Assembly: GCA_029266635.1 (NCBI GenBank)
Contig: JAQSWM010000004.1
Span: forward strand, 62,001-126,000
Direction of reading: 5' to 3'
Length of the DNA: 64,000 nt
DNA from: Sphingobacteriaceae bacterium
Lineage (GTDB): Bacteria > Bacteroidota > Bacteroidia > Sphingobacteriales > Sphingobacteriaceae
The position numbers and the translations under genes are program-made. The first letter of the stretch is position 1, and every line of letters starts with the position of its first letter. The notes beneath the pieces are model-generated. The model made no database searches. It worked only from the letters and a program-made list of their open reading frames with translations, and was not told where the DNA came from. Positions 1 through 64,000 of the stretch are shown one piece after another.

Positions 1-565
1 CATAAGCTCCGCGGAGATGCTTGCTCTTATCAACCAGGATAAACCATCCCTGATGCATGTATCCGCCGGGAGCGTTTTCATCTTTTCCCACAGCTACCAG
101 GTAACTTTTTTCACCGATAGTATAAACCGAATCGTGCTTGCCGTACACAAACTCCCACTGATCGCCTTCAACGCCCAGCTTTTTTGCATAGGCTTTTAGC
201 CGATAAGGAGTGTCATATGTATCGTCAATGGTGTGCGAAAGGATTTTCACCTCGGGATTGCCCTTATATTTTTCATACACTTTCAGCATGTTGCGATGCA
301 TGACGGGACAAATGCTCGGGCAGCGAGTAAAGAAGAAGTCGGCGACATAGATCTTATTATCGAAATCCTTGTTGCTTATCAACACGCTATCCTGATTCAG
401 AAAGCTGAAAGGCGGAATAGTTTGGTAAATAGTGTCCGTAATGGTTTTGCCTTCTACGGTTTTTTCCACTGCTTCTCTGGCACCGAGGATAGGGAGCTGC
501 TTTTTTGATTCAGAGCATGATGCCAAAAACAACAAAAAAGATGCAGCGATTGATAATTTGTTCAT
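1..565 (-). CDS. SCO1/SenC-family lipoprotein (3' end outside the window)
   Basis: Minus-strand reading frame starting at the ATG complementary to 563-565 and running off the left edge, so the C-terminus is missing. A signal peptide ends in a lipobox (LASC, Cys17), predicting an exported lipoprotein. The thioredoxin-like fold carries the SCO copper-binding pair CPSIC (Cys82, Cys86), followed by the YMHQGWFILVD strand whose His is in the place of the third copper ligand. SCO proteins deliver copper to cytochrome c oxidase or act as thiol-disulfide reductases; which applies cannot be told here because no oxidase gene is visible. Divergent from the methyltransferase at 617 with its own promoter. 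Family call firm, exact role open. Confidence 0.88.
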   Translation of the reverse strand, partial: MNKLSIAASFLLFLASCSESKKQLPILGAREAVEKTVEGKTITDTIYQTIPPFSFLNQDSVLISNKDFDNKIYVADFFFTRCPSICPVMHRNMLKVYEKYKGNPEVKILSHTIDDTYDTPYRLKAYAKKLGVEGDQWEFVYGKHDSVYTIGEKSYLVAVGKDENAPGGYMHQGWFILVDKSKHLRGAY

Positions 566-580
566 TTTAGTAAATCTGCT

Positions 581-607
581 CAAAGATAGCTGTTTTAAAC
601 ACTCCAA
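581..607 (-). promoter_or_regulatory. Bacteroidota promoter of the SCO-family gene
   Basis: The minus strand shows TATCTTTG (581-588), a perfect TAnnTTTG -7 box, with TTG (605-607) 16 nt upstream, slightly shorter than the usual 17-20. The box lies 15 nt before the ATG. Confidence 0.55.
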
Positions 608-616
608 ATCTGTTGA

Positions 617-1246
617 ATGAACATCGATTATGATCCTGTTGCACCGTTCTATGATCGCCTGGCAGCTCTTGTTTTCGGTAAGTCACAGGTAAATGCACAG
701 AAGTGGTTGCTTCAATTTATAAAGCCAGAAAGCCGCGTTTTGATTGTGGGAGGAGGCAGCGGCTGGATACTCGAGGAAATTGCGGTGGAGCATCAGCAAG
801 GGCTTCATATTGTTTACGTAGAGAAATCAGCTAAGATGCTTGCTTTATCGCAACAGCGCAGTTGCGGCAGAAACCTGGTTGAGTTTGTGCATTCTGACAT
901 TTCAAACTTCAAAAGCGAACAATCCTTTGATGCTGTTTTTACAGGTTTTCTGTTCGATAACTTTCCTCAACAACTTGCAGGCGAAGTCTTTAACAGCCTT
1001 TCCGCTCAACTCTTACCCGGAGGTTTGTGGCTGTATGCCGATTTTGAGCAAAACTCTAACACCAAAACTGTTCATAAGCTGATGTTAAAAGCGATGTACT
1101 GGCTCTTTCGAGTGCTATGCAAAGTGGAAACTTCCCAACTTCCACACATGAACTCATCTTTTGAAAAAGGCTATGAAACGCTTAAGCAAAGGCGCTTTTA
1201 CAGCGGCTTCATCACATCGCGGGCGTACAGGAAAGTGCTTAACTAG
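617..1246 (+). CDS. class I SAM-dependent methyltransferase
   Basis: A 209-residue protein with a Rossmann methyltransferase motif I, VLIVGGGSGW (about residues 41-50), an acidic residue ending strand two (YVEKS) and an FDAVFTGFLFDNF segment in the motif IV region. These predict a small-molecule or quinone-type methyltransferase using S-adenosylmethionine, but nothing visible fixes the substrate. Membrane segments are absent, so it should be cytoplasmic. It is divergent from the SCO gene and its end overlaps by 8 bp the convergent receiver-domain gene. Fold is confident; substrate unknown. Confidence 0.75.
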   Translation: MNIDYDPVAPFYDRLAALVFGKSQVNAQKWLLQFIKPESRVLIVGGGSGWILEEIAVEHQQGLHIVYVEKSAKMLALSQQRSCGRNLVEFVHSDISNFKSEQSFDAVFTGFLFDNFPQQLAGEVFNSLSAQLLPGGLWLYADFEQNSNTKTVHKLMLKAMYWLFRVLCKVETSQLPHMNSSFEKGYETLKQRRFYSGFITSRAYRKVLN

Positions 1247-1640
1247 CCAGGGGCTTCTCCTGAAAATGAGAGTTTAACAAGTCGGGGGAGATAGGCTTTG
1301 ACATAAAGCCCTTCACAAAGGGATATTGCCGGCTGTGAAGTTTATCGTTCTCATCAACAGACGAAGATACGATGTACACATCCGATACTTTTTGCAAATC
1401 CTTCTGCAGTTGTACATAAGTATGCAGGAAGTCCCAGCCACTTATTACCGGCATGTTAAGATCCAGAAGGATCACATCAGGCAATGCTTCCGGATTGTCT
1501 TTATTGCTGAAAAGGAAGTCTAAAGCGTCACCGGCAAAGGTATAGCAGGAAACTTTTTCAAAAAGATTGTTCTTCTCGATTATTATCTGAGCAATGCGCT
1601 GGTGAATAAGATCGTCTTCAATAATAAAAACAGACTGCAT
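1239..1640 (-). CDS. single-domain response regulator (receiver only)
   Basis: A 133-residue protein consisting of one CheY-like receiver: acidic pocket E8/D9/D10, phospho-acceptor Asp60 in LLDLNMP, the Ser in VSSS and the Lys of MSKP near residue 115. It has no output domain, so it should act by protein contact after phosphorylation. The frame is open to 1712, but the start MQSVFIIEDD at 1640 fits the receiver fold exactly and a perfect -7 box lies just upstream, so the longer reading would begin inside the promoter. No partner kinase is adjacent. Confidence 0.85.
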   Translation of the reverse strand: MQSVFIIEDDLIHQRIAQIIIEKNNLFEKVSCYTFAGDALDFLFSNKDNPEALPDVILLDLNMPVISGWDFLHTYVQLQKDLQKVSDVYIVSSSVDENDKLHSRQYPFVKGFMSKPISPDLLNSHFQEKPLAS

Positions 1641-1644
1641 GATG

Positions 1645-1672
1645 CAAAGGTAAAAATTAAATGTTGCAACAA
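1645..1672 (-). promoter_or_regulatory. promoter of the single-domain response regulator
   Basis: Minus-strand TACCTTTG (1645-1652) matches TAnnTTTG, with TTG at 1670-1672 and a 17-nt spacer. Only 4 nt separate the box from the ATG at 1640, so the message would be nearly or wholly leaderless. Confidence 0.6.
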
Positions 1673-1754
1673 CATTCAATATTCTACACCCTTCAACGCG
1701 AAATCCCTGCATTTGTTACGACGTGGGAATTAAGGCTGATATTAAGGTTTTTTA

Positions 1755-1762
1755 TAGATTTG
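1755..1762 (+). promoter_or_regulatory. -7 promoter box of proBA
   Basis: TAGATTTG matches the TAnnTTTG -7 box and lies 18 nt before the proposed TTG start of proB. No TTG is seen at the expected -33 distance. Confidence 0.4.
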
Positions 1763-1780
1763 TTGCTTTATAGCGGAGCT

Positions 1781-2815
1781 TTGAATAAACCTATTCTTGT
1801 ACTAAAATTCGGAACAGCATCCATCACCAACGGCTCGGGCGAACTTGATGAAGAAGTGATGGCCAGCATCGCCCGGCAGGTTGCAGAAATCCACGACAAA
1901 TATCACCTGGTGCTTGTTTCCTCGGGAGCCGTTGCTGCAGGAAAAAAATTCCTGAAAAGCTATTCGGCAAGCATCAGCGAACGTAAGGCCGCAGCCTCTA
2001 TTGGCAACCCGCTGTTGCTGAACAAATACTCACAATACTTTGCGCCTTACGGGATAAACATTGCCCAAAGCCTGTGCGAAAGGCAGCACTTTTCTAACCG
2101 CAGCCAGTTCCTTCAGCTAAAAAAAACCTACGAAGAGTTGTGGGCCAGTAATATCATCCCGATAGCAAATGAGAATGATGTGGTAAGCAGCCTGGAGCTG
2201 AAGTTTTCTGATAATGATGAACTTGCCACACTCATCGCGGTGGGCTTTGGCGCTTCCCTGCTTCTTTTCAGCACTTCAGTCCCGGGTGTGCTGGATAAGA
2301 CGGGGGCAGTTGTGCCTAAGATTGAAAACATAGACGGCACAGCGCTATCACTCGCCGACAAAGAAAAATCGGCTCTTGGCTTAGGCGGAATGGTTTCTAA
2401 ATTAACCTTTGCCCGCCTCGCCACCCGCATGGGCATAAAGGCTGTGATATTCGGCATTCGCACTGAAGATGGTATTTTGAATGCCATTGAGGAAAAAACA
2501 GGGACCGTCTGCATGCCTCAGCCATGCTCAATCCCATCCCGCAAAAAGTGGCTGGCCAGCGGAAGCCTGGTAACCGGCAGAGTGCAGGTGGATTATGGCG
2601 CTTGCAAAGCCTTGCTCAAAAGGCGGAGCCTGCTGGCGGTAGGAGTGAAGGGCATAACGGGCAAATTTGAATGCGGTGAGGTGATCGAGATTGTTGACGA
2701 AGATAACCTGGTAGTTGCGGTGGGAAGGTCTAAAGTGTCGTCAGAAATGCTTCTGAAAAACATGAACGCTCAGAACCTGGAGATCGCAAATGCAGACGAT
2801 ATAGTTTTATTATGA
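1781..2815 (+). CDS. proB: glutamate 5-kinase (TTG start)
   Basis: Phosphorylates glutamate with ATP, the first step of proline synthesis. The protein begins NKPILVLKFGTASIT, the amino acid kinase phosphate loop, followed by SSGAVAAG, the NENDVVS glutamate-site segment, SDNDELA and the GLGGMVSK loop; a PUA-like C-terminal domain (SGSLVTGRVQVDYGACKAL onward) is present. I place the start at TTG 1781, preceded by a GGAG ribosome site, giving 344 residues. The ATG-initiated alternative at 1661 adds 40 residues that do not resemble the family and would overlap the promoter region. The stop overlaps proA by 4 bp (ATGA), so the two are coupled. Confidence 0.93.
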   Translation: MNKPILVLKFGTASITNGSGELDEEVMASIARQVAEIHDKYHLVLVSSGAVAAGKKFLKSYSASISERKAAASIGNPLLLNKYSQYFAPYGINIAQSLCERQHFSNRSQFLQLKKTYEELWASNIIPIANENDVVSSLELKFSDNDELATLIAVGFGASLLLFSTSVPGVLDKTGAVVPKIENIDGTALSLADKEKSALGLGGMVSKLTFARLATRMGIKAVIFGIRTEDGILNAIEEKTGTVCMPQPCSIPSRKKWLASGSLVTGRVQVDYGACKALLKRRSLLAVGVKGITGKFECGEVIEIVDEDNLVVAVGRSKVSSEMLLKNMNAQNLEIANADDIVLL

Positions 2816-4062
2816 CAGATTCAATCCAAACACTTCTGCAACAAGCCAAACAGGCGTCCCGTTCTTTGCAGTCAACCAGCGATGAACAGAAAAAGCAGAT
2901 CCTGGAAGAGCTTGCTGTTCAGCTCTCAGCCAATATCGAACTGATCATAGCAGAAAATGCAAAGGACCTGGAGCGCATGCCGGATACAGATCCCAAAAAA
3001 GATCGGCTGCTGCTCAATGCCAGCCGAATAGAAGATTTAAGCAAAAGCCTTAGAGATATTGCTGAGTTGCCCGATCCCACAAACCACATCCTCGTGGAGA
3101 AAACAATGCCGAATGGTTTGTTTATTCAGAAGAAAAGCGTGGCGCTCGGAGTGGTTGGGGTGATTTACGAATCGCGTCCGAATGTGACAGTCGATGTGGC
3201 GGCTTTATGTATCCGTTCGGGGAATGTTTGTGTGCTGAGAGGCGGAAGCGATGCTTTTCATACGAACGTTTGCCTGGTGAACATTATTCGTGGGGTATTG
3301 AAGGAGGCAGGTGCTGATGAAAATATCGTTACCCTGCTTCCAACCGACCGTAAGTATATATTAGAAATGCTTTCGGCAGTAAAATACATCGATATTATTA
3401 TCCCGAGAGGGTCGCAGCAACTGATTGAGTACGTGCGACAAAACTCTCAGGTGCCAACTATAGAAACAGGCGCAGGCGTTTGCCACACGTATATTGAAAA
3501 ATCTGCCAACCTTGAAGAAGCTGCCGCGATCGCAGTAAACGCAAAGGTTTCCCGCCCGTCTGTCTGCAATGCACTCGACACTATTTTAGTGGATGCGGAT
3601 ATTGCGGAGGCATTCCTGAAACTCACCGCCCCCAAACTGAAGGAGTATAACGTAGAGATCTTTGCGGATGAAGCTGCGTATCCCATTCTAAAGGAAGTTG
3701 AGTATCCTAATCTCGTCAAAGCCAAACCTGAAGATTTCGGAAGGGAATTTCTTGATTTCAAATGTTCTGTAAAGGTGGTGAAGAATGCAGAAGAGGCACT
3801 GGATCATATAACTGAATATTCCTCTAAGCATTCAGAAGCTATCGTTTCAGAAAATCCCGAAATGTGTGAGCGTTTTCTAAATGAAGTGGATGCAGCGGCA
3901 GTTTACGTGAACGCCTCAACAAGGTTTACCGATGGGGGAGTGTTCGGACTTGGTGCCGAAATAGGAATATCTACTCAAAAACTGCATGCCCGCGGACCGT
4001 TTGCCCTTGAAAAACTCGTTACAGAGAAGTGGATTGTGAGAGGTAGCGGGCAGGTGAGGTAA
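2812..4062 (+). CDS. proA: gamma-glutamyl phosphate reductase
   Basis: NADPH-dependent reduction of glutamyl 5-phosphate to glutamate semialdehyde, the second proline step. 416 residues, the usual length. Family landmarks include GVVGVIYESRPNVTVD, LRGGSDA, VPTIETGAGVCHTY and the active-site Cys in RPSVCNALDTILV, with ASTRFTDGGVFGLGAEIGISTQKLHARGP near the C-terminus (split here only by wording). It overlaps proB by 4 bp, so both enzymes should be made together; proC is not in the window. Cytoplasmic. Confidence 0.96.
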   Translation: MTDSIQTLLQQAKQASRSLQSTSDEQKKQILEELAVQLSANIELIIAENAKDLERMPDTDPKKDRLLLNASRIEDLSKSLRDIAELPDPTNHILVEKTMPNGLFIQKKSVALGVVGVIYESRPNVTVDVAALCIRSGNVCVLRGGSDAFHTNVCLVNIIRGVLKEAGADENIVTLLPTDRKYILEMLSAVKYIDIIIPRGSQQLIEYVRQNSQVPTIETGAGVCHTYIEKSANLEEAAAIAVNAKVSRPSVCNALDTILVDADIAEAFLKLTAPKLKEYNVEIFADEAAYPILKEVEYPNLVKAKPEDFGREFLDFKCSVKVVKNAEEALDHITEYSSKHSEAIVSENPEMCERFLNEVDAAAVYVNASTRFTDGGVFGLGAEIGISTQKLHARGPFALEKLVTEKWIVRGSGQVR

Positions 4063-4077
4063 AACAATCAGCCGGCA

Positions 4078-4476
4078 ATGGAAAAAGATATTATTCCTAA
4101 CATTGATACTTACATTTCGCAGTTTCCTGCAGATGTTCAGAACCTGCTGAACGAGCTTCGGGCAGCTATACAAGAAGCAGCGCCCGATGCGGAGGAAACT
4201 ATCAGCTATGCAATGCCAACCTTCCGGCTCAAGGGGAATCTCGTTCACTTTGCTGCTTACAAAAACCATATCGGCTTTTACCCGGCAGCGTCGGGCATAA
4301 AGGCTTTCAGCAAAGAGCTGTCGCAATACAAAGGAGCGAAGGGTTCTGTACAATTCCCCCTGGATAAACCTCTGCCACTGGACATTGTCTCCGAAATTGT
4401 GAAGTTCAGGGTAAAGGAGAATTTAGAGAAAGCGGCTGCAAAAAGTAAAAAGCAGATAACAACCGCGATTTCGTAA
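4078..4476 (+). CDS. DUF1801 / YdhG-like protein
   Basis: A 132-residue protein of the DUF1801 (YdhG/YjbR-like) family, recognised from EETISYAMPTFRLKGNLVHFAAYKNHI and the GFYPA segment. Relatives have been linked to iron handling, but the function is not established. It starts 15 bp after proA and may be co-transcribed. Its last six codons, including the stop, lie inside the first unit of the 21-bp repeat array that begins at 4459, so the array has replaced or grown into the 3' end of the gene. Confidence 0.8.
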   Translation: MEKDIIPNIDTYISQFPADVQNLLNELRAAIQEAAPDAEETISYAMPTFRLKGNLVHFAAYKNHIGFYPAASGIKAFSKELSQYKGAKGSVQFPLDKPLPLDIVSEIVKFRVKENLEKAAAKSKKQITTAIS

Positions 4477-4731
4477 CTCACAATTGCAATTTCGTAAGTT
4501 GAAATGGCAGTTTCTTAACTCGAAATCGTCATTTCGTAATTCACAATTGCGATTTCTTAGTTCGAAACCCGGATTTCGTACTTCACAATTGCGATTTCGT
4601 ACTACGAAACGACGATTTCTAACTACACAATTGCGATTTCTAAAGTCGAAATCGCGATTTCGTAATTCACAATTGCGATTTCGTAAGTCGAAATCGGAGT
4701 TTCTCAACTCGAAATTGTCGGATTGGTACAC
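4459..4731. repeat. 21-bp tandem array 1 (13 units, exact register)
   Basis: Thirteen consecutive 21-bp units with no insertions or deletions. Each unit is three 7-bp words. The first word is of type A (ACAATTG) or type B (GAAATCG), the second is close to CGATTTC and the third close to GTAAYTC. Unit order is A A B B A B A B A B A B B. In type B the first two words form the perfect palindrome GAAATCGCGATTTC. Units are contiguous, without spacers, so this is not CRISPR. The period of 21 bp is two helical turns and also seven codons, which is why frames stay open through it. The first unit carries the stop codon of the DUF1801 gene. Confidence 0.9.
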
Positions 4732-4960
4732 ATGATCGGAATAGTGGGATTGCTGTTTTGTAAAGGAAATGTGCTTCCAGGGCTTGTGTTTATATCTGTT
4801 AGCAGGTTGATTGTATCCTTGCCTTTCTGGAGACTGCCGCAGGCTGGCCGTTTTTTTAATGGGCGGGAGTTTAAAGATCCTGCTTGTATGGTAATCTATA
4901 ATCCTGCCTTTGTGGAACCGGGAGCGTAAGGTTTTGGGCAGGCCCGCTTTCGCCTCGCAA
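4732..4960. other. spacer between the two 21-bp arrays
   Basis: About 230 bp with no recognisable gene. A minus-strand frame (4423-5076) stays open right across it from one array to the other; see the findings for that possible coding interpretation. No promoter box or terminator was seen. Confidence 0.5.
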
Positions 4961-5107
4961 AAAATGCCAAAATGTTTCAACACAATTGCACTTGTATAAC
5001 TAACAATGCCTTTTGAAAAAGTTACAATGGCGATTGTATAAGTAACAAAGCCTTTTGTATGACTAACAATTGGCATTGTTCAACTGACAATTGGGGATTT
5101 TGACGCG
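4961..5107. repeat. 21-bp tandem array 2 (7 units)
   Basis: Seven contiguous 21-bp units in exact register, related in plan but not in detail to array 1: first word ACAATGG or ACAATTG, second near CTTTTGT or CGATTGT, third near ATAACTA. The first and last units are the most degenerate. The same three-word structure suggests both arrays grew by the same process from different founder words. Confidence 0.85.
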
Positions 5108-5378
5108 TGTTCTGAGTGTTGGGATCGCGGTTTGGGAAAGGAAAAACTGCTTCTGGTATCTTAAGGAACTCAAAGCCGCACACATTGAAAGGTTTTCTGC
5201 TGACCAGACAAGGATACTGCATTCTGCTGTCTGCCTTCTGGTGACTTCCCTAATATTGGGTGTTAATTACTACTTCCAAATCCTGCCACGGCATCTGGTG
5301 ATCTGGACTGTATTTGTTAGCTTTCCTTTGGTGGTAGCTTCATTCGACTTTGTAACCGGGCGGAATCGGTACTTCTGA
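5091..5378 (+). CDS. small two-helix membrane protein, copy 1
   Basis: Unrecognised family. The frame encodes ELKAAHIERF, then a first hydrophobic segment (HSAVCLLVTSLILGVNYYF), the charged link QILPRH and a second one (LVIWTVFVSFPLVVASF), ending VTGRNRYF. A second copy at 6079-6342 differs mostly at synonymous positions (for example CTG/CTT Leu, GTG/GTT Val, CAA/CAG Gln), which argues that this was a genuine coding sequence. The start is uncertain: the frame opens with a TTG at 5091 inside the last unit of array 2, so the gene may be truncated at its 5' end. The stop overlaps REP-like copy A. Confidence 0.4.
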   Translation: MGILTRVLSVGIAVWERKNCFWYLKELKAAHIERFSADQTRILHSAVCLLVTSLILGVNYYFQILPRHLVIWTVFVSFPLVVASFDFVTGRNRYF

Positions 5379-5434
5379 TAGTTTAGCGAAGGAATCGCTG
5401 TTCGCCAGCATCCTCGTCGCAAACGAGGAGGATA
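5377..5434. repeat. REP-like palindromic repeat, copy A
   Basis: One of three copies (with 6338-6390 and 6526-6582), all in the same orientation. Each has two potential hairpins, AGCGA/TCGCT and CCTCGT/ACGAGG, separated by a short link. The layout resembles REP or BIME elements, but no tyrosine transposase of the REP type is in the window. Confidence 0.7.
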
Positions 5435-5486
5435 GAGGAGGATTATCCTGAGGCAAGATTTCTTGGAAAGAATTACCTTTATGTGA

Positions 5487-5888
5487 ATGTCAGCATACAT
5501 GCAACATAACCTACATTATAATCCCCGGCTGCAGCCAAATGCCAAAAAGCTCCGTAATGAAATGACCAAAGCAGAAGCTTGCCTGTGGAAATATGTGCTA
5601 AGGGCAAGTAGCATGAAAGGTTATCGCTTCACTCGCCAGCGCCCGGTGTTTAACTTCATAGCCGACTTCATGTGCAAAGAATTGAACTTAATTATCGAAG
5701 TGGATGGTTTTACTCACACGTGGGAAATGACCGTAGCTAAGGACGAATTGAAAGAAGCGGAACTGCTGAAGGCTGGATTTAGGACAATCCGCTTTTCAGA
5801 TGATGAGGTATTGACTTCAATTAATGGAGTGGCTGATGCGATTCGAAAAGTGATAGAAGAAATAGAACTGCAAAGCTCCATAAGATAA
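5487..5888 (+). CDS. DUF559 (Vsr-like endonuclease fold) protein
   Basis: 133 residues, a complete DUF559 domain: RNEMTKAEACLWKYVLRA, then the PD-(D/E)XK-like core FIADFMCKELNLIIEVDG (Asp and Glu-x-Asp), ending in GFRTIRFSDDEVL. The family is related to very-short-patch repair and restriction nucleases; its role is not established and stand-alone copies are common in Bacteroidota. The in-frame ATG at 5499 (MQHNLHYNPRL) is an equally good start. The gene is bracketed by the two copies of the small membrane-protein gene and by REP-like repeats, which suggests a repeatedly rearranged or mobile segment. Confidence 0.8.
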   Translation: MSAYMQHNLHYNPRLQPNAKKLRNEMTKAEACLWKYVLRASSMKGYRFTRQRPVFNFIADFMCKELNLIIEVDGFTHTWEMTVAKDELKEAELLKAGFRTIRFSDDEVLTSINGVADAIRKVIEEIELQSSIR

Positions 5889-6078
5889 AGTCCACCCCCA
5901 ACCCCCGCCAGCGGGGGACACCTATCCCTTTTTGGACCTGACCGCCGCATTAACCTTATTTCATCATCAATCTGGAAAGGATTAGCTTACAGCATAGGAG
6001 CCACGCAGGTTAAGCGCCCATGTCCCCCGCCGGAGGGGGATAAAGGGGGAGGATTAAATTTAAACACGTAAACTTATT

Positions 6079-6342
6079 CACGGACTATATTGGCAACTTA
6101 ACCGGCTTGTCTACTTCAGAGATCTTGAGGAACTCAAAGCCGCACACATAGAACGGTTTCTGCAGACCAGACAAGCATAGTTCATTCTGCTGTCTGCCTT
6201 CTTGTTACTTCCATGATATTTGGTATCAATTACTACTTCCAGATCCTTCCACGGCATCTTGTAATCTGGACTGTATTTGAGCTTTCCTTTGGTGGTAGCT
6301 TCATTCGACTTTGTAACCGGACGGAATCGGTACTCGGGATAG
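6079..6342 (+). pseudogene. small two-helix membrane protein, copy 2 (frameshifted)
   Basis: Aligns with 5115-5378 over its whole length. Relative to copy 1 it has lost one T in the run after the Arg codon of HIERF and two bases after the codons for IWTVF; restoring both gives a protein ending in VTGRNRYSG. Between the lesions, most differences are synonymous or conservative (Leu/Met, Val/Ile), so the copy diverged under selection before being broken. Its upstream part (LYWQLNRLVYFRDLEELKAAH) is better preserved than the corresponding part of copy 1 and hints at a longer original protein. Confidence 0.6.
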
Positions 6343-6390
6343 TTTAGCGAAGGAATTGCTGTTCTCTAGCATCCTCGTTGCACCAGGATA
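6338..6390. repeat. REP-like palindromic repeat, copy B
   Basis: Same element as copy A, placed directly after the broken membrane-protein copy just as copy A follows the intact one. The second hairpin is damaged: the right arm reads ACCAGGATA instead of AACGAGG. Confidence 0.65.
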
Positions 6391-6525
6391 ATAAGGAGTA
6401 ATAACAGCAAAATTGTCATTGACGATGGATTCGGCTGTCCAAATTAACAATCTTAAAGGTGAATGGAATCATCCCTGTGGTGTTGCGTGAGCTAAGCCGG
6501 ACCGAGTCCTCTGTTTTATGGAGAG

Positions 6526-6582
6526 GATAGTTTAGCGAAGGAATCGCTGTTCTCTAGCATTTCGTTGCAAACGAGGAGGATA
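6526..6582. repeat. REP-like palindromic repeat, copy C
   Basis: Third copy, without an attached membrane-protein fragment, ending 39 bp before the end of the defence operon. The first hairpin is intact; the left arm of the second has lost bases (CATTTCGT in place of CATCCTCGT). Confidence 0.65.
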
Positions 6583-6621
6583 AGGAAGAGAATGATAGAT
6601 GCTGAAACAAGACGTTAAGAA

Positions 6622-9051
6622 CTATTTTTTTAATTCTTCTAATTTGACCAGCAAGTTGTGAAGCTTCATTACTGAAGTTTTGTAAACTGAACTCGAGTAT
6701 ATAAACCCCTTGTGATAATTGTCTTCAGTCCAATACAGTTTTAGCTCTTTAGCGATATTGGCAATAACAGAAGGATAATCCTCCAAGCGATTATAACCTT
6801 TCATTTTAAGTAGTCTGATGAACAAACCCTCGCTGGGAAGGTTGTAAAATTGAACTGCAAAGTTTTTACGCTCATATATGAAGTCAGAAGCGTGAATATA
6901 TGGCGTTTCTGAACTACCTCTTACCGGGACAAGATTAAACTGAAAGGATGGATACTCTTCTTCATCTAGGTCTAACCATGCTTTATAAACATAGTAGTCA
7001 GTTCGCAAATGGTTCATTTGCGAAGCATTAAGCAACTGAATGTTGGCGAAATTGTCGGTCGTCTGGATAAACCCTTGTTTACAGTAACCGATAAACTCCG
7101 GCTGCTTGATAAAGTCATACCTCCAGTCATTTTCATTAAAATTCTTAATACGCTGTTTCAACGATTCGGATGTATCATGGAAGTCAAAGGAGCTGTCTTG
7201 TAGAATGCTGTAAAAAATATTTCGTTTTGCCCGCCATGTGCTGTCTAAAAGGTTGTTGTAATCAAGTTTTAGCATTCGCTTCCAACTGTAATCACGTTCA
7301 TAGTTGCTGACACTTCTACTCGAACTGAAATTATATTGATCGCCCTTTTTGATTAGATAATTACCATAACTTAAAATCGCCCGCTCGAAGGTATAATCGG
7401 CGTTATTTTCCAATTGTTTGAAAAAGGAAACCGCTTTACTACAAAACTGGTTGAATATTGTTAGCAGTTGATCGGCTTCGATGTTATTTCTTAAGGCGTT
7501 GGTGTTAAAATCTACATTCTCCAAAATACCTGACAGTTCTAGCAGATAGCCAATTTGAGCTTTATGAAATACGCTTTGCTCAACCTCGAAAATTGTAACA
7601 TAAAATTGTGTTGAAAGTGCTATAAGATTCGCCTTTATGCGCTCTTCTATGATCTGATCGCTGTCAAAAAAATTGACCCTTCCATTTCTTCGTAAATACG
7701 CTAGAATATCACTGGAATAGGGCAGCAAATCTTTAATGCTTCGGAACGCAGGAACAATCATCTCCTGTGCGTTCATAATTTTGTTTTCTACCAAATTTAC
7801 TACCACTCTCATCCAATGTTGAAGTTGCTCCCCTTGCGGATTCCCACTTAGCAAGTACTTTAAATAGGCGTAAAATTTTACCCGATCAGGATTTTGAATC
7901 TTGTCCTCTAACACAGATCTAAAAACATCCTCTTCGTTAAAGTAAATGTTGTTACAGTTCTTCTTTATCCCGCTGTCGTCGTACTCTAAGACATCCAGCA
8001 CATCAATGAGAAAATTGATACTATTTCTTGTTATTAGGGGATAGGTATTTAGCTGATTAAACGTTTCAAATTTTTCGTTCAGAATTGTCTCTAATCCTTT
8101 ATTGTCTTCGCCGCTCTGTTCAATATAGTGGTAAAGCAGAATTTCCTTGATAAAGGAAAATATCTCATCGTCAAACGTGTTTGGATTTCCAGCTACGCCT
8201 CTGTACTTCCAAAATAGCTCGCTCCATACGGAATCAATTTTAAATGAAAAATATTCCTTTGTGCCGTATTTTATTTGCTGCCCATTGTGCAGTATAGTCC
8301 TTTGTATATCATCTTTCCTAAATAACTTGTCTACCGATTCTTCAAACCTAGCTTTGAAGTTTTCAAATGCCGTTAACGTCTTTCCTCTCGCATTCATCTT
8401 GATATAGAGGTCGTCCCCCTGTTTAAGACTTTGTAGGTTTAGGAAAAGAAAAGTAATAACCGGATTTTCTGTTGAAGTGAGTATATGATAAAAATGTGGA
8501 CTGTCCGCGAAGAAAACGTTAATTTCCTCTAGCATGTGCAACATCGATACAATGGTGGGATCATAGCTCCACGATGATTTATACCAGTGTAGATTTTGTA
8601 CATATTCCACCAGCCGACTTCCGCTTTCATTTAAGTCTTTAAAGTCGATTCCTTCATTTACAAGGCAATTGCAAAAGTCATTCGAGCTTCTCCTAACCTC
8701 ATAGTTAAATCTCAAACCCGAACCATCATGCAGCCTCGTTTTCCAATCCTGTCTGTTGTTGCTGATAAACGCTAAATAGGTGTGTAATAGAAACAACGTT
8801 GTCAGGCGTTGCTGGCCGTCTAGAGGGATAAAGTTTTCCTCTCTTTCGTATCCATAAACGAAGTCGAGATCCTTATTCTCACCGGCTTTTAAATAGCTTT
8901 TCAAAGATGTAAGAAACTCTTGTCGTATTTCCTTTTTATTAGGCTTGCCCTGAACAAAATCCCTTTGTATTAACGGTATAGATATTTTGTAATTGTTATC
9001 TTGTATGAGCTCAATAAACGAGTACTTTTTGCCAATTGTTTTAGTGTCCAT
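6622..9051 (-). CDS. DUF262 protein, GmrS-like, no visible nuclease domain
   Basis: 809 residues. The N-terminus has the ParB-like DUF262 signatures IPLIQRDFVQG (25-35) and DGQQRLTTL (78-86), followed by YIKMNARGKTLTAFENFKARFEE typical of these proteins. In GmrSD, BrxU and SspE this domain binds and hydrolyses nucleotides. I find no DUF1524 His-Ile-x-Pro motif in the long C-terminal part, which is rich in aromatic residues and ends in a Lys/Glu-rich helix. It is the last gene of the five-gene operon, 9 bp after the DUF262-DUF1524 gene, so the two may form one complex. Base composition is AT-rich compared with the housekeeping genes. Confidence 0.85.
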   Translation of the reverse strand: MDTKTIGKKYSFIELIQDNNYKISIPLIQRDFVQGKPNKKEIRQEFLTSLKSYLKAGENKDLDFVYGYEREENFIPLDGQQRLTTLFLLHTYLAFISNNRQDWKTRLHDGSGLRFNYEVRRSSNDFCNCLVNEGIDFKDLNESGSRLVEYVQNLHWYKSSWSYDPTIVSMLHMLEEINVFFADSPHFYHILTSTENPVITFLFLNLQSLKQGDDLYIKMNARGKTLTAFENFKARFEESVDKLFRKDDIQRTILHNGQQIKYGTKEYFSFKIDSVWSELFWKYRGVAGNPNTFDDEIFSFIKEILLYHYIEQSGEDNKGLETILNEKFETFNQLNTYPLITRNSINFLIDVLDVLEYDDSGIKKNCNNIYFNEEDVFRSVLEDKIQNPDRVKFYAYLKYLLSGNPQGEQLQHWMRVVVNLVENKIMNAQEMIVPAFRSIKDLLPYSSDILAYLRRNGRVNFFDSDQIIEERIKANLIALSTQFYVTIFEVEQSVFHKAQIGYLLELSGILENVDFNTNALRNNIEADQLLTIFNQFCSKAVSFFKQLENNADYTFERAILSYGNYLIKKGDQYNFSSSRSVSNYERDYSWKRMLKLDYNNLLDSTWRAKRNIFYSILQDSSFDFHDTSESLKQRIKNFNENDWRYDFIKQPEFIGYCKQGFIQTTDNFANIQLLNASQMNHLRTDYYVYKAWLDLDEEEYPSFQFNLVPVRGSSETPYIHASDFIYERKNFAVQFYNLPSEGLFIRLLKMKGYNRLEDYPSVIANIAKELKLYWTEDNYHKGFIYSSSVYKTSVMKLHNLLVKLEELKK

Positions 9052-9060
9052 AGTTTGAAA

Positions 9061-10857
9061 CTAGTTTAGGTAATAGGATAGTGCTCCTTTTAAAGACTCG
9101 AAATATGCAGTAGCATCCGTCTTTCTCCAGTACATCACCTCGGCAAATTGCTTACTATAATACTTTAGAAATACATTTTTTGTGCAGATTGGCACAAACA
9201 GCCCCTTCATGTCGTTTTCTATGATTTGGTTACGCTTTATTGGAAATAGTGCGTTTCCATAGCCTCTGTTTGTTTGTGGATCAAGTAGTGTGAGATTAGA
9301 AAGGTGGTTGGTCTCTTCGGCTTCCACCCCTCGGTATAAGGAGAACAGCTTTGCTGACAAGTCTTCAACTTTTGGCTTGTAATCAATTTCGTCATTTAAG
9401 ATATCAATGATTTGGTTAACCGTTGCCTTTTCCTCTTCATGTAAGTTTTGCATCAACTCCTCGACGCATTCATCATATTCTTCGGAGTTCTTAAGAATAT
9501 CTGAAAGCTGTAATTTCTGACCGGTTAAATACTCCAAAATATCCAAGCACCAGTTTTTATAAAATTCAATCTTATCAAAAGGATTTTGTGGGTTGATGTG
9601 TTCGATGTCCCATGATTCGTTCTTATATCTGTCAAATGGAAAACGAGTATCAGCCTTATTCGACTGTAGTAAACTTTCTATATTGAAGAGCAGCAGAACC
9701 TTGCGAATGTTTTTCTTATCCTTTGGTTTGTCAAAATCCAATTCATCTAAACTGATGCCGTTGGTTTTTGCTTTTATAGCATCTTTAACGCTCTTTATAA
9801 ATTGCTTCTTGCTTTTTCCTGCCGCCAGTTTGGAGACTTCTTGTATCGAGGTTTGGATGTGGAACAGATATCCGATGTAGTGGTAGAGAGTATGATCGGA
9901 ATACCACTCCTCAAGCTGCGAAAATTGGTTTTTTATCATTTTCCAAACTTGATCAATATCGAAAACTTCCCTCTGTTCAAACGTTGATTTCCTTTCGCTT
10001 TCTATCAGATTATTGAAGAAATGGAAAGTATGGAGCTTTTCGCTTTCCTTGCCTTTTTTCGAAACAATATCCAGTAGCAGTTCAATCTTATTATCATATC
10101 TGCTGTCCATATCTAAATCGGTGAGAAAATACCAAAACGAGGGGTTTGAGAGCTTCCGTTCGATGTCATCCCATTCTGAGGCTAGAAAAACTTGTTTTGC
10201 AGTCTCATTTGATTTAAAGTTTTTCTCCCTTAAAAAGAGAGCTTTTACTAGTTCAGCATTCGTGAGAGGAATTTTGCCGATGTTAATACGTGTAAACACA
10301 TCAATAGCATCTTTGGGTTCAATTTCATACCAGATAAACTTCACATTCCTTCCTTCCTCGTCTGGCGCTGTGATGGTCTTTAACATATTCATTTTCAGAA
10401 TGCCATCTTTGTCCCGGAACCAATCATTTACCGCTTTATATGCGCCGTGAATGTGATAATAGTCTACATTGTCGTTAGCACTTGACTCATCAATGACTTT
10501 TAGGTACTTTTCACTGTCTGGTCGGGTTTCATATTCAAGCACATATTTGCCTTTGCCTAGAATTGTAGCGATTTCTTTCAGACAGGTTAAAATGATATAT
10601 ATGGTTGTTAATCTCTGCTGCCCGTCAATCAAATAATACTTACCATTTTGCGGATAGACGATTAAAGGCTGTAAACAATAGAACGTACTCTTTTCAGCTA
10701 TCTCATTGTTTTTGGTAAATTCGTAAATGTCATCTAAAAGATCATTTACTTCGTGCGAAGTCCATCTATAACCTCGTTGATAAGAAGGAATAAAAAATTT
10801 CTTATCTAAGAGGTTGCTTATCGGTTCTAACCTGATCTTTGCTGATAATGCTGTCAT
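9061..10857 (-). CDS. DUF262-DUF1524 protein (GmrSD-type IV restriction-like)
   Basis: 598 residues. The DUF262 part shows PSYQRGYRW (24-32) and DGQQRLTT (78-85); the C-terminal DUF1524 part has the HNH-type pattern DIEHINPQ (His420), LSNLTLLD (about 519-526) and NRGYGNALFPIKR (530-542). In characterised relatives (GmrSD, BrxU, SspE) the first domain hydrolyses nucleotide and the second cleaves DNA, often DNA with modified bases. All key nuclease residues are present, so it should be active. It sits 5 bp after the unknown 210-residue gene and 9 bp before the second DUF262 gene in the operon. Target is unknown. Confidence 0.9.
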   Translation of the reverse strand: MTALSAKIRLEPISNLLDKKFFIPSYQRGYRWTSHEVNDLLDDIYEFTKNNEIAEKSTFYCLQPLIVYPQNGKYYLIDGQQRLTTIYIILTCLKEIATILGKGKYVLEYETRPDSEKYLKVIDESSANDNVDYYHIHGAYKAVNDWFRDKDGILKMNMLKTITAPDEEGRNVKFIWYEIEPKDAIDVFTRINIGKIPLTNAELVKALFLREKNFKSNETAKQVFLASEWDDIERKLSNPSFWYFLTDLDMDSRYDNKIELLLDIVSKKGKESEKLHTFHFFNNLIESERKSTFEQREVFDIDQVWKMIKNQFSQLEEWYSDHTLYHYIGYLFHIQTSIQEVSKLAAGKSKKQFIKSVKDAIKAKTNGISLDELDFDKPKDKKNIRKVLLLFNIESLLQSNKADTRFPFDRYKNESWDIEHINPQNPFDKIEFYKNWCLDILEYLTGQKLQLSDILKNSEEYDECVEELMQNLHEEEKATVNQIIDILNDEIDYKPKVEDLSAKLFSLYRGVEAEETNHLSNLTLLDPQTNRGYGNALFPIKRNQIIENDMKGLFVPICTKNVFLKYYSKQFAEVMYWRKTDATAYFESLKGALSYYLN

Positions 10858-10862
10858 TGTGA

Positions 10863-11495
10863 CTATTTTATTTTGCTCTCTATTGTTTCTAACAATTGCT
10901 CGTATTGAGATATGATATTGCTTTTTTCTGCCAGCTCCATTTTGTACTGCTCCAGCGTATATTCCTGTTTTTCCTGCTTAAGCCGAGTTTTATAGTATTC
11001 TTTGTAAATAAGTGCTTCCTTTAAGGTTGAGCAGTTCTCGTCCACTTCAAGAAAGAAGTTCCATGCTTCCTGAAAATCTGGTGTTCCTGATACCTCGTAC
11101 TCAAGTGTACGACCAAGCTCTTCCGTTCGTGCAATTGTTATGCAAGGAGCTAACATTCCGTACCGAGTAAAATTAAAATGTAGGTTCGTTACCGCCCAAT
11201 TCTCTGCGGACACTTTACTTATAATAGGGGATGACTGGTTACAAAGCATCGCTATTAACTCGTGATTGCTTTTGCTCCAACTTCCACTTGTATAGCCATA
11301 ATAAGCGAGAAAAAAAGCATATTTATATTCGGGTTCATAAAAAAAGCTCGGGCTATTGGTAGTTCGACAACGGTTGTCGTTATAAACAACGATATAGTCT
11401 ATGGTTTTTGAGTAAGGGCTCATTCGTGCCACAATCTCTTCAAACTTTGCAGCTTTAATTACTTCTATCGCTTGTAGAACTTCTGGAACATTCAT
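10863..11495 (-). CDS. unrecognised protein in the defence operon
   Basis: 210 residues of no family I recognise. The N-terminal two-thirds is a mixed alpha/beta sequence rich in aromatics (FFYEPEYKYAFFLAYYGYTSG) with a single NWAVTNLHFNF strand; the last 50 residues are strongly charged and helical (KTRLKQEKQEYTLEQYK and on), probably a coiled coil suited to binding a partner. It lies 16 bp after hsdMS and 5 bp before the DUF262-DUF1524 gene, so it is embedded between the type I and the GmrSD-like parts. It could be an adaptor, a sensor or an inhibitor. Function not assigned. Confidence 0.7.
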   Translation of the reverse strand: MNVPEVLQAIEVIKAAKFEEIVARMSPYSKTIDYIVVYNDNRCRTTNSPSFFYEPEYKYAFFLAYYGYTSGSWSKSNHELIAMLCNQSSPIISKVSAENWAVTNLHFNFTRYGMLAPCITIARTEELGRTLEYEVSGTPDFQEAWNFFLEVDENCSTLKEALIYKEYYKTRLKQEKQEYTLEQYKMELAEKSNIISQYEQLLETIESKIK

Positions 11496-11511
11496 ATAGT
11501 CAATATTTAAT

Positions 11512-14049
11512 TTATACCTCTTCTATTTCGCTCCTCCCAACCCTCCCATACTCCACCACCCCCTCTGCCGCCATACTCAAAACCTCTTCCTCTTCTTCCT
11601 TCTCTTTGCCCCACACTTTAGCTATCCTGTCTTTTATCTTTTGCTCAAAGATTTGGATGAGCTGCTTGTTGGCGTTTACTAATTCTTGTTCGCGTCGCAA
11701 CCTCGATATGATTTTGGTTTGAATTTCAACAGGAGGGAGCGGAAGTGTGAACCTTCTTAAGGAATTAAGCGAGACTGTTTTTTGCGCCATCCCCGTAGCA
11801 GCTCTATTGGCTTGCAAAAGTGCATCAGGAGACTGCAAATAGTAGAAGAGATAATGGCTTAATACTTTCTTTGATGGACGGATTAAGGCGATGTGCCTTT
11901 GGAAACAAAAGTCTAAATCGAAATCAATTAACACTGGAATACCGTATGAACCTGTAACGGTATATAAGATATCGCCGTTAAACGGTTTTCTATGAGATTT
12001 AATATCCTCAAAGTATCGGCGAGGGACAAAGAATGTGTTTGTGAAATCTATTCCTTCAAGTGGGGCGATATTCGAAATTGTTATGAATGGTACTCCATTC
12101 TCTGCTTTTGGTGGCGGCTGGTGATCGCCATCAGAAATGCTTTCACAAACATCTCCCAACTCCACCATTTCCCAACTTGGATCTATATCAATCTTAGGCT
12201 TGTAGTTTTCTACTACTGCTTTGGCGCCATCTAGTATTTTTTGATAGCCTTCTATCTCGGCAACTATTTCTTCCTGGACTGATATAGATGGGACCGGGAT
12301 CTTTATCCTTTCAAGATTCCCCTTAGTGATATGAACTAATCCGACTCCACCATGTAAATTGTTTTCAACTTCATTTACCGCCTCGTTAAGAATGTGAAAT
12401 AGGTATTTCTTATTTGCCTTCTTATTATCGAAATACACATTGAAAATATGTTGATTTAAGACGGCTTTTTTTCCAAACCATATGTGTGCTCCAAATGAGG
12501 TTCCCCTTGAACCAGACCAAGAGAAAAGTAAATCCCCAGGTTGTACGATATGTCTTCTATCTACTTCTCCTGAGTAATAATTAAACGTTGCTCCTTTGTT
12601 GTTTAGGTTCTGTATTCGAATGATGGGTAAGCCCCCGCCTTCTTCATTTTCCCAGTCGATTGGTTTGAATGCCCGTCCATTAACAAGCTCACATACTGCT
12701 CCAATTTCCATCAAAGGAAAATTCGATGGTCTTTGCGTTGCTGTTTTATACCTCTCCCCACTTAAATTATAATCCCCACTCTTACCTATTTCTTTTCTGG
12801 CAACTTTGTGAGCAACAGAACCTAAACTTGCGCCGCCCACAGCAAAGTCATGAATTATTTCTACAGCTTCTTCCAACTGGCTTCCTTTTACGGCATTCCG
12901 CTGTGTGCCCAGGTTAAAGCCGTCGTTATCAATCTTTACAAATAGTATCTCGTCGCGGGTTTTTGCCAGTTCTTTGTCCATCAATAGGATGGAGGTTTTT
13001 ACTCCGCTGTACGGGTTGAATATCCCGGCAGGCAGGCTAACTACGGCGTAGAGGTAATTGTCAACCAGCATTTTGCGCAGGGCTTTGTAAGCTGTGCCGC
13101 TTTGAAAGATAATGCCTTCGGGCACAATGATACCGGCTTTGCCTTTTGGGTTGAGGTGTTCGGCAATGTAATCTACAAAGAGCACTTCGCTACGGTTGCT
13201 GCTGATGCTGAATTTCTTATGCGGGCGTATTCCGCCCTTCGGGCTCATGAAAGGTGGGTTCGCCAGGATGCAATCGAAAGTTTCTCCCCAGCGCTCTTCA
13301 CTGCTCAGGGTATCGTACTCGTATATGTGCGGAGAGGGGAAGCCATGCAGGTATAAGTTTACTAAGCTAAGCCGCACCATATCGGGCGAGATGTCGTAAC
13401 CGGTAAAGTTTTGCAGCAGGCGTTTGCGTTCATCGGGCGTAAACTCATCGTTGTTCTGTTCTTTGATGTGCTTAAAGGCAGAGATGAGAAATCCGGATGT
13501 GCCGCATGCCGGGTCCAGTATCTTATCGTTCTTGCCGGGGTTCACAATCTTTACCAGGAAGTCTATGATGTGGCGGGGCGTGCGGAATTGTCCGGCATCG
13601 CCTTGTGAGCCCATTACCGAAAGCAGGTATTCAAATGCATCGCCTAGCTTTTCGCTATGCGTATATTCAAAGCCTCCGATAGTTTTCAGGAATAGCTTGA
13701 GTGTTTCGGGGTCGCGGTAGGGCAGGTAGGCGTTCTTGAAAATGTCGCGGAAGAGCTGCGGGATGTTGGGGTTCTTGTCCATGCTCATCAAAGCCTCCGA
13801 ATAGAGGCGGAGCATTTCGGCAGCGGTAACTTTGGTGTTGAACAGGTTATCCCAGCTAAACTTTTCGTAGTCGTCGGAGAAGAATTTGGCTGTCCCGCCA
13901 AGGTCTATGGTTTCCTTGTCCATGTCGTCCATGAACTTGTAGATAAGCGCAATGGTAATCTGTTCTATCTGGGCTTTTGGGTCGGGCAGTTTTCCTACCA
14001 GGATGTCGCGGCAGTCGTTTATACGGTTTTTGGTCTGGGGATCTAACAT
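11512..14049 (-). CDS. fused type I methyltransferase and specificity subunit (HsdM-HsdS)
   Basis: 845 residues. Residues 1 to about 440 are an N6-adenine methyltransferase: helical HsdM N-domain, motif I DPACGTSGF (179-187), motif IV NPPF (264-267). From about 445 the chain continues as a specificity subunit with two target-recognition domains (starts near MEIGAVCELVNGRAF and MVELGDVCESISDGD), each followed by a conserved helix (SVQEEIVAEIEGYQKIL, EIQTKIISRLRREQELV). M and S are normally separate genes. The S part is markedly AT-richer than the M part (17 G+C in 12421-12480, 32 in 13501-13560), as if swapped in. It begins 8 bp after hsdR. Confidence 0.93.
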   Translation of the reverse strand: MLDPQTKNRINDCRDILVGKLPDPKAQIEQITIALIYKFMDDMDKETIDLGGTAKFFSDDYEKFSWDNLFNTKVTAAEMLRLYSEALMSMDKNPNIPQLFRDIFKNAYLPYRDPETLKLFLKTIGGFEYTHSEKLGDAFEYLLSVMGSQGDAGQFRTPRHIIDFLVKIVNPGKNDKILDPACGTSGFLISAFKHIKEQNNDEFTPDERKRLLQNFTGYDISPDMVRLSLVNLYLHGFPSPHIYEYDTLSSEERWGETFDCILANPPFMSPKGGIRPHKKFSISSNRSEVLFVDYIAEHLNPKGKAGIIVPEGIIFQSGTAYKALRKMLVDNYLYAVVSLPAGIFNPYSGVKTSILLMDKELAKTRDEILFVKIDNDGFNLGTQRNAVKGSQLEEAVEIIHDFAVGGASLGSVAHKVARKEIGKSGDYNLSGERYKTATQRPSNFPLMEIGAVCELVNGRAFKPIDWENEEGGGLPIIRIQNLNNKGATFNYYSGEVDRRHIVQPGDLLFSWSGSRGTSFGAHIWFGKKAVLNQHIFNVYFDNKKANKKYLFHILNEAVNEVENNLHGGVGLVHITKGNLERIKIPVPSISVQEEIVAEIEGYQKILDGAKAVVENYKPKIDIDPSWEMVELGDVCESISDGDHQPPPKAENGVPFITISNIAPLEGIDFTNTFFVPRRYFEDIKSHRKPFNGDILYTVTGSYGIPVLIDFDLDFCFQRHIALIRPSKKVLSHYLFYYLQSPDALLQANRAATGMAQKTVSLNSLRRFTLPLPPVEIQTKIISRLRREQELVNANKQLIQIFEQKIKDRIAKVWGKEKEEEEEVLSMAAEGVVEYGRVGRSEIEEV

Positions 14050-14057
14050 AGGTTCCG

Positions 14058-16643
14058 CTAAGCTGCGAACTGTTCTAACTTGATGTAATCTTTAATGTAA
14101 ACCGGTATAACTTCCCGGTATTTGGCTGCTACTTCTTTAAACTGCGAGATAGTGAGCGTGGGACTGGTTTGCAGGGCATGGAAATCTTTTGCAGCAATGA
14201 TGCGGCGGATGTCCTGATCTACAATGTAAGCCTTGAAGAAGTATTTGAGCGCACGCACGTTTACGTCTTCTTCGGGCGGGTAGATGGAGATGAACTTGTC
14301 AAACTCTTCTTCCAGCAGTTCATCTTTTGATTTGAACTTTGGCCTAATTCCGAATATTTTTTCTACTACTTCACGGATGGTGATTTTGCGATCTACGCCT
14401 GCCGCCTTCCGTAGCTTTTCAAGCGTATAGTATTCGTCAGGCTTGTAAAAAACCTCGCTTTCTATATAGCTGATAATTTGCTCCCAATTGTCCAGCGCCA
14501 CATTCTTCTTAATGATATCATCCATCACAATTCGTTCTTCAAAGTCCCTGTAATAGAGCATCCGGTCTATCTTCATGCCGTCTAAGCCAACCTGTTCTTC
14601 CTTCAGGAGCCACAAAGGATCGTTCCGCTCGTTGGTGTATTTGTCGATGTTTACAGGTCCTTCACCACCACCTTCACCGCCTTCCTGCGGTTTGGGCAGG
14701 TTGAGTTTCTTATCGTAGTCGAACTTCTCTTCAAAGTACTCGCAGTTAGCAAAGAAGTCGAAAAGGTTGAATGTTTCTTTTTCAAAAATTGTGAGCTCTT
14801 CTTCGTTCAGTTCGTTCTTGCTCCTGAACTCGAAAGTATTCTTGCGTGTGCCCCTTCCTTTTATCTGTACAAAATCAGCAGGGCTGAAGATGGGGCGCAT
14901 CATGCAAATGTTTAGCAGGTCGGTACAGTCGTAGCCGGTAGTCATCATGCCTACGGTAACGCATACACGGGTTTTGCAGGATTGATACCCTTCCAGCCAG
15001 CTTGTTTTGCCGTTCAGGATATTTTCGCTGAAGTTGGTGGTCATTTGCTGTGCTTCGGCAACCTGCGAAGTTACCTGTACGGCGAAGTCGGAATTGTATT
15101 TGCCGGGGAATATTTGCTCGGCAAAGTCATTGAGTATCTCGGTGAGCTTGCGTGCGTGGTTCTGGCTTACCGCAAAGATGATGGTTTTGCCAATCTCGTT
15201 GGTGATGGGGTCGCGAAGGGCATTCTCCAAAAAGGTCTGGCAGAATACGCGATTGGTTTTATCGGAGAAGAACTTCTTTTCAAAGTCGCGGGAGACAAAG
15301 GTTTCGGTTTGTTCTCCTTCTTCGGTGGGGATGAGCACGGCATATCCTTCGTCGGAAAGCATCTGTGTGGTTATTTCTGTTCGGGCATCCAGCACTTTGG
15401 GGTTAACCAGAAAACCGTCTTTTACACCATCAAGCAAAGAGTAGCGGAAGGTAGGGTCACCGCCTTCACAGCCGAAGGTTGCATAGGTGTCGCGTAGCAT
15501 GCGGCGCTCTATTTCTCTCGGGTCGTTTTCTTTGACTTTGTTGAGGTCAACGCCTTTCAGGTAATCTTTTGGGGTAGCAGTTAGGCCGAGCTTATAGCCT
15601 CTGAAATATTCAAATACTGCTCTTGCGTTTCCTGAGATGGAGCGGTGGGATTCATCGGATATGATCAGGTCGAAATCTGTAGGCAGGAACTCATACCGGT
15701 ACTTGTTATCAAACATCAGCGACTGGATGGTGGTGACCACTACGTCTGCTTTGCGCCAGTCGGTTTTGTGTTCTTTGTATATGAAGGTTGAGTAATCCGG
15801 CTTGAGGTAATTGATGAAAGCTTTCGAGGCTTGATCTTCAAGCTCTAAGCGGTCAACCAGGAATAAAACCCGCCTGGCGTTTCCTGTAGATAAGAATAAC
15901 CTGATAACGGCAGCAGAGGTAAGGGTTTTGCCGGTGCCGGTTGCCATTTCAAAAAGGAAGCGGTCTTTGCCCTTGCCTGCAGCCTTTTGCAAGTGCCTGA
16001 TGGCGCTAAGCTGGTAGTCGCGGAGAAATTTGAGCTTGTTGGTTCTGATGAATTCTTTGCTGTCCTTTATACTGCCGTTCCAGCCGGGCCTTTGAGCATA
16101 GTCGGGCATCTGGACAGTAACGATGTAATCGTTGTCGACGGGTTCGTTCACCAGGCTACCGCGATCGGGATTCCAGGCTTTTATGCCATTGATCTCTTCG
16201 GCAGAGGGGAAGGCAACAATGGTTTCAGGGTTTCCTTTCTTCAGATTCCACAAGTAATGGACCACGCCATTCGAGAGGATTACAAAAGAAGCTCCGACGG
16301 TATTGGCATATTTTCTTGCCTGCTCTTTGGCAACGAGAGGGTGGAGGCTCTCCTTTTTGGCTTCGAGGACACAGAGCGGCTTCTGATTAGAATCTACGAG
16401 CAGGAAGTCGAGAGAGCCGTGTTTGGTTTTCTCAAAATCGTTGCCCCATTCATCAGCCTGCTTGCTTGTGATTTTTACATGGTTTTCCAGCAGGATGTTG
16501 GCGGGGCCTTGTTCATTGTCAAAGAATCTCCAGCCAGCCTGTTCGAGCAGTTGGTTAATCCTGATGCGTGCGTGAGCCTCGTTCTTCATTAATACTTGCC
16601 GGGGTGGCAAAACCTCATCATCTACAGCTTTGTAGTTTGACAC
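14058..16643 (-). CDS. hsdR: type I restriction enzyme, restriction subunit
   Basis: 861 residues. The N-terminal nuclease has Asp79 in DFLLVD and Glu94-x-Lys96 in VLEAKKE. The superfamily 2 helicase core follows: Walker A MATGTGKT (233-240), DESH (330-333), LGLTATP (352-358), and later MMTTGYDCTDL and QIKGRGTRK. It should translocate DNA and cut unmodified DNA when complexed with the fused methyltransferase-specificity protein encoded 8 bp downstream. First gene of the operon. The start codon is GTG at 16643, with no other in-frame start near; no TAnnTTTG box was found in the 120 bp upstream, so the promoter is not located. Confidence 0.94.
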   Translation of the reverse strand: MSNYKAVDDEVLPPRQVLMKNEAHARIRINQLLEQAGWRFFDNEQGPANILLENHVKITSKQADEWGNDFEKTKHGSLDFLLVDSNQKPLCVLEAKKESLHPLVAKEQARKYANTVGASFVILSNGVVHYLWNLKKGNPETIVAFPSAEEINGIKAWNPDRGSLVNEPVDNDYIVTVQMPDYAQRPGWNGSIKDSKEFIRTNKLKFLRDYQLSAIRHLQKAAGKGKDRFLFEMATGTGKTLTSAAVIRLFLSTGNARRVLFLVDRLELEDQASKAFINYLKPDYSTFIYKEHKTDWRKADVVVTTIQSLMFDNKYRYEFLPTDFDLIISDESHRSISGNARAVFEYFRGYKLGLTATPKDYLKGVDLNKVKENDPREIERRMLRDTYATFGCEGGDPTFRYSLLDGVKDGFLVNPKVLDARTEITTQMLSDEGYAVLIPTEEGEQTETFVSRDFEKKFFSDKTNRVFCQTFLENALRDPITNEIGKTIIFAVSQNHARKLTEILNDFAEQIFPGKYNSDFAVQVTSQVAEAQQMTTNFSENILNGKTSWLEGYQSCKTRVCVTVGMMTTGYDCTDLLNICMMRPIFSPADFVQIKGRGTRKNTFEFRSKNELNEEELTIFEKETFNLFDFFANCEYFEEKFDYDKKLNLPKPQEGGEGGGEGPVNIDKYTNERNDPLWLLKEEQVGLDGMKIDRMLYYRDFEERIVMDDIIKKNVALDNWEQIISYIESEVFYKPDEYYTLEKLRKAAGVDRKITIREVVEKIFGIRPKFKSKDELLEEEFDKFISIYPPEEDVNVRALKYFFKAYIVDQDIRRIIAAKDFHALQTSPTLTISQFKEVAAKYREVIPVYIKDYIKLEQFAA

Positions 16644-17207
16644 ATAGATAATGATTTAAGTTAATTAATGCAAAGGAGGATATGCAATTGATGCGGAAAT
16701 GGAATATGGGGGTGGCGGAATCCTCACAGAGGCTTCAGGGGAGACAGTCGAGATGGTTAGGGACAGTGGTTTAACGCGGAGATCGCCACGTCGTGCCTCC
16801 TCGCAATGACGGTAAAGAAAGTAAGGCAGTGGTTTAACCCGCATTTGAGGACCCCGGCGTTGTAAGTAGCCTTGCGAAACTTAGTAGTAAAGTTGAGCGG
16901 TGGAATGCCCGACGGAAGAGCGGACGCCGTAAATGCGATGACAGCCGTAGCGCTCGCTACTGTCGGGCTTGATCTTTTGGTGACTTTTCGATCAAGCGAA
17001 AAGTTACTAGGCCTCCGCGGCTATGAGCGGTTCAAAGCTTTGCAGAAGTAGAAGCAACAACTAAGTTCCTTCGTCGTGCCTGTTCAGGATGACAGGATAC
17101 CTAGTGGGCAACATACACAGGCTTCGACTCCGCTCAGCCTGACAAATGCTGAGGAGGCAAGGATAATGAGGAATATCGCTCCATACTTCGACGGGCTTAG
17201 TATGACG
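16644..17207. other. mosaic of short dispersed repeats between hsdR and prfC
   Basis: 564 bp with no gene. It contains two copies of CAGTGGTTTAAC (from 16764 and 16827), a stretch CGTCGTGCCTCCTCGCAATG, a hairpin with perfect 8-bp arms ACTTTTCG/CGAAAAGT (16983-17004) and a stretch CTTCGACTCCGCTCAGCCTG. From memory these resemble short sequences repeated many times in intergenic DNA of Sphingobacteriales; this was not checked by search. The block marks the right edge of the accessory island. Confidence 0.6.
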
Positions 17208-18797
17208 CTAAATCTCTCCCTTAAACTCCGAAGTTTTATGGAATTCTACTTCAGGGAAATCTCTCTTGGCTAAGTTAATTGCCCAATCGTTATCAGCAAG
17301 GAACACGGTGTTGCCGGCTTTGTCGTAAGCAATGTGCGAAGCCCGGCGCTGGGTGATTTCCAGTAAGTTTTTCTTGTCTTTTGCGGTGAGCCAGCTTGAA
17401 CGTTTGAAAGTCAGCATCCTGAACGCACATTTAGCTCCGTATTCGTGCTCAAGCCTGAACATGATTACCTCGAACTGCAGCTCGCCCACAGTACCGATGA
17501 TCTTTCGGTTGCCGGGCTGTTGGATGAAAAGCTGAGCAACACCTTCTTCTGTTAGCTGCTGGATGCCTTTTTCTAATTGTTTGGTTTTTAGCGGGTCGCG
17601 GTTCTCCACCTCTTTGAATATTTCAGGTGAGAAGCTTGGAATTCCTTTGAACTGAAGTTTTTCGCCTTCGGTAAGCGTGTCGCCGATCTTGAAGTTTCCG
17701 CTATCGTACAATCCCACTACATCGCCTGGCCAGGCTTCCTCAACTAACGTTTTTTCATTGGCCATGAAGTCCATGGGATTTGAAAACTTCAGCTTTTTCT
17801 CCAGGCGGGTGTGATAGTAAAATTTGTTCCGCTCAAACTTTCCTGAGCAGATGCGCAGAAAAGCAATGCGGTCGCGGTGATTGGGATCAAGGTTGGCGTG
17901 GATCTTGAATACAAAGCCGGTGAAACCTTTTTCATCAGCAGTTACTTCACGTTCGAGCGCTTCGCGGCTTTTGGGGCTGGGTGCGATGTCAATGAAAGTA
18001 TCAAGCAATTCACGAATACCAAAGTTGTTGATAGCACTTCCGAAGAATACGGGTGCGAGCAAGCCATCCAGGTATAAGCTGTTATCCAGCGGACCGTAAA
18101 TGCCTTCCACAAGCTCCAGGTCTTCCTGTAGTTTGGTGAGCTCTTTGGGCTGAAGGAATTCTTTCAACTGCTCGTCTTTCAAATCGTTAACCTTTATGAC
18201 AGGTTCGGTTATCTTCTTTTTATCGGGTTCAAAAAGGTTTAGCTGGTTGTTGTAGATGTTGTAAACGCCCTTAAAGGTGTATCCTTGTCCGATTGGCCAG
18301 GACTGCGGGCAAACGCTGATCTTCAGTTTATCTTCAAGTTCATCGAGCAGATCGAAAGCATCTTTTCCTTCGCGGTCCATTTTATTGATGAAGATGATCA
18401 CAGGCGTATTCCGCATCCGGCACACTTCCATCAGCTTCTCCGTCTGCTCCTCAACACCCTTTACGCTGTCCACCACGAGGATCACACTGTCAACCGCCGA
18501 CAAAGTCCGGTAGGTATCTTCGGCAAAATCCTTGTGACCGGGCGTATCCAGGATGTTAATCCGCTTGCCCTTATATTCAAATCCCATCACAGAAGTGGCA
18601 ACAGAAATCCCACGCTGCTTTTCGATCTCCATAAAGTCGGAAGTGCTGCTTTGCTGCGCTTTATTTCGCTTTACCGCACCCGCAGTATTGATGGCACCTC
18701 CAAAAAGCAGGAACTTCTCCGTAAGAGTAGTTTTCCCGGCATCGGGGTGGCTGATAATGGCAAAGGTTTTTCTTTTTTCTATTTCAGGATGTAACAT
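17208..18797 (-). CDS. prfC: peptide chain release factor 3
   Basis: 529 residues, full length. A translational GTPase that recycles RF1/RF2 after peptide release. GTP-binding motifs are clear: HPDAGKTT (17-24), DTPGHKDF and NKMDRE, with the effector loop QRGIS between them. Domain II and the RF3-specific C-terminal domain ([18 protein letters not shown]) are present. It is a single gene downstream of cmk on the same strand, but has its own near-consensus promoter. Cytoplasmic, ribosome-associated. Confidence 0.97.
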
Positions 18798-18881
18798 GGG
18801 AAATCAGGATTGATAAGGGATGCGGGATAGCAGTGCAGCTATAAGAACAAGTGCGGGAATAAACAGGCGTCCATCAGGCGG

Positions 18882-18911
18882 CAAAGGTACTATTTTAAAA
18901 AGTGTGCGCAA
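18882..18911 (-). promoter_or_regulatory. promoter of prfC
   Basis: Minus-strand TTG (18909-18911), spacer of exactly 19 nt, then TACCTTTG (18882-18889): a full match to the Bacteroidota promoter. It begins just past the cmk stop codon and leaves a leader of roughly 80 nt before the prfC ATG. Confidence 0.75.
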
Positions 18912-18914
18912 AGC

Positions 18915-19589
18915 TTAGCCAAGAAGCGGCTTCACTTTCTCCAGGGCAAAATCCAGTTGTTCTTCTTCGGTGAGTCCCGTGTTATCCAGGATTACGGCAT
19001 CTTCGGCTCTTGCAAGGGGGCTCTCATGGCGGGTGGTATCGAGGTAATCGCGATGGGCGAGGTTTTCAAAGACTTCTTCCAGGGTGATGGGTTCGCCTTT
19101 GCCGTATAGTTCGCGGTAACGGCGCTCAGCCCGGATCTTCGGGTCGGCGGTCATGAAGATTTTCAATTGTGCTTTCGGGAAAACGGTGGTGCCAATGTCG
19201 CGTCCATCCATCACGATATTCTTTGAGCGTCCCATCCGCTGCTGCTGCTTCACCATTTCCTGACGCACAACCCTTAATGCGCTCACCTGGCTGACGTTCT
19301 GGCTTACCGGCATGTGCCGGATCTCCTCAGAAACCTCTTCTTCGTTTAGAGTGATATGAGTCTCATAATCACGTGAATGGAAATTCAGATGAATGTTTTT
19401 CAACGCCTCGTCAACAGCAAATTCATCGTGAACATTGATGTTGTTTCGCAGAAAATAAAGCGTTACAGCCCGGTACATGGCACCGCTATCGATGTAAATA
19501 AACTGTAGTTTTTTTGCTAAGGCTTTAGCTAAGGTGCTTTTGCCACATGAAGAATAGCCGTCTATGGCGATAACGATGTTGCTGCCCAT
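18915..19589 (-). CDS. cmk: cytidylate kinase
   Basis: 224 residues from MGSNIVIAIDGYSSCGKST; the P-loop is GYSSCGKST (11-19). Phosphorylates CMP and dCMP to the diphosphates. DGRDIGTTVFP, RAERRYREL and HRDYLDTTR are the family nucleotide- and lid-domain signatures. The frame extends upstream to 19640, but those 17 codons cover the promoter and lack resemblance to the family, so I use 19589. It is divergent from arfB, whose ATG lies 70 bp away, so the two share a compact control region. Confidence 0.95.
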   Translation of the reverse strand: MGSNIVIAIDGYSSCGKSTLAKALAKKLQFIYIDSGAMYRAVTLYFLRNNINVHDEFAVDEALKNIHLNFHSRDYETHITLNEEEVSEEIRHMPVSQNVSQVSALRVVRQEMVKQQQRMGRSKNIVMDGRDIGTTVFPKAQLKIFMTADPKIRAERRYRELYGKGEPITLEEVFENLAHRDYLDTTRHESPLARAEDAVILDNTGLTEEEQLDFALEKVKPLLG

Positions 19590-19596
19590 CGAAGGA

Positions 19597-19604
19597 CAAA
19601 GATA
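19597..19604 (-). promoter_or_regulatory. -7 promoter box of cmk
   Basis: Minus-strand TATCTTTG, a perfect TAnnTTTG, 7 nt before the cmk ATG, so the leader would be very short. No TTG at the -33 distance. Confidence 0.5.
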
Positions 19605-19658
19605 TTGTTTGAAGATCATTTTCGGCGCACCAACAGGCAAATTCCTTTACTTTGCGGA

Positions 19659-20069
19659 ATGGAATTTTCTAAAGAGTCTCTGCTTCCGGCTGTTACATTT
19701 AAAACTTCAAGGAGCGGGGGCAAGGGCGGGCAAAATGTGAACAAGGTTGCGAGCAAGGCTGAATTGAATTTTGATATCGATGCTTCGGAAGTGTTTACGG
19801 CAGAGCAGAAGGAGCGGATCAGGCAGAAACTTTCCTCAAAGTTGAACGCCGATAAACTGGTGCAGGTTATTAGCGAGGAGGAGCGGAGCCAGTTTCTGAA
19901 TAAAGAAAGATGCCTGGAGAAGCTTTTTTATCTCCTGAAGAATGCCTTGCACGAGCCAAAGAAAAGAAAAGCAACCAAGCCAAAAAAGTCTGCCATCGAG
20001 CAGCGGCTAAAGCAAAAGCAGCAACAGGCTATGAAGAAAATGGGGAGGCGGAAAGGGTACTTTGACTAG
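19659..20069 (+). CDS. arfB: ArfB-type peptidyl-tRNA hydrolase (ribosome rescue)
   Basis: 136 residues with the class I release-factor GGQ loop (SGGKGGQNVNKV, GGQ at 23-25) and a basic C-terminal tail (PKKRKATKPKKS onward) that in ArfB/YaeJ enters the empty mRNA channel. It hydrolyses peptidyl-tRNA on stalled ribosomes. The ATG at 19659 begins MEFSKESLLPAVTFK, matching the family; the upstream in-frame extension to 19605 overlaps the divergent cmk promoter. The stop codon shares a CTAG tetranucleotide with the convergent LpxR-family gene. Neighbouring prfC, on the other side of cmk, is also a termination factor, though on the other strand. Confidence 0.9.
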   Translation: MEFSKESLLPAVTFKTSRSGGKGGQNVNKVASKAELNFDIDASEVFTAEQKERIRQKLSSKLNADKLVQVISEEERSQFLNKERCLEKLFYLLKNALHEPKKRKATKPKKSAIEQRLKQKQQQAMKKMGRRKGYFD

Positions 20070-21025
20070 AAGCGGTAAAATGCGGCAAAGGAGGCATATT
20101 GATCTGGCTTTGCCCGGCTATCAATTTCCCTGCTCTTGTAGATTATTGAGAAATCTAAAGTCCAGCGCTTGCTGGCGAACATCACCCCAAACTCCTGCGA
20201 GACCACGATCGGCTTTGTACCATACGTCACCGGCCCCTTATCATCCCTCAGCAGCCCTCCTGAAACTGTGGCATCGTACGCCACAGCATGAATCATCGGC
20301 TGAGCGTAGAAAAAGAATTCATTTCCCGGGATTGTATCTGTTTTCGAATTAGAAATGCGGCTGTTCGTCAGAACCGACCTGAACAGTTCATTTATTTTCC
20401 CCAGGCGGAACATTGCCCCCGCTCCAGCACCGGTAAATGTCGTTCCCAGGTTGGCGTATCCATTTGCGGTGACATCAAAGGTGTTTGCTGTATCCCGCAC
20501 CAGCAAACCTGTATAGCTTAGTGAAGAATTAAGCTGAAACTCGTTGTTTATCTGAAATTGCCAGCCCTCAATATCGTAGAACCCGAAATTACTATGCAGA
20601 AACTTTTGCGCCTCTTCGCCAAGTGCTGCAGGCCCAATCACCCCGGTTTGAAGCATAGCCTTTAAAACTGATTCTTTTTGATAAAGCCAACTGATGCTTC
20701 CGCCACCATATAGATAAGCTGCAAAAGGGCGGTCTACCTCAGAAATATCGAAAATCTTGCCGGAAACGGGATTGTACATCTTTTGCCCGATTTCTACTTC
20801 CCAGATCTTCTTGGCCAGAGCAGGCTTTAATTTCTGTTGATCTACCGCATGCCTGAAAGTGAAAAACAGCCCGTTGGTGTAATATTTGTCCTGCCTGGTG
20901 GCGAGGTAGGCATCATTATCGCTCCTGAACCCAATCTCATTTTTGTAGTTGCCCTGTGGGAAAGCGAGCAGGGGAGAGAACAGGCTGAGAACAATGATTT
21001 TAAGAATGTGGGCTTTCATAACCAT
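20066..21025 (-). CDS. LpxR-family outer-membrane lipid A deacylase
   Basis: 319 residues with an N-terminal signal peptide ending near AFPQG. The mature start NEIGFRSDNDAYLATRQDKYYTNGLFFTFRH carries the LpxR (DUF2219) Asn/Asp-rich active-site strand. Family members are 12-strand outer-membrane barrels that remove the 3' acyl chains of lipid A; the terminal residue here is Phe (AAFYRF), as expected for a barrel. The in-frame ATG two codons later (21019) is an alternative start. It follows lon on the same strand behind a strong hairpin and ends in a 4-bp overlap with arfB. Activity on this organism's lipid A is inference. Confidence 0.82.
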   Translation of the reverse strand: MVMKAHILKIIVLSLFSPLLAFPQGNYKNEIGFRSDNDAYLATRQDKYYTNGLFFTFRHAVDQQKLKPALAKKIWEVEIGQKMYNPVSGKIFDISEVDRPFAAYLYGGGSISWLYQKESVLKAMLQTGVIGPAALGEEAQKFLHSNFGFYDIEGWQFQINNEFQLNSSLSYTGLLVRDTANTFDVTANGYANLGTTFTGAGAGAMFRLGKINELFRSVLTNSRISNSKTDTIPGNEFFFYAQPMIHAVAYDATVSGGLLRDDKGPVTYGTKPIVVSQEFGVMFASKRWTLDFSIIYKSREIDSRAKPDQYASFAAFYRF

Positions 21026-21039
21026 ACAGAGATTAAACC

Positions 21040-21072
21040 AAGAACTTCGGGGATAATTGCCCCGAAGTTCTT
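21040..21072 (-). terminator. terminator-like hairpin after lon
   Basis: Perfect 13-bp arms (AAGAACTTCGGGG and its complement) around a 7-nt loop, between the lon stop and the LpxR-family start. The T-rich tract that follows is weak. Confidence 0.6.
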
Positions 21073-21085
21073 AATTGTTATGAGC

Positions 21086-23560
21086 CTAGTTTAAAACAGC
21101 CGCTACAGGTTCCTTGACTGTCATATCAAGAGGATCTTTCACCTTGTCTTTGCTCAATGCGAGGTCGATTACCTCTTTCATTTCGCCTACATAATGAAAC
21201 TTCAGGTCCTTGATGTAATCCTCTTTGATCTCGAGAATATCTTTTCTATTAGACTTGGATAGGATGATCTCCTTGATGTTAGCTCGTTTAGCTGCCAGGA
21301 TCTTTTCCTTGATCCCACCCACGGCCAGCACTTTTCCACGAAGGGTAATTTCTCCGGTCATAGCCAGGTTCGATTTTACCTTGCGCTGGGTAAAGGCTGA
21401 AGTAAGTGCCGTAAGCATGGTTATCCCCGCTGATGGCCCGTCTTTCGGGGTGGCACCTGCCGGAACGTGTACATGCACATCCCACTGATCAAACACCCGG
21501 TAATCAATCCCGAACTTAGCTGAGTGCGCCCGCAAGTAAGCCATCGCGATGCTTGCTGATTCTTTCATCACATCTCCCAGGCTGCCGGTCATAGACATTT
21601 TTCCCTTTCCGGGACTCAGGCTTGCTTCGATGAAAAGTATATCGCCACCAACCTGAGTCCAGGCCAAGCCCGTAACCACACCCGCTACTTCATTGCCCTC
21701 GTAGAGGTCTTTGTCGAAAATCGGTGCACCAAGGATTGCTTCCGTTTCTTCCTTGGAGATAACAGGATTGTATTCTTCCTCCATGGCTATTTTGGTAGCA
21801 ACACCGCGTACCAGCGAGCCAATCTTTTTCTCCAGCCCACGTACTCCCGACTCACGTGTATAGTCCTCAATTACCTTCTCAATAACTGCAGGTTTTATGG
21901 TAATGTCTTTTTGCTTAAGCCCGTGCTGCTCCCGCTGTTTCGGCAACAGATGCTGTTTGGCTATCTCAATTTTCTCTTCTATTGTATAGCCATTCACCTC
22001 AATGATTTCCATCCGGTCTAAAAGCGCAGGCTGAATGGTGCTTAAAGAATTCGCGGTAGCTATGAACATGATGTTAGATAAGTCATAGTCCATTTCTACG
22101 TAATGATCGTAGAAGGCGCTGTTCTGCTCGGGATCTAGAACCTCCAGCAGGGCAGAAGACGGGTCGCCGCGGAAATCGCTGCCGACCTTGTCAATTTCAT
22201 CAAGTACAAAAACAGGATTGGAAGCTCCGGCTTTTTTGAGCGACTGGATAATACGGCCTGGCATTGCTCCTATATAAGTTTTGCGGTGCCCGCGGATGTC
22301 AGCCTCGTCGCGGATGCCGCCTAAAGCCATGCGGACGTATTTTCTGCCAAGGGCTTTCGCGATGGATTTACCAAGGGAAGTTTTACCTACCCCGGGAGGG
22401 CCAACAAGGCAGAGTATGGGGGCTTTCATGTCGCTTTTCAGCTTCAAGACTGCCAAATATTCTATGATCCGCCGCTTCACCTTTTCTAAACCATAATGGT
22501 CTTTGGCCAGAATGCGCTGGGCACGTTTAAGATCAAAGTTGTCTTTAGTGAACTCATTCCACGGAAGGTCCAGCAGTAGTTCGAGGTAATTGATCTGGAC
22601 AGAGTAATCGGCTGCAGCCGGATTCATCCTGCCCATTTTCTCCAATTCCTTGTTGAAATGCTCGGCTACTTCTTTGCCCCATTTCTTTTTTAATGAACGC
22701 TCCCGAAGGTTTTCAAGCTCAAGATCGGGCGAATTGCCGCCAAGTTCTTCCTGTATAGTTTTCAGTTGTTGGTTTAAGAAGTAATCTCGTTGCTGTTTAT
22801 CCAAATCAGTACGGACTTTGGATTGTATCTGATTGCGGAGCTCCAGCATCTGAAGTTCGCTGGTAAGATGCTGTAAAACCATCTTCGCCCGTTCCCGCAG
22901 GTTCGCAACCTCAAGCATTTTTTGCTTCACCGGAACATCAGCATTCATATTAGACGATATGAAATTGATCAGAAATGAAGTGCTTTCTATGTTTTTTATG
23001 GCGATGCCAGCTTCGCTCGGTATGTTGGGCGAAAACTGAATGATTTGCATGGCCATCTCTTTGATGGAAGCAACCATCGCCTTAAATTCCTTATCCACTT
23101 TCGGCTTTACTTCCTCAAATTTGGCTATAGTGGCTTTGATGTACGGTTCACTCTGCACTTCCTCGCCCAGGCGAAAGCGCCTTTTTCCTTGTATGATGAC
23201 GGTGGAGCTGCCATCAGGCATTTGAAGCATTTTTATGATCATCGCCAAAGTGCCCACCTCGTTGAGTTGGTCGAATGTTGGATCTTCAATAGCCACATCG
23301 CGTTGCGAAACCACTCCGATCATCCGGTCGCCTTTGTAAGCATCCTTAATGAGCTTAATAGATTTATCCCGGCCAACGGTAATAGGAATCACCACGCCAG
23401 GGAACAATACAGTATTGCGAAGTGGAAGGATGGATAAAATATCGGGTGTTTGTTCATTGTTCATTTCATCCTCGTCTTCCTGAGACATTAGGGGAAAGAA
23501 CTCTGTATCTTCATTTATTGCTGGAAGTGCCTGGTTAAAATCGAAAAGGTCGTTGTTCAT
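21086..23560 (-). CDS. lon: ATP-dependent protease Lon
   Basis: 824 residues. N-terminal substrate domain ([18 protein letters not shown]), AAA+ module with Walker [10 protein letters not shown] and sensor region [20 protein letters not shown], and the C-terminal protease with catalytic Ser in [10 protein letters not shown] and the Lys partner in [11 protein letters not shown]. Degrades misfolded and regulatory proteins in the cytoplasm. The N-terminus carries an acidic extension ([12 protein letters not shown]) before the Lon domain, common in Bacteroidota. No heat-shock element was recognised in the upstream 300 bp. Confidence 0.97.
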
Positions 23561-23865
23561 TAATATATTTTCTAAACGCCATTGTGACAGTGAAGATTCG
23601 GATCACTGTATGTTTTGAGACGAATGTTACGGATTGCAATGCCTATGCCAAGCTGCATCTACAGCTTCATTGTTTTCTAATTCGCTCTATTTGACTGGAA
23701 TTTCTGCTTCGGCTGTAAAAAAGTCAGTCAGGTGTAGCAGAATTTAGCTTAATTACGTAAAGCTTTCTTGTAAAGTTTACAATAATAGTAATATTGCTTT
23801 TATAAAAACCGCATTAGAATAAACGCGTTCATGTTGCGTTATCAGATTGGTCATAAATAATTTTG
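23561..23865. promoter_or_regulatory. divergent control region lon / TPR protein
   Basis: 305 bp between two divergent genes. It holds a perfect odd palindrome TTGTAAAGTTTACAA (23768-23782), which looks like a regulator site, and a shorter inverted repeat AAGCTG/CAGCTT (23650-23667). A TAATTTTG box at 23858-23865 abuts the TPR gene ATG and is too close to serve it in the usual way. No clear lon promoter was found. Confidence 0.35.
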
Positions 23866-24501
23866 ATGAAAATTCTTACACCTCTTTTAGTTGTTTCAAT
23901 ATTATTCAGCAATGCAGCAATTGCTCAGAAATCATCCTCACAGGAGAATCCTTATATGCTTTTAGGCAGAAAGGCCTTGATGGACGGAGATTTTAAACTT
24001 GCGGTTGCGCATCTGGAGAAGGCACTGCCATCTGATAGCACTAACGCCAATCTTTTGTACATTCTGGGGTATTCTTACTATCATTCTTCAAATTATCCTA
24101 AAGCAGTGAGCACGTTCAGCCGGGTGGTTTCGCTGAGACCAGGGGAGGTTTCTGCCTATTATTATAGAGGTAAAGCTCGCAATAACATGGCGACGGAAGC
24201 AAATACCCCACTTTCTTATTCTGAAAGGGAGAAACTGCTTCAGGCGAGCATCCGCGATTTTTCAAAGGCAATAGAACTGAACAGCGACGACATTAAATAC
24301 TATCAGAACCGCGGGGTGGCTTATCGCGATCTTGGGATTCTGAAGAGCCAGCGGGTGGCAAAGTTTTATGATAAGGCAGTGTCAGCCAATGCTTATAAAG
24401 CCTGCATTAATGATTTTCAGCATGTGCTCGAGGCTAATCCGGGACGTACCGATATGATTGATGAACTTAAGAAAGTGAAAGTTTATCTGGCTAACCTGTA
24501 G
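23866..24501 (+). CDS. exported TPR-repeat protein
   Basis: 211 residues: signal peptide MKILTPLLVVSILFSNAAIA, then tetratricopeptide repeats (for example LLGRKALMDGDFKLAVAHLEKALPSD and LLYILGYSYYHSSNYPKAVSTFSRV). TPRs bind other proteins; the exported location suggests a periplasmic scaffold. No catalytic residues are apparent. The frame can be read from a TTG three bases upstream, but the ATG fits the signal peptide. It ends 1 bp from the convergent CAP-domain gene. Confidence 0.75.
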   Translation: MKILTPLLVVSILFSNAAIAQKSSSQENPYMLLGRKALMDGDFKLAVAHLEKALPSDSTNANLLYILGYSYYHSSNYPKAVSTFSRVVSLRPGEVSAYYYRGKARNNMATEANTPLSYSEREKLLQASIRDFSKAIELNSDDIKYYQNRGVAYRDLGILKSQRVAKFYDKAVSANAYKACINDFQHVLEANPGRTDMIDELKKVKVYLANL

Positions 24502-24502
24502 C

Positions 24503-25033
24503 CTATTTGGCTTGTGCAGGTTGAGTGAATAACTCCCGTCCGCCAAAATCCTGCACCCAATAGTAATTTCCCACAGTGGCCACGCCAACTTCTTTGAAAG
24601 TAGGGTTCATCAGGTTCTTACAATGCTCCTCGCTTTTCAGCCAATCGTTAACAACTTCTTTAATGGAACGTTGGCCTAAGGCAATGTTTTCGCCAATTGA
24701 GTAACTTTTGATCCCCGTAAGCGAATAACCAACCGCACTCACCCGATCTCTCAAAACCCGGCCATCCTGACTGGTGTGGCTAAAGTATTTTTTAGAAGAC
24801 ATGTCTTTGGCATGCCAGTAGGCGGCTGTTTCTAATTCAGTATTCCAAACAACAGGTGGGGCGGGGGGATAATAGATCTTGCCACAACTACAGCCTTTCT
24901 GCCGTACGCTGTTTATCCTGGTTAAGAACTCCTGTTTAAACCAGTCTAAGGATTCGGTTTTTACAACCGGGTTTTTCATTGCGCAGCCCATAAACATCAG
25001 GATTAAAGCTGCTCCCCATAATAATTTTTTCAT
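24503..25033 (-). CDS. CAP-domain (SCP/PR-1-like) lipoprotein
   Basis: 176 residues. Lipobox MFMGC near residue 17 predicts a lipoprotein. The CAP domain shows the Bacteroidota/YkwD pattern: INSVRQKGCSCG, WNTELETAAYWHAKDMSSKKYFSHTSQDGRVLRDRV, IGENIALGQ, WLKSEEHCKNLMNPTFKEVGVATVGNYYWVQDFG. The two His and two Glu that form the CAP cavity are present. The family function in bacteria is poorly known. Convergent with the TPR gene and 50 bp downstream of the next lipoprotein gene on the same strand. Confidence 0.85.
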   Translation of the reverse strand: MKKLLWGAALILMFMGCAMKNPVVKTESLDWFKQEFLTRINSVRQKGCSCGKIYYPPAPPVVWNTELETAAYWHAKDMSSKKYFSHTSQDGRVLRDRVSAVGYSLTGIKSYSIGENIALGQRSIKEVVNDWLKSEEHCKNLMNPTFKEVGVATVGNYYWVQDFGGRELFTQPAQAK

Positions 25034-25083
25034 ACCCGTTTCTCAACAGTTCTAACGAAAAAACATGCCAGATATTGAGTTAG

Positions 25084-25608
25084 CTATCTAATTATCCGAC
25101 CGGTAACTGTGTACTCGTTTGTGCCAATCAGGATTACATTTTGTTTTTTGGTGATGCGGTAGAGGGAGTCGGGATAGTATTCAAGCCGTTCCGTGGATGT
25201 ATATAGCGTGTTATTGCTCTCGTTGCTGATGAGAATTGACCTGATCTGATTCCGGTCATCTTTCCTGATTTCGATTACTCGTGTACGCAATTTGGGCTCC
25301 TTTGCTGAATATCGAATAAAGTTCGGTTGGGAAAAGACAGTGTAGCTGTCTCTCCACGCCGGTTTGTTTATGTCTGATGACACAAAAGGGGCCAGCTCAG
25401 AGTCCCAACTTTTGATTTTAAGGCGCTTTCTTTCAGATGAGGAACCTTTAGAAACTGTTTTGTCGACTAAAGGGCTTTCGCTAATCAAAGTAGCTTTCTG
25501 CTTCTCAAAATATCCATTAAGATCAAAGTAAGCGTTCTTTGTAGCAACAGGCTCGTTTTGATTGCAGGCGCAGGCGAATACAAGAAAGAAAAGGAGCGAT
25601 TTGTTCAT
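25084..25608 (-). CDS. unrecognised lipoprotein
   Basis: 174 residues with a lipobox (FACAC, Cys15) and no family I recognise. The mature part begins with a Lys-rich helical region, then strands such as RTRVIEIRKDDRNQIRSILI and STERLEYYPDSLYRI, which suggest a small beta-sheet domain. It lies 1 bp downstream of gpmI on the same strand, so it is probably co-transcribed with it. The role is unknown. Confidence 0.6.
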   Translation of the reverse strand: MNKSLLFFLVFACACNQNEPVATKNAYFDLNGYFEKQKATLISESPLVDKTVSKGSSSERKRLKIKSWDSELAPFVSSDINKPAWRDSYTVFSQPNFIRYSAKEPKLRTRVIEIRKDDRNQIRSILISNESNNTLYTSTERLEYYPDSLYRITKKQNVILIGTNEYTVTGRIIR

Positions 25609-25609
25609 T

Positions 25610-27130
25610 TTAAACCAGCACGTTCCCTGTCATTTTTTGAGGAGCCTCAACTCCCATGAGCTTGAGAATGGTTGGTGCAACATCGCCAAGTTTGCCGTTT
25701 TTAATTGCCTTGTAATCCTGATCGATCAGGATGCAAGGTACGAGGTTGGTGGTATGGGCTGTGTTCGGCGAACCGTCTTCATTTATCATGAACTCCGCAT
25801 TCCCATGATCTGCGATGATAATAAAGGAATAGCCATATTTCAGTCCGGTTTCCACCACGCTTTGAGCACATGCATCAACAGTTTCCACAGCTTTCACTAC
25901 AGCATCGAAAACGCCTGTGTGACCAACCATGTCGGGATTGGCAAAGTTCAGGCACACAAAGTCTGGCTGATTTGTTGGTATATCCTGACAGATTATATCA
26001 GCAATACCCTGTGCGCTCATTTCCGGCTGAAGATCGTAGGTGGCCACTTTAGGCGAAGGCACCAGCAGCCGGCGTTCGCCTATAAATTCTTTTTCCCTGC
26101 CGCCAGAGAAGAAGAACGTTACGTGGGGATATTTCTCTGTTTCCGCAATGCGTACCTGGGTTTTTCCTGCACGCTCTAAAACTTCCCCGAGCGTATCGCT
26201 AAGATCATCCTTAGTGAAAACAACCTGAACACCTTTAAAGGTTTCATCATAAGTTGTCATGGTGATGTATTGCAGGTTTAGCGGTTCCAGATTGTATTCA
26301 GGAAAGGCTTTTTGTGTTAGGGCAACCGTTATCTCACGACCACGATCGGTACGGAAATTAAAGCAGATCACCACATCGCCATTCTCAATAACAGCAACCG
26401 GTTTATTGTCAGCATCAACTTTGACAATTGGGTCAATAAATTCATCTGTGATGCCAGCAGCGTAGGAATTTTCGATGGCGGAAGCGATGTTTGTAGTTGC
26501 CGTTCCTGTGCCGTGCACCATCAGATCGTAAGCCTTTTTTACACGTTCCCATCTGTTGTCACGATCCATCGCGTAGTAGCGGCCAATCGCCGAGGCAATC
26601 TCTCCGGCAGAGCCGTTAAGATGTTGTTGAAGGTCGTTTATATAACCCAAACCGGAATTTGGATCCGTGTCGCGGCCATCCATAAAAGCGTGGATGTAAA
26701 CTTTAGACAAGCCGTTTGATTGAGCGGCATCGCACAGGCCTTTAAGGTGCCGGGTGTGGGAGTGGACGCCACCATCAGACACAAGCCCGATGAAGTGGAC
26801 CTTTCTGTTTTCACGTTTGGCGTAGGCAAAAGCATCGGCAAGAACGGGGTTTGTGACCAGCTCGTTATCGGCCACCGCCTTATTGATCCTGCCAAGCTCC
26901 TGGTACACCACACGCCCTGCGCCGAGGTTCATGTGCCCAACTTCGGAGTTTCCCATTTGTCCCGCAGGTAAACCCACTGCTTCGCCCGATGCTTCAAGTT
27001 TTGAGGTCGGATAATTGCTTAAAAGAGTATCAAAGAATGGTGTTTTAGCAGCTAAAACAGCGTTTGAAGAGTCATTTTTTCCAAATCCCCAACCATCGAG
27101 GATCAGCAACATTACTTTTTTATTTCCCAC
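25610..27130 (-). CDS. gpmI: 2,3-bisphosphoglycerate-independent phosphoglycerate mutase
   Basis: 506 residues; interconverts 3- and 2-phosphoglycerate in glycolysis with two Mn ions. Landmarks: LLILDGWGFG, the catalytic Ser in QMGNSEVGH, MDGRDTDP, GRYYAMDRDNRW, ADHGNAE and TAHTTN. The frame opens at an ATG at 27145, but that codon is part of the TATATTTG -7 box, so I use the GTG at 27130 (VGNKKVMLLILDGWG). An ATG at 27112 is possible if the message is not leaderless. The unknown lipoprotein gene follows after 1 bp. Confidence 0.95.
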   Translation of the reverse strand: MGNKKVMLLILDGWGFGKNDSSNAVLAAKTPFFDTLLSNYPTSKLEASGEAVGLPAGQMGNSEVGHMNLGAGRVVYQELGRINKAVADNELVTNPVLADAFAYAKRENRKVHFIGLVSDGGVHSHTRHLKGLCDAAQSNGLSKVYIHAFMDGRDTDPNSGLGYINDLQQHLNGSAGEIASAIGRYYAMDRDNRWERVKKAYDLMVHGTGTATTNIASAIENSYAAGITDEFIDPIVKVDADNKPVAVIENGDVVICFNFRTDRGREITVALTQKAFPEYNLEPLNLQYITMTTYDETFKGVQVVFTKDDLSDTLGEVLERAGKTQVRIAETEKYPHVTFFFSGGREKEFIGERRLLVPSPKVATYDLQPEMSAQGIADIICQDIPTNQPDFVCLNFANPDMVGHTGVFDAVVKAVETVDACAQSVVETGLKYGYSFIIIADHGNAEFMINEDGSPNTAHTTNLVPCILIDQDYKAIKNGKLGDVAPTILKLMGVEAPQKMTGNVLV

Positions 27131-27134
27131 GTTG

Positions 27135-27142
27135 CAAATATA
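27135..27142 (-). promoter_or_regulatory. -7 promoter box of gpmI
   Basis: Minus-strand TATATTTG, ending 4 nt before the GTG start. It faces away from an identical box at 27173-27180 for the opposite gene, 30 bp away. Confidence 0.55.
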
Positions 27143-27172
27143 CACTTGCCACCCATTTCATTTTGATTTTCT

Positions 27173-27180
27173 TATATTTG
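27173..27180 (+). promoter_or_regulatory. -7 promoter box of the DUF4783 gene
   Basis: TATATTTG, 19 nt before the ATG at 27200. No TTG at the -33 distance was seen. Confidence 0.5.
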
Positions 27181-27199
27181 GTATACTAACTCTATAGCC

Positions 27200-27604
27200 A
27201 TGAAAAACCGGATAATACTTTGTATAGCGCTACTGCTCACTATCCCTTTCGCTGGTTTTTCTTCCGGCTTAGCCGATATTGAAGATGAGATAAGCAACTC
27301 GATCAAATCGGGCAACAGTAAAGAGATAGCCAAATATTTTTCCTCAAGTGTATCTATTTCCTTGCCGGGAGCTGACGATACCTATCAAAAAGCCCAGGGA
27401 GAAGTGGTTTTGCGAGACTTCTTTGCTAAACATGAACCCATCTCTGTTAAGCCTCTACATAAATTATCTTCTAATGCCAGCCACAAATATGCCGTGGTTA
27501 TTTTGCATACAGCCGACGGCGATTTCCGTGTTTCCTTTTCGTTAAGAAGCGGAGGCAATGGATTTGAACTAACTGAAATCAGCATCGAGCCCCTGAAAGA
27601 GTAA
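27200..27604 (+). CDS. DUF4783 exported protein
   Basis: 134 residues: signal peptide ending near AGFSSG, then a compact alpha+beta domain of the NTF2-like type (ISNSIKSGNSKEIAKYFSSSVSISLPG, LRDFFAKHEP, GDFRVSFSLRSGGNGFELTEISIE). This matches the Bacteroidota family DUF4783, of unknown function. It is followed after 24 bp by nadC, which has its own -7 box, an arrangement I recall as common in the phylum. Probably periplasmic. Confidence 0.75.
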   Translation: MKNRIILCIALLLTIPFAGFSSGLADIEDEISNSIKSGNSKEIAKYFSSSVSISLPGADDTYQKAQGEVVLRDFFAKHEPISVKPLHKLSSNASHKYAVVILHTADGDFRVSFSLRSGGNGFELTEISIEPLKE

Positions 27605-27614
27605 AGGTATTTTC

Positions 27615-27622
27615 TAATTTTG
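27615..27622 (+). promoter_or_regulatory. -7 promoter box of nadC
   Basis: TAATTTTG, 6 nt before the nadC ATG at 27629. Its final TTG is in frame with nadC and can be mistaken for the start codon. Confidence 0.5.
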
Positions 27623-27628
27623 CTTTCT

Positions 27629-28477
27629 ATGGAAGCAGAAAATATCGTGATACAGAGGTTTATTGAACAGGCTTTAGCCGAAGATGTTGGTGATGGCGAC
27701 CATACTTCCCTTTCCACCATTCCTGCCGATAAAACCGGCAAAGCAAAACTTCTGATCAAAGAGAAAGGCGTCTTGGCCGGGGTTGATATTGCTCTTAAGA
27801 TCTTCAAAACGGTTGATCCCGAGTTAAAAACAGAGCTGTTGTTAAGCGATGGTGCTGAAGTTCAACCTGGCGACATCGCCCTCTACGTTGAAGGAAAAGT
27901 CCAGTCGATCCTGCTTGCAGAACGCCTTGTCCTGAACACCATGCAGCGCATGAGCGGAATAGCTACTATCACCCGGCGCATTGTAGAAAAGCTAAACGGC
28001 ACCAACACCAGGGTTTTGGATACCCGAAAAACAACTCCCAATCTGCGTTTGCTTGAAAAAAAGGCTGTGGAAATTGGCGGGGGAGTAAACCATCGCTTCG
28101 GCTTATATGATATGATCCTGATCAAAGACAATCACGTTGATTATGCGGGCGGGATCAGGCAGGCACTCGAATCCGCCATAGCCTATCTTAAGGATAAGGG
28201 CAAACAGCTCCAGATAGAAATTGAAGTTAGGAACCTTGATGAGCTGCAGCAGGTTATTGATGCAGGTGGTGCCGACCGGATCTTGCTGGATAATTTTGAG
28301 TTTGAAGAGCTAAAGAGAGCAGTGCAACTGATCGGCGGCCGGTTTGTCACAGAAGCGTCTGGTGGCATCACAGAAGAAAATGTTCTGCAATACGCACAAT
28401 GTGGTGTAGATTTTGTTTCCATGGGAGCACTCACTCATTCAGTTAAGAGTATGGATATGAGCTTAAAAGCAATTTAA
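27629..28477 (+). CDS. nadC: quinolinate phosphoribosyltransferase (carboxylating)
   Basis: 282 residues from ATG 27629. Converts quinolinate and PRPP to nicotinate mononucleotide in NAD synthesis. Signatures: EDVGDGDHTS, LNTMQRMSGIAT, the RVLDTRKTTPNLRLLEKKAV substrate loop, GGGVNHRFGLYDMILIKDNH, IEIEVRN, DRILLDNF and EASGGI. The three-codon extension from the TTG at 27620 lies in the promoter box and is rejected. nadA and nadB are not in the window. Confidence 0.96.
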   Translation: MEAENIVIQRFIEQALAEDVGDGDHTSLSTIPADKTGKAKLLIKEKGVLAGVDIALKIFKTVDPELKTELLLSDGAEVQPGDIALYVEGKVQSILLAERLVLNTMQRMSGIATITRRIVEKLNGTNTRVLDTRKTTPNLRLLEKKAVEIGGGVNHRFGLYDMILIKDNHVDYAGGIRQALESAIAYLKDKGKQLQIEIEVRNLDELQQVIDAGGADRILLDNFEFEELKRAVQLIGGRFVTEASGGITEENVLQYAQCGVDFVSMGALTHSVKSMDMSLKAI

Positions 28478-28538
28478 AGCTGTATTTTGCAATAATAGTA
28501 ATATACCCGGTTCGTGTTTTTTATTATACTTGTGAAAA

Positions 28539-29183
28539 ATGGTATCCGTTTATTCGATCTCTGCACTCATTTTAGCATATCTATTTGGATCTATACCGGC
28601 GGCGGTGTGGATAGGCCAGGCGTTCTACGGAATTGATGTCCGCGAATATGGAAGCGGGAACGCTGGCGCAACAAACACGTTCCGTGTACTTGGGAAAAAA
28701 GCCGGGATAGCAGTGATGCTCATCGACATCTGCAAGGGGTTCACGGCAACTAATCTTGCTTTTTTTATCGGTTTATCTGTTACAGGGCCTCAGCACTCCG
28801 TGCAATTTTACAACTATCAGCTGGCTTTAGGTGTGGTGGCTGTAATGGGCCACTTGTTCCCAATTTTCGCGGGGTTTAGGGGAGGGAAGGGAATCGCCAC
28901 CCTTTTTGGAATGATATTAGCAGTTCATCTGCAGGCAGCTTTGCTTTGCGTTCTTGTCTTTCTGATCATTCTGATTGTTTTTAAATATGTTTCTCTGGGA
29001 TCTATCGCCGCTGGATTTACATTTCCTTTGAGTATCATATTTATTTTTCAATCGCCAATACGCTCGGTGGTGCTTTATGGAATGTGCATTTGCGTGCTGA
29101 TAATGGTCACACATCAAAAGAATATAGAACGGCTTTTAAAAGGGAAAGAAAACAAAGTAAATCTGTTTAAGAAAACAGCCTGA
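28539..29183 (+). CDS. plsY: acyl-phosphate:glycerol-3-phosphate acyltransferase
   Basis: 214 residues, an integral membrane protein with several hydrophobic spans. PlsY motifs are intact: GSIPAAVWIG, GSGNAGATNTFRVLG with the glycine-rich loop, and GHLFPIFAGFRGGKGIAT. It makes lysophosphatidate, the first step of phospholipid synthesis. Upstream is TATACTTG (28525-28532), one mismatch from the -7 box. The C-terminus is basic (HQKNIERLLKGKENK), as usual for the cytoplasmic end. It sits between nadC and the M48 peptidase gene on the same strand. Confidence 0.94.
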   Translation: MVSVYSISALILAYLFGSIPAAVWIGQAFYGIDVREYGSGNAGATNTFRVLGKKAGIAVMLIDICKGFTATNLAFFIGLSVTGPQHSVQFYNYQLALGVVAVMGHLFPIFAGFRGGKGIATLFGMILAVHLQAALLCVLVFLIILIVFKYVSLGSIAAGFTFPLSIIFIFQSPIRSVVLYGMCICVLIMVTHQKNIERLLKGKENKVNLFKKTA

Positions 29184-29216
29184 CCAAAAAGGTGTTTAAC
29201 CATAAAACAGAATACT

Positions 29217-29996
29217 ATGAAAAAAATACAATTTTTCTCTGCAGGATTAATTGCCCTGATAATTACATCTTGCTCAACAGTCCCTCTTACAGGGCGTAAA
29301 CAATTAAGCCTCATCGATGAAGCCGCAATACAACAGGAAGCCGCACAAGCTTACCGCGAGTTTTTGAATGATCCCAAAACCCATGTAGTAAATGGCACCG
29401 CCGACGCAAACCGCGTGAAAAGGGTGGGAGCTAATATCGCTGCTGCGATTTCCCGCTACATGCAGCAGAATGGCTACGGAGACAAATACAATTACAATTG
29501 GGAGTTCAACCTGATACAAGATAAATCCATAAACGCATGGTGTATGCCGGGCGGAAAAGTGGCTGTTTACTCAGGCATTTTGCCGGTTGCTGTGAACGAT
29601 GCCGGACTGGCAACTGTAATGGGCCACGAAATTGCCCACGCTATAGCTGGACATGCTTCAGAACGTGCTTCCCAGGGAGCCGGCGCTCAGATATTGGGCG
29701 GAGTGCTTACAGGAGGGAGTAATTCAACACTTGGCCAACTTTACGGTCTGGGCGGTGGATTGGCTCTTCTAAAATTCTCACGTACTCAGGAGTCGGAAGC
29801 AGACAGGTTGGGTTTGATTTTCATGGCTATGGCCGGATACGATCCGAATACCGCAGTTTCTTTTTGGCAACGCATGTCGCAAGCCTCTCAGGGGGGTGCG
29901 CCACCGGAATTCTTAAGCACTCACCCAAGCGACGCTACCCGTATTGCTGACATCCAGAAGAGGTTGCCTGAAGCAATGAAGTACTACAAGAAATAA
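29217..29996 (+). CDS. M48-family metallopeptidase lipoprotein
   Basis: 259 residues. Lipobox TSCS (Cys19) predicts a lipoprotein. The zinc site is GHEIAHAIAGH (HEIAH at 137-141), with the third ligand Glu in ESEADRLG near 195. The PGGKVAVYSG strand and the HPSDATRI C-terminal motif match the LoiP/BepA-like branch that processes outer-membrane proteins or misfolded proteins in the periplasm. Full length. A terminator follows the stop codon and overlaps the convergent pabB end. Confidence 0.9.
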   Translation: MKKIQFFSAGLIALIITSCSTVPLTGRKQLSLIDEAAIQQEAAQAYREFLNDPKTHVVNGTADANRVKRVGANIAAAISRYMQQNGYGDKYNYNWEFNLIQDKSINAWCMPGGKVAVYSGILPVAVNDAGLATVMGHEIAHAIAGHASERASQGAGAQILGGVLTGGSNSTLGQLYGLGGGLALLKFSRTQESEADRLGLIFMAMAGYDPNTAVSFWQRMSQASQGGAPPEFLSTHPSDATRIADIQKRLPEAMKYYKK

Positions 29997-30018
29997 CCGT
30001 AATAGCATTTACAAAAGA

Positions 30019-30049
30019 AAGGAGCAGGCTTAAACTTGCTCCTTTTTTG
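30019..30049 (+). terminator. terminator of the M48 peptidase gene
   Basis: Hairpin GGAGCA/TGCTCC followed by six T residues. The right arm and T-run are also codons of the C-terminal TKKEQV of convergent pabB. Confidence 0.75.
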
Positions 30050-31319
30050 TTAGTACCTGCAAGATTGCCTGAGCCTTTAAGAGGCATTCCTGATATTCTT
30101 TTTTAGAGTTCGACTCGAAGGTTATTGCACTGCCTACCTGAAAGGACAAGTATTTATTGTCGGCATTGTAGAGCAAACTTCTGATCACTACGTTAAAGTC
30201 GAAGTCGCCGCCCGGAGCAAAATAGCCGATCGCTCCGGAAAAAACTCCACGCCTGGTTTTCTCATATTTTTCTATCAGCTGCATGGCACTAAGTTTAGGA
30301 GCGCCGGTCATTGATCCCATAGGAAAAGCTGACTTTATCAAATTGGTAAGCGCCACTTTTTCGTCCACATCGCACACCACAGTCGAAATCATTTGATGTA
30401 CCTGTTCAAAGCTGTAAATGCCAAATAGCTCTTCTACGCGTACGGTGCCTGGAACCGCACATTTGGTAAGGTCATTGCGCACCAGATCAACAATCATCAC
30501 ATTTTCCGATTGCTCTTTTGCGTCGTTTTTTAGCTGCTCTTTAATTAGCGTATCCTCTGCTGCATCAGCGCTTCTACGTGCTGTGCCTTTGATGGGGTGC
30601 GATCTTAGTTTGTTGCCTCTTTTACTAAGGAAGCGCTCTGGCGTGGCGGAAAGAATATAGCGATTCTGGAACTTGAGAAAGGTAGCGAAGGGTGTTGGAG
30701 ATATTTTGTTTAGCTCGCTGAAAAGGTGTAGCGGATCAACCGAGGCGTTTTCGCAAAAGAACTCCTGGCAAAAGTTGATCTCGTAAATATCGCCCCTGGC
30801 AATATGTTCCTTTAGTTTCTCAACTGTTTGAACATACTCCTTCTCTGTAAACTGATTTTGAATCTTGGCTGAAAAAGCAGGTGGTGCTACTGATATTATT
30901 TGCTCCTGAATTTCGCGGAACATCCTTTCAGGGAACTGGGATAAGATTGTCAGTTCAGAACCTTTTACAAGCAGTAAGTGCTCAGGAACAAAGAAATAGA
31001 GATTAGGGAACTGCAACTGATCAGGGTTTTCGGATTTGAGACTTTCAATTTCGTTCTTCAAATCATAGCCGAGGAGGCCCAGTATCCAGTTTTTGTTCTG
31101 GTCGTTTAGGAATTGATTCAGCTGCTCAAAGGCACTGCCGGCAGATGCTAAAAGGTTCGCCGATTCACCCGCCCCAATCAGCAAGTCAAAAGCTGAATAA
31201 GGATCATGATAGCCATTGGAATCGAGATAGCAAGCGGTTTGAAAGCCACTCGCCCAAGCTAAGGCCTTATCTTTAAAATCGGGATAATTGTTTATTGAAA
31301 ACCTGATCTCAGACAGCAT
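30030..31319 (-). CDS. pabB: aminodeoxychorismate synthase component I
   Basis: 429 residues of the chorismate-utilising family. The signature PIKGT (242-246) with Lys244 is that of aminodeoxychorismate synthase; anthranilate synthase has PIAGT. VDLVRNDL, GSMTGAPKLSAMQLIE and RGVFSGAIGY complete the active site. It makes the folate precursor with a glutamine amidotransferase partner, which is not in the window. Last gene of the fur-purA-pabB run, 21 bp after purA. Its 3' end is inside the terminator of the convergent gene. Confidence 0.9.
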   Translation of the reverse strand: MLSEIRFSINNYPDFKDKALAWASGFQTACYLDSNGYHDPYSAFDLLIGAGESANLLASAGSAFEQLNQFLNDQNKNWILGLLGYDLKNEIESLKSENPDQLQFPNLYFFVPEHLLLVKGSELTILSQFPERMFREIQEQIISVAPPAFSAKIQNQFTEKEYVQTVEKLKEHIARGDIYEINFCQEFFCENASVDPLHLFSELNKISPTPFATFLKFQNRYILSATPERFLSKRGNKLRSHPIKGTARRSADAAEDTLIKEQLKNDAKEQSENVMIVDLVRNDLTKCAVPGTVRVEELFGIYSFEQVHQMISTVVCDVDEKVALTNLIKSAFPMGSMTGAPKLSAMQLIEKYEKTRRGVFSGAIGYFAPGGDFDFNVVIRSLLYNADNKYLSFQVGSAITFESNSKKEYQECLLKAQAILQVLTKKEQV

Positions 31320-31340
31320 CGCAATCCTGCCTAGCTTGCA

Positions 31341-32615
31341 TTAATTCAAAATGAGAGTCTGAGCACGGTCTGGTCCCACCGAAAGATACCTTACCGGCAC
31401 TTCCAGTGCTTTCTCCAAATACTTGACGTAGGATGACAGGCTTTCAGGAATTTCACTCACTTCTTTTATACCCGTGATATCCTCTTTCCAACCCGGAATA
31501 GCCTCGTAAACGGGCTCGGGTTTGATTGTGCAAATATCGTAAGGCATGTAATCAATCACTTGCCCATCATGTTTGTAGTGTGTGCAAGCGTAAATTGTTT
31601 CAAATCCGCTCAAAACATCAGCTTTGGTCATAACCAGCTCGGTAACCCCGTTGAGCATGATGGCATATTTAAGCGCAGGCAGATCGATCCATCCGCAACG
31701 GCGTGGGCGACCGGTTGTAGCGCCAAACTCGTGGCCAATACGGCGGAGTTCTTCTCCCGTTTCGTTATTCAACTCAGTAGGGAAGGGTCCACCGCCAACT
31801 CTTGTGCAATACGCTTTAAAAATACCAACCACGCTGCCGATTTTCTGCGGCGCAATGCCTAGGCCGGTGCAGGCGCCTGCGGTCGTTGTGTTAGAGGAAG
31901 TTACAAAAGGGTAGGAGCCGAAATCTACGTCGAGCATCGCACCCTGTGCACCCTCTGCGAGTACGGTCTTGCCTTCCTTTAGATACTGGTTCACGAAGTG
32001 CTCGCTGTCAACCTGTGGTATGGTTTTGAGGAATTCGATGGCTTCAAAGAAAGAAGCTTCTTTTTCAGAAAAATCGGGAACCTCTCCGTAGTGCGATAAA
32101 ATAGATTTATGTTTATCTACCAATTTCTGATACTTGGCTTTGAAGTCAGGGAGCTGCGTATCGCCAACGCGAAGGCCATTTCGTCCGGTTTTGTCCATGT
32201 AAGTCGGACCGATGCCTTTCAGGGTCGAGCCGATTTTGCCTTCGCCCATTTTGCTTTCCGACGCGGCGTCAAGTAGTTGGTGAGTAGGCAGGATTAGATG
32301 TGCTTTACGGGCAATAACCAGTTTTTTCGCAGCAACAGGATCGAAGCCGTTTTTTTTCAGGTTATCCAGTTCTCTTTTCAGGATGATGGGGTCTATTACA
32401 ACTCCATTGCCGATGAGGTTCATGGTTTTCTCATTGAAAATACCGGAAGGGATTGTGTTCAAAACATACTTCTGATTATCGAATTCGAGGGTATGCCCCG
32501 CGTTCGGTCCGCCCTGGAAACGGGCAATCATATCGTATTGCGGGCTTAAAACATCAACAATTTTACCTTTTCCTTCATCGCCCCACTGGAGCCCTAATAG
32601 TACGTCAACAGCCAT
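31341..32615 (-). CDS. purA: adenylosuccinate synthetase
   Basis: 424 residues; joins IMP and aspartate with GTP in AMP synthesis. Clear motifs: QWGDEGKGKIVD at the N-terminus, GGPNAGHT, GSTLKGIGPTYMDK, EGAQGAMLDVDFGSYPFVTSSNT and TTGRPRRCGW. Standard length. It begins 8 bp after the AbiEii-like gene and 21 bp before pabB, so it appears to be read as part of the fur-led transcript; no separate promoter box was found in the short gap. Confidence 0.97.
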   Translation of the reverse strand: MAVDVLLGLQWGDEGKGKIVDVLSPQYDMIARFQGGPNAGHTLEFDNQKYVLNTIPSGIFNEKTMNLIGNGVVIDPIILKRELDNLKKNGFDPVAAKKLVIARKAHLILPTHQLLDAASESKMGEGKIGSTLKGIGPTYMDKTGRNGLRVGDTQLPDFKAKYQKLVDKHKSILSHYGEVPDFSEKEASFFEAIEFLKTIPQVDSEHFVNQYLKEGKTVLAEGAQGAMLDVDFGSYPFVTSSNTTTAGACTGLGIAPQKIGSVVGIFKAYCTRVGGGPFPTELNNETGEELRRIGHEFGATTGRPRRCGWIDLPALKYAIMLNGVTELVMTKADVLSGFETIYACTHYKHDGQVIDYMPYDICTIKPEPVYEAIPGWKEDITGIKEVSEIPESLSSYVKYLEKALEVPVRYLSVGPDRAQTLILN

Positions 32616-32623
32616 AAATTTTT

Positions 32624-33253
32624 TTATAAATTCTCTTTATAGTAACTTTCAAATGCGACAACAATTTTTTGTTTTACCTGCTCCCAGCTAATGGTTTCAA
32701 TTTTTATCGGGTCGGGTTCATCCTCTGCGTCTTCAAAATAAACTATTGAGCGCATTACCGCAAAAGTATCATCATAAGGGTACCTTTCCTGATAAAATTT
32801 CAAAAGATTTTTAAGTTCGTAAATATTCAGCAACTTGCTCAGATCCCAAAAGTCTTTTTTTGATCCTCTGCCTTTAATTGCGTTCAGCTTCAAGGCGGCA
32901 ATTTCCTGTAGGTGAGCGAAGGGAACGTTTTCTAAATATTGTATCGGAAACTTAAATGGATCTTTGACTGATACAAAGTCTGTCTTGATATTGTTTATAA
33001 AGCCCTGGAGTATAGCGGCACTCCTGTTCTCCATGAATACAACAGAATGAAAGTTCTCTTCGATGAAGGTCTTTAGATAGTCTTTGTCAAAAGGCTGATC
33101 CGTGAACAAGTCAAGGTCAATAGATTTTCTGTGACCTAACATGAGAGCCAGGGCGGTGCCGCCTACTAGCCGGAAACCTGAGAATTCGGAAAAAGAAGTA
33201 ATCTGCTTTAGAAGTTCCAGTGTGCCTGGTTCAACTGTTTCTTCTCGTAGCAT
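32624..33253 (-). CDS. AbiEii-type nucleotidyltransferase (toxin-like)
   Basis: 209 residues of the nucleotidyltransferase AbiEii/AbiGii family: GGTALALMLGHRKSIDLDLF contains the GG(T/S) loop (31-33) and the DxD pair (Asp46, Asp48), and LKLNAIKGRGSKKDFWDL the later conserved Lys and Asp. Characterised AbiEii toxins transfer nucleotides to tRNA or other targets and abort phage infection. Its 5' end overlaps the DUF6922 gene by 46 bp, indicating tight coupling. The pair lies between fur and purA. Whether it is a true toxin is inference. Confidence 0.85.
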   Translation of the reverse strand: MLREETVEPGTLELLKQITSFSEFSGFRLVGGTALALMLGHRKSIDLDLFTDQPFDKDYLKTFIEENFHSVVFMENRSAAILQGFINNIKTDFVSVKDPFKFPIQYLENVPFAHLQEIAALKLNAIKGRGSKKDFWDLSKLLNIYELKNLLKFYQERYPYDDTFAVMRSIVYFEDAEDEPDPIKIETISWEQVKQKIVVAFESYYKENL

Positions 33254-33507
33254 TTAAATTCTTTAGGTTCTGTGTGGAATAAGACACAGCAAAAATTCAT
33301 CGCCGAATCTGAGAGCCACGAAGCATTTAAAACAAGTTTCTTAACCCTGTCGAAACCATAGTATTTTAGAAGATTGATAAAGTCCTGATGTTTGCCCCGC
33401 TCAACTACCTTTTCCACTACAAATCGGTCATGTTTTTGATAATCTATATTATCAAAATCTACATCCCAAAAAGCTTGTCTCGAAATATCTGGTTTATCGG
33501 TTTGCAT
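33208..33507 (-). CDS. DUF6922 protein (probable antitoxin partner)
   Basis: 99 residues beginning KPDISRQAFWDVDFDNIDYQKH and ending FKCYEKKQLNQAHWNF, the pattern of DUF6922 proteins that accompany AbiEii-like genes in Bacteroidota. It is predicted to be a helical cytoplasmic protein. It starts 2 bp after fur and overlaps the toxin-like gene by 46 bp. A typical AbiEi antitoxin has a winged-helix DNA-binding domain, which I do not see here, so the mode of neutralisation would differ. Function inferred from position. Confidence 0.7.
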   Translation of the reverse strand: MQTDKPDISRQAFWDVDFDNIDYQKHDRFVVEKVVERGKHQDFINLLKYYGFDRVKKLVLNASWLSDSAMNFCCVLFHTEPKEFKCYEKKQLNQAHWNF

Positions 33508-33509
33508 AC

Positions 33510-33983
33510 TTAATTCTTGGAGTACGATTCGCAGAAGCCCTGCTTCAGCTTGGCGCAGTTACCGTACATGTTCAAAGAGTGATGCTTGATATCAAATTTT
33601 AGCAAATCGCCCATCATGCTTTGTATCTGACCAATACGTGGGTCGCAAAACTCTACAACTTTGCCACAATCAATGCAGATAATATGATCGTGTTGTTTGT
33701 AGCCGTAAGATTTCTCAAATTGAGCCATGTTTTTGCCAAACTGGTGCTTTGTAACAAGGTCGCACGACACCAGCAGCTCAAGGGTGTTGTAAACGGTTGC
33801 CCGGCTTACGCGATATTTCTTATTTTTCATGTGGATATACAGCGATTCCACATCGAAGTGATCGGTACGGGAGTAAATCTCTTCTAGAATTGCAAACCGT
33901 TCAGGGGTTTTCCTAAAGCTTTTATTTTCAAGATAAGCCTCGAAAATCTTTTTGACCATATCAATGGTTTCTTGTACAGGCAT
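33510..33983 (-). CDS. fur: Fur-family metal-dependent repressor
   Basis: 157 residues from MPVQETIDM. Winged-helix N-domain ([47 protein letters not shown]) and metal-binding C-domain with [15 protein letters not shown]. One CxxC pair is visible (CIDC) plus Cys further on ([14 protein letters not shown]). Fur proteins repress iron-uptake or peroxide genes; which class is not decided by the sequence. The frame extends to a TTG at 34004, but that codon lies in a perfect -7 box, so the ATG at 33983 is used. It heads a five-gene run ending in pabB. Confidence 0.9.
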
Positions 33984-34001
33984 ATGTTCGATACTGGCGC
34001 T

Positions 34002-34009
34002 CAAATTTA
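34002..34009 (-). promoter_or_regulatory. -7 promoter box of the fur transcript
   Basis: Minus-strand TAAATTTG matches TAnnTTTG, 18 nt before the fur ATG. It sits within the 37 bp between fur and the upstream spoT stop. Confidence 0.55.
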
Positions 34010-34020
34010 CCCAAAAAATA

Positions 34021-36270
34021 TCATTTAGCCGGGATTACGGATGAAGCCTTTTCAAGAGTGTGAGGTTCCGAATCAAAGCGTGTTACCGAAGTGACGCCTT
34101 TCACCTGCTTTAATTTCTTGATCAGATCTTCCAGGTGATTGGTGTCGTTTACGTAAATCATCAGCGATCCTTCAAAAATGCCATCATTACTGTCGACGGT
34201 TATTGAGCGCATGTTGACTTTAAAGTCGTGGGAGATAACGGTTGTTATTTTGTTTATAAGACCCACATCATCAATTCCGGTAATTCTCAAGCCGGTTAAG
34301 AATGCAAGTTCTTTTTGCGCTGTCCATTTTGCTTTTACAACGCGATAACCATAGTTAGAGAGCAGTTTTGTGGCATTCGGGCAATTGGTGCGATGGATTT
34401 TAATTCCATCATTAATGGTAATGAAGCCAAAAACATCATCTCCCGGAATAGGATTACAGCAGTTGGCAAGCTTGTAGTCTATTTTCTGAAGGTCTTCGCC
34501 GATAAGAAGCGTGTCTGCGTCCTTGGTTTTAGCCCGATTGAAAATACCTTCAATCTGAGCAGGCTCAATTTTTTCCGGAATCCGATTTTCAACCACACGC
34601 TCGGACGAGTGAAACTCCTTGAGGTCCTTTAAGTCGATTTTGCCCTTGGCTATATTGTAGAACAGATCCAGGGAAGAATTCAGTTTAAAAAAGTAGGTAA
34701 GCTTGTGGATATTGTCCGAGTTGTAGGTGATTTTAAGCGACTTGAGCTTCCGTTCCAGCATTTCCTTGCCATCTTCTGCCACTCGTCTTTTTTCTTCTTT
34801 TAATGCCGACTTAATCCGGGCTTTCGCCTTCGCAGTTACTACAAAATTCAGCCAATCCTCTTTGGGTGTTTGCTTGCTGGATGTGATAATTTCCACCTGA
34901 TCGCCATTCTGAAGCTTATACGATAATGGCACCAGTTTATGGTTCACCTTAGCTCCGATACAGCTTGCGCCTAGGTCGGAGTGGATTTCAAAAGCAAAGT
35001 CAAGTGCCGTCGCGTCTGTAGGCAACTGCATCAGCGCTCCTTTTGGCGTAAAAATGAATATCTCGTCAGAGAAGAGGTTCATTTTGAAATCGTCCAAGAA
35101 ATCCAGAGCGTTTGATTCAGGATTGCTCAATAAGTCCCGAACTTTCTGAATCCATTGATCCAGTCCGTTGTCTGACGATGATTCTTTGTATTTCCAGTGG
35201 GCCGCGAAACCCTTTTCAGCAATTTCATTCATCCGCAAAGTCCTGATCTGCACTTCCACCCACTGTCCTTTCGGGCCCATCACCGTAGTGTGCAAAGATT
35301 CGTAACCATTTGCTCTTGGCGACGAAACCCAGTCGCGAAGCCTGTCTGGATTTGGCCGATAAAGATCCGTTACGATTGAATAAGCCTTCCAGCAATCCGA
35401 TTTTTCATTTTCCGCTGCACTATCCAAAATAATCCGGATAGCGAAAAGATCATAAACTTCCTCAAACGGGACGCTTTTCTTACGCATCTTGCTCCAGATA
35501 GAATGGATGGATTTTGGCCGCCCATATATTTCGGCGTTTAAGCCCTGCTCATGCAAAATATCCTTAATCGGACCGATGAAATTCTTTACATACATCTCCC
35601 GCTCAGCCTTTTTCTCGTTCAGCTTATGAGCGATGAACTTATACGTTTCAGATTCCATGTATTTCATGGAAAGGTCTTCGAGCTCAGACTTCATGGCATA
35701 TAAGCCAAGCCTGTGGGCAAGAGGAGCGTAGAGGTAAACGGTTTCGGAAGATATTTTCAACTGCTTATCCCGGGGCATGAAATCCATGGTCCGCATGTTG
35801 TGCAAACGGTCTGCAAGCTTGATGAGGATCACCCGCACATCATCCGCCAGCGTAAGAAGCATCTTTCTGAAGTTCTCCGCCTGCAACGAGCTATTGGTAT
35901 CAAAAACGCCGGCAATTTTGGTAAGCCCATCGATGATCTTGGCTACTTTTTTTCCAAATTCCCGCTCAATATCCTCCAGCGAAATAGCTGTATCTTCAAC
36001 AACATCGTGCAGCAAAGCACACACAATAGAAGTGGTGCCCAGCCCAATTTCTTCGGCTGCAATTTGCGCAACGGCAATGGGGTGGTATATATAAGGCTCG
36101 CCAGATTTTCGGCGCATGTCTTTGTGGCTATCAAGAGCCATATCGAAGGCACGGCGTATCATCTGTTTATCGCCTTTTTGCAAAGTAGATTTACTGGCAC
36201 GCAGCAAAGCCCGGTATCTTTTCAAGATTTCCAGTTTTTCTGCTTCCAGGTCTATCACTAATTCCTTCAT
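34021..36270 (-). CDS. bifunctional (p)ppGpp synthetase/hydrolase (RelA/SpoT)
   Basis: 749 residues in the usual Rel order: HD hydrolase (LLHDVVEDT, with [12 protein letters not shown]), synthetase ([39 protein letters not shown]), TGS ([24 protein letters not shown]) and a C-terminal ACT domain ([16 protein letters not shown]). Both the hydrolase and synthetase signatures look intact, so it is expected to make and degrade the alarmone. Membrane segments are absent. It is upstream of fur on the same strand with a 37-bp gap that has its own promoter box. Confidence 0.95.
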
Positions 36271-36344
36271 GGTTATATTTTGACAATCCTTACAATAATA
36301 ATCAGATTAAATTTGGGTTACTATTCCCGGTATTCTGTTATTAA

Positions 36345-36372
36345 TTGATAACGAATATTTAGCGTAATTTTG
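36345..36372 (+). promoter_or_regulatory. promoter of the DUF4294-gpx-bshB1 operon
   Basis: TTG (36345-36347), 17-nt spacer, TAATTTTG (36365-36372). The box ends 12 nt before the ATG at 36385. The TTG inside the box is in frame and would be a false start. Confidence 0.65.
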
Positions 36373-36384
36373 CTGACCGAAAGT

Positions 36385-37002
36385 ATGAAAATTTTTAGGG
36401 GCCTTGCAATCTTCTGTTTGTTTATGGTAAGCCTGAATGTTTACAGTCAAACAGCGCCCGATCAAGCATTGAAGGGCAAGAATGATACCATTAAAGTTGG
36501 CGCAACGCTGATAAATGGAGAGCTTATCCCATGGCTGCCACTTAATGACGTTACCATTACTGAAAGGCGCATTTTCAGATCTGCTGCGGAGCGAGCACAA
36601 TTCAACCGGCTGCGATACAACGTGCTCAAAGTACTGCCATACGCAATTTTGGCACGAAATAAGTACACTAAACTACAACAAGATCTGGCAATCACAGGAA
36701 ATCGTAAGGAGCAGCGAGCACTGGTGAAGAATTGTGAGAAGGATATCAAGGATCTGTTCGATAAGAAGATAAAAGACATGTCAATTAACCAGGGAGAGAT
36801 CCTGATTAAGCTGATAGACCGTGAGACCGGCAACAGTAGCTACGAAATGGTGCGGCAGTTGCAGGGTGGGATCAAGGCTTTTAGCTATCAGTTAGTGGCG
36901 AGGGTTTTTGGACATGATTTAAAAGAGAAGTATAACCCGGAGGAGCAACGCGATATTGAATCCATCCTTCAGTCCACGGGTTACTACTCTCGAAATAACT
37001 AA
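36385..37002 (+). CDS. DUF4294 exported protein
   Basis: 205 residues: signal peptide (MKIFRGLAIFCLFMVSLNVYS) and then the DUF4294 domain, with LINGELIPWLPLNDVTITERRIFRSAAERAQFNRLRYNVLKVLPYA and a Lys-rich helical C-terminal part (KDLFDKKIKDMSINQGEILIKLIDRETG). The family is restricted to Bacteroidota and has no known function. It is the first gene of a unit with glutathione peroxidase (1-bp gap) and bshB1, so a link to envelope redox defence is possible. The start is set by the -7 box just upstream. Confidence 0.8.
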   Translation: MKIFRGLAIFCLFMVSLNVYSQTAPDQALKGKNDTIKVGATLINGELIPWLPLNDVTITERRIFRSAAERAQFNRLRYNVLKVLPYAILARNKYTKLQQDLAITGNRKEQRALVKNCEKDIKDLFDKKIKDMSINQGEILIKLIDRETGNSSYEMVRQLQGGIKAFSYQLVARVFGHDLKEKYNPEEQRDIESILQSTGYYSRNN

Positions 37003-37003
37003 T

Positions 37004-37516
37004 ATGACATATAAGAGTATTTACCAATTCTCCGTTCAGCGATTGAATGGCGAAGAAGTAAGTTTGAGCGAGTTTAGAGATAAAGTTTTGTTGATTGTAA
37101 ATACGGCTTCTGAGTGCGGGTTTACTCCACAATTACAAGATCTGGAAACATTAAGAAAAGAATTTGCAGATCAGGATTTTGAAGTGCTGGCTTTTCCTTC
37201 CAACGATTTTGGGGGGCAAGAGCCGCTGCAGGGCCCGGCAATCATGAAGTTTTGTAAGATCAACTATCATATAAAGTTCCAGCTTTTTGGCAAAATACAT
37301 GTGCGTGGGTCCAAAGCACACCCTTTGTACAAGTTTATGGCGGATAAGCGGCGTAACGGTAAGTGCAACACTCCACCCCGGTGGAACTTTCATAAATATC
37401 TGATCAACAAGGAAGGTGAAGTGGAGGATTTCTTTTATCCATTTACCAAGCCAGGCTCAGATCGCGTAAAAAAGCGGATCAGGCAATTGCTTGAAACCAC
37501 CCCAGTTTTGGTATGA
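37004..37516 (+). CDS. glutathione peroxidase-family thiol peroxidase
   Basis: 170 residues from MTYKSIYQF. The peroxidatic Cys is in NTASECGFT (the selenocysteine position of the animal enzymes), with FPSNDFGGQEP and the WNFHKYLINKEG tetrad strand. A second Cys (MKFCKINYH) is in the place of the resolving Cys used by thioredoxin-dependent members. It reduces peroxides. Because it overlaps the bacillithiol gene bshB1 by 4 bp (ATGA), thioredoxin or bacillithiol is a likelier reductant than glutathione. Confidence 0.92.
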   Translation: MTYKSIYQFSVQRLNGEEVSLSEFRDKVLLIVNTASECGFTPQLQDLETLRKEFADQDFEVLAFPSNDFGGQEPLQGPAIMKFCKINYHIKFQLFGKIHVRGSKAHPLYKFMADKRRNGKCNTPPRWNFHKYLINKEGEVEDFFYPFTKPGSDRVKKRIRQLLETTPVLV

Positions 37517-38232
37517 AGTTAGACATACTCGTTATTTCAGTCCATCCCGATGACGCCGAATTAGGTTGCGGCGGTACAATTTTGAAGCACGTTGCGCTGG
37601 GCAAAAAGGTTGGAATTGTTGACCTGACCCGAGGCGAGCTCGGCACCCGTGGCACAGTCCAAACCCGGGAAGAAGAAGCCTCCGATGCTGCGAAAATTCT
37701 TGGCTTAAGCGTAAGGGAGAATTTGGGCATGCGGGATGGCTTTTTTGAAAATAACGAGCAACACAAGCTTCAAGTCATCTCCGCAATCCGCAAGTTTCAG
37801 CCTGATATTGTCATCACCAACGCCTATCATGACCGCCACCCGGACCACGGCCGTGCCTGTGACCTGGTGTATGATTCAGTTTTTATGGCTGGATTAAAGA
37901 AGATCAAAACGACAGACGGCGGAGAGCAGCAGCGGGAATGGCGGCCAAACTTACTGCTTCATTTTATCCAGGATCAGTACATACAGCCCGACATTATTGT
38001 TGACGTAACCGAGTATTGGGATGCAAAGATGGAGTCTGTTCTCGCCTACAAAACGCAGTTCTACAATCCTGAGGCAGACGAGGAAAGTGATACTTATATT
38101 TCATCGCCCGAATTTTTGAAGATAGTTGAAGGCCGTGGACGGGAATTCGGGAAGTCTATCGGCGCTACTTTTGGTGAAGGCTTTACCTGCAGGAGGCTTC
38201 TCGGGGTAACAGACCTCACGCAGCTCCATTAA
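37513..38232 (+). CDS. bshB1: bacillithiol biosynthesis deacetylase BshB1
   Basis: 239 residues of the LmbE-like zinc deacetylase family. The metal site HPDDAELG (11-18) and RHPDHGRA are intact; VDLTRGELGTRGT and LGMRDGFF are the BshB1-type substrate segments. Deacetylates GlcNAc-malate in bacillithiol synthesis. bshA and bshC are not in the window. It is translationally coupled to the peroxidase gene upstream, and its 3' end overlaps the convergent OsmC gene by 4 bp. Confidence 0.92.
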   Translation: MKLDILVISVHPDDAELGCGGTILKHVALGKKVGIVDLTRGELGTRGTVQTREEEASDAAKILGLSVRENLGMRDGFFENNEQHKLQVISAIRKFQPDIVITNAYHDRHPDHGRACDLVYDSVFMAGLKKIKTTDGGEQQREWRPNLLLHFIQDQYIQPDIIVDVTEYWDAKMESVLAYKTQFYNPEADEESDTYISSPEFLKIVEGRGREFGKSIGATFGEGFTCRRLLGVTDLTQLH

Positions 38233-38702
38233 TCATTCTCGTCCGCAGTGCATACAATCTTGTGGTGCACCGGGAAATTCACCGAATTCGCAATAAAGCA
38301 GAGCTTATTAGCTCGTTTATGCAGTTCGTTTGCCTTTTCAATCATCTCAGCCTTCGCGACTTTTACCCGTGGAAATAGCCAGACTTCAGTAAAGTGCCCA
38401 CCACCGTCCGCAGTTTGTATCATCAGCCCGGTTGCCCTATCCTCATACGTAACAACTACGACTCCGGCATCGGCACACAAGTGCAAATATTGAAGCATGT
38501 GGCAGCTTGAAAGCGATGCCAGGAACAATTCCTCCGGATTATAGCGCCTTTTATCACCTCTGAACTGTGGGTCGGATGAGCATAGCACTTCCGGTTTGCC
38601 GGCGGCTGTAAGGCTATAACTCCGCTCGTATGATCGGTAGTCGGATGTTCCTTTTCCTGTGTTGCCGGTCCAGTTGATCCTAATCGTATAATGATGGCTC
38701 AT
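38229..38702 (-). CDS. OsmC-family protein
   Basis: 157 residues of the OsmC/Ohr fold. The two active Cys are in LSSCHM (about residue 67) and NKLCFIANS (about 134), with the conserved PEELFLASLSSCHM segment. Such proteins reduce organic hydroperoxides. It overlaps the neighbouring monooxygenase-fold gene by 4 bp and is convergent with bshB1, so three thiol or peroxide proteins are clustered within 1.7 kb. It belongs to the YhfA-like branch rather than classical Ohr, judging by the long central loop; this is a judgement from pattern only. Confidence 0.85.
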   Translation of the reverse strand: MSHHYTIRINWTGNTGKGTSDYRSYERSYSLTAAGKPEVLCSSDPQFRGDKRRYNPEELFLASLSSCHMLQYLHLCADAGVVVVTYEDRATGLMIQTADGGGHFTEVWLFPRVKVAKAEMIEKANELHKRANKLCFIANSVNFPVHHKIVCTADEND

Positions 38703-39004
38703 TCTTTCTTCAGTTCTGAAACCAATTTATAATGTTCAACGATTGGGAAGGGGTCGTAGAAGTGGTGGAGCAATTCTTTCCATTTCTGATATTCCGGCGA
38801 ATTCCTGAATCCGATTGTATGATCTTCCAAAGTATCCCATTGTACAAGAAGGATATATTGTGCCGGCTGCTCAATACACTTTTGAAGCTGGTGCCATTTA
38901 TATCCTTTCATTGAGCTTATTATATTCTGCGCAATGGAAAAATTACGTTCAAATTCATTCTGTAGGGATGGGATCACCTTCAGGATGGCTGTTTCTAAGA
39001 TCAT
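38699..39004 (-). CDS. antibiotic biosynthesis monooxygenase-fold protein
   Basis: 101 residues with the ferredoxin-like ABM fold: MILETAILKVIPSLQNEFERNF, YILLVQWDTLEDHTIGFRNSPEYQKWKELLHHFY. ABM proteins include cofactor-free monooxygenases and haem-degrading enzymes, and many have unknown roles. It is overlapped on both sides on the same strand: its first 50 bp overlap the end of lat and its last 4 bp overlap the OsmC gene, so all three should be translated from one message. Confidence 0.78.
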   Translation of the reverse strand: MILETAILKVIPSLQNEFERNFSIAQNIISSMKGYKWHQLQKCIEQPAQYILLVQWDTLEDHTIGFRNSPEYQKWKELLHHFYDPFPIVEHYKLVSELKKE

Positions 39005-40340
39005 TGTACTTTAAGTCAATTAATATCTTTTCTATAGTTTCTATACCCTGGTCAATGTGCTCCTTTTGGATGTTAAGTGCAGGCCTAAACCGGATGCTTT
39101 TTTCTCCGCACGCCAAGAACATCACGTTACGTTTCATTCCTTCTTCAATGAAAGTATTGCGTTTATCCTTGTCGGGAAGATCGAACGAAACGAGCAGCCC
39201 TCTTCCACGCACCTGTTTTAGCTGGGGGTAATGCTGAGCGAGAGCGAGCAGGCGATCTTGCAGGTATTTGCCTACCTCTGCGGCATTCTCCACAACATTA
39301 TCTTCTTCGATGATCTGCAAAATGCGGGTGGCCCGTACCATATCAGCCAGGCTGCCACCCCAGGTAGAATTTATCCGTGAAGAGACGTTGAAAACATTGG
39401 TTTCGATCGCATCAACCTTGTTGCCTACTAAAATACCGCATATCTGCATCTTTTTTCCGAAGGCAAGTATGTCGGGGCGGGCTTTTTCACCAAAGTGCTC
39501 GTGGGACCAGAACTTGCCAGTAAGCCCTACACCGGTTTGTATTTCATCATAAATCAGGAAGCAGTCGTTTTCGTCAGCCAGAATTCGCAACTGTTCCATA
39601 AACTCTTTCCGAACATGCTTGTCGCCGCCTTCCGACAGTATAGGTTCTATGATGATGGCACAAATCTCATCTTTGTTATCCGCGAAAGCTTGTTTGATCA
39701 GGTCTATCGAATGCTTTTCACGATTTTCAAGGTCAGCCAGATTTTCAGGTGTGAGCGGAAACTGTATTTCCGGAACTGGTATTCTCGGCCAGTCGAACTT
39801 GGCATAAAAACGGGTTTTCTCGGGCAAGGTATTGGTTAAGCTCATGGTATAACCGCTTCTGCCATGAAATGCATGCTCAAAGTGGATCACTTTAGTGCCA
39901 ATTTCCTTGGTATAACCTTTCTGAAAGTTCTTTTGAACTTTCCAGTCCATAGCAACTTTTAAGGCATTTTCGATGGCTAACGCTCCGCCAGAAATAAAAA
40001 ATGCATGAGGAAGGTAAGAGGGAATACCTACCCGCGAAAACGTCTTTACGAATTCAGCATATTGAGTGGTGTAAACATCAGAATTTGATGGATTGGCAAG
40101 GGCTGCAAGCAGGAGGTTCTTTTTGAACTCTTCATCTCCTATCATTTTGGGATGATTGTAGCCGAGCGGCACCGATGCAAAGCACGTGAAAAAGTCCAGA
40201 AGGGTACGATCGTGCTTAGAATCATAGATATAAACGCCCTTGCTTTTCTCAAGATCGAACGTGATATCTAAGCCATCTGCGTGGATGTGTTTTTCTAATG
40301 TTGCCTGAACATCTCCGGGCGAAACTGATAGTTTATACAT
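38955..40340 (-). CDS. lat: L-lysine 6-aminotransferase
   Basis: 461 residues of class III PLP aminotransferases of the Lat type: FFTCFASVPLGYNHPKM, ISGGALAIENALKVAMDWK, HAFHGRSGYTMSLTNT, LIYDEIQTGVGLTGKFW and the PLP lysine in LAFGKKMQ. Transfers the epsilon-amino group of lysine to 2-oxoglutarate, giving aminoadipate semialdehyde. The C-terminal KYNDLRNSHPEGDPIPTE tail extends past the usual end and lies within the ABM gene overlap. It is preceded by a near-perfect promoter and two inverted repeats. An aldehyde dehydrogenase that could take the next step lies 7 kb away. Confidence 0.92.
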   Translation of the reverse strand: MYKLSVSPGDVQATLEKHIHADGLDITFDLEKSKGVYIYDSKHDRTLLDFFTCFASVPLGYNHPKMIGDEEFKKNLLLAALANPSNSDVYTTQYAEFVKTFSRVGIPSYLPHAFFISGGALAIENALKVAMDWKVQKNFQKGYTKEIGTKVIHFEHAFHGRSGYTMSLTNTLPEKTRFYAKFDWPRIPVPEIQFPLTPENLADLENREKHSIDLIKQAFADNKDEICAIIIEPILSEGGDKHVRKEFMEQLRILADENDCFLIYDEIQTGVGLTGKFWSHEHFGEKARPDILAFGKKMQICGILVGNKVDAIETNVFNVSSRINSTWGGSLADMVRATRILQIIEEDNVVENAAEVGKYLQDRLLALAQHYPQLKQVRGRGLLVSFDLPDKDKRNTFIEEGMKRNVMFLACGEKSIRFRPALNIQKEHIDQGIETIEKILIDLKYNDLRNSHPEGDPIPTE

Positions 40341-40343
40341 ATC

Positions 40344-40359
40344 TGAAACGTTTGTTTCA
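40344..40359. promoter_or_regulatory. operator-like inverted repeat at the lat start
   Basis: TGAAAC GTTT GTTTCA, perfect 6-bp arms, lying directly downstream of and overlapping the end of the lat -7 box. A protein bound here should block initiation. Confidence 0.5.
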
Positions 40360-40387
40360 AATATAGAAAATGCCTTAAACCGAGCAA
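40358..40387 (-). promoter_or_regulatory. promoter of lat
   Basis: Minus-strand TTG (40385-40387), 19-nt spacer, TATATTTG (40358-40365): a complete Bacteroidota consensus. The box ends 17 nt before the ATG. Confidence 0.75.
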
Positions 40388-40405
40388 AAAAACCACTTTT
40401 TGACG

Positions 40406-40438
40406 AAATATAGGTTTAAACTGTTTAAACCTATATTT
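40406..40438. promoter_or_regulatory. 33-bp perfect palindrome upstream of lat
   Basis: Arms of 16 bp (40406-40421 and 40423-40438) around a single central base, with GTTTAAAC at the inner ends. It is 18 bp upstream of the lat -33 element. Too AT-rich and without a following T-run on either strand to be a good terminator; an upstream operator is more likely. Confidence 0.6.
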
Positions 40439-40502
40439 TAGAACTTTTAGCGGGATAGACAAAAAAGCTCACTCGTCTTCTTAGAGAAGAATCTTCCTAA
40501 AA

Positions 40503-41375
40503 TCAGATTTTGCCGAGCAAACCGACAAGCCCGCCACTGTGAATGATCAGGATTTTATCACCTGATTTAAAAGCATCTTTTTTTACGAGATCGAATACGG
40601 CATACACCAGCTTTCCGGTGTAAACCGGATCAAGCAAAATCCCGGTGGAAGAGGAGAAAGCTTGCATGAAAGAAAGCAATTCGGGGTTGGTTTTGGCGTA
40701 GCCGCCGAAGTGGTAATCTAAGTGGAGGATAAATTTAGCAGGGCGAAGAAGGTATTTGCCAATTTCTTCTTCGATAAATGAAGCATTTTTCAGCACGGGC
40801 ACAGTGTGCAGTTGCGTCTGTAGCCGATGGTTCGTGATGCCGTTTAATATACCAGCCGCTGTTGTTCCCGTTCCTGAAGCACAAAAAATATGGCTGTATT
40901 CTTCTTCCAACTCGTCAATCAACTCCGCACAACCCTTTGCAGCCTCGTCACTGGCACCGCCTTCATCTATAAAAAACGCCCGCAGATCGTTCCCATAATT
41001 TTCAGCAAACAGCTTCTGCTTATCGCGATAGCTTTCCCGGTCTACAAACCTTAGCTCCATCCCAAACATCCTGCTGAGGCTCAAAAGAGGATTGCTTACA
41101 TTTTCACCACGTACAAAGGCAGTCCTTTTGAACCCAGACTTTGCCGCCGCACATGCAGTAGCGAGTAAATGGTTAGACCACGCACCACCAAACGTGACGA
41201 GGTGATCTTTCCCCTGCGTCTTCGCTGCCTCCAGCAAATACTTTAGCTTCCTCCACTTGTTGCCCGATATGAAAGGATGGATCATGTCATCACGTTTCAT
41301 GAACACAGAAATATGCTTTTCCGCAAAAAGCGGGTGGTGGATTTCCTCGACCGGGCTGTAGATGTTAAAGTCCAT
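40503..41375 (-). CDS. D-cysteine desulfhydrase / ACC deaminase-like PLP enzyme
   Basis: 290 residues of fold-type II PLP enzymes of this branch: SVFMKRDDMIHPFISGNKWRKLKYLLEAA contains the PLP Lys (SGNKWRK), followed by TFGGAWSNHLLATA, CASGTGTTAAGI and the C-terminal HSGGLVGLLG. Relatives break down D-cysteine to pyruvate, ammonia and sulfide or open 1-aminocyclopropane-1-carboxylate; the sequence alone does not decide. It lies upstream of lat on the same strand with 162 bp between, and a terminator hairpin stands immediately before its own start codon. Confidence 0.82.
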   Translation of the reverse strand: MDFNIYSPVEEIHHPLFAEKHISVFMKRDDMIHPFISGNKWRKLKYLLEAAKTQGKDHLVTFGGAWSNHLLATACAAAKSGFKRTAFVRGENVSNPLLSLSRMFGMELRFVDRESYRDKQKLFAENYGNDLRAFFIDEGGASDEAAKGCAELIDELEEEYSHIFCASGTGTTAAGILNGITNHRLQTQLHTVPVLKNASFIEEEIGKYLLRPAKFILHLDYHFGGYAKTNPELLSFMQAFSSSTGILLDPVYTGKLVYAVFDLVKKDAFKSGDKILIIHSGGLVGLLGKI

Positions 41376-41379
41376 GCAT

Positions 41380-41405
41380 AAAAAAAGCTCCTGTGGAGGA
41401 GCTTT
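41380..41405 (-). terminator. terminator of the DUF6588-like gene, next to the downstream start codon
   Basis: Arms AAAGCTCCT and AGGAGCTTT (9 bp) with a 4-nt loop, then seven T on the minus strand. The T-run ends 4 nt from the next ATG, and the second arm contains AGGAG, the only ribosome-site-like sequence for that gene. Confidence 0.8.
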
Positions 41406-41425
41406 GAGTTTATATTTCGTTCTAT

Positions 41426-42517
41426 TTATTTTCCGATTCCAATGCCAAGTCCTACGTTGAAAGCATTGTATTCAGCTAAGCTGTACGATCCATAAAGCCT
41501 CAAAAAAGCCAGGTTAAGTTGGAAGCCAACATTCCCGCGGAAGCCGCTTATGTCTGTTTGGTTGATGGAAACCGGATCTGTGTAAGTTGTGTATGTCCGT
41601 GTGCCTGATGGTATCAAGGCTCCTGTGGTTACAGGATAATTTCCTTTTAGGCCAGCATCTGTTTTCGCGTTGTTATATCCGACACTTACAAAAGGAGTGA
41701 AGATCAAAAACTTTTTCGATAAAATCACTTCAGTATTGATTCCTGTAAATTTTGCATCAATGCGCTGATTCGAGAAATCCTGGCTTTGGCCCGGCTTTGC
41801 AGGATCCGATTCTGCGCCGCTTTCTGGTTGCACATTCAAATCTTTTTGGTAGCCGAATTGGGTATAGCCCAAAGCCACTGCAAGATCAAAGGGTAATAAC
41901 TTGCCAACTTTATTTCCTGCGATTAATGGCAATAACTCCAGCTTTACTCCACCACCAATCATATTGAATGTACCCACATCGCCAGCTTTGATCTTTGGAA
42001 GAAGCCTGAGCGTAACGTCGATTCCTTTTATCAGCCCAACTGTGCCCTGAAGCATGTTGAAAGAAGGGATGGCGGGCAGATCTGCGCCTCCGGGAAGAGC
42101 AACCGTCTCGATTTTTTGTGAGCCGTTATAAATATCAACTGAAATTCCGCCATCAGGCCCGGCCACGGTAGGGTTTATGGTTTGGCTGGTATTGGTGGGC
42201 CTCACATTATTTGACAAGCCAATTTTAGTTATGTCGAATGTTTTGTCTGCTTCTGAGGGCATTGCACCGGAAACCGAGACCAGCCGAAGCTCGAATCTGC
42301 CGAGGTTCTTCGCGTTGGCAGTATTATTCCAGCCGGAGTTCAATCCTACTCCAAAACCCTTGAATAAAGGAGTAAGGTATGCATTGGCAAGTTTCGTTGC
42401 ATCAGCAGGGGAGGATTTAATGAATTCTCCAACTTCATCCTGCGCTGAAGCCGCAAGAGATGATGAAACTGCTGCTAAAATTAAAGCGTGTTTTAATAGC
42501 GAGTAAATTTTTTTCAT
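41426..42517 (-). CDS. DUF6588-like outer-membrane beta-barrel protein
   Basis: 363 residues with a signal peptide ending ASAQ and a sequence of alternating amphipathic strands rich in Gly, Asn and aromatic residues, e.g. LPFDLAVALGYTQFGYQKDLNV, FLIFTPFVSVGYNNAKTD, FRGNVGFQLNLAFLRLYGSYSLAEY. I recognise the pattern LTPLFKGFGVGLNSGWNNTANAKNLGRFEL as that of DUF6588 proteins in Sphingobacteriaceae. The function is unknown. It is a single gene with a strong terminator, divergent from rplU-rpmA. Confidence 0.7.
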   Translation of the reverse strand: MKKIYSLLKHALILAAVSSSLAASAQDEVGEFIKSSPADATKLANAYLTPLFKGFGVGLNSGWNNTANAKNLGRFELRLVSVSGAMPSEADKTFDITKIGLSNNVRPTNTSQTINPTVAGPDGGISVDIYNGSQKIETVALPGGADLPAIPSFNMLQGTVGLIKGIDVTLRLLPKIKAGDVGTFNMIGGGVKLELLPLIAGNKVGKLLPFDLAVALGYTQFGYQKDLNVQPESGAESDPAKPGQSQDFSNQRIDAKFTGINTEVILSKKFLIFTPFVSVGYNNAKTDAGLKGNYPVTTGALIPSGTRTYTTYTDPVSINQTDISGFRGNVGFQLNLAFLRLYGSYSLAEYNAFNVGLGIGIGK

Positions 42518-42575
42518 ACTGTCAGGTTTGTTTTGAAGCTTTAAAATTAGAGTTTTCTTTCACAAAATAAAATTC

Positions 42576-42583
42576 TATATTTG
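42576..42583 (+). promoter_or_regulatory. -7 promoter box of rplU-rpmA
   Basis: TATATTTG, 31 nt before the rplU ATG. The intervening leader is very A-rich, as usual for well-translated genes of the phylum. No TTG at the exact -33 distance. Confidence 0.55.
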
Positions 42584-42614
42584 CACCTCATTTAAAAAAA
42601 CATAATCAATAACA

Positions 42615-42926
42615 ATGTACGCAATAGTAAATATAGCCGGACAGCAATTCAAAGTTGCAAAAGACCAGCAGATCTTTGTACACCGTTTACAAGGAGAAGA
42701 GGGCGCTAGTATTGAATTTGACAATGTGTTATTAGCAGCAAAAGGCAGCGACTTTAAAATTGGTGCAGATGCACTGAAAGGCGCTTCAGTTTCGGCTAAA
42801 ATATTGTCTCATTTAAAAGGTGACAAGGTGATCGTTTTCAAAAAGAAACGCAGAAAAGGTTACAAGAAGAAAAACGGACACCGCCAGCAGTTTACTAAAA
42901 TTGAGATAACTGGTATCACTTTATAA
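42615..42926 (+). CDS. rplU: 50S ribosomal protein L21
   Basis: 103 residues, full length: MYAIVNIAGQQFKVAKDQQIFVHRL, VLLAAKGSDFKIGADALKGASV and the C-terminal KKRRKGYKKKNGHRQQFTKIEITGI. Component of the large ribosomal subunit that binds 23S rRNA. First gene of the L21-L27 pair, 44 bp before rpmA. Confidence 0.98.
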   Translation: MYAIVNIAGQQFKVAKDQQIFVHRLQGEEGASIEFDNVLLAAKGSDFKIGADALKGASVSAKILSHLKGDKVIVFKKKRRKGYKKKNGHRQQFTKIEITGITL

Positions 42927-42970
42927 GTTTAAGAGATAAATCGGGCTTGCCCATAAAAATATAAAAGAAA

Positions 42971-43390
42971 ATGGCACATAAAAAAGGTGCGGGTAGTTCC
43001 AGAAACGGCCGCGAATCGCATAGCAAACGTTTAGGTATTAAGATTTTCGGCGGACAGGAAGCTATTGCCGGAAACATCATCGTTCGTCAGCGTGGAACCA
43101 GGCACAACCCTGATAAAAACGTAGGTATCGGTAAAGACCACACATTATTTGCTTTGATTGGCGGTACTGTAATTTTCAAGAAAAAAGCAGATGACAAATC
43201 ATACGTTTCTGTTATCCCTTTTGAAACTGCAGCAGTTGAAGCTCCAGTAAAAGAGAAGAAAGTTGCAGCTGCAGAGCCTAAAGCAGAAGAAATTGCTGCT
43301 CCAGCTGCTCCGAAAGCGAAAAAAGCATCTAAAGCAGAAGCTCCTGTTGAAACAGCATCTTCAGAAGAAGAAGCTGCCGTAGCAGAGTAA
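42971..43390 (+). CDS. rpmA: 50S ribosomal protein L27 with long C-terminal tail
   Basis: 139 residues. Residues 1 to about 85 are normal L27 ([56 protein letters not shown]), with the N-terminus that reaches the peptidyl transferase centre and no cleavable pre-sequence. The remaining 50 or so residues are a low-complexity tail of Ala, Lys, Glu and Pro ([15 protein letters not shown] and on), ending in an acidic patch ([10 protein letters not shown]). The tail is probably disordered and surface-exposed. Followed by a strong terminator. Confidence 0.96.
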
Positions 43391-43406
43391 TTGTATCAAA
43401 AACTTT

Positions 43407-43447
43407 AGAGCCCTGTTGTTCATTGAACAGCAGGGCTTCTCTTTTTA
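43407..43447 (+). terminator. terminator of rplU-rpmA
   Basis: Arms AGCCCTGTTGTTC and GAACAGCAGGGCT (one G-U pair) around a 3-nt loop, followed by CTTCTCTTTTT. A second hairpin AGCCACAT/ATGTGGCT without a T-run follows at 43462-43484. Confidence 0.85.
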
Positions 43448-43519
43448 TAAAAGCTTTGAAGAGCCACATCGTAAGCATGTGGCTTCAAGCAAAATGCCCC
43501 GTTCTTAAGGCAGAAGTTC

Positions 43520-43527
43520 TATATTTG
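43520..43527 (+). promoter_or_regulatory. -7 promoter box of gatB
   Basis: TATATTTG, 27 nt before the gatB ATG; no clear -33 TTG. Confidence 0.5.
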
Positions 43528-43554
43528 GAAAAATAAGCAGCCGCAAATCAGGCA

Positions 43555-45021
43555 ATGAAAATTTCGGACAGAGCTACAGATAAATATGAACTTGTTGTTG
43601 GCTTGGAAGTGCATGCGCAACTAGCCACGAATTCTAAGATATTTTCTTCAGATTCCGCCTCCTTCGGCGCAGGCCCAAATCAAAACACCAGTCCTGTATC
43701 ATTAGGCTTACCCGGTTCCTTGCCCAAAATAAACCGAAAGGTTGTAGAATATGCAGTTAAGCTGGGGTTGGCAACAAACTGCCGGATCAATCTCGAGAAC
43801 CGGTTTGATCGCAAAAACTATTTCTATGCAGATCTGCCGAAAGGCTATCAAATTACCCAGGACCAACTTCCAATATGTAAGGACGGGCACATCACGATAC
43901 GGACAAAGTCTGGCGAGCGTACTGTCCGGCTAAACCGCATACACATGGAGGAGGATGCCGGGAAAAGCATGCATGATAAGCACAATTCAAGTTCGCTCAT
44001 TGACCTAAACCGGGCGGGCGTGCCGTTGGTTGAAATAGTTTCTGAACCTGATCTCCGGTCTGCGGAGGAGGCTGCGGCATATCTTACAGAGATCCGCAAG
44101 ATTGTTCGTTACCTGGGCATTTGCGATGGCAACATGGAGGAGGGAAGCCTCCGCTGCGATGCCAATATTTCAGTGCGGTTGAAAGGAGCCGAGAGCTTTG
44201 GCAATAGGTGCGAGGTGAAAAACCTAAATTCCATCCGCAACCTTCAGCGGGCTATCAGTTACGAGTATGAGCGCCAGGTAAAATTGATTGAAGCGGGGGA
44301 AACCATCAGCCAGAATACGCTAAACTTTGATGCAGCATCCGGAGTAACCTCGGTGTTGAGATCGAAGGAGATGGCATATGATTACCGGTACTTCCCAGAA
44401 CCCGACCTGCAACCACTGCATCTGAGCAAAGAATGGGTGGAGGAACTTTTGAAATCTCTGCCTGAACTTCCCGAGCAAAGGGCAAATCGCTACGTTACTA
44501 ATTACGCGTTATCAGCATACGATGCAGGTTTGCTGACGTCTGAAAAAGCAATAGCCGATTTCTTCGAAAAAGTTATTCAACATACATCCAATTTCAAGGC
44601 GGCAGCCAATTGGGTAGTCGGTCCGATTCAATCGTATTTGAATGAACAAGGCAGTGATATTTCGGCTTTACAGGTATCAGCTCAATCTGTTGCCCGGATA
44701 ATTTCGTTAATAGATGAAGGGAAAATCAATTTTTCAGCAGCATCGCAGCAGTTGTTCCCGGCATTGGTCCAAAACCCAGAAAGAGACATAACTGATCTGA
44801 TCGCCGAAATGAACTTGTCGATAGATACCAATTCAGACGAATTGGTGAAGTTTATTGACGAGGCAATTTCACAGTATCCCGATAAGGTTGCCGAATTTAA
44901 TAAAGGTAAAAAAGGTGTTTTAGGGTTGTTCATGGGCGAAGTTATGCGCCTCAGCAAAGGAAAGATAGATCCGAAAACCGCAAATAAGTTAGTTGTAGAA
45001 AAATTAGAATCATTAAAGTGA
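43555..45021 (+). CDS. gatB: Asp-tRNA(Asn)/Glu-tRNA(Gln) amidotransferase subunit B
   Basis: 488 residues. GatB core signatures: YELVVGLEVHAQLATNSKIFS, GLPGSLPKINRKVVEYAVKLGLA, FDRKNYFYADLPKGYQI, EEDAGKSMHD, DLNRAGVPLVEIVSEPDLRS and RCDANISVR, followed by the C-terminal GatB/YqeY domain. Activates misacylated tRNA and transfers ammonia to it, with GatA and GatC encoded elsewhere. Its stop TGA overlaps the GTG start of the thioredoxin lipoprotein gene, so the two are co-translated. Confidence 0.97.
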   Translation: MKISDRATDKYELVVGLEVHAQLATNSKIFSSDSASFGAGPNQNTSPVSLGLPGSLPKINRKVVEYAVKLGLATNCRINLENRFDRKNYFYADLPKGYQITQDQLPICKDGHITIRTKSGERTVRLNRIHMEEDAGKSMHDKHNSSSLIDLNRAGVPLVEIVSEPDLRSAEEAAAYLTEIRKIVRYLGICDGNMEEGSLRCDANISVRLKGAESFGNRCEVKNLNSIRNLQRAISYEYERQVKLIEAGETISQNTLNFDAASGVTSVLRSKEMAYDYRYFPEPDLQPLHLSKEWVEELLKSLPELPEQRANRYVTNYALSAYDAGLLTSEKAIADFFEKVIQHTSNFKAAANWVVGPIQSYLNEQGSDISALQVSAQSVARIISLIDEGKINFSAASQQLFPALVQNPERDITDLIAEMNLSIDTNSDELVKFIDEAISQYPDKVAEFNKGKKGVLGLFMGEVMRLSKGKIDPKTANKLVVEKLESLK

Positions 45022-46124
45022 GAAAAATAGCAGGAATAATTCTGCTGGCAGCCTTTGCGCTTTCGGCATGTAAAAATAAAGACGAGTTTACCATTGATGG
45101 AAAGGCAAACAACGCCAGTGGAATCAAGAAGGTGATGCTCTATCGTGCCGATCAGTTGATTGACTCTGCCTTCTTAAATGACAAAGGAGAGTTCAAGTTT
45201 AAACGAAATGAACCAGATGCAGACTTTTATTCGATGGCTATCGGAGAGAAGAACTTTTTAGTGATTGCCGAGAACGGGGATGAGATAAACTTCGAAACCG
45301 ACCTGGCAGATAGCAGCAACACTTATAAAATCGATGGTTCTGAAGCTTCGGAAAAGGTGAGGGAGTTTAACCAGATCAGCAATAAATACGGAAAGGTTTA
45401 TTTGCAACTCCAGCAACAGTATGAGCAGGCTCTTGCTGTTCATCCAGACTCTAAAGATTCAATTTACAATTCATTGATGCCGATTTTCCAGGAAAACATG
45501 GACAAGTTTTCTGAAGAAGCTTTAGAGTTCGGGAAGAAGAATAAAGATAATCTTGCCGGTTTTTATGCGGTTGGAAGCATCAATGATCCTGACAAGTTTG
45601 AACCGGAATTGATCAAGTACGCAGACGATATTAAAACAAAATTCCCCAATAATAAGTCTGTGCAGGCATTTGTAGCTAAGATGGAGAACCTGAAACCTTT
45701 GTCGATTGGAAAAGCTGCACCCGGCTTTGAACTTTCTACACCAGATGGCAAAAAGGTAAGCCTGGCTGATTACAGGGGGAAATACGTTCTGCTGGATTTT
45801 TGGGCATCCTGGTGCGCTCCGTGCAGGCAAGAAAATCCCAACGTAGTGAAAGAATATGCAAAATACAAAAACAAAGGTTTTGATATTCTCAGCGTATCGC
45901 TTGACGACAATAAAGAAAACTGGACAAAAGCGATCAAAGAAGATAACCTGACCTGGACACATGTCTCAGAGTTAGCCAAAGATCCATGGAACGGTAATGT
46001 AGCCAGGTTATACAAGATTGAAGCAATTCCGTACTCCATAGTTGTTGGCCCTGACGGGAAGATATTGGCAAAAAACCTGCGTGGCCCGGCACTCGGCAAT
46101 TTTTTACACAAAACCTTAGATTAA
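45018..46124 (+). CDS. DUF4369/TlpA-like thioredoxin lipoprotein
   Basis: 368 residues. GTG start overlapping the gatB stop by 4 bp. Lipobox LSAC near residue 18 predicts a lipoprotein. The N-terminal part (FTIDGKANNASGIKKVMLYRADQLIDSAFLNDKGEFKF) is a DUF4369 beta domain; a Lys/Glu-rich helical linker follows; the C-terminal AhpC/TSA-type thioredoxin domain has the redox pair WCAPC in FWASWCAPCRQENP and the cis-Pro in EAIPYSIVV. It should reduce disulfides outside the cytoplasm. Confidence 0.92.
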   Translation: MRKIAGIILLAAFALSACKNKDEFTIDGKANNASGIKKVMLYRADQLIDSAFLNDKGEFKFKRNEPDADFYSMAIGEKNFLVIAENGDEINFETDLADSSNTYKIDGSEASEKVREFNQISNKYGKVYLQLQQQYEQALAVHPDSKDSIYNSLMPIFQENMDKFSEEALEFGKKNKDNLAGFYAVGSINDPDKFEPELIKYADDIKTKFPNNKSVQAFVAKMENLKPLSIGKAAPGFELSTPDGKKVSLADYRGKYVLLDFWASWCAPCRQENPNVVKEYAKYKNKGFDILSVSLDDNKENWTKAIKEDNLTWTHVSELAKDPWNGNVARLYKIEAIPYSIVVGPDGKILAKNLRGPALGNFLHKTLD

Positions 46125-46138
46125 TATAAGCCTGCCAT

Positions 46139-46828
46139 ATGAGCACCGCTAAGCCTAAAGTACTTATTGTTGATGATGAGCCGGATATCCTCGAGCTTAT
46201 TGAATACAATCTAAAGAGGGAAGGTTATCAGGTAAAAACCGCCTCTAATGGAGAAGAAGGTGTAACCGAAGCAAAGGCTTTTCTCCCTGACCTCATTGTT
46301 CTCGATATCATGATGCCAGTAATGGACGGCATTGAAGCCTGTCGCATCATGCGCTCCATGCCGCAATTCAAAAATACGTTCATGGTTTTCCTTACGGCCC
46401 GTAATGAGGAGTTTTCCGAAATAGCGGGCTTCAATGTAGGTGCTGATGATTATATCGCCAAGCCAATAAAACCACGAGCGCTGGTAAGCCGGATCAACGC
46501 GATACTGCGCCGCACCGGGCAGGCAGAAGAACTTCCTGACGACAAACTGGAAATTGGTGACTTGATTATCGACCGCGAAGCGTTTCTCGTTTACAAACAG
46601 GGAAAAAAGATTGTGTTGGCGAAGAAGGAATTTGAGCTTCTTTACCTCTTAGCATCCAAACCGGGAAAGGTATTTAACCGGGACGTTATTCTTGAAAATG
46701 TCTGGGAAGATTCTGAAGGCACCAACCGCACCATTGACGTACACATCCGAAAACTTAGAGAGAAGCTAGGCGATCAGTATGTAAGCACCGTAAAGGGGGT
46801 GGGGTATAAATTTGAGGTAGGCGCTTAG
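46139..46828 (+). CDS. OmpR/PhoB-type response regulator
   Basis: 229 residues: receiver (acidic D12/D13/E14, phospho-acceptor Asp56 in VLDIMMP, Lys in IAKPIKP) and an OmpR winged-helix output domain (LAKKEFELLYLLASKPGKVFNRDVILENVWE, VDVHIRKLREKL-like helix, STVKGVGYKFE). The TxxR/L linker is typical of PhoB. No histidine kinase is directly adjacent; the nearest is the PAS kinase at 48430 on the same strand, separated by the aldehyde dehydrogenase on the other. Start 14 bp after the preceding gene, so it may be co-transcribed. Confidence 0.93.
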   Translation: MSTAKPKVLIVDDEPDILELIEYNLKREGYQVKTASNGEEGVTEAKAFLPDLIVLDIMMPVMDGIEACRIMRSMPQFKNTFMVFLTARNEEFSEIAGFNVGADDYIAKPIKPRALVSRINAILRRTGQAEELPDDKLEIGDLIIDREAFLVYKQGKKIVLAKKEFELLYLLASKPGKVFNRDVILENVWEDSEGTNRTIDVHIRKLREKLGDQYVSTVKGVGYKFEVGA

Positions 46829-46934
46829 GATATTCCCGCAGATTACGCTGACTTCCGCAGAAGCTGTCGGAAAATCTAGAACAATCGCAAGAGAGCTAAA
46901 GACAATGTATTTCGCCGGGAGCGGGGTTCCCTCA
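46829..46934. other. short intergenic repeat fragment
   Basis: Between two convergent genes. It contains CCGCAGATTACGCTGACTT followed by a partial second CCGCAGA, resembling short degenerate repeats often seen in intergenic DNA of this phylum. No terminator hairpin with a T-run was recognised. Confidence 0.3.
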
Positions 46935-48302
46935 TCATTTAATATATACTGTTTTAATATTCACAAACTCTCTAATCCCGTAAACGCCCAGTTCCCGGCC
47001 GTATCCTGATTCGTTTATTCCTCCAAACGGTAAACGCGGATCTGACTTGACCAGCGAGTTTACGAAACAACTGCCTGCGTTCAGCTTGGTTTTTGCTATC
47101 ATTTCTCCACGTGCTAGATCCTTGGTAAACACTGCGCCGCCAAGTCCGAAATTGGTATCGTTAGCGATTGAAATTGCTTCTTCCTCTGATTTGGCGGAGA
47201 TAACTGCCGCTACTGGTCCGAAAAGCTCTTCATCAAACGCGGGCATTCCTTTTTTTACTTTGGTTAAAATGGTGGGTAGGTAAAGTGCGCCTTCACCTTT
47301 CGGGATCTTGCCGCCCAGGATGCACTTTGCCCCGGCTTCAATGCTCTTTTTGACTTGCTTGTGGAGTTGGCCGCGAAGATCGGCACGAGCCTGCGGACCG
47401 ATATCTGTGTTTGGGTCCAGCGGGTCGCCGAGCACTTTTTTGCTCATTTTCTCGAGAAACAATCTCGTAAATTCTTTCTCAACAGATTTTACCACTATGA
47501 AGCGTTTTGCAGCGATGCAGCTTTGTCCGCTGTTCACCAGCCGGCTGTTCACACATGTTTCGGCTGCGAGCTCCAGATCAGCATCTTCCAGTATAACGTA
47601 AGCATCGCTGCCGCCTAATTCCAGCAAAGTTTTCTTGATAAGTGATCCGGCTTTAGCGGCCACCGTTTTACCTGCCTCCGTACTTCCGGTGAGTGTTACA
47701 GCCTTGATTAGCGGATGCTCTATCAATTTATCCACCTGTTTGCCTGGAACCAGCAAAGCCTGAAACACGTTTTCCGGATAGCCGGCTTCACGGATAATTT
47801 CTTCTATGGCCAAAGCACAACTAGGCACATTGGAAGCATGTTTCAAAATTCCACAATTTCCCGCCATCAACGCAGGAGCAAGAAACCGGAAAACCTGCCA
47901 AAACGGAAAGTTCCACGGCATCACAGCCAGTACAACACCGATTGGCTGAAAGCTTACAAAGCTTTTTGACGCATCGGTTTTTATTATTTCATCTTTCAGG
48001 AAAGCAGTTGCATTATTTGCATAATAATCGCAGGCAAGTGCACACTTCTCAATTTCTGAAATGCCCTGCTTAAGCGGTTTTCCCATTTCCAAAGCCATCA
48101 GTTCTGCAAGTTCATTCTTTCGGTTGTACAGAACAGAAGCAGCATTTTTGAGTAATCTGGCTCGTTCCCGAAAAGTTGTAAGTTTCCACTCCAGCCAGGC
48201 ATCGTGCGTTTGACTGATCTTTTTGTTGGCCTGTTTTAAACTGGTCTCCTTGTATTCCGCGATAACTTGTCCGGTGAACGGATTTATAGATTGAATAGCC
48301 AT
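46935..48302 (-). CDS. NAD(P)-dependent aldehyde dehydrogenase (succinate-semialdehyde type)
   Basis: 455 residues. Aldehyde dehydrogenase landmarks: PIGVVLAVMPWNFPFWQVFRFLAP, LTGSTEAGKTVAAKAG, catalytic Glu in LELGGSDAYV and catalytic Cys in NSGQSCIAAKRF, then EELFGPVAAVI and PFGGINESGYGRELG. The short N-terminus (SINPFTGQVIAEY) and the pattern GQSCIAAKR put it with the GabD2/Sad-type succinate-semialdehyde dehydrogenases. Oxidation of the lysine-derived aminoadipate semialdehyde made by Lat is another possibility. Preceded by its own -7 box. Confidence 0.88.
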   Translation of the reverse strand: MAIQSINPFTGQVIAEYKETSLKQANKKISQTHDAWLEWKLTTFRERARLLKNAASVLYNRKNELAELMALEMGKPLKQGISEIEKCALACDYYANNATAFLKDEIIKTDASKSFVSFQPIGVVLAVMPWNFPFWQVFRFLAPALMAGNCGILKHASNVPSCALAIEEIIREAGYPENVFQALLVPGKQVDKLIEHPLIKAVTLTGSTEAGKTVAAKAGSLIKKTLLELGGSDAYVILEDADLELAAETCVNSRLVNSGQSCIAAKRFIVVKSVEKEFTRLFLEKMSKKVLGDPLDPNTDIGPQARADLRGQLHKQVKKSIEAGAKCILGGKIPKGEGALYLPTILTKVKKGMPAFDEELFGPVAAVISAKSEEEAISIANDTNFGLGGAVFTKDLARGEMIAKTKLNAGSCFVNSLVKSDPRLPFGGINESGYGRELGVYGIREFVNIKTVYIK

Positions 48303-48321
48303 TAGAGTTATGCTTTTAAAT

Positions 48322-48329
48322 CAAACATA
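48322..48329 (-). promoter_or_regulatory. -7 promoter box of the aldehyde dehydrogenase gene
   Basis: Minus-strand TATGTTTG, 19 nt before the ATG; no -33 TTG seen. Confidence 0.45.
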
Positions 48330-48429
48330 AGGAGCAGAGAAGAGTTTGTTGGTAAAACATCATATGTTTTGGACACATAACAGGCAATCATCATAATAAG
48401 TATATTCGTCCGAGAACCCAAATCGTAAC

Positions 48430-50322
48430 ATGCAGCCATCTCCGCAAATCTCCAAAGAAGATTACAGAAGCATTTTCTGCAACAGTCCCGCCACCAAACT
48501 TATCATAGACACCGATGCGCCGGTTTATACAATTTTGGACGTAAACGACGCTTATTTGTTTGCCACCAATAGCGATAGAGAATCCCTGGTGGGGAATTCT
48601 GTTTTTGGCGTATTCCCGCCCAATCCCACAGATATGGTGTCGAAGAATATAGAACGGACAATATTCTCATTCAACGAAGCTATCCAAAGCAAAATGCCGC
48701 ATACCATGTACAATTACAGGTACGACATTCCAATTCGGGGCACTGATGAATTTGAGGAGCGGTATTGGACAACCAGCAACACACCGGTTTTGGACGATGA
48801 GGGAAACGTGAAGTTTCTGATCCATTCTCCGGTGAATGTTACTGAAACAGTAAAGCTTGCCCAGCGTGAGCAGGAAGGTGCGCAGGCTTTGAAAGACCAG
48901 CAAAAGCAATTGCACTCTGTGTTTATGCAGGCGCCTGTGGGAATTGGCATATTTAAGGGCGCTGATTATGTGGTGGATTTAATAAACCCACCCTTATGCG
49001 AACTGTATGGCAGGACCTTCAAGGAACTAATAGGGAAGCCGATCTTTGACGTGTTGACCTCCGCCCGCGGACAAGGTTTTGAACAAATACTCGATAACGT
49101 ACGGTCCACCGGAGTTCCTTTTGTAGGCAGAGCAATACCGCTTCCTTTGAACCGGAAGGGAAAGGAAGAAATTATTTATGTGAATTTTGTTTACGAGCCT
49201 TTCAAAGAAGTCGATGGCAGGATTAGTGGCGTGATAGCCGTTGCTACCGAAATAACCGATCAAATTGAGAGCAAACTTAAACTTCAGGAAAGCGAGGAGC
49301 AGTTTCGTTTTATGTCAGAATCTATGCCTCAGCAGGTGTGGACCTCGGATGCAAGTGGAAAACTCAATTATGTGAATGAATGGACTCAAAAGTACTTTGG
49401 CAGGACATCTGAAGATCTTCTTGAGGCTGGAATAGAGCGGTTTATTCATCCAGACGATTTAAACCGATGCATGAGCAAGTGGGCCGAGGCTCTCACAACC
49501 GGGGAAATATTCCAGGTTGAATTCCGCATGCTTAGGCAGGATCAGCAATACAGATGGCATTTGTCGCGGGCGCTTCCATTTAAAGCAAATGACACAATTG
49601 TAAAATGGCTGGGCACTAACACGGATATAGAAGAGCACAAAAAAATCGAACAGAAAAAAGATGAGTTTATCAGCATTGCCAGCCATGAGCTAAAAACTCC
49701 GCTAACCAGTTTGAAGGCTTACCTGCAATTGCTTGAACGTTCGCCGACGGCAACATCAATACCTTCAAACTTTATTAAGAATAGCCTGAGCCAGATGCGC
49801 CGGCTGGAAAAGCTTGTTGAAGATTTGCTGGATGTATCTAAGATTTCTGGTGGGAAGATGGCATACAACTTAAGCGTGTTCAGCATGAATGATTTGATCG
49901 TTGATGCCGTTGGAAGTGTGCAGCAAATCACTTCTTCACATGAACTGATTGTTGAGCGTAATGAACAAGCCATGTTTAATGGAGATCATTATCGGATCGA
50001 ACAGGTAGTTATCAATTTTCTAACCAACGCCATCAAATACTCGCCGCAAGGCAAAAAAGTGATTATTAACTCACAAGTTGCCGAAGGCAATATCGTAGTT
50101 TCTGTACAGGATTTTGGCATCGGCATTGCCAAAGAACATCAACAGAAGCTTTTTGAACGCTTTTACCGGGTGGATAATACGGCTATGAAATATGACGGGC
50201 TTGGTTTGGGATTATATGTCGCCTCCGAAATTTTGCAACGTCACAACGGCAAATTCTGGATAGAAAGCGAACAATACAAAGGCTCTACATTTTTCTTCAG
50301 CCTGCCGCTGCAGGAGAATTAA
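48430..50322 (+). CDS. soluble PAS-domain sensor histidine kinase
   Basis: 630 residues with no signal peptide or membrane span, so a cytoplasmic sensor. Three PAS regions: near 15-140, 150-280 (VFMQAPVGIGIFKGADYVV) and 285-405 (FRFMSESMPQQVWTSDASGKLNYVNEW), the last with a PAC strand (WLGTNTDIEEHKKIE). The HisKA H-box is FISIASHELKTPLTSLKAYLQ and the ATPase has N-box NFLTNAIKYSP, VQDFGIGIA and GLGLGLYVASEI. The input signal is unknown. No regulator gene follows; the end overlaps the convergent MFS gene by 26 bp. Confidence 0.92.
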   Translation: MQPSPQISKEDYRSIFCNSPATKLIIDTDAPVYTILDVNDAYLFATNSDRESLVGNSVFGVFPPNPTDMVSKNIERTIFSFNEAIQSKMPHTMYNYRYDIPIRGTDEFEERYWTTSNTPVLDDEGNVKFLIHSPVNVTETVKLAQREQEGAQALKDQQKQLHSVFMQAPVGIGIFKGADYVVDLINPPLCELYGRTFKELIGKPIFDVLTSARGQGFEQILDNVRSTGVPFVGRAIPLPLNRKGKEEIIYVNFVYEPFKEVDGRISGVIAVATEITDQIESKLKLQESEEQFRFMSESMPQQVWTSDASGKLNYVNEWTQKYFGRTSEDLLEAGIERFIHPDDLNRCMSKWAEALTTGEIFQVEFRMLRQDQQYRWHLSRALPFKANDTIVKWLGTNTDIEEHKKIEQKKDEFISIASHELKTPLTSLKAYLQLLERSPTATSIPSNFIKNSLSQMRRLEKLVEDLLDVSKISGGKMAYNLSVFSMNDLIVDAVGSVQQITSSHELIVERNEQAMFNGDHYRIEQVVINFLTNAIKYSPQGKKVIINSQVAEGNIVVSVQDFGIGIAKEHQQKLFERFYRVDNTAMKYDGLGLGLYVASEILQRHNGKFWIESEQYKGSTFFFSLPLQEN

Positions 50323-51484
50323 CAGGCTTGTCTTTGCTACCGGTGAGAGTTATTGATAAGGCGATGGCGCACCAGGTCAGCATTTGCCAGGTCACAAGGC
50401 TCCATCCTCCAAGGCGCCAGCATATCAGTCCTGCTGAAGTGCCAACAGCAGCTCCGATGAAATAAACGGTCATGTACATGGTATTGATGCGGCTGTGCGA
50501 TTGGTCATCGAGAGCGTAGATGCGGGCCAGATTGGTGATTTGCATGATCTGAATGCCAACATCAAGCAGCAAAACTCCGGCTATGAACGAAAACGCTGAA
50601 TGTGGCATGAATTTCATCAGCACGATGCTTACTATGGTGATGATTATGGAGAACACCAGGGCTTTCACCTTATCTCCCCGGTCAGTAAATTTCCCGATGT
50701 ACGGAGCCAGCAGCGCTCCGGCAATAGCCAGCAGCCCGTACAAGCCAATCGTGTTTGAACTGTAGTTGAAAGGCGGTCCGCTGAGGTGAAATGTCAGTAT
50801 GGTCCAGAATGAACAAAATGTTCCGAACACCAAAGCTCCCGTCAAAGCTGCTTCGCGGAGAACCTTAAATCGCCTTGCCTGATACAGTGTGGATTGCAAC
50901 AGCTGTAAATAATGCCCTTCGAAACGTTTTTTAACCTCCGGAAGATACGACCTTAGCATTAGCGCAGTTATGAACACCAATAAACTTGAAATACGGTACA
51001 CATACCTCCATCCCAGCCAGTCGGCAACAAAGCCGCTAAAAACGCGGGCGGCAAGTATGCCAACTAACAATCCGCTGAACACAAAGCCAACGTTTTTACC
51101 TCGGTTCAAAGGATCGAAGCCCGCAGCCATTGGCAAGAGCACCTGGGCAGATACGGCGAACATCCCAATGCAAATACTCAGCGCCCAAACAAGCTCGATG
51201 GTTGTTGCAAAACTCATTGCCAAGGCAGAAAGTGTGAGGAGGCACAGCAGGATGAAGATTAGTTTTTTGGCATTTACCTTATCGCCAAGTGGTACCAGAA
51301 AGAACAAGCCAAGTCCGTAGCCAATTTGCGTGAGCATTGAAATGCTGCCCGCTTTCGCATCGTTTACGTGCAAAGAATTTGCCATGTCTTTTAAAATTGG
51401 TTGGCAGTAGTAGTTATTTGCGACAGAAACTCCCGCTGCTACAGACATCAATAACAATTGCTTCTTTGAAACGGTATCCGGCAT
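50297..51484 (-). CDS. MFS transporter
   Basis: 395 residues with about twelve hydrophobic helices; the loop motif GDKVNAKKLIFILLCLL after helix 2 and the symmetric GKFTDRGDKVKALVF after helix 8 are the major facilitator signatures. MLTQIGYGLGLFFLVPLGD resembles the sugar-efflux/YnfM-like drug exporter group; substrate cannot be read from sequence. ATG at 51484; a TTG two codons upstream is not needed. The 26-bp convergent overlap with the kinase gene means the two messages are complementary at their ends. Confidence 0.88.
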   Translation of the reverse strand: MPDTVSKKQLLLMSVAAGVSVANNYYCQPILKDMANSLHVNDAKAGSISMLTQIGYGLGLFFLVPLGDKVNAKKLIFILLCLLTLSALAMSFATTIELVWALSICIGMFAVSAQVLLPMAAGFDPLNRGKNVGFVFSGLLVGILAARVFSGFVADWLGWRYVYRISSLLVFITALMLRSYLPEVKKRFEGHYLQLLQSTLYQARRFKVLREAALTGALVFGTFCSFWTILTFHLSGPPFNYSSNTIGLYGLLAIAGALLAPYIGKFTDRGDKVKALVFSIIITIVSIVLMKFMPHSAFSFIAGVLLLDVGIQIMQITNLARIYALDDQSHSRINTMYMTVYFIGAAVGTSAGLICWRLGGWSLVTWQMLTWCAIALSITLTGSKDKPVNSPAAAG

Positions 51485-51746
51485 TTTCAATTAAAAAGGT
51501 GCGCAATATAGGGATAAGTTGTGATTGAGGCTCTGCAATGCTGTATGACCTACCAATGGTGCAACAATCCAGTTCTGCTTTAATTGGGTGCCAGGGCTTA
51601 CCTTGCATGCATCGCCAAAAGGTTACATAATTTCGCCAAACAGCACGGTGAGAAAACTAGTTTTATGCTTTAGACAAGCTACATATCCGGAAATTCAGAT
51701 CTAACGCGTGCCATATCTCCGGTATCAAGAATTACAAATAGAACTA

Positions 51747-53258
51747 ATGAAGAAATACCTTACCAGCATCTTTATCCTTGCATCATTGTCGCTTAGTGCG
51801 AAACAGAAGCCAAACATTGTTTTGATCTACGCTGATGACCTTGGTTATGGCGACATCAGCGCAAACGGGGCTACAAAGATTAAGACTCCAAACATTGACA
51901 AGATTGCTGCGGCAGGACTCAACTTTAGCAACGTGCATGCCTCCTCATCTACCTGCACGCCGTCCCGCTATTCAATTTTGACAGGAAAATATGCCTGGAG
52001 GCAGCAGGGAACTAAAATTGCACCCGGCGACGCTGCACTTATCATCCCAACCAATATTACCACCCTTCCGGGGATGCTTCAGAAGCAAGGCTACAAGACC
52101 GCTGCAGTTGGCAAATGGCATTTAGGCTTAGGCGAGGGTAGCGAAGGGCCAAACTGGAATGGAGAAATTAAGCCAGGACCGATGGAAGTTGGGTTTTCGT
52201 ACGATTTCATTATGCCTGCAACCGGCGACCGCGTGCCTTGTGTTTACATTGAGAACCGGAGAATTGTCAACCTGAACCCATCTGATCCGATCTCGGTAAA
52301 CTATAAAGAGAAAGTAGGGAATTATCCTACCGGGAAAGAAAACCCGGAGCTGCTAAAGATGAACTATGCACTTGGGCATGATAACACAATTGTAAACGGA
52401 ATAAGCCGCATTGGCTGGATGGGCGGTGGCAAAGATGCATTGTGGACCGACGAGGATATGGCTGCAACCTTGGCTTCAAAAGCCGTTGGGTTCATGGAGA
52501 GGAATAAGAAGAACCCCTTTTTTCTCTATTTTGCTACACATGATATCCACGTGCCGCATGTTCCACATTCGCAGTTTTTAGGCAAGAGTGGACTGGGCTT
52601 ACGCGGCGATGCCATTCTGCAACTAGACTGGCAGGTTGGGAAAGTGCTTCGGGCGCTCGACAGTCTGGGGCTTACTAAAAACACCATTGTGATTCTGAGC
52701 AGCGACAATGGCCCTGCAATTGAAGATGGCTATGAAGATGGTGGCTACAAGAACCTGAACGGGCATACCCCTGCAGGCCCATATCGCGGTGGAAAGTACA
52801 GCAGCTTTGAAGCCGGCACCCGCGTTCCTTTTATCATTAAGTGGCCGGGCAAAATTGCACCGGGAAAATCATCGGCTTTGCTGAGCCAGGTTGATCTATA
52901 TACATCGTTTGCCGCTTTAACCGGTTATAAATTGTCTCCCGATGATGCTCCCGACAGTTTCAATTTGTTGCAGGCTTTCTTAGGGAAATCGAAAATCGGT
53001 CGCAGCAGCCTGGTGGAACATGCCGCCAATCAAACGCTTGGTTTGATATCCGGCAATTGGAAATACATTTCCCCTGCTAATGGCCCGAAAGAAAACAAAA
53101 ATGGGATTGAGACTGGGAACGATGAGTCTCCGCAGCTCTATCGCTTGGACGCTGATGCCGGCGAACGAAAAAACCTCGCCGCGGAAAATCCCATAATTGT
53201 TAAAAAAATGCAAGACGAGCTCAAGGCATTACAGGCTGGGGGACGCAGCCGTAAATAA
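51747..53258 (+). CDS. arylsulfatase-type sulfatase
   Basis: 503 residues from MKKYLTSIFILASLSLS, a signal peptide, so exported. Metal-binding IVLIYADDLGYGDIS and the sulfatase signature with Cys70 in CTPSRYSILTG, the residue converted to formylglycine; the downstream AVGKWHLG and LSSDNGPAIEDG strands complete the site. Hydrolyses sulfate esters, likely from sulfated polysaccharides. No SusC/SusD pair, glycoside hydrolase or sulfatase-maturating enzyme is in the window. A 13-codon upstream extension to 51708 is rejected because the signal peptide begins at this ATG. Confidence 0.93.
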   Translation: MKKYLTSIFILASLSLSAKQKPNIVLIYADDLGYGDISANGATKIKTPNIDKIAAAGLNFSNVHASSSTCTPSRYSILTGKYAWRQQGTKIAPGDAALIIPTNITTLPGMLQKQGYKTAAVGKWHLGLGEGSEGPNWNGEIKPGPMEVGFSYDFIMPATGDRVPCVYIENRRIVNLNPSDPISVNYKEKVGNYPTGKENPELLKMNYALGHDNTIVNGISRIGWMGGGKDALWTDEDMAATLASKAVGFMERNKKNPFFLYFATHDIHVPHVPHSQFLGKSGLGLRGDAILQLDWQVGKVLRALDSLGLTKNTIVILSSDNGPAIEDGYEDGGYKNLNGHTPAGPYRGGKYSSFEAGTRVPFIIKWPGKIAPGKSSALLSQVDLYTSFAALTGYKLSPDDAPDSFNLLQAFLGKSKIGRSSLVEHAANQTLGLISGNWKYISPANGPKENKNGIETGNDESPQLYRLDADAGERKNLAAENPIIVKKMQDELKALQAGGRSRK

Positions 53259-53497
53259 CAAAGACAAGAACTTTCTTGGGCGCTATGCTTGCTACTAACG
53301 GGGTTGGCCCACCATTGAGCGGAAAAATTCCGTTGATTAACCTGCAATCTTACGTAGTAATCTGATTTAGGAAAGATTGCTCCATTGGCGGCATGGAAAT
53401 TGCAACTATAGCTAAAGTTAATTAATCTTCCTTAAATGTGAGTTTTTCTAAACACAAATGAATGGAAGGTGTTACCGTTAAACAAAATTGTATAACC

Positions 53498-53893
53498 ATG
53501 AACTACAAAAGAACGATATCGAAATATCTCGATAATAGAAAAACAGATCCCGCTAGAGTAGTGGTTGCTCTGTTAGCTGGTTTAGCAGTAGGTGCTGTGC
53601 TGGGAGTTTTGTTTGCTCCAGAGAGCGGTGAAGAAACCAGGTATAGAATCTCCGACGGAGCCAAAGGCCTGGCAAATGGTGCAAAGGACAGGTTTCAGGC
53701 TATGAAAAGCAGGTTTAGGCCAGAGCTCGACAGAATTTCGGAGGACGGTGCAGAGATGGCCAAGGACGTTAAGTCAAAAGCTAAATCGGCTATTTCTACG
53801 GCCAAAGATTCTGTTGAGAATGCCACCGACAAGATAAAATCAAAAGCTAAAAATGTTTCTGTTGATCAGAACGGGTCAATTCAAGGCATTTAA
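53498..53893 (+). CDS. YtxH-domain protein
   Basis: 131 residues: a single membrane-associated glycine-rich helix (VVALLAGLAVGAVLGVLFAPESGEETR, the YtxH motif) then a long charged helical region with repeated Lys/Ala/Asp/Ser motifs (KSKAKSAISTAKDSVENATDKIKSKAKN). This tail resembles LEA-like or apolipoprotein-type helices found in stress-induced proteins. The role is not established. The in-frame ATG at 53462 would add 12 residues; the ATG at 53498 (MNYKRTISKY) starts where the family begins. Followed by a terminator. Confidence 0.82.
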   Translation: MNYKRTISKYLDNRKTDPARVVVALLAGLAVGAVLGVLFAPESGEETRYRISDGAKGLANGAKDRFQAMKSRFRPELDRISEDGAEMAKDVKSKAKSAISTAKDSVENATDKIKSKAKNVSVDQNGSIQGI

Positions 53894-53910
53894 GTTATTT
53901 ATGTAAAGCA

Positions 53911-53946
53911 AAAACAGGCTGCTCAAAAGAGTTGGCCTGTTTTTTC
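53911..53946 (+). terminator. terminator of the YtxH gene
   Basis: Arms AAAACAGGC and GCCTGTTTT around a 15-nt loop, followed by a T-run. Confidence 0.75.
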
Positions 53947-54000
53947 ACATTCTAAATTGCTCCTCTGGAGCTATTATACACATCAAACCAACCCATACCA

Positions 54001-54360
54001 ATGAGCAAAAGAATCCTATTATTCGAAGATGAAGACGATGTTAGGACCTCAATCGAGATGATCTTGGACAAATCAGGATATGTAGTAAAAGGTTACGCAG
54101 CAGCCGACGATGTATTTTCGTTGATTGATGATTTTAAACCAGATCTCATACTGATGGATATTAGGCTGGAAAAGGAAGATGGCCGCGACATTTGCAGGTC
54201 TATACGCGGCAATGAAAGTACTTCAACTATTCCGGTAATCATGGTCTCAGGTATTCCCGAGGTTTATAATTCTATTTCGGATGCCGGTGCCAACGATATT
54301 GTCCTGAAGCCATTTGATGAGGCAACACTTCTTCAAAGAATTGAGCGGCAGCTAAACTAA
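54001..54360 (+). CDS. single-domain response regulator
   Basis: 119 residues, one receiver domain: acidic residues E10/D11/E12/D13, phospho-acceptor Asp53 in LMDIRLEKEDG, Ser in VSGIP and Lys in LKPFDE. No output domain. A lone gene with a terminator after it and no kinase beside it; the soluble PAS kinase at 48430 is a possible partner, by inference only. Confidence 0.87.
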   Translation: MSKRILLFEDEDDVRTSIEMILDKSGYVVKGYAAADDVFSLIDDFKPDLILMDIRLEKEDGRDICRSIRGNESTSTIPVIMVSGIPEVYNSISDAGANDIVLKPFDEATLLQRIERQLN

Positions 54361-54375
54361 GCTATTTTGCTATTC

Positions 54376-54415
54376 AAAATGATATCTCTCCAGGGGGATA
54401 TCATTTTCTTTTTTC
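54376..54415 (+). terminator. terminator of the lone receiver gene
   Basis: Perfect 11-bp arms AAAATGATATC and GATATCATTTT with a 10-nt loop, then CTTTTTTTC-like tract. It lies inside the upstream extension of the guaA frame, another reason to reject that longer start. Confidence 0.85.
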
Positions 54416-54450
54416 ATACCTGCCGTCTTTCAAAATTCCTATCTTCGCCC

Positions 54451-55980
54451 ATGCAAGAAAAAATCATCATTCTTGACTTTGGATCGCAATATACCCAACT
54501 TATTGCCCGGAGAGTTAGAGAGCTTAACGTCTACTGCGAAATACATCCTTTCAACCACCTTCCTGAATTCGATACTTCTGTTAAAGGAATAATTCTGTCG
54601 GGAAGCCCGTATTCTGTGCGGCAGCAAGATGCACCTCAGGTAGATTTTAAGGCATTTCAAAAAAGCTATCCGGTTCTTGGAGTTTGCTACGGCGCTCAAT
54701 ACATCGCACAGCAATCTGGTGGAGAGGTTACACCCTCAACTATCCGGGAGTATGGACGGGCAAACCTGCAATACATTGATGAAAGCAGTGTGTTACTTAA
54801 AGGTGTTCCGACTAATTCCCAAGTCTGGATGTCGCACGGGGATACTATCTCAAGCCTGCCTGAGCACTGCAAGATCATAGCCAGCACAGATACTGTTAAA
54901 GTTGCGGCATATCACGTTACCGGAACAAACACCTACTGTATCCAGTTCCATCCGGAAGTTACCCATAGCACAGACGGGAAGCAGCTTTTGGAGAATTTTC
55001 TCGTGGATATTTGCGGCTGCACCCAAGACTGGACACCCAATGCATTTATCGACACTACAATCGCTGAACTAAAACAGAAATTAGGAAATGATAAAGTGGT
55101 GCTTGGACTGTCGGGAGGGGTAGATTCCTCCGTTGCGGCAGTTTTGCTTCACCAGGCTATCGGCGAGAACCTACATTGCATTTTTGTGGATAACGGACTT
55201 TTACGAAAAGATGAATTTGCCAGTGTGCTGGATTCATACAAGCACATGGGCCTGAACGTGAAGGGCGTAGATTCTAAGGACCGTTTTCTCAGCCAGCTTG
55301 CAGGAATAAAAGACCCCGAGCAAAAACGTAAGACTATTGGTCGGGTGTTCATTGAAGTGTTTGATGACGCAGCGCATGAAGTTCAGGACGTGAAGTGGCT
55401 GGGGCAAGGAACTATTTACCCTGATGTAATTGAGTCTGTCTCTGTTAAAGGTCCGTCTGCTACTATAAAATCGCATCATAATGTGGGCGGTTTGCCCGAT
55501 TTTATGAAGTTGAAGGTTGTTGAGCCTTTGAATACTTTGTTCAAAGACGAAGTTCGCAGGGTTGGGAAAGCTTTGGGTATTGACGCATCGCTATTAGGAA
55601 GGCACCCTTTTCCCGGACCGGGGCTGGCAATCCGCATTCTGGATGAGATCACGCCTGAGCGTGTGGCAATTCTCCAGGAAGCCGATGCTATTTACATCAA
55701 TAACCTGAAGGAAAGTGGCTGGTACGATAAAGTTTGGCAGGCTGGAGCAATTTTCCTGCCGGTGCAATCGGTTGGCGTGATGGGCGATGAGCGCACCTAC
55801 GAACACGTGATCTGCCTGCGGGCGGTGGGTTCGGTGGATGGCATGACTGCCGACTGGAGCCATCTGCCTTATGAGCTTTTGGCGAAAATTTCGAACGAGA
55901 TCATCAATAATGTAAAAGGCATCAACCGGGTTGTGTACGATATCAGCTCGAAGCCGCCGGCTACGATAGAGTGGGAGTAA
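54451..55980 (+). CDS. guaA: GMP synthase (glutamine-hydrolysing)
   Basis: 509 residues from [24 protein letters not shown]. The class I amidotransferase domain has the triad Cys in [10 protein letters not shown] and FHPEVTHS; the ATP pyrophosphatase has the P-loop [13 protein letters not shown]; the C-terminal dimerisation domain ends IEWE. Converts XMP to GMP. The ATG at 54451 is the canonical start; the frame upstream to 54367 overlaps a transcription terminator. Near it TATCTTCG (one mismatch from the -7 box) is a possible promoter. guaB is not in the window. Confidence 0.97.
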
Positions 55981-56007
55981 ACCCAAACTCTCAATTCACG
56001 TGATAAC

Positions 56008-57168
56008 ATGCGCTCAGAACAACAGCTCAGGACTTTCCTTCGTATTCTGGATGAATATCCGGCAAATACGCCCTTAGCCAAGTTCCTTCCCGTCTATTTC
56101 AGGAAGAACAAGCAAATGGGCTCTTCCGACCGGCGGAGCGCCAGCCGCCTGCTCTATACATTCTTCCGTTTAGGTAAAGCGGCCGCAGAACTATCTGCAG
56201 AGGAGCGGCTCTTTATAGCCGAATTTCTTTGCAACGCTGAACCAAGTGTTTTTTTGGAGCATTTCAGGCCTGAGATGGACAGCCTCATAACTCAGACAAC
56301 AGATGAAAAGCTTAGGTGGTTAGCTGTTCATCAGCCTGAATTTAAGCCTGATAATATTTTCCCCTTTCATCAGCACCTTTCAAACGGCATCAGCAAGGAT
56401 GAGTTCATAAAGTCATTGCTGATACAGCCTGATCTGTTTATACGCTTGCATCCCGGCAAAGAAGAACTGGTAAAAAGCAAGTTAAGGCAATCAGAAATCA
56501 GCTTTACAGAGGAATCTCCTGCAACCTTGCGCCTCCCCAACGGCAGCAAGCTGGAGCAAGTAATGGAAGACGCTGGCTATTTCGAAATTCAGGATCTTTC
56601 ATCGCAGCAAACCGGACAGTATTTTGAGCCAAAGAGATATGAACAGTGGTGGGATGCCTGTGCTGCCTCCGGCGGGAAATCTTTGTTGCTTTTTCATGAG
56701 CAGCCTGAAATTAAGCTCTTGGTCTCCGACATCCGCGAAAGCGTTCTGCACAACCTTGATGAGCGCTTTGCAAAGGCAGGGCTTCGGAAATACCACAAAA
56801 AGGAGCTTGATCTGCTACAAAACCAGGATCAGATACTGCATCATTACGAGTTTGACGGAATAATCCTGGATGCGCCGTGCACCGGCTCAGGCACATGGGG
56901 GCGTACGCCGGAAATGATCAGCCAGTTTGAGGAGCATAAGATTCAAAGCTTTCAAAACCTACAGAAAGCCATCGCTCAAAATGTGGTGAAATACTTAAAG
57001 CCCAGCAAACCGCTTATCTATATTACTTGCTCTGTGTTCAGAGAGGAAAACGAAGATGTGGTGGATTATCTCACCAATGAACTCGGATTGAAACTGGAGA
57101 AATCGGAAGTGCTTAAAGGCTATGAGAAGCGGGCAGATACCATGTTTGTTGCCCGGCTGCTAAAATAA
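56008..57168 (+). CDS. RsmB/NOP-family RNA m5C methyltransferase
   Basis: 386 residues. The N-terminal part is helical; the C-terminal methyltransferase has the two catalytic Cys motifs DAPCTGSG and TCSVFREENEDVV, spaced as in RsmB/RsmF enzymes. It uses S-adenosylmethionine to methylate cytosine-5 in RNA. The N-terminal NusB-like domain of classical RsmB is not evident, so this may be the NOL1/NOP2/RsmB variant common in Bacteroidota. It lies 27 bp after guaA on the same strand. Confidence 0.88.
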   Translation: MRSEQQLRTFLRILDEYPANTPLAKFLPVYFRKNKQMGSSDRRSASRLLYTFFRLGKAAAELSAEERLFIAEFLCNAEPSVFLEHFRPEMDSLITQTTDEKLRWLAVHQPEFKPDNIFPFHQHLSNGISKDEFIKSLLIQPDLFIRLHPGKEELVKSKLRQSEISFTEESPATLRLPNGSKLEQVMEDAGYFEIQDLSSQQTGQYFEPKRYEQWWDACAASGGKSLLLFHEQPEIKLLVSDIRESVLHNLDERFAKAGLRKYHKKELDLLQNQDQILHHYEFDGIILDAPCTGSGTWGRTPEMISQFEEHKIQSFQNLQKAIAQNVVKYLKPSKPLIYITCSVFREENEDVVDYLTNELGLKLEKSEVLKGYEKRADTMFVARLLK

Positions 57169-57185
57169 GCCGTCACCCCATTATT

Positions 57186-57818
57186 TTAATCATTCAAGCC
57201 TTTTCCGCTAAAGATATTTGGCATGGCTTTCTCTATTCTTGATTGCCTTGTAGTGGACTGTTTAGGTTGGGAAAAATGAAGAAGATATGCTCTCTGCCGA
57301 CCCGGAGTTAACGCATTAAATGCAGTTTCGAACTGGGGGATTGCATTGAATTTATGTTGGAGTTCATTAGGCACCGAGTATTGAGAGACTTTCTTCAGCT
57401 CTACCTTTAAACCGGCTTTTTCGACTTTAATGGCTTCCCGGATGTAATCTTTCAGCATTGGTTCTCTCGAGTTTATCTCGTCGACACTTGTGAACCTAAT
57501 CTGCCGTGCAGACTGAACGTTTTCTGTCTGCTGAATTAAAAGACCGGCAGGGTCATGCATCAGCACACCTTTGAAAAACAGGAAAGCGCAATATTCCTTA
57601 AAGCCGTGTATCAACACCACATTATTGCTTTTTTGAGATGAACGGCTTGCTTTTCCGAAAGGCTCTGAAGTCGGCAAAATATAACAAGGGCAGCCCCATT
57701 TTAGCTCCTCTACCAGTCCACAGTCCAATGCTATCATTCTGAGCTTATCAAACTCTGCCTGCCACTTGTCGGCTTTGTTAAAGAAGAAATCAACTTTCGG
57801 GTTCATTGTTGTTGTCAT
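57186..57818 (-). CDS. YdeI-like DUF1801/OmdA protein
   Basis: 210 residues. N-terminal DUF1801 domain (VDFFFNKADKWQAEFDKLRMIALDCGLVEELKWGCPCYIL) followed by a C-terminal OmdA (YdeI) domain with the helical FNALTPGRQRAYLLHFSQPKQSTTRQSRIEKAM. In other organisms YdeI members are linked to membrane stress or antibiotic tolerance, with no known activity. The same domain family, in single-domain form, occurs at 4078-4476. Convergent with the methyltransferase gene and 27 bp downstream of the MarC gene on the same strand. Confidence 0.82.
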   Translation of the reverse strand: MTTTMNPKVDFFFNKADKWQAEFDKLRMIALDCGLVEELKWGCPCYILPTSEPFGKASRSSQKSNNVVLIHGFKEYCAFLFFKGVLMHDPAGLLIQQTENVQSARQIRFTSVDEINSREPMLKDYIREAIKVEKAGLKVELKKVSQYSVPNELQHKFNAIPQFETAFNALTPGRQRAYLLHFSQPKQSTTRQSRIEKAMPNIFSGKGLND

Positions 57819-57845
57819 GTGATCTCCAGTTGTGCGATGTAAATC

Positions 57846-58421
57846 CTATAATCCCGAATTACTCCTGAACAGCTTTATTGCAATCGCCAGCAGAATAATC
57901 CCGAAGGCTTTCCTCAAAACGCTCAGCCCGTTCTTACCCAGAAGCCTTTCAATATGATGCGTGTTCTTAAGCACCACGTAAACAAATATCGTGTTGATGA
58001 TAATGCCTACAATTATGTTCTGTGTCTGATATTGTGACTTCAGGGAAAGTAATGTGGTCATAGTTCCGGCTCCGGCAATTAGTGGGAAGGCGAGGGGAAC
58101 AATAGAGACAGTGGTTGGTATTTCGTCTTCGCTGAAAACTTTAATCCCGAGGATCATTTCCATCGCGATAAAAAATATTACCAGCGAGCCGGCTATCGCG
58201 AAGGAGGAGATATCGAGGCCGATAATTGTCAGCATCTCTTCGCCTACGAAAAGAAATATCACCATCAATGCCAGCACCACCAGCGAAGCTTTTTCAGATT
58301 CGATGTGGCCTGCCCGTGTGCGTAGCTGAATAATAACCGGAACAGCGCCAACAATATCAATGATGGCGAAGAGGATCATCGTTACAGATAATATTTGTTT
58401 AAAGTCGAAGGAGAAGTACAT
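57846..58421 (-). CDS. MarC-family integral membrane protein
   Basis: 191 residues with about six hydrophobic helices and the MarC pattern FAIIDIVGAVPVIIQLR, EMILGIKVF and PLAFPLIAGAGTMTTLLSL. Despite the name, the family has no proven transport substrate and is not part of the mar operon. The start is the ATG near the FSFDFKQ. It lies directly upstream of the YdeI-like gene on the same strand, so they are probably co-transcribed. Confidence 0.88.
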   Translation of the reverse strand: MYFSFDFKQILSVTMILFAIIDIVGAVPVIIQLRTRAGHIESEKASLVVLALMVIFLFVGEEMLTIIGLDISSFAIAGSLVIFFIAMEMILGIKVFSEDEIPTTVSIVPLAFPLIAGAGTMTTLLSLKSQYQTQNIIVGIIINTIFVYVVLKNTHHIERLLGKNGLSVLRKAFGIILLAIAIKLFRSNSGL

Positions 58422-58454
58422 AAGTGCGGGTGCTGTTAATAAGGCGGCTTAGAA

Positions 58455-58488
58455 ACTAAAAAGGTTCCGAAACTAATCCCGGAACCTC
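58455..58488 (-). terminator. terminator of the amino acid permease gene
   Basis: Arms AGGTTCCG and CGGAACCT, loop of 10 nt, then TTTTTAG on the minus strand, just past the permease stop at 58508. Confidence 0.8.
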
Positions 58489-58507
58489 ACATTATCGTTT
58501 TTGTTTA

Positions 58508-60025
58508 CTACTCTACAATCTTCGGATTGGGATCGTTTGGCACAACTGACTCACCTGTTCTTCGAAGTACAGAATGCTTTTTGCTGTAGCCGAAATAGAT
58601 AATGAAGCCTAGTGCCAGCCATACGATAAGCCTTAGCCAGTTGGTCCAGCCGAGCCCGTAGATCATGGCGCCGCATACAATTATTCCAAGAATTGGGACG
58701 AAAGGAACCCAAGGTGTTTTAAATTCACGCTTCAAATCCGGATCGGTTTTACGCAACACAATAACAGCCGCACACACTAGCATAAATGCAAATAGCGTTC
58801 CGATGCTTGTCATGTCGCCTACAATATCGCCCGGAACAAAAGCTGCAAACAAGCCTACCAGGATCAAAATGAACCAGCTGGCTTTATAAGGAGTTTTGTA
58901 TTTCGGATGCACTTCGCTGAAAGCCTTCGGCAGCAGCCCATCACGGCTCATTGAATAAAACACACGCGATTGGCCTAACAGCATCACAAGGATTACTGAA
59001 GAAAAACCTCCAAGAATAGCTACCGTTACTAATTGGCCAAGCCATCCATAACCAGTCATGTATTTTTCAATCGCGAAAGCCACTGATGCTTCTTTCCCAG
59101 TTGTACGGAAATCTTCCACCGTAGCAACACCGGTTAAAACGTGTGCAAACAAAATATAAAGAACCGTACAAATAGCCAGCGAGCCCAATATACCGATTGG
59201 CATATCACGTTTTGGATTCTTTGCTTCCTGTGCTGCAGTACTTACTGCATCAAAGCCGATGAATGCAAAGAATACAACGCCCGCTGCACCCAAAATACCC
59301 ATCAGCCCGCCAAAATTATGCGCAACGCCCATATGGTCTTTATACACAGCTGGTTTTGGAATATACTCTGCATGATTAACAGGATTGATAAAGCCCCAGC
59401 CGATGATGATGATCAGGATCACGATGCTCACCTTTATGATCACAATGATATTGTTTACCACCGCCGACTCTTGCGTTCCGCGGATAAGCAACAATGTTAA
59501 AAGAGCCACAATAAATAATGCCGGCAGATTGATCATGCCTTGTTGCAGGCCATCAACAGAATGTTCAAAAGGGGAGTGGCTGAGTGCGTAGGGTATGGGC
59601 TTCATGTGGAGCACGTTGACCAGAAGATTATTTAGATATTCGCTCCACGCAATGCCCACTGTTGCTGCTCCAACGGCGTATTCGAGTATTAAATCCCAAC
59701 CAATTATCCAGGCAATTAGTTCGCCCATGGTTGCGTAACTGTAGGTGTAAGCGCTTCCCGCGATAGGAATAGACGAAGAAAGTTCAGCGTAGCAAAGCCC
59801 GGCCAAGGCACATCCAATTGCCGCGACTATAAAGCCGAATACCACAGATGGCCCGGCGTTTTGCGCTGCTGCTGCCGCAGTCCGTACAAACAAGCCAGCG
59901 CCAATAATTGCTCCAATACCCAAGGCAACCAGAGACCCAGCCGTGAGCGTACGTTTCAATCCTTTCTCAGATTCTGCTGCATCAGCTAAAAGATGGCTTA
60001 ATGGCTTTTTTAAAAATAGACTCAT
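58508..60025 (-). CDS. APC-superfamily amino acid permease
   Basis: 505 residues, about twelve to thirteen hydrophobic helices. The N-terminus (SLVALGIGAIIGAGLFVRTAAAAAQNAGPSVV) is the broken first helix of the cationic amino acid transporter group, and FFAFIGFDAVSTAAQEAKNPKRDMPIGI is the sixth-helix signature of that group. Probably imports a cationic or neutral amino acid with protons. Single gene with its own terminator. A second APC permease begins at 62590, on the far side of the pyrophosphatase gene, in the opposite direction. Confidence 0.9.
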   Translation of the reverse strand: MSLFLKKPLSHLLADAAESEKGLKRTLTAGSLVALGIGAIIGAGLFVRTAAAAAQNAGPSVVFGFIVAAIGCALAGLCYAELSSSIPIAGSAYTYSYATMGELIAWIIGWDLILEYAVGAATVGIAWSEYLNNLLVNVLHMKPIPYALSHSPFEHSVDGLQQGMINLPALFIVALLTLLLIRGTQESAVVNNIIVIIKVSIVILIIIIGWGFINPVNHAEYIPKPAVYKDHMGVAHNFGGLMGILGAAGVVFFAFIGFDAVSTAAQEAKNPKRDMPIGILGSLAICTVLYILFAHVLTGVATVEDFRTTGKEASVAFAIEKYMTGYGWLGQLVTVAILGGFSSVILVMLLGQSRVFYSMSRDGLLPKAFSEVHPKYKTPYKASWFILILVGLFAAFVPGDIVGDMTSIGTLFAFMLVCAAVIVLRKTDPDLKREFKTPWVPFVPILGIIVCGAMIYGLGWTNWLRLIVWLALGFIIYFGYSKKHSVLRRTGESVVPNDPNPKIVE

Positions 60026-60096
60026 AAGGTTAGTGTGTTATGTGTTTTGTCCTTTTAATTTCAGTTATTTCAAACGTAGTTAATTAAATCGTAAAA

Positions 60097-60133
60097 TAGA
60101 AAAGAGGATCTTTTTACGAAATCCTCTTTTCTA
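60097..60133 (-). terminator. terminator of hppA
   Basis: Perfect 13-bp arms (TAGAAAAGAGGAT and its complement) with an 11-nt loop, followed by TTTTAC on the minus strand, between the hppA stop and the permease start. Confidence 0.8.
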
Positions 60134-60149
60134 ACTAGTTTATAAGCGG

Positions 60150-62384
60150 TTATTTGCCTGCTGTGTTATTGTACGCCACTGTCTTTGAATCTACAACTAC
60201 ATTGGGCTTTACATCGGCCTTAACTTCTTTTTTGATGATGATTGCAGCTGTGCCTTCATTATGTGCACGCTCAGAAATATGAGGGGCAATGATCAACGAA
60301 ACAATAGACATCAACTTGATCAGGATATTCATAGAAGGCCCTGAAGTATCTTTGAACGGATCGCCCACCGTATCGCCTGTTACAGACGCCTTGTGCGGTT
60401 CAGAACCTTTGAAAAACTTCTCGCCATTAATATCTACCCCTTGCTCAAAAGATTTTTTTGCATTGTCCCATGCACCACCCGCATTCGACTGGAACATTCC
60501 CATCAGCACACCCGAAACAGTTACACCCGCCAGCAATCCGCCCAACACTTCCGGACCGGCTGTAAACCCAACAACGATCGGAACAATAAGAGCGATAGCA
60601 CCTGGCAGCATCATTTCACGAAGAGAAGCTTTGGTAGAAATAGCAACACATTTCTCGTACTCAGGCTTTGCTTTGTATTCCATAATTCCAGGTATCTCAT
60701 GGAACTGGCGGCGCACTTCCTGGACCATATCCATAGCAGCCCGGCCAACAGCCGAAATACACAAAGAAGAGAAGATGTAAGGAATCATGCCTCCCACAAA
60801 TAAGCCCGCAAGGACATTTGCTTTGTAAATATCAATTCGGTCAATTCCTGCCAACCCAACAAAAGCTGCAAATAGTGCGAGGGAAGTTAAAGCCGCCGAA
60901 GCGATGGCAAAACCCTTTCCGGTTGCAGCCGTGGTGTTTCCTACAGCGTCCAGGTTGTCTGTGCGATGGCGCACTTCCGGTGGCAATTGGCTCATCTCGG
61001 CAATACCGCCTGCATTATCCGCAATCGGACCGAAAGCATCAATGGCTAACTGCATAGCTGTGGTAGCCATCATACCTGCTGCCGCGATAGAAACTCCGTA
61101 AAGTCCCGCAAAGTGGTACGAACCATAAATACCGGCTGCTAAAACAAGGATTGGCAATACAGTAGATTCCATCCCAACGGCTAAACCACCGATGATGTTG
61201 GTCGCGTGCCCGGTGGATGACTGCTGGATAATTGACCGTACCGGACGTTTGCCCATTGCAGTGTAATATTCAGTGATTATGCTCATCAGTGTTCCCACGA
61301 TCAAGCCCACCACGATTGATAAAAATACATCTGTTTTGGTAAACTCGTAGCCACGGATCACCATAGTCTCAGGCAATAACCACCTTACCGCAAAGAAAGC
61401 TGCAATAGCGGTTAAAATTATTGACGACCAGTTTCCAATATTCAATGCATTTTGCACGCTGTCTGTTTCGTCCTTGATGCGAACAAAAGAAGTGGCGATG
61501 ATCGAGAAGATCAATCCCAGGCCGGCTATCAGCATCGGCAGGAGGATAGGGGCGATACCGCCGAAATTATCTTCTGAAGTGATTTCTCTTCCCAAAACCA
61601 TGGTAGCAAGAATAGTTGCAACATAAGATCCGAAAAGGTCGGCGCCCATACCTGCAACGTCACCTACGTTATCGCCTACGTTATCGGCAATTGTTGCCGG
61701 GTTACGAACGTCGTCTTCAGGAATCCCAGCTTCAACTTTACCTACAAGGTCAGCACCCACGTCGGCAGCTTTAGTGTAAATACCACCACCGACACGTGCA
61801 AACAGCGCAATCGACTCAGCGCCCAGCGAGAATCCGGCTAAAACTTCAAGCGCTTTTTCCATCGCTTTTCCGTTCACTTCGCCACCAGCAACATTAACCA
61901 CATACATGTGGTAGAATACGATAAACAATGATCCTAATCCAAGAACCGCCAATCCGGCAACGCCGATTCCCATCACAGAACCTCCTGTAAACGATACTTT
62001 CAACGCTTTCGCGAGGCTGGTGCGAGCTGCCTGTGTAGTGCGGACGTTAGCTTTTGTAGCGATGTTCATGCCGATATATCCGGCGAAAGCCGAAGTGAAC
62101 GCACCGATCAAAAAGGAGAGTGCAATTACCGGGCTTGAGGTATCAACCATGGTGCCCGACCATGCCAAAAGTATAGCTGCAATGATGGCGAAGTAAGAAA
62201 GCACCTTCCATTCTGCTTTCAGGAAAGCCATAGCGCCATCGGCAATATAACCGGCAAGAGTGCGCATGTTTTCGTCGCCCGCATCCTGTTTGGTCACCCA
62301 CGCTGATTTAGCCAGCATAGACAATATCCCGATGAGGCCAAAAACCGGTATCAGATAAATTAAATTGTTTTGTAAAAACTCCAT
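60150..62384 (-). CDS. hppA: membrane-bound ion-translocating pyrophosphatase
   Basis: 744 residues, about sixteen hydrophobic helices. The pyrophosphate site has DVGADLVGKVE and DNVGDNVGDVAGMGADL. GNTTAATGKG near residue 460-470 has Ala at the position that is Lys in K+-independent enzymes, so it should be the K+-dependent type. It uses PPi hydrolysis to pump Na+ or H+ across the membrane; the ion cannot be read with certainty. Single gene with a strong terminator, between two amino acid permease genes. Confidence 0.95.
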   Translation of the reverse strand: MEFLQNNLIYLIPVFGLIGILSMLAKSAWVTKQDAGDENMRTLAGYIADGAMAFLKAEWKVLSYFAIIAAILLAWSGTMVDTSSPVIALSFLIGAFTSAFAGYIGMNIATKANVRTTQAARTSLAKALKVSFTGGSVMGIGVAGLAVLGLGSLFIVFYHMYVVNVAGGEVNGKAMEKALEVLAGFSLGAESIALFARVGGGIYTKAADVGADLVGKVEAGIPEDDVRNPATIADNVGDNVGDVAGMGADLFGSYVATILATMVLGREITSEDNFGGIAPILLPMLIAGLGLIFSIIATSFVRIKDETDSVQNALNIGNWSSIILTAIAAFFAVRWLLPETMVIRGYEFTKTDVFLSIVVGLIVGTLMSIITEYYTAMGKRPVRSIIQQSSTGHATNIIGGLAVGMESTVLPILVLAAGIYGSYHFAGLYGVSIAAAGMMATTAMQLAIDAFGPIADNAGGIAEMSQLPPEVRHRTDNLDAVGNTTAATGKGFAIASAALTSLALFAAFVGLAGIDRIDIYKANVLAGLFVGGMIPYIFSSLCISAVGRAAMDMVQEVRRQFHEIPGIMEYKAKPEYEKCVAISTKASLREMMLPGAIALIVPIVVGFTAGPEVLGGLLAGVTVSGVLMGMFQSNAGGAWDNAKKSFEQGVDINGEKFFKGSEPHKASVTGDTVGDPFKDTSGPSMNILIKLMSIVSLIIAPHISERAHNEGTAAIIIKKEVKADVKPNVVVDSKTVAYNNTAGK

Positions 62385-62589
62385 ATATGTTTAAAAAATT
62401 TTACTTGGTTAATATGCAATTCGGCAAAAATAGCAGGGGAATTCTATTATTCAAATTTAATTGGCTGTTTGACGGATATATTTTGCCCTGGCCTTTAAAG
62501 CAATTATTTAAGTTTTTTGTTTGCTTTGACCGGCTTGTTTGCGGATGCGGAACTTTTAATGATATATTCGTTCACCTTAACTTAATTAC

Positions 62590-64000
62590 ATGGATCAACA
62601 TACGGATTCTGCCGCGGGCATGAAGCGGGAACTTGGCTTGTTAGACGGAACTTTGCTTGTAGCAGGCAGTATGATCGGCTCGGGCATTTTTATTGTCAGC
62701 GCAGATATTACCCGGAATGTGGGTTCGGCAGGATGGCTGATAGCCGTGTGGCTGATAACTGGCTTTATGACCCTGGTTGCCGCTGTAAGCTATGGTGAGT
62801 TGAGCGGGATGTTTCCGAAAGCGGGCGGACAGTATGTTTATTTGAAAGAAGCATACAATCCGCTGGTTGGATTCCTGTATGGCTGGAGCTTTTTTGCGGT
62901 TATCCAAACTGGTACCATTGCGGCTGTGGGGGTAGCTTTTTCCAAGTTTCTTGCCTATCTGATTCCGCAGGTCAGCGAAACTCTTGTCCTCTTCACCGTT
63001 GGCCCGGTCAAAATCTCTCCGGCGCAGCTTGTCTCAATTGTGTTGATCATCTTTCTCACTTACATAAATACCAAGGGCGTAAAGGGCGGGAAGATCATCC
63101 AAACCTCTTTCACCCTGACTAAGTTGGTAAGTCTGTTCGGACTGATCATCTTTGGATTTATCATGATGAAGCCTGATGTGTGGACTGCAAACTGGAGTGA
63201 TGCATGGAACCTTCAAAATCTAAAAACGGACGGATCTTTTACCTCACTTACAACTGTGGCAGCTTTGGGCGCCATCGCCGCGTCCATGGTAGGTTCAATA
63301 TTCAGCAGCGATGCATGGAACAACGTGACGTTTGTAGCAGGCGAAATCACAAACCCAAAACGTAATATCGGGCTAAGCCTGTTCTTTGGGACACTGATAG
63401 TTACTATTATATATGTCCTGGCGAATGTGATGTACACCGCGGTGCTGCCATTGCACGAGATTGCAACTGCGGAGAAGGACAGGGTAGCGGTGGCTGCTTC
63501 TCAGCCGATATTCGGCAATATCGGGACAGTGGTTATAGCCCTGATGATTATGGTTTCTACCTTCGGATGTAACAACGGTTTGATTTTGGCAGGAGCGAGG
63601 GTTTACTACACCATGGCTAAAGATGGTCTGTTCTTCAGAAAAACAGCATCGCTAAACAAGCATGCCGTACCCGAATTCGCTCTGTGGATTCAGTGCATAG
63701 TAGCTTCTATACTTTGTTTGAGTGGTAAATACGGGGATTTGCTGGATATGATTTCCTTCGTCGTCGTGATATTCTACGTGCTGACCATCTTTGGGATATA
63801 TAGGCTTCGTGCAAAGAGGCCCGATGCAGAACGCCCATACAAAGCATTTGGGTACCCGGTGCTTCCGGCAATTTACATCATAATGGGACTTGCATTTTGT
63901 ACGCTCCTGATCATTTACAAACCGGAATTCACATGGCCCGGGCTCATCATAGTGCTAATTGGCCTGCCGATTTACTATCTCTGGAAAAATCTGGGCGGCA
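62590..64000 (+). CDS. APC-superfamily amino acid permease (3' end outside window)
   Basis: Frame from ATG 62590 open to the window edge, 470 codons so far. MKRELGLLDGTLLVAGSMIGSGIFIVSADI is the first broken helix of the LAT/SteT group of amino acid exchangers, followed by many hydrophobic helices, SGMFPKAGGQYVYLKEAYNPLVGFLYGW (second/third helix) and GSIFSSDAWNNVTFVAGEITNPKRNIGLSL in helix six. Likely exchanges neutral amino acids. The C-terminus is incomplete. It is divergent from hppA, with about 200 bp between that shows no clear -7 box. Confidence 0.9.
   Translation, partial: MDQHTDSAAGMKRELGLLDGTLLVAGSMIGSGIFIVSADITRNVGSAGWLIAVWLITGFMTLVAAVSYGELSGMFPKAGGQYVYLKEAYNPLVGFLYGWSFFAVIQTGTIAAVGVAFSKFLAYLIPQVSETLVLFTVGPVKISPAQLVSIVLIIFLTYINTKGVKGGKIIQTSFTLTKLVSLFGLIIFGFIMMKPDVWTANWSDAWNLQNLKTDGSFTSLTTVAALGAIAASMVGSIFSSDAWNNVTFVAGEITNPKRNIGLSLFFGTLIVTIIYVLANVMYTAVLPLHEIATAEKDRVAVAASQPIFGNIGTVVIALMIMVSTFGCNNGLILAGARVYYTMAKDGLFFRKTASLNKHAVPEFALWIQCIVASILCLSGKYGDLLDMISFVVVIFYVLTIFGIYRLRAKRPDAERPYKAFGYPVLPAIYIIMGLAFCTLLIIYKPEFTWPGLIIVLIGLPIYYLWKNLGG

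Follow-up and report, generated by a model that had tools for sequence, protein, structure and literature searches.

A type I restriction-modification operon of a Sphingobacteriaceae bacterium with a GrwAB-like DUF262 pair and an orphan gene as its probable cargo

A row of five minus-strand genes at 6622-16643 of the window, by which we mean the whole 64,000-nucleotide stretch of Sphingobacteriaceae DNA analysed here, is very probably a type I restriction-modification (R-M) operon that carries, as cargo downstream of hsdMS, a type IV restriction pair of the GrwAB kind together with a rare orphan gene, P3. The simplest working model for the locus is of two independent restriction layers that share one transcription unit.

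The Locus

The five co-directional ORFs follow one another as hsdR, hsdMS, P3, P2 and P1, with gaps of 8, 16, 5 and 9 bp, all exactly as the initial annotation had given them. Its assignments also held up against Pfam, NCBIfam and the PDB: an hsdR, a fused hsdM-S, an unrecognised gene of 210 residues, a DUF262-DUF1524 gene, and a second DUF262 gene that lacks DUF1524. Genes that are co-directional and separated by such tiny gaps are likely to be co-regulated even if their functions are separate, and the five form one apparent transcription unit. The Pfam E-values of hsdR, hsdMS, P2 and P1 were far beyond chance, and the catalytic motifs of these four genes are intact, so that they look functional. 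The source genome, of about 3.6 Mb in 18 contigs, yielded no DUF262 or Methylase_S genes other than those in the window.

Just downstream of the operon is a stand-alone ORF for an endonuclease-like protein of 133 aa (5487-5888), flanked by a direct repeat of about 290 bp (5147-5434 and 6111-6400, 86-92% identical), of which these are the only two long copies in the genome and of which a shorter third copy lies at 6525-6582. There is also an array of 21-bp repeats at 4461-4717, which on the minus strand reads as an ORF of 217 aa with repeated LRNR-type heptapeptides.

The Type I Core and Its Exchangeable Cargo

The first gene, hsdR (14058..16643, minus strand), has a GTG start and encodes an EcoAI-like type I restriction subunit of 861 aa, with Pfam matches to ResIII (1.5e-38) and HSDR_N_2 (2.6e-7), a match to a type I R subunit in the PDB (3h1t, 8e-29), and a match to the NCBIfam EcoAI-type R model (3.3e-62) that falls under that model's curated cut-off. 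Its SF2 helicase motifs GTGKT, DESH, TATP and GRGTR are all intact, and a PD-(D/E)XK-like nuclease signature, D79...E94-A-K96, could be picked out by eye. The fused hsdMS (11512..14049, minus strand, 845 aa) has an HsdM part in residues 1-440 (12730..14049), with an N6_Mtase match (1.5e-54, Pfam), matches to HsdM chains in the PDB down to 4e-41, the NPPF motif and the sequence DPACGTSG, and an HsdS part in residues 441-845 (11512..12729), in which two target-recognition domains are represented by two Methylase_S stretches and which matched the S subunits 5ybb_D and 3okg in the PDB. Judged from these sequences, the HsdR nuclease and helicase, the HsdM N6-adenine methyltransferase and the two-domain HsdS that a type I R-M system requires are all present. 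The GC content of the target-recognition half of hsdMS (11512-12729) is 0.39-0.43, versus 0.49 for the methyltransferase half, and an AT-rich recognition half is as expected if recognition domains get exchanged.

Close relatives of hsdMS, 41-59% identical to it, were found in 14 genomes, two of which belong to the same family and the other twelve to the class, and wherever the contig allows, a relative of hsdR (52-81%) adjoins them. What varies is the cargo, which among these relatives included Mrr_cat, an RloC-like AAA_13 ATPase with an HD/HATPase gene, an SMC-like ATPase (SMC_N), HipA-like and HIRAN genes, DUF6602, DUF3800 and transposase-like ORFs; at none of the 14 did it include a DUF262 gene or any relative of P1, P2 or P3. 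Base composition divides the window's operon along the same line. The hsdR gene (GC 0.475) and the M part (0.489) are host-like, versus AT-rich P3, P2 and P1 (0.385, 0.372 and 0.372). The GC split and the swapping of cargo together mark the operon as a composite, in which a core has captured cargo.

Three of the hsdMS relatives (L081, L084 and L085, 596-621 aa) have apparently one target-recognition domain; these half-S fusions occur beside full-length hsdMS relatives in the same class.

A Conserved DUF262 Pair

P2 (9061..10857, minus strand, 598 aa) is a GrwA-like DUF262-DUF1524 nuclease, with Pfam matches to GmrSD_N (4.5e-31) and GmrSD_C (1.2e-7), and P1 (6622..9051, minus strand, 809 aa) is its GrwB-like partner, in which a DUF262 domain (GmrSD_N, 6.2e-19) is followed by a long C-terminal region where Pfam found neither GmrSD_C nor another nuclease domain. 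The DUF262 nucleotide-binding motif DGQQR occupies residues 78-82 in both proteins (10612..10626 in P2 and 8806..8820 in P1). Motif and alignment also placed His420 of P2 (codon 9598..9600), the His-Me finger catalytic residue in E-H-I-N-P, as well as Asn521 (9295..9297) and Asn530 (9268..9270). All three were invariant in an alignment of 19 P2 sequences, in which R82 was nearly so, and the corresponding P1 alignment (19 sequences) revealed invariant residues in its C-terminal region, namely R415, N419, E470, K473 and E491.

Ten of the 395 genomes of the class, besides the window, gave matches to P1, nine of which were taken as real relatives (G012, a weak match at E 7e-4, was left out). These nine Bacteroidia genomes, with 10 plasmids from several phyla and 11 viral contigs, some of which may be misassigned host fragments, supplied 30 P1 loci. 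In all 30 a P2 relative is encoded directly upstream of the P1 relative, mostly overlapping it by a few bases, although the P1 relatives are only 23-35% identical. A pairing that is invariant over such large distances points to joint function, and P2 and P1 are best regarded as one conserved two-gene system. The initial annotation had listed the two DUF262 genes as two GmrSD-like proteins, and this needs correction, from two enzymes to a single two-protein system of the GrwAB/TgvAB kind.

The structure model of P1 was usable (pLDDT 75), and a fold search of it against the PDB gave no significant match. Residues ~640-809 (window 6622-7134) are predicted to form an alpha/beta C-terminal domain, for which fold matches of low significance recurred to the DNA-binding domains of T4 MotA (probability 0.77, E 1.2-1.4) and to CesT-like chaperones; the resemblance is only a lead.

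Association of the Pair with Type I R-M Genes

The hsd genes around the pair were detected with profiles built from the 30 loci. At nine loci the pair lies within such genes or directly next to them; none adjoins it at the other 21, one of which, L037, does carry an hsdM at a distance of about 7 kb. At five of the nine the pair lies between hsdS and hsdR (L021, L025, L027, L028 and L055), and elsewhere it comes after hsdM-hsdS (L049), before hsdM (L045 and L047) or after hsdR (L026). The type I proteins at these loci were in most matches 21-29% identical to those of the window, so that other type I lineages are involved. In a poorly resolved tree of 31 P2 proteins the type I association required about four changes, fewer than with shuffled labels, and it may have had a single origin.

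The exact order hsdR-hsdMS-P3-P2-P1 was present in no other locus examined. The initial annotation had proposed a five-gene unit, perhaps one complex, had suggested a search for the same order in other genomes, and had named separation of the DUF262 and hsd genes in most relatives as one result that would count against it. A unit or joint complex is disfavoured by the missing order, by the loci at which the pair has no hsd neighbours, by the other cargo at the core and by the occurrence of P3 with neither module. The contrary result named by the initial annotation was thus obtained in part: linkage is not obligate, but the pair is recurrently linked to type I loci in general. Three things are unusual: a GrwAB-like pair stands next to a fused hsdM-S, similar pairings recur with type I proteins of other lineages, and P3 is present.

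The Orphan Gene P3

P3 (10863..11495, minus strand, 210 aa) had no match in Pfam, NCBIfam, PADLOC or the PDB, and in PHROGs only one at E 0.012. A search of about 85,000 species genomes, 72,556 plasmids and 2.9 million viral contigs, by a method that favours close relatives and may miss distant ones, produced one convincing relative, 35% identical over residues 71-209, in Solitalea longa of the same family, and a weak match in a further genome (G161, E 8e-4). The Solitalea longa gene is near RadC-like and McrBC-like genes, which were named by eye from sequence, and no relative of P1, P2, hsdMS or hsdR was found near it. A structure model of P3, made from an alignment of two rows, was too poor for a fold search (pLDDT 47).

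Across loci P3 tracks neither the pair nor the type I core, and most likely it would be a passenger or a regulator and not a required part. It has the base composition of the pair and sits 5 bp from P2, and on these grounds it may be linked to P2-P1.

Discussion

The precedents for this locus come from Vibrio cholerae. GrwAB, for which type IV restriction has been proven, consists of two proteins that are both needed, and it targets phages whose DNA has sugar-modified hydroxymethylcytosine or deazaguanine (PMC12137116). GrwA is a DUF262-DUF1524 protein, GrwB, the second gene, combines DUF262 with several extra unknown domains, and the residues found essential were R81, H431, N521 and N530 of GrwA and R86 of GrwB (PMC12137116). 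The counterparts in the window are R82, H420, N521 and N530 of P2 and R82 of P1, the spacing from H to the two N residues matches, at about 100 and then 9, and the gene order, DUF262-DUF1524 followed by DUF262 with a long unknown C-terminus, is that of P2 and P1. The architecture, gene order and residue spacing, as GrwAB has been described (PMC12137116), therefore point to P2-P1 being GrwAB-like. The surroundings differ, as the V. cholerae copy is located on VSP-II of the WASA lineage, beside a Shedu gene (PMC12137116), whereas the window's pair sits in a type I operon.

In that respect the locus resembles TgvAB, the published case of such a system inside a type I R-M operon, that of VPI-2 in V. 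cholerae (PMC11411939), which likewise has five genes, the hsd genes plus a DUF262 pair in which one member carries DUF1524. That P2 and P1 are instead a pair of the TgvAB type, with P1 as TgvA, nevertheless seems quite unlikely. The TgvAB operon has the order hsdM-hsdS-tgvA-tgvB-hsdR (PMC11411939), with hsdM and hsdS as separate genes, no P3, a partner protein of another type, and the DUF262-only gene first in a pair that lies between hsdS and hsdR, while in the window the order within the pair is reversed and the pair ends the operon. GrwB and TgvA have only DUF262 in common (PMC12137116), and the spacing of the TgvB catalytic residues, H571 and N602 (PMC11411939), is unlike that of H420-N521-N530 in P2. 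Looser parallels exist in RloF and other R-linked ORFs of Campylobacter type I loci, where a DUF262 gene is also accessory type I cargo (PMC4619093), although RloF is placed between hsdS and hsdR and the window's cargo comes after hsdMS, and in single-chain type IV enzymes such as BrxU and GmrSD, which share the DUF262 and DUF1524 layout of P2 but act alone, whereas P2 has a conserved second DUF262 protein. Among the defence domains found near GmrSD, those of type I systems are the commonest (PMC4619093).

A GrwAB-like pair could still be functionally bound to its neighbours, as in the PrrC/EcoPrrI precedent (PMC12707154), and the five genes would then be one integrated system in which the pair or P3 needs the type I enzyme or is triggered by its failure. 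The co-directional genes, their 5-16 bp gaps and the type I association at 9 of the 30 loci fit such a system, but we consider it quite unlikely given the 21 loci without adjoining hsd genes, the different type I lineages that the pair joins, and the other cargo at the hsdMS core of 14 relatives. An obligate joint machine is further argued against by V. cholerae, where the five-gene cluster with HsdR inactivated restricted modified phages as before (PMC11411939). P3 in particular might have the dedicated role of a coupler or guard, linking the pair to the type I enzyme so that the five genes make up a two-layer system; it could, for instance, unleash the pair or a lethal activity once HsdR is blocked by a phage protein. 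PrrC at EcoPrrI provides a guard precedent (PMC12707154), and we hold such a role for P3 to be very unlikely. A different trigger is suggested by the match of P2 to SspE profiles and by the finding of SspE in the PDB with the P2 profile (E 8e-16). SspE relies on host modification, namely phosphorothioate, and by analogy the DUF262 pair could read the mark of a resident methyltransferase and not phage hypermodification. This strikes us as highly improbable, in that a type I methyltransferase is missing next to the majority of the pair's relatives, and GrwAB and TgvAB, the nearest pairs to have been characterised, act against base modifications of phages (PMC12137116, PMC11411939).

We therefore favour two independent layers. 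HsdMS would methylate adenines of a bipartite site, and HsdR would cut DNA without that mark, as their intact domains suggest. From the GrwAB and TgvAB experiments and the conserved catalytic residues, P2 and P1 would act together, using their NTP-binding DUF262 domains to sense phage DNA with bulky modifications on its bases, and P2 would cut such DNA with its His-Me nuclease. The two systems would work side by side, with no joint complex: phages with plain DNA would meet the type I enzyme, and those whose modified DNA blocks it would meet the pair. P3-P2-P1 would have arrived apart from the hsdR-hsdMS core, as base composition and module swapping indicate. These results support the proposal of the initial annotation that one operon joins a type I R-M system to a modification-dependent system of the GmrSD family, and it is plausible that the two cover both plain and modified DNA; complementary cover has been proposed for TgvAB and its type I system (PMC11411939) and also for BrxU and BREX (PMC8565348).

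Type I linkage had been published for TgvAB (PMC11411939), and the papers cited here do not mention it for GrwAB. A pair of the GrwAB kind can now be placed within type I R-M clusters or next to them, in Bacteroidota as well as at several further loci. This supports the view that defences against plain DNA and against disguised DNA become paired through module swapping, and such loci are natural pairs for asking whether the two partners help each other.
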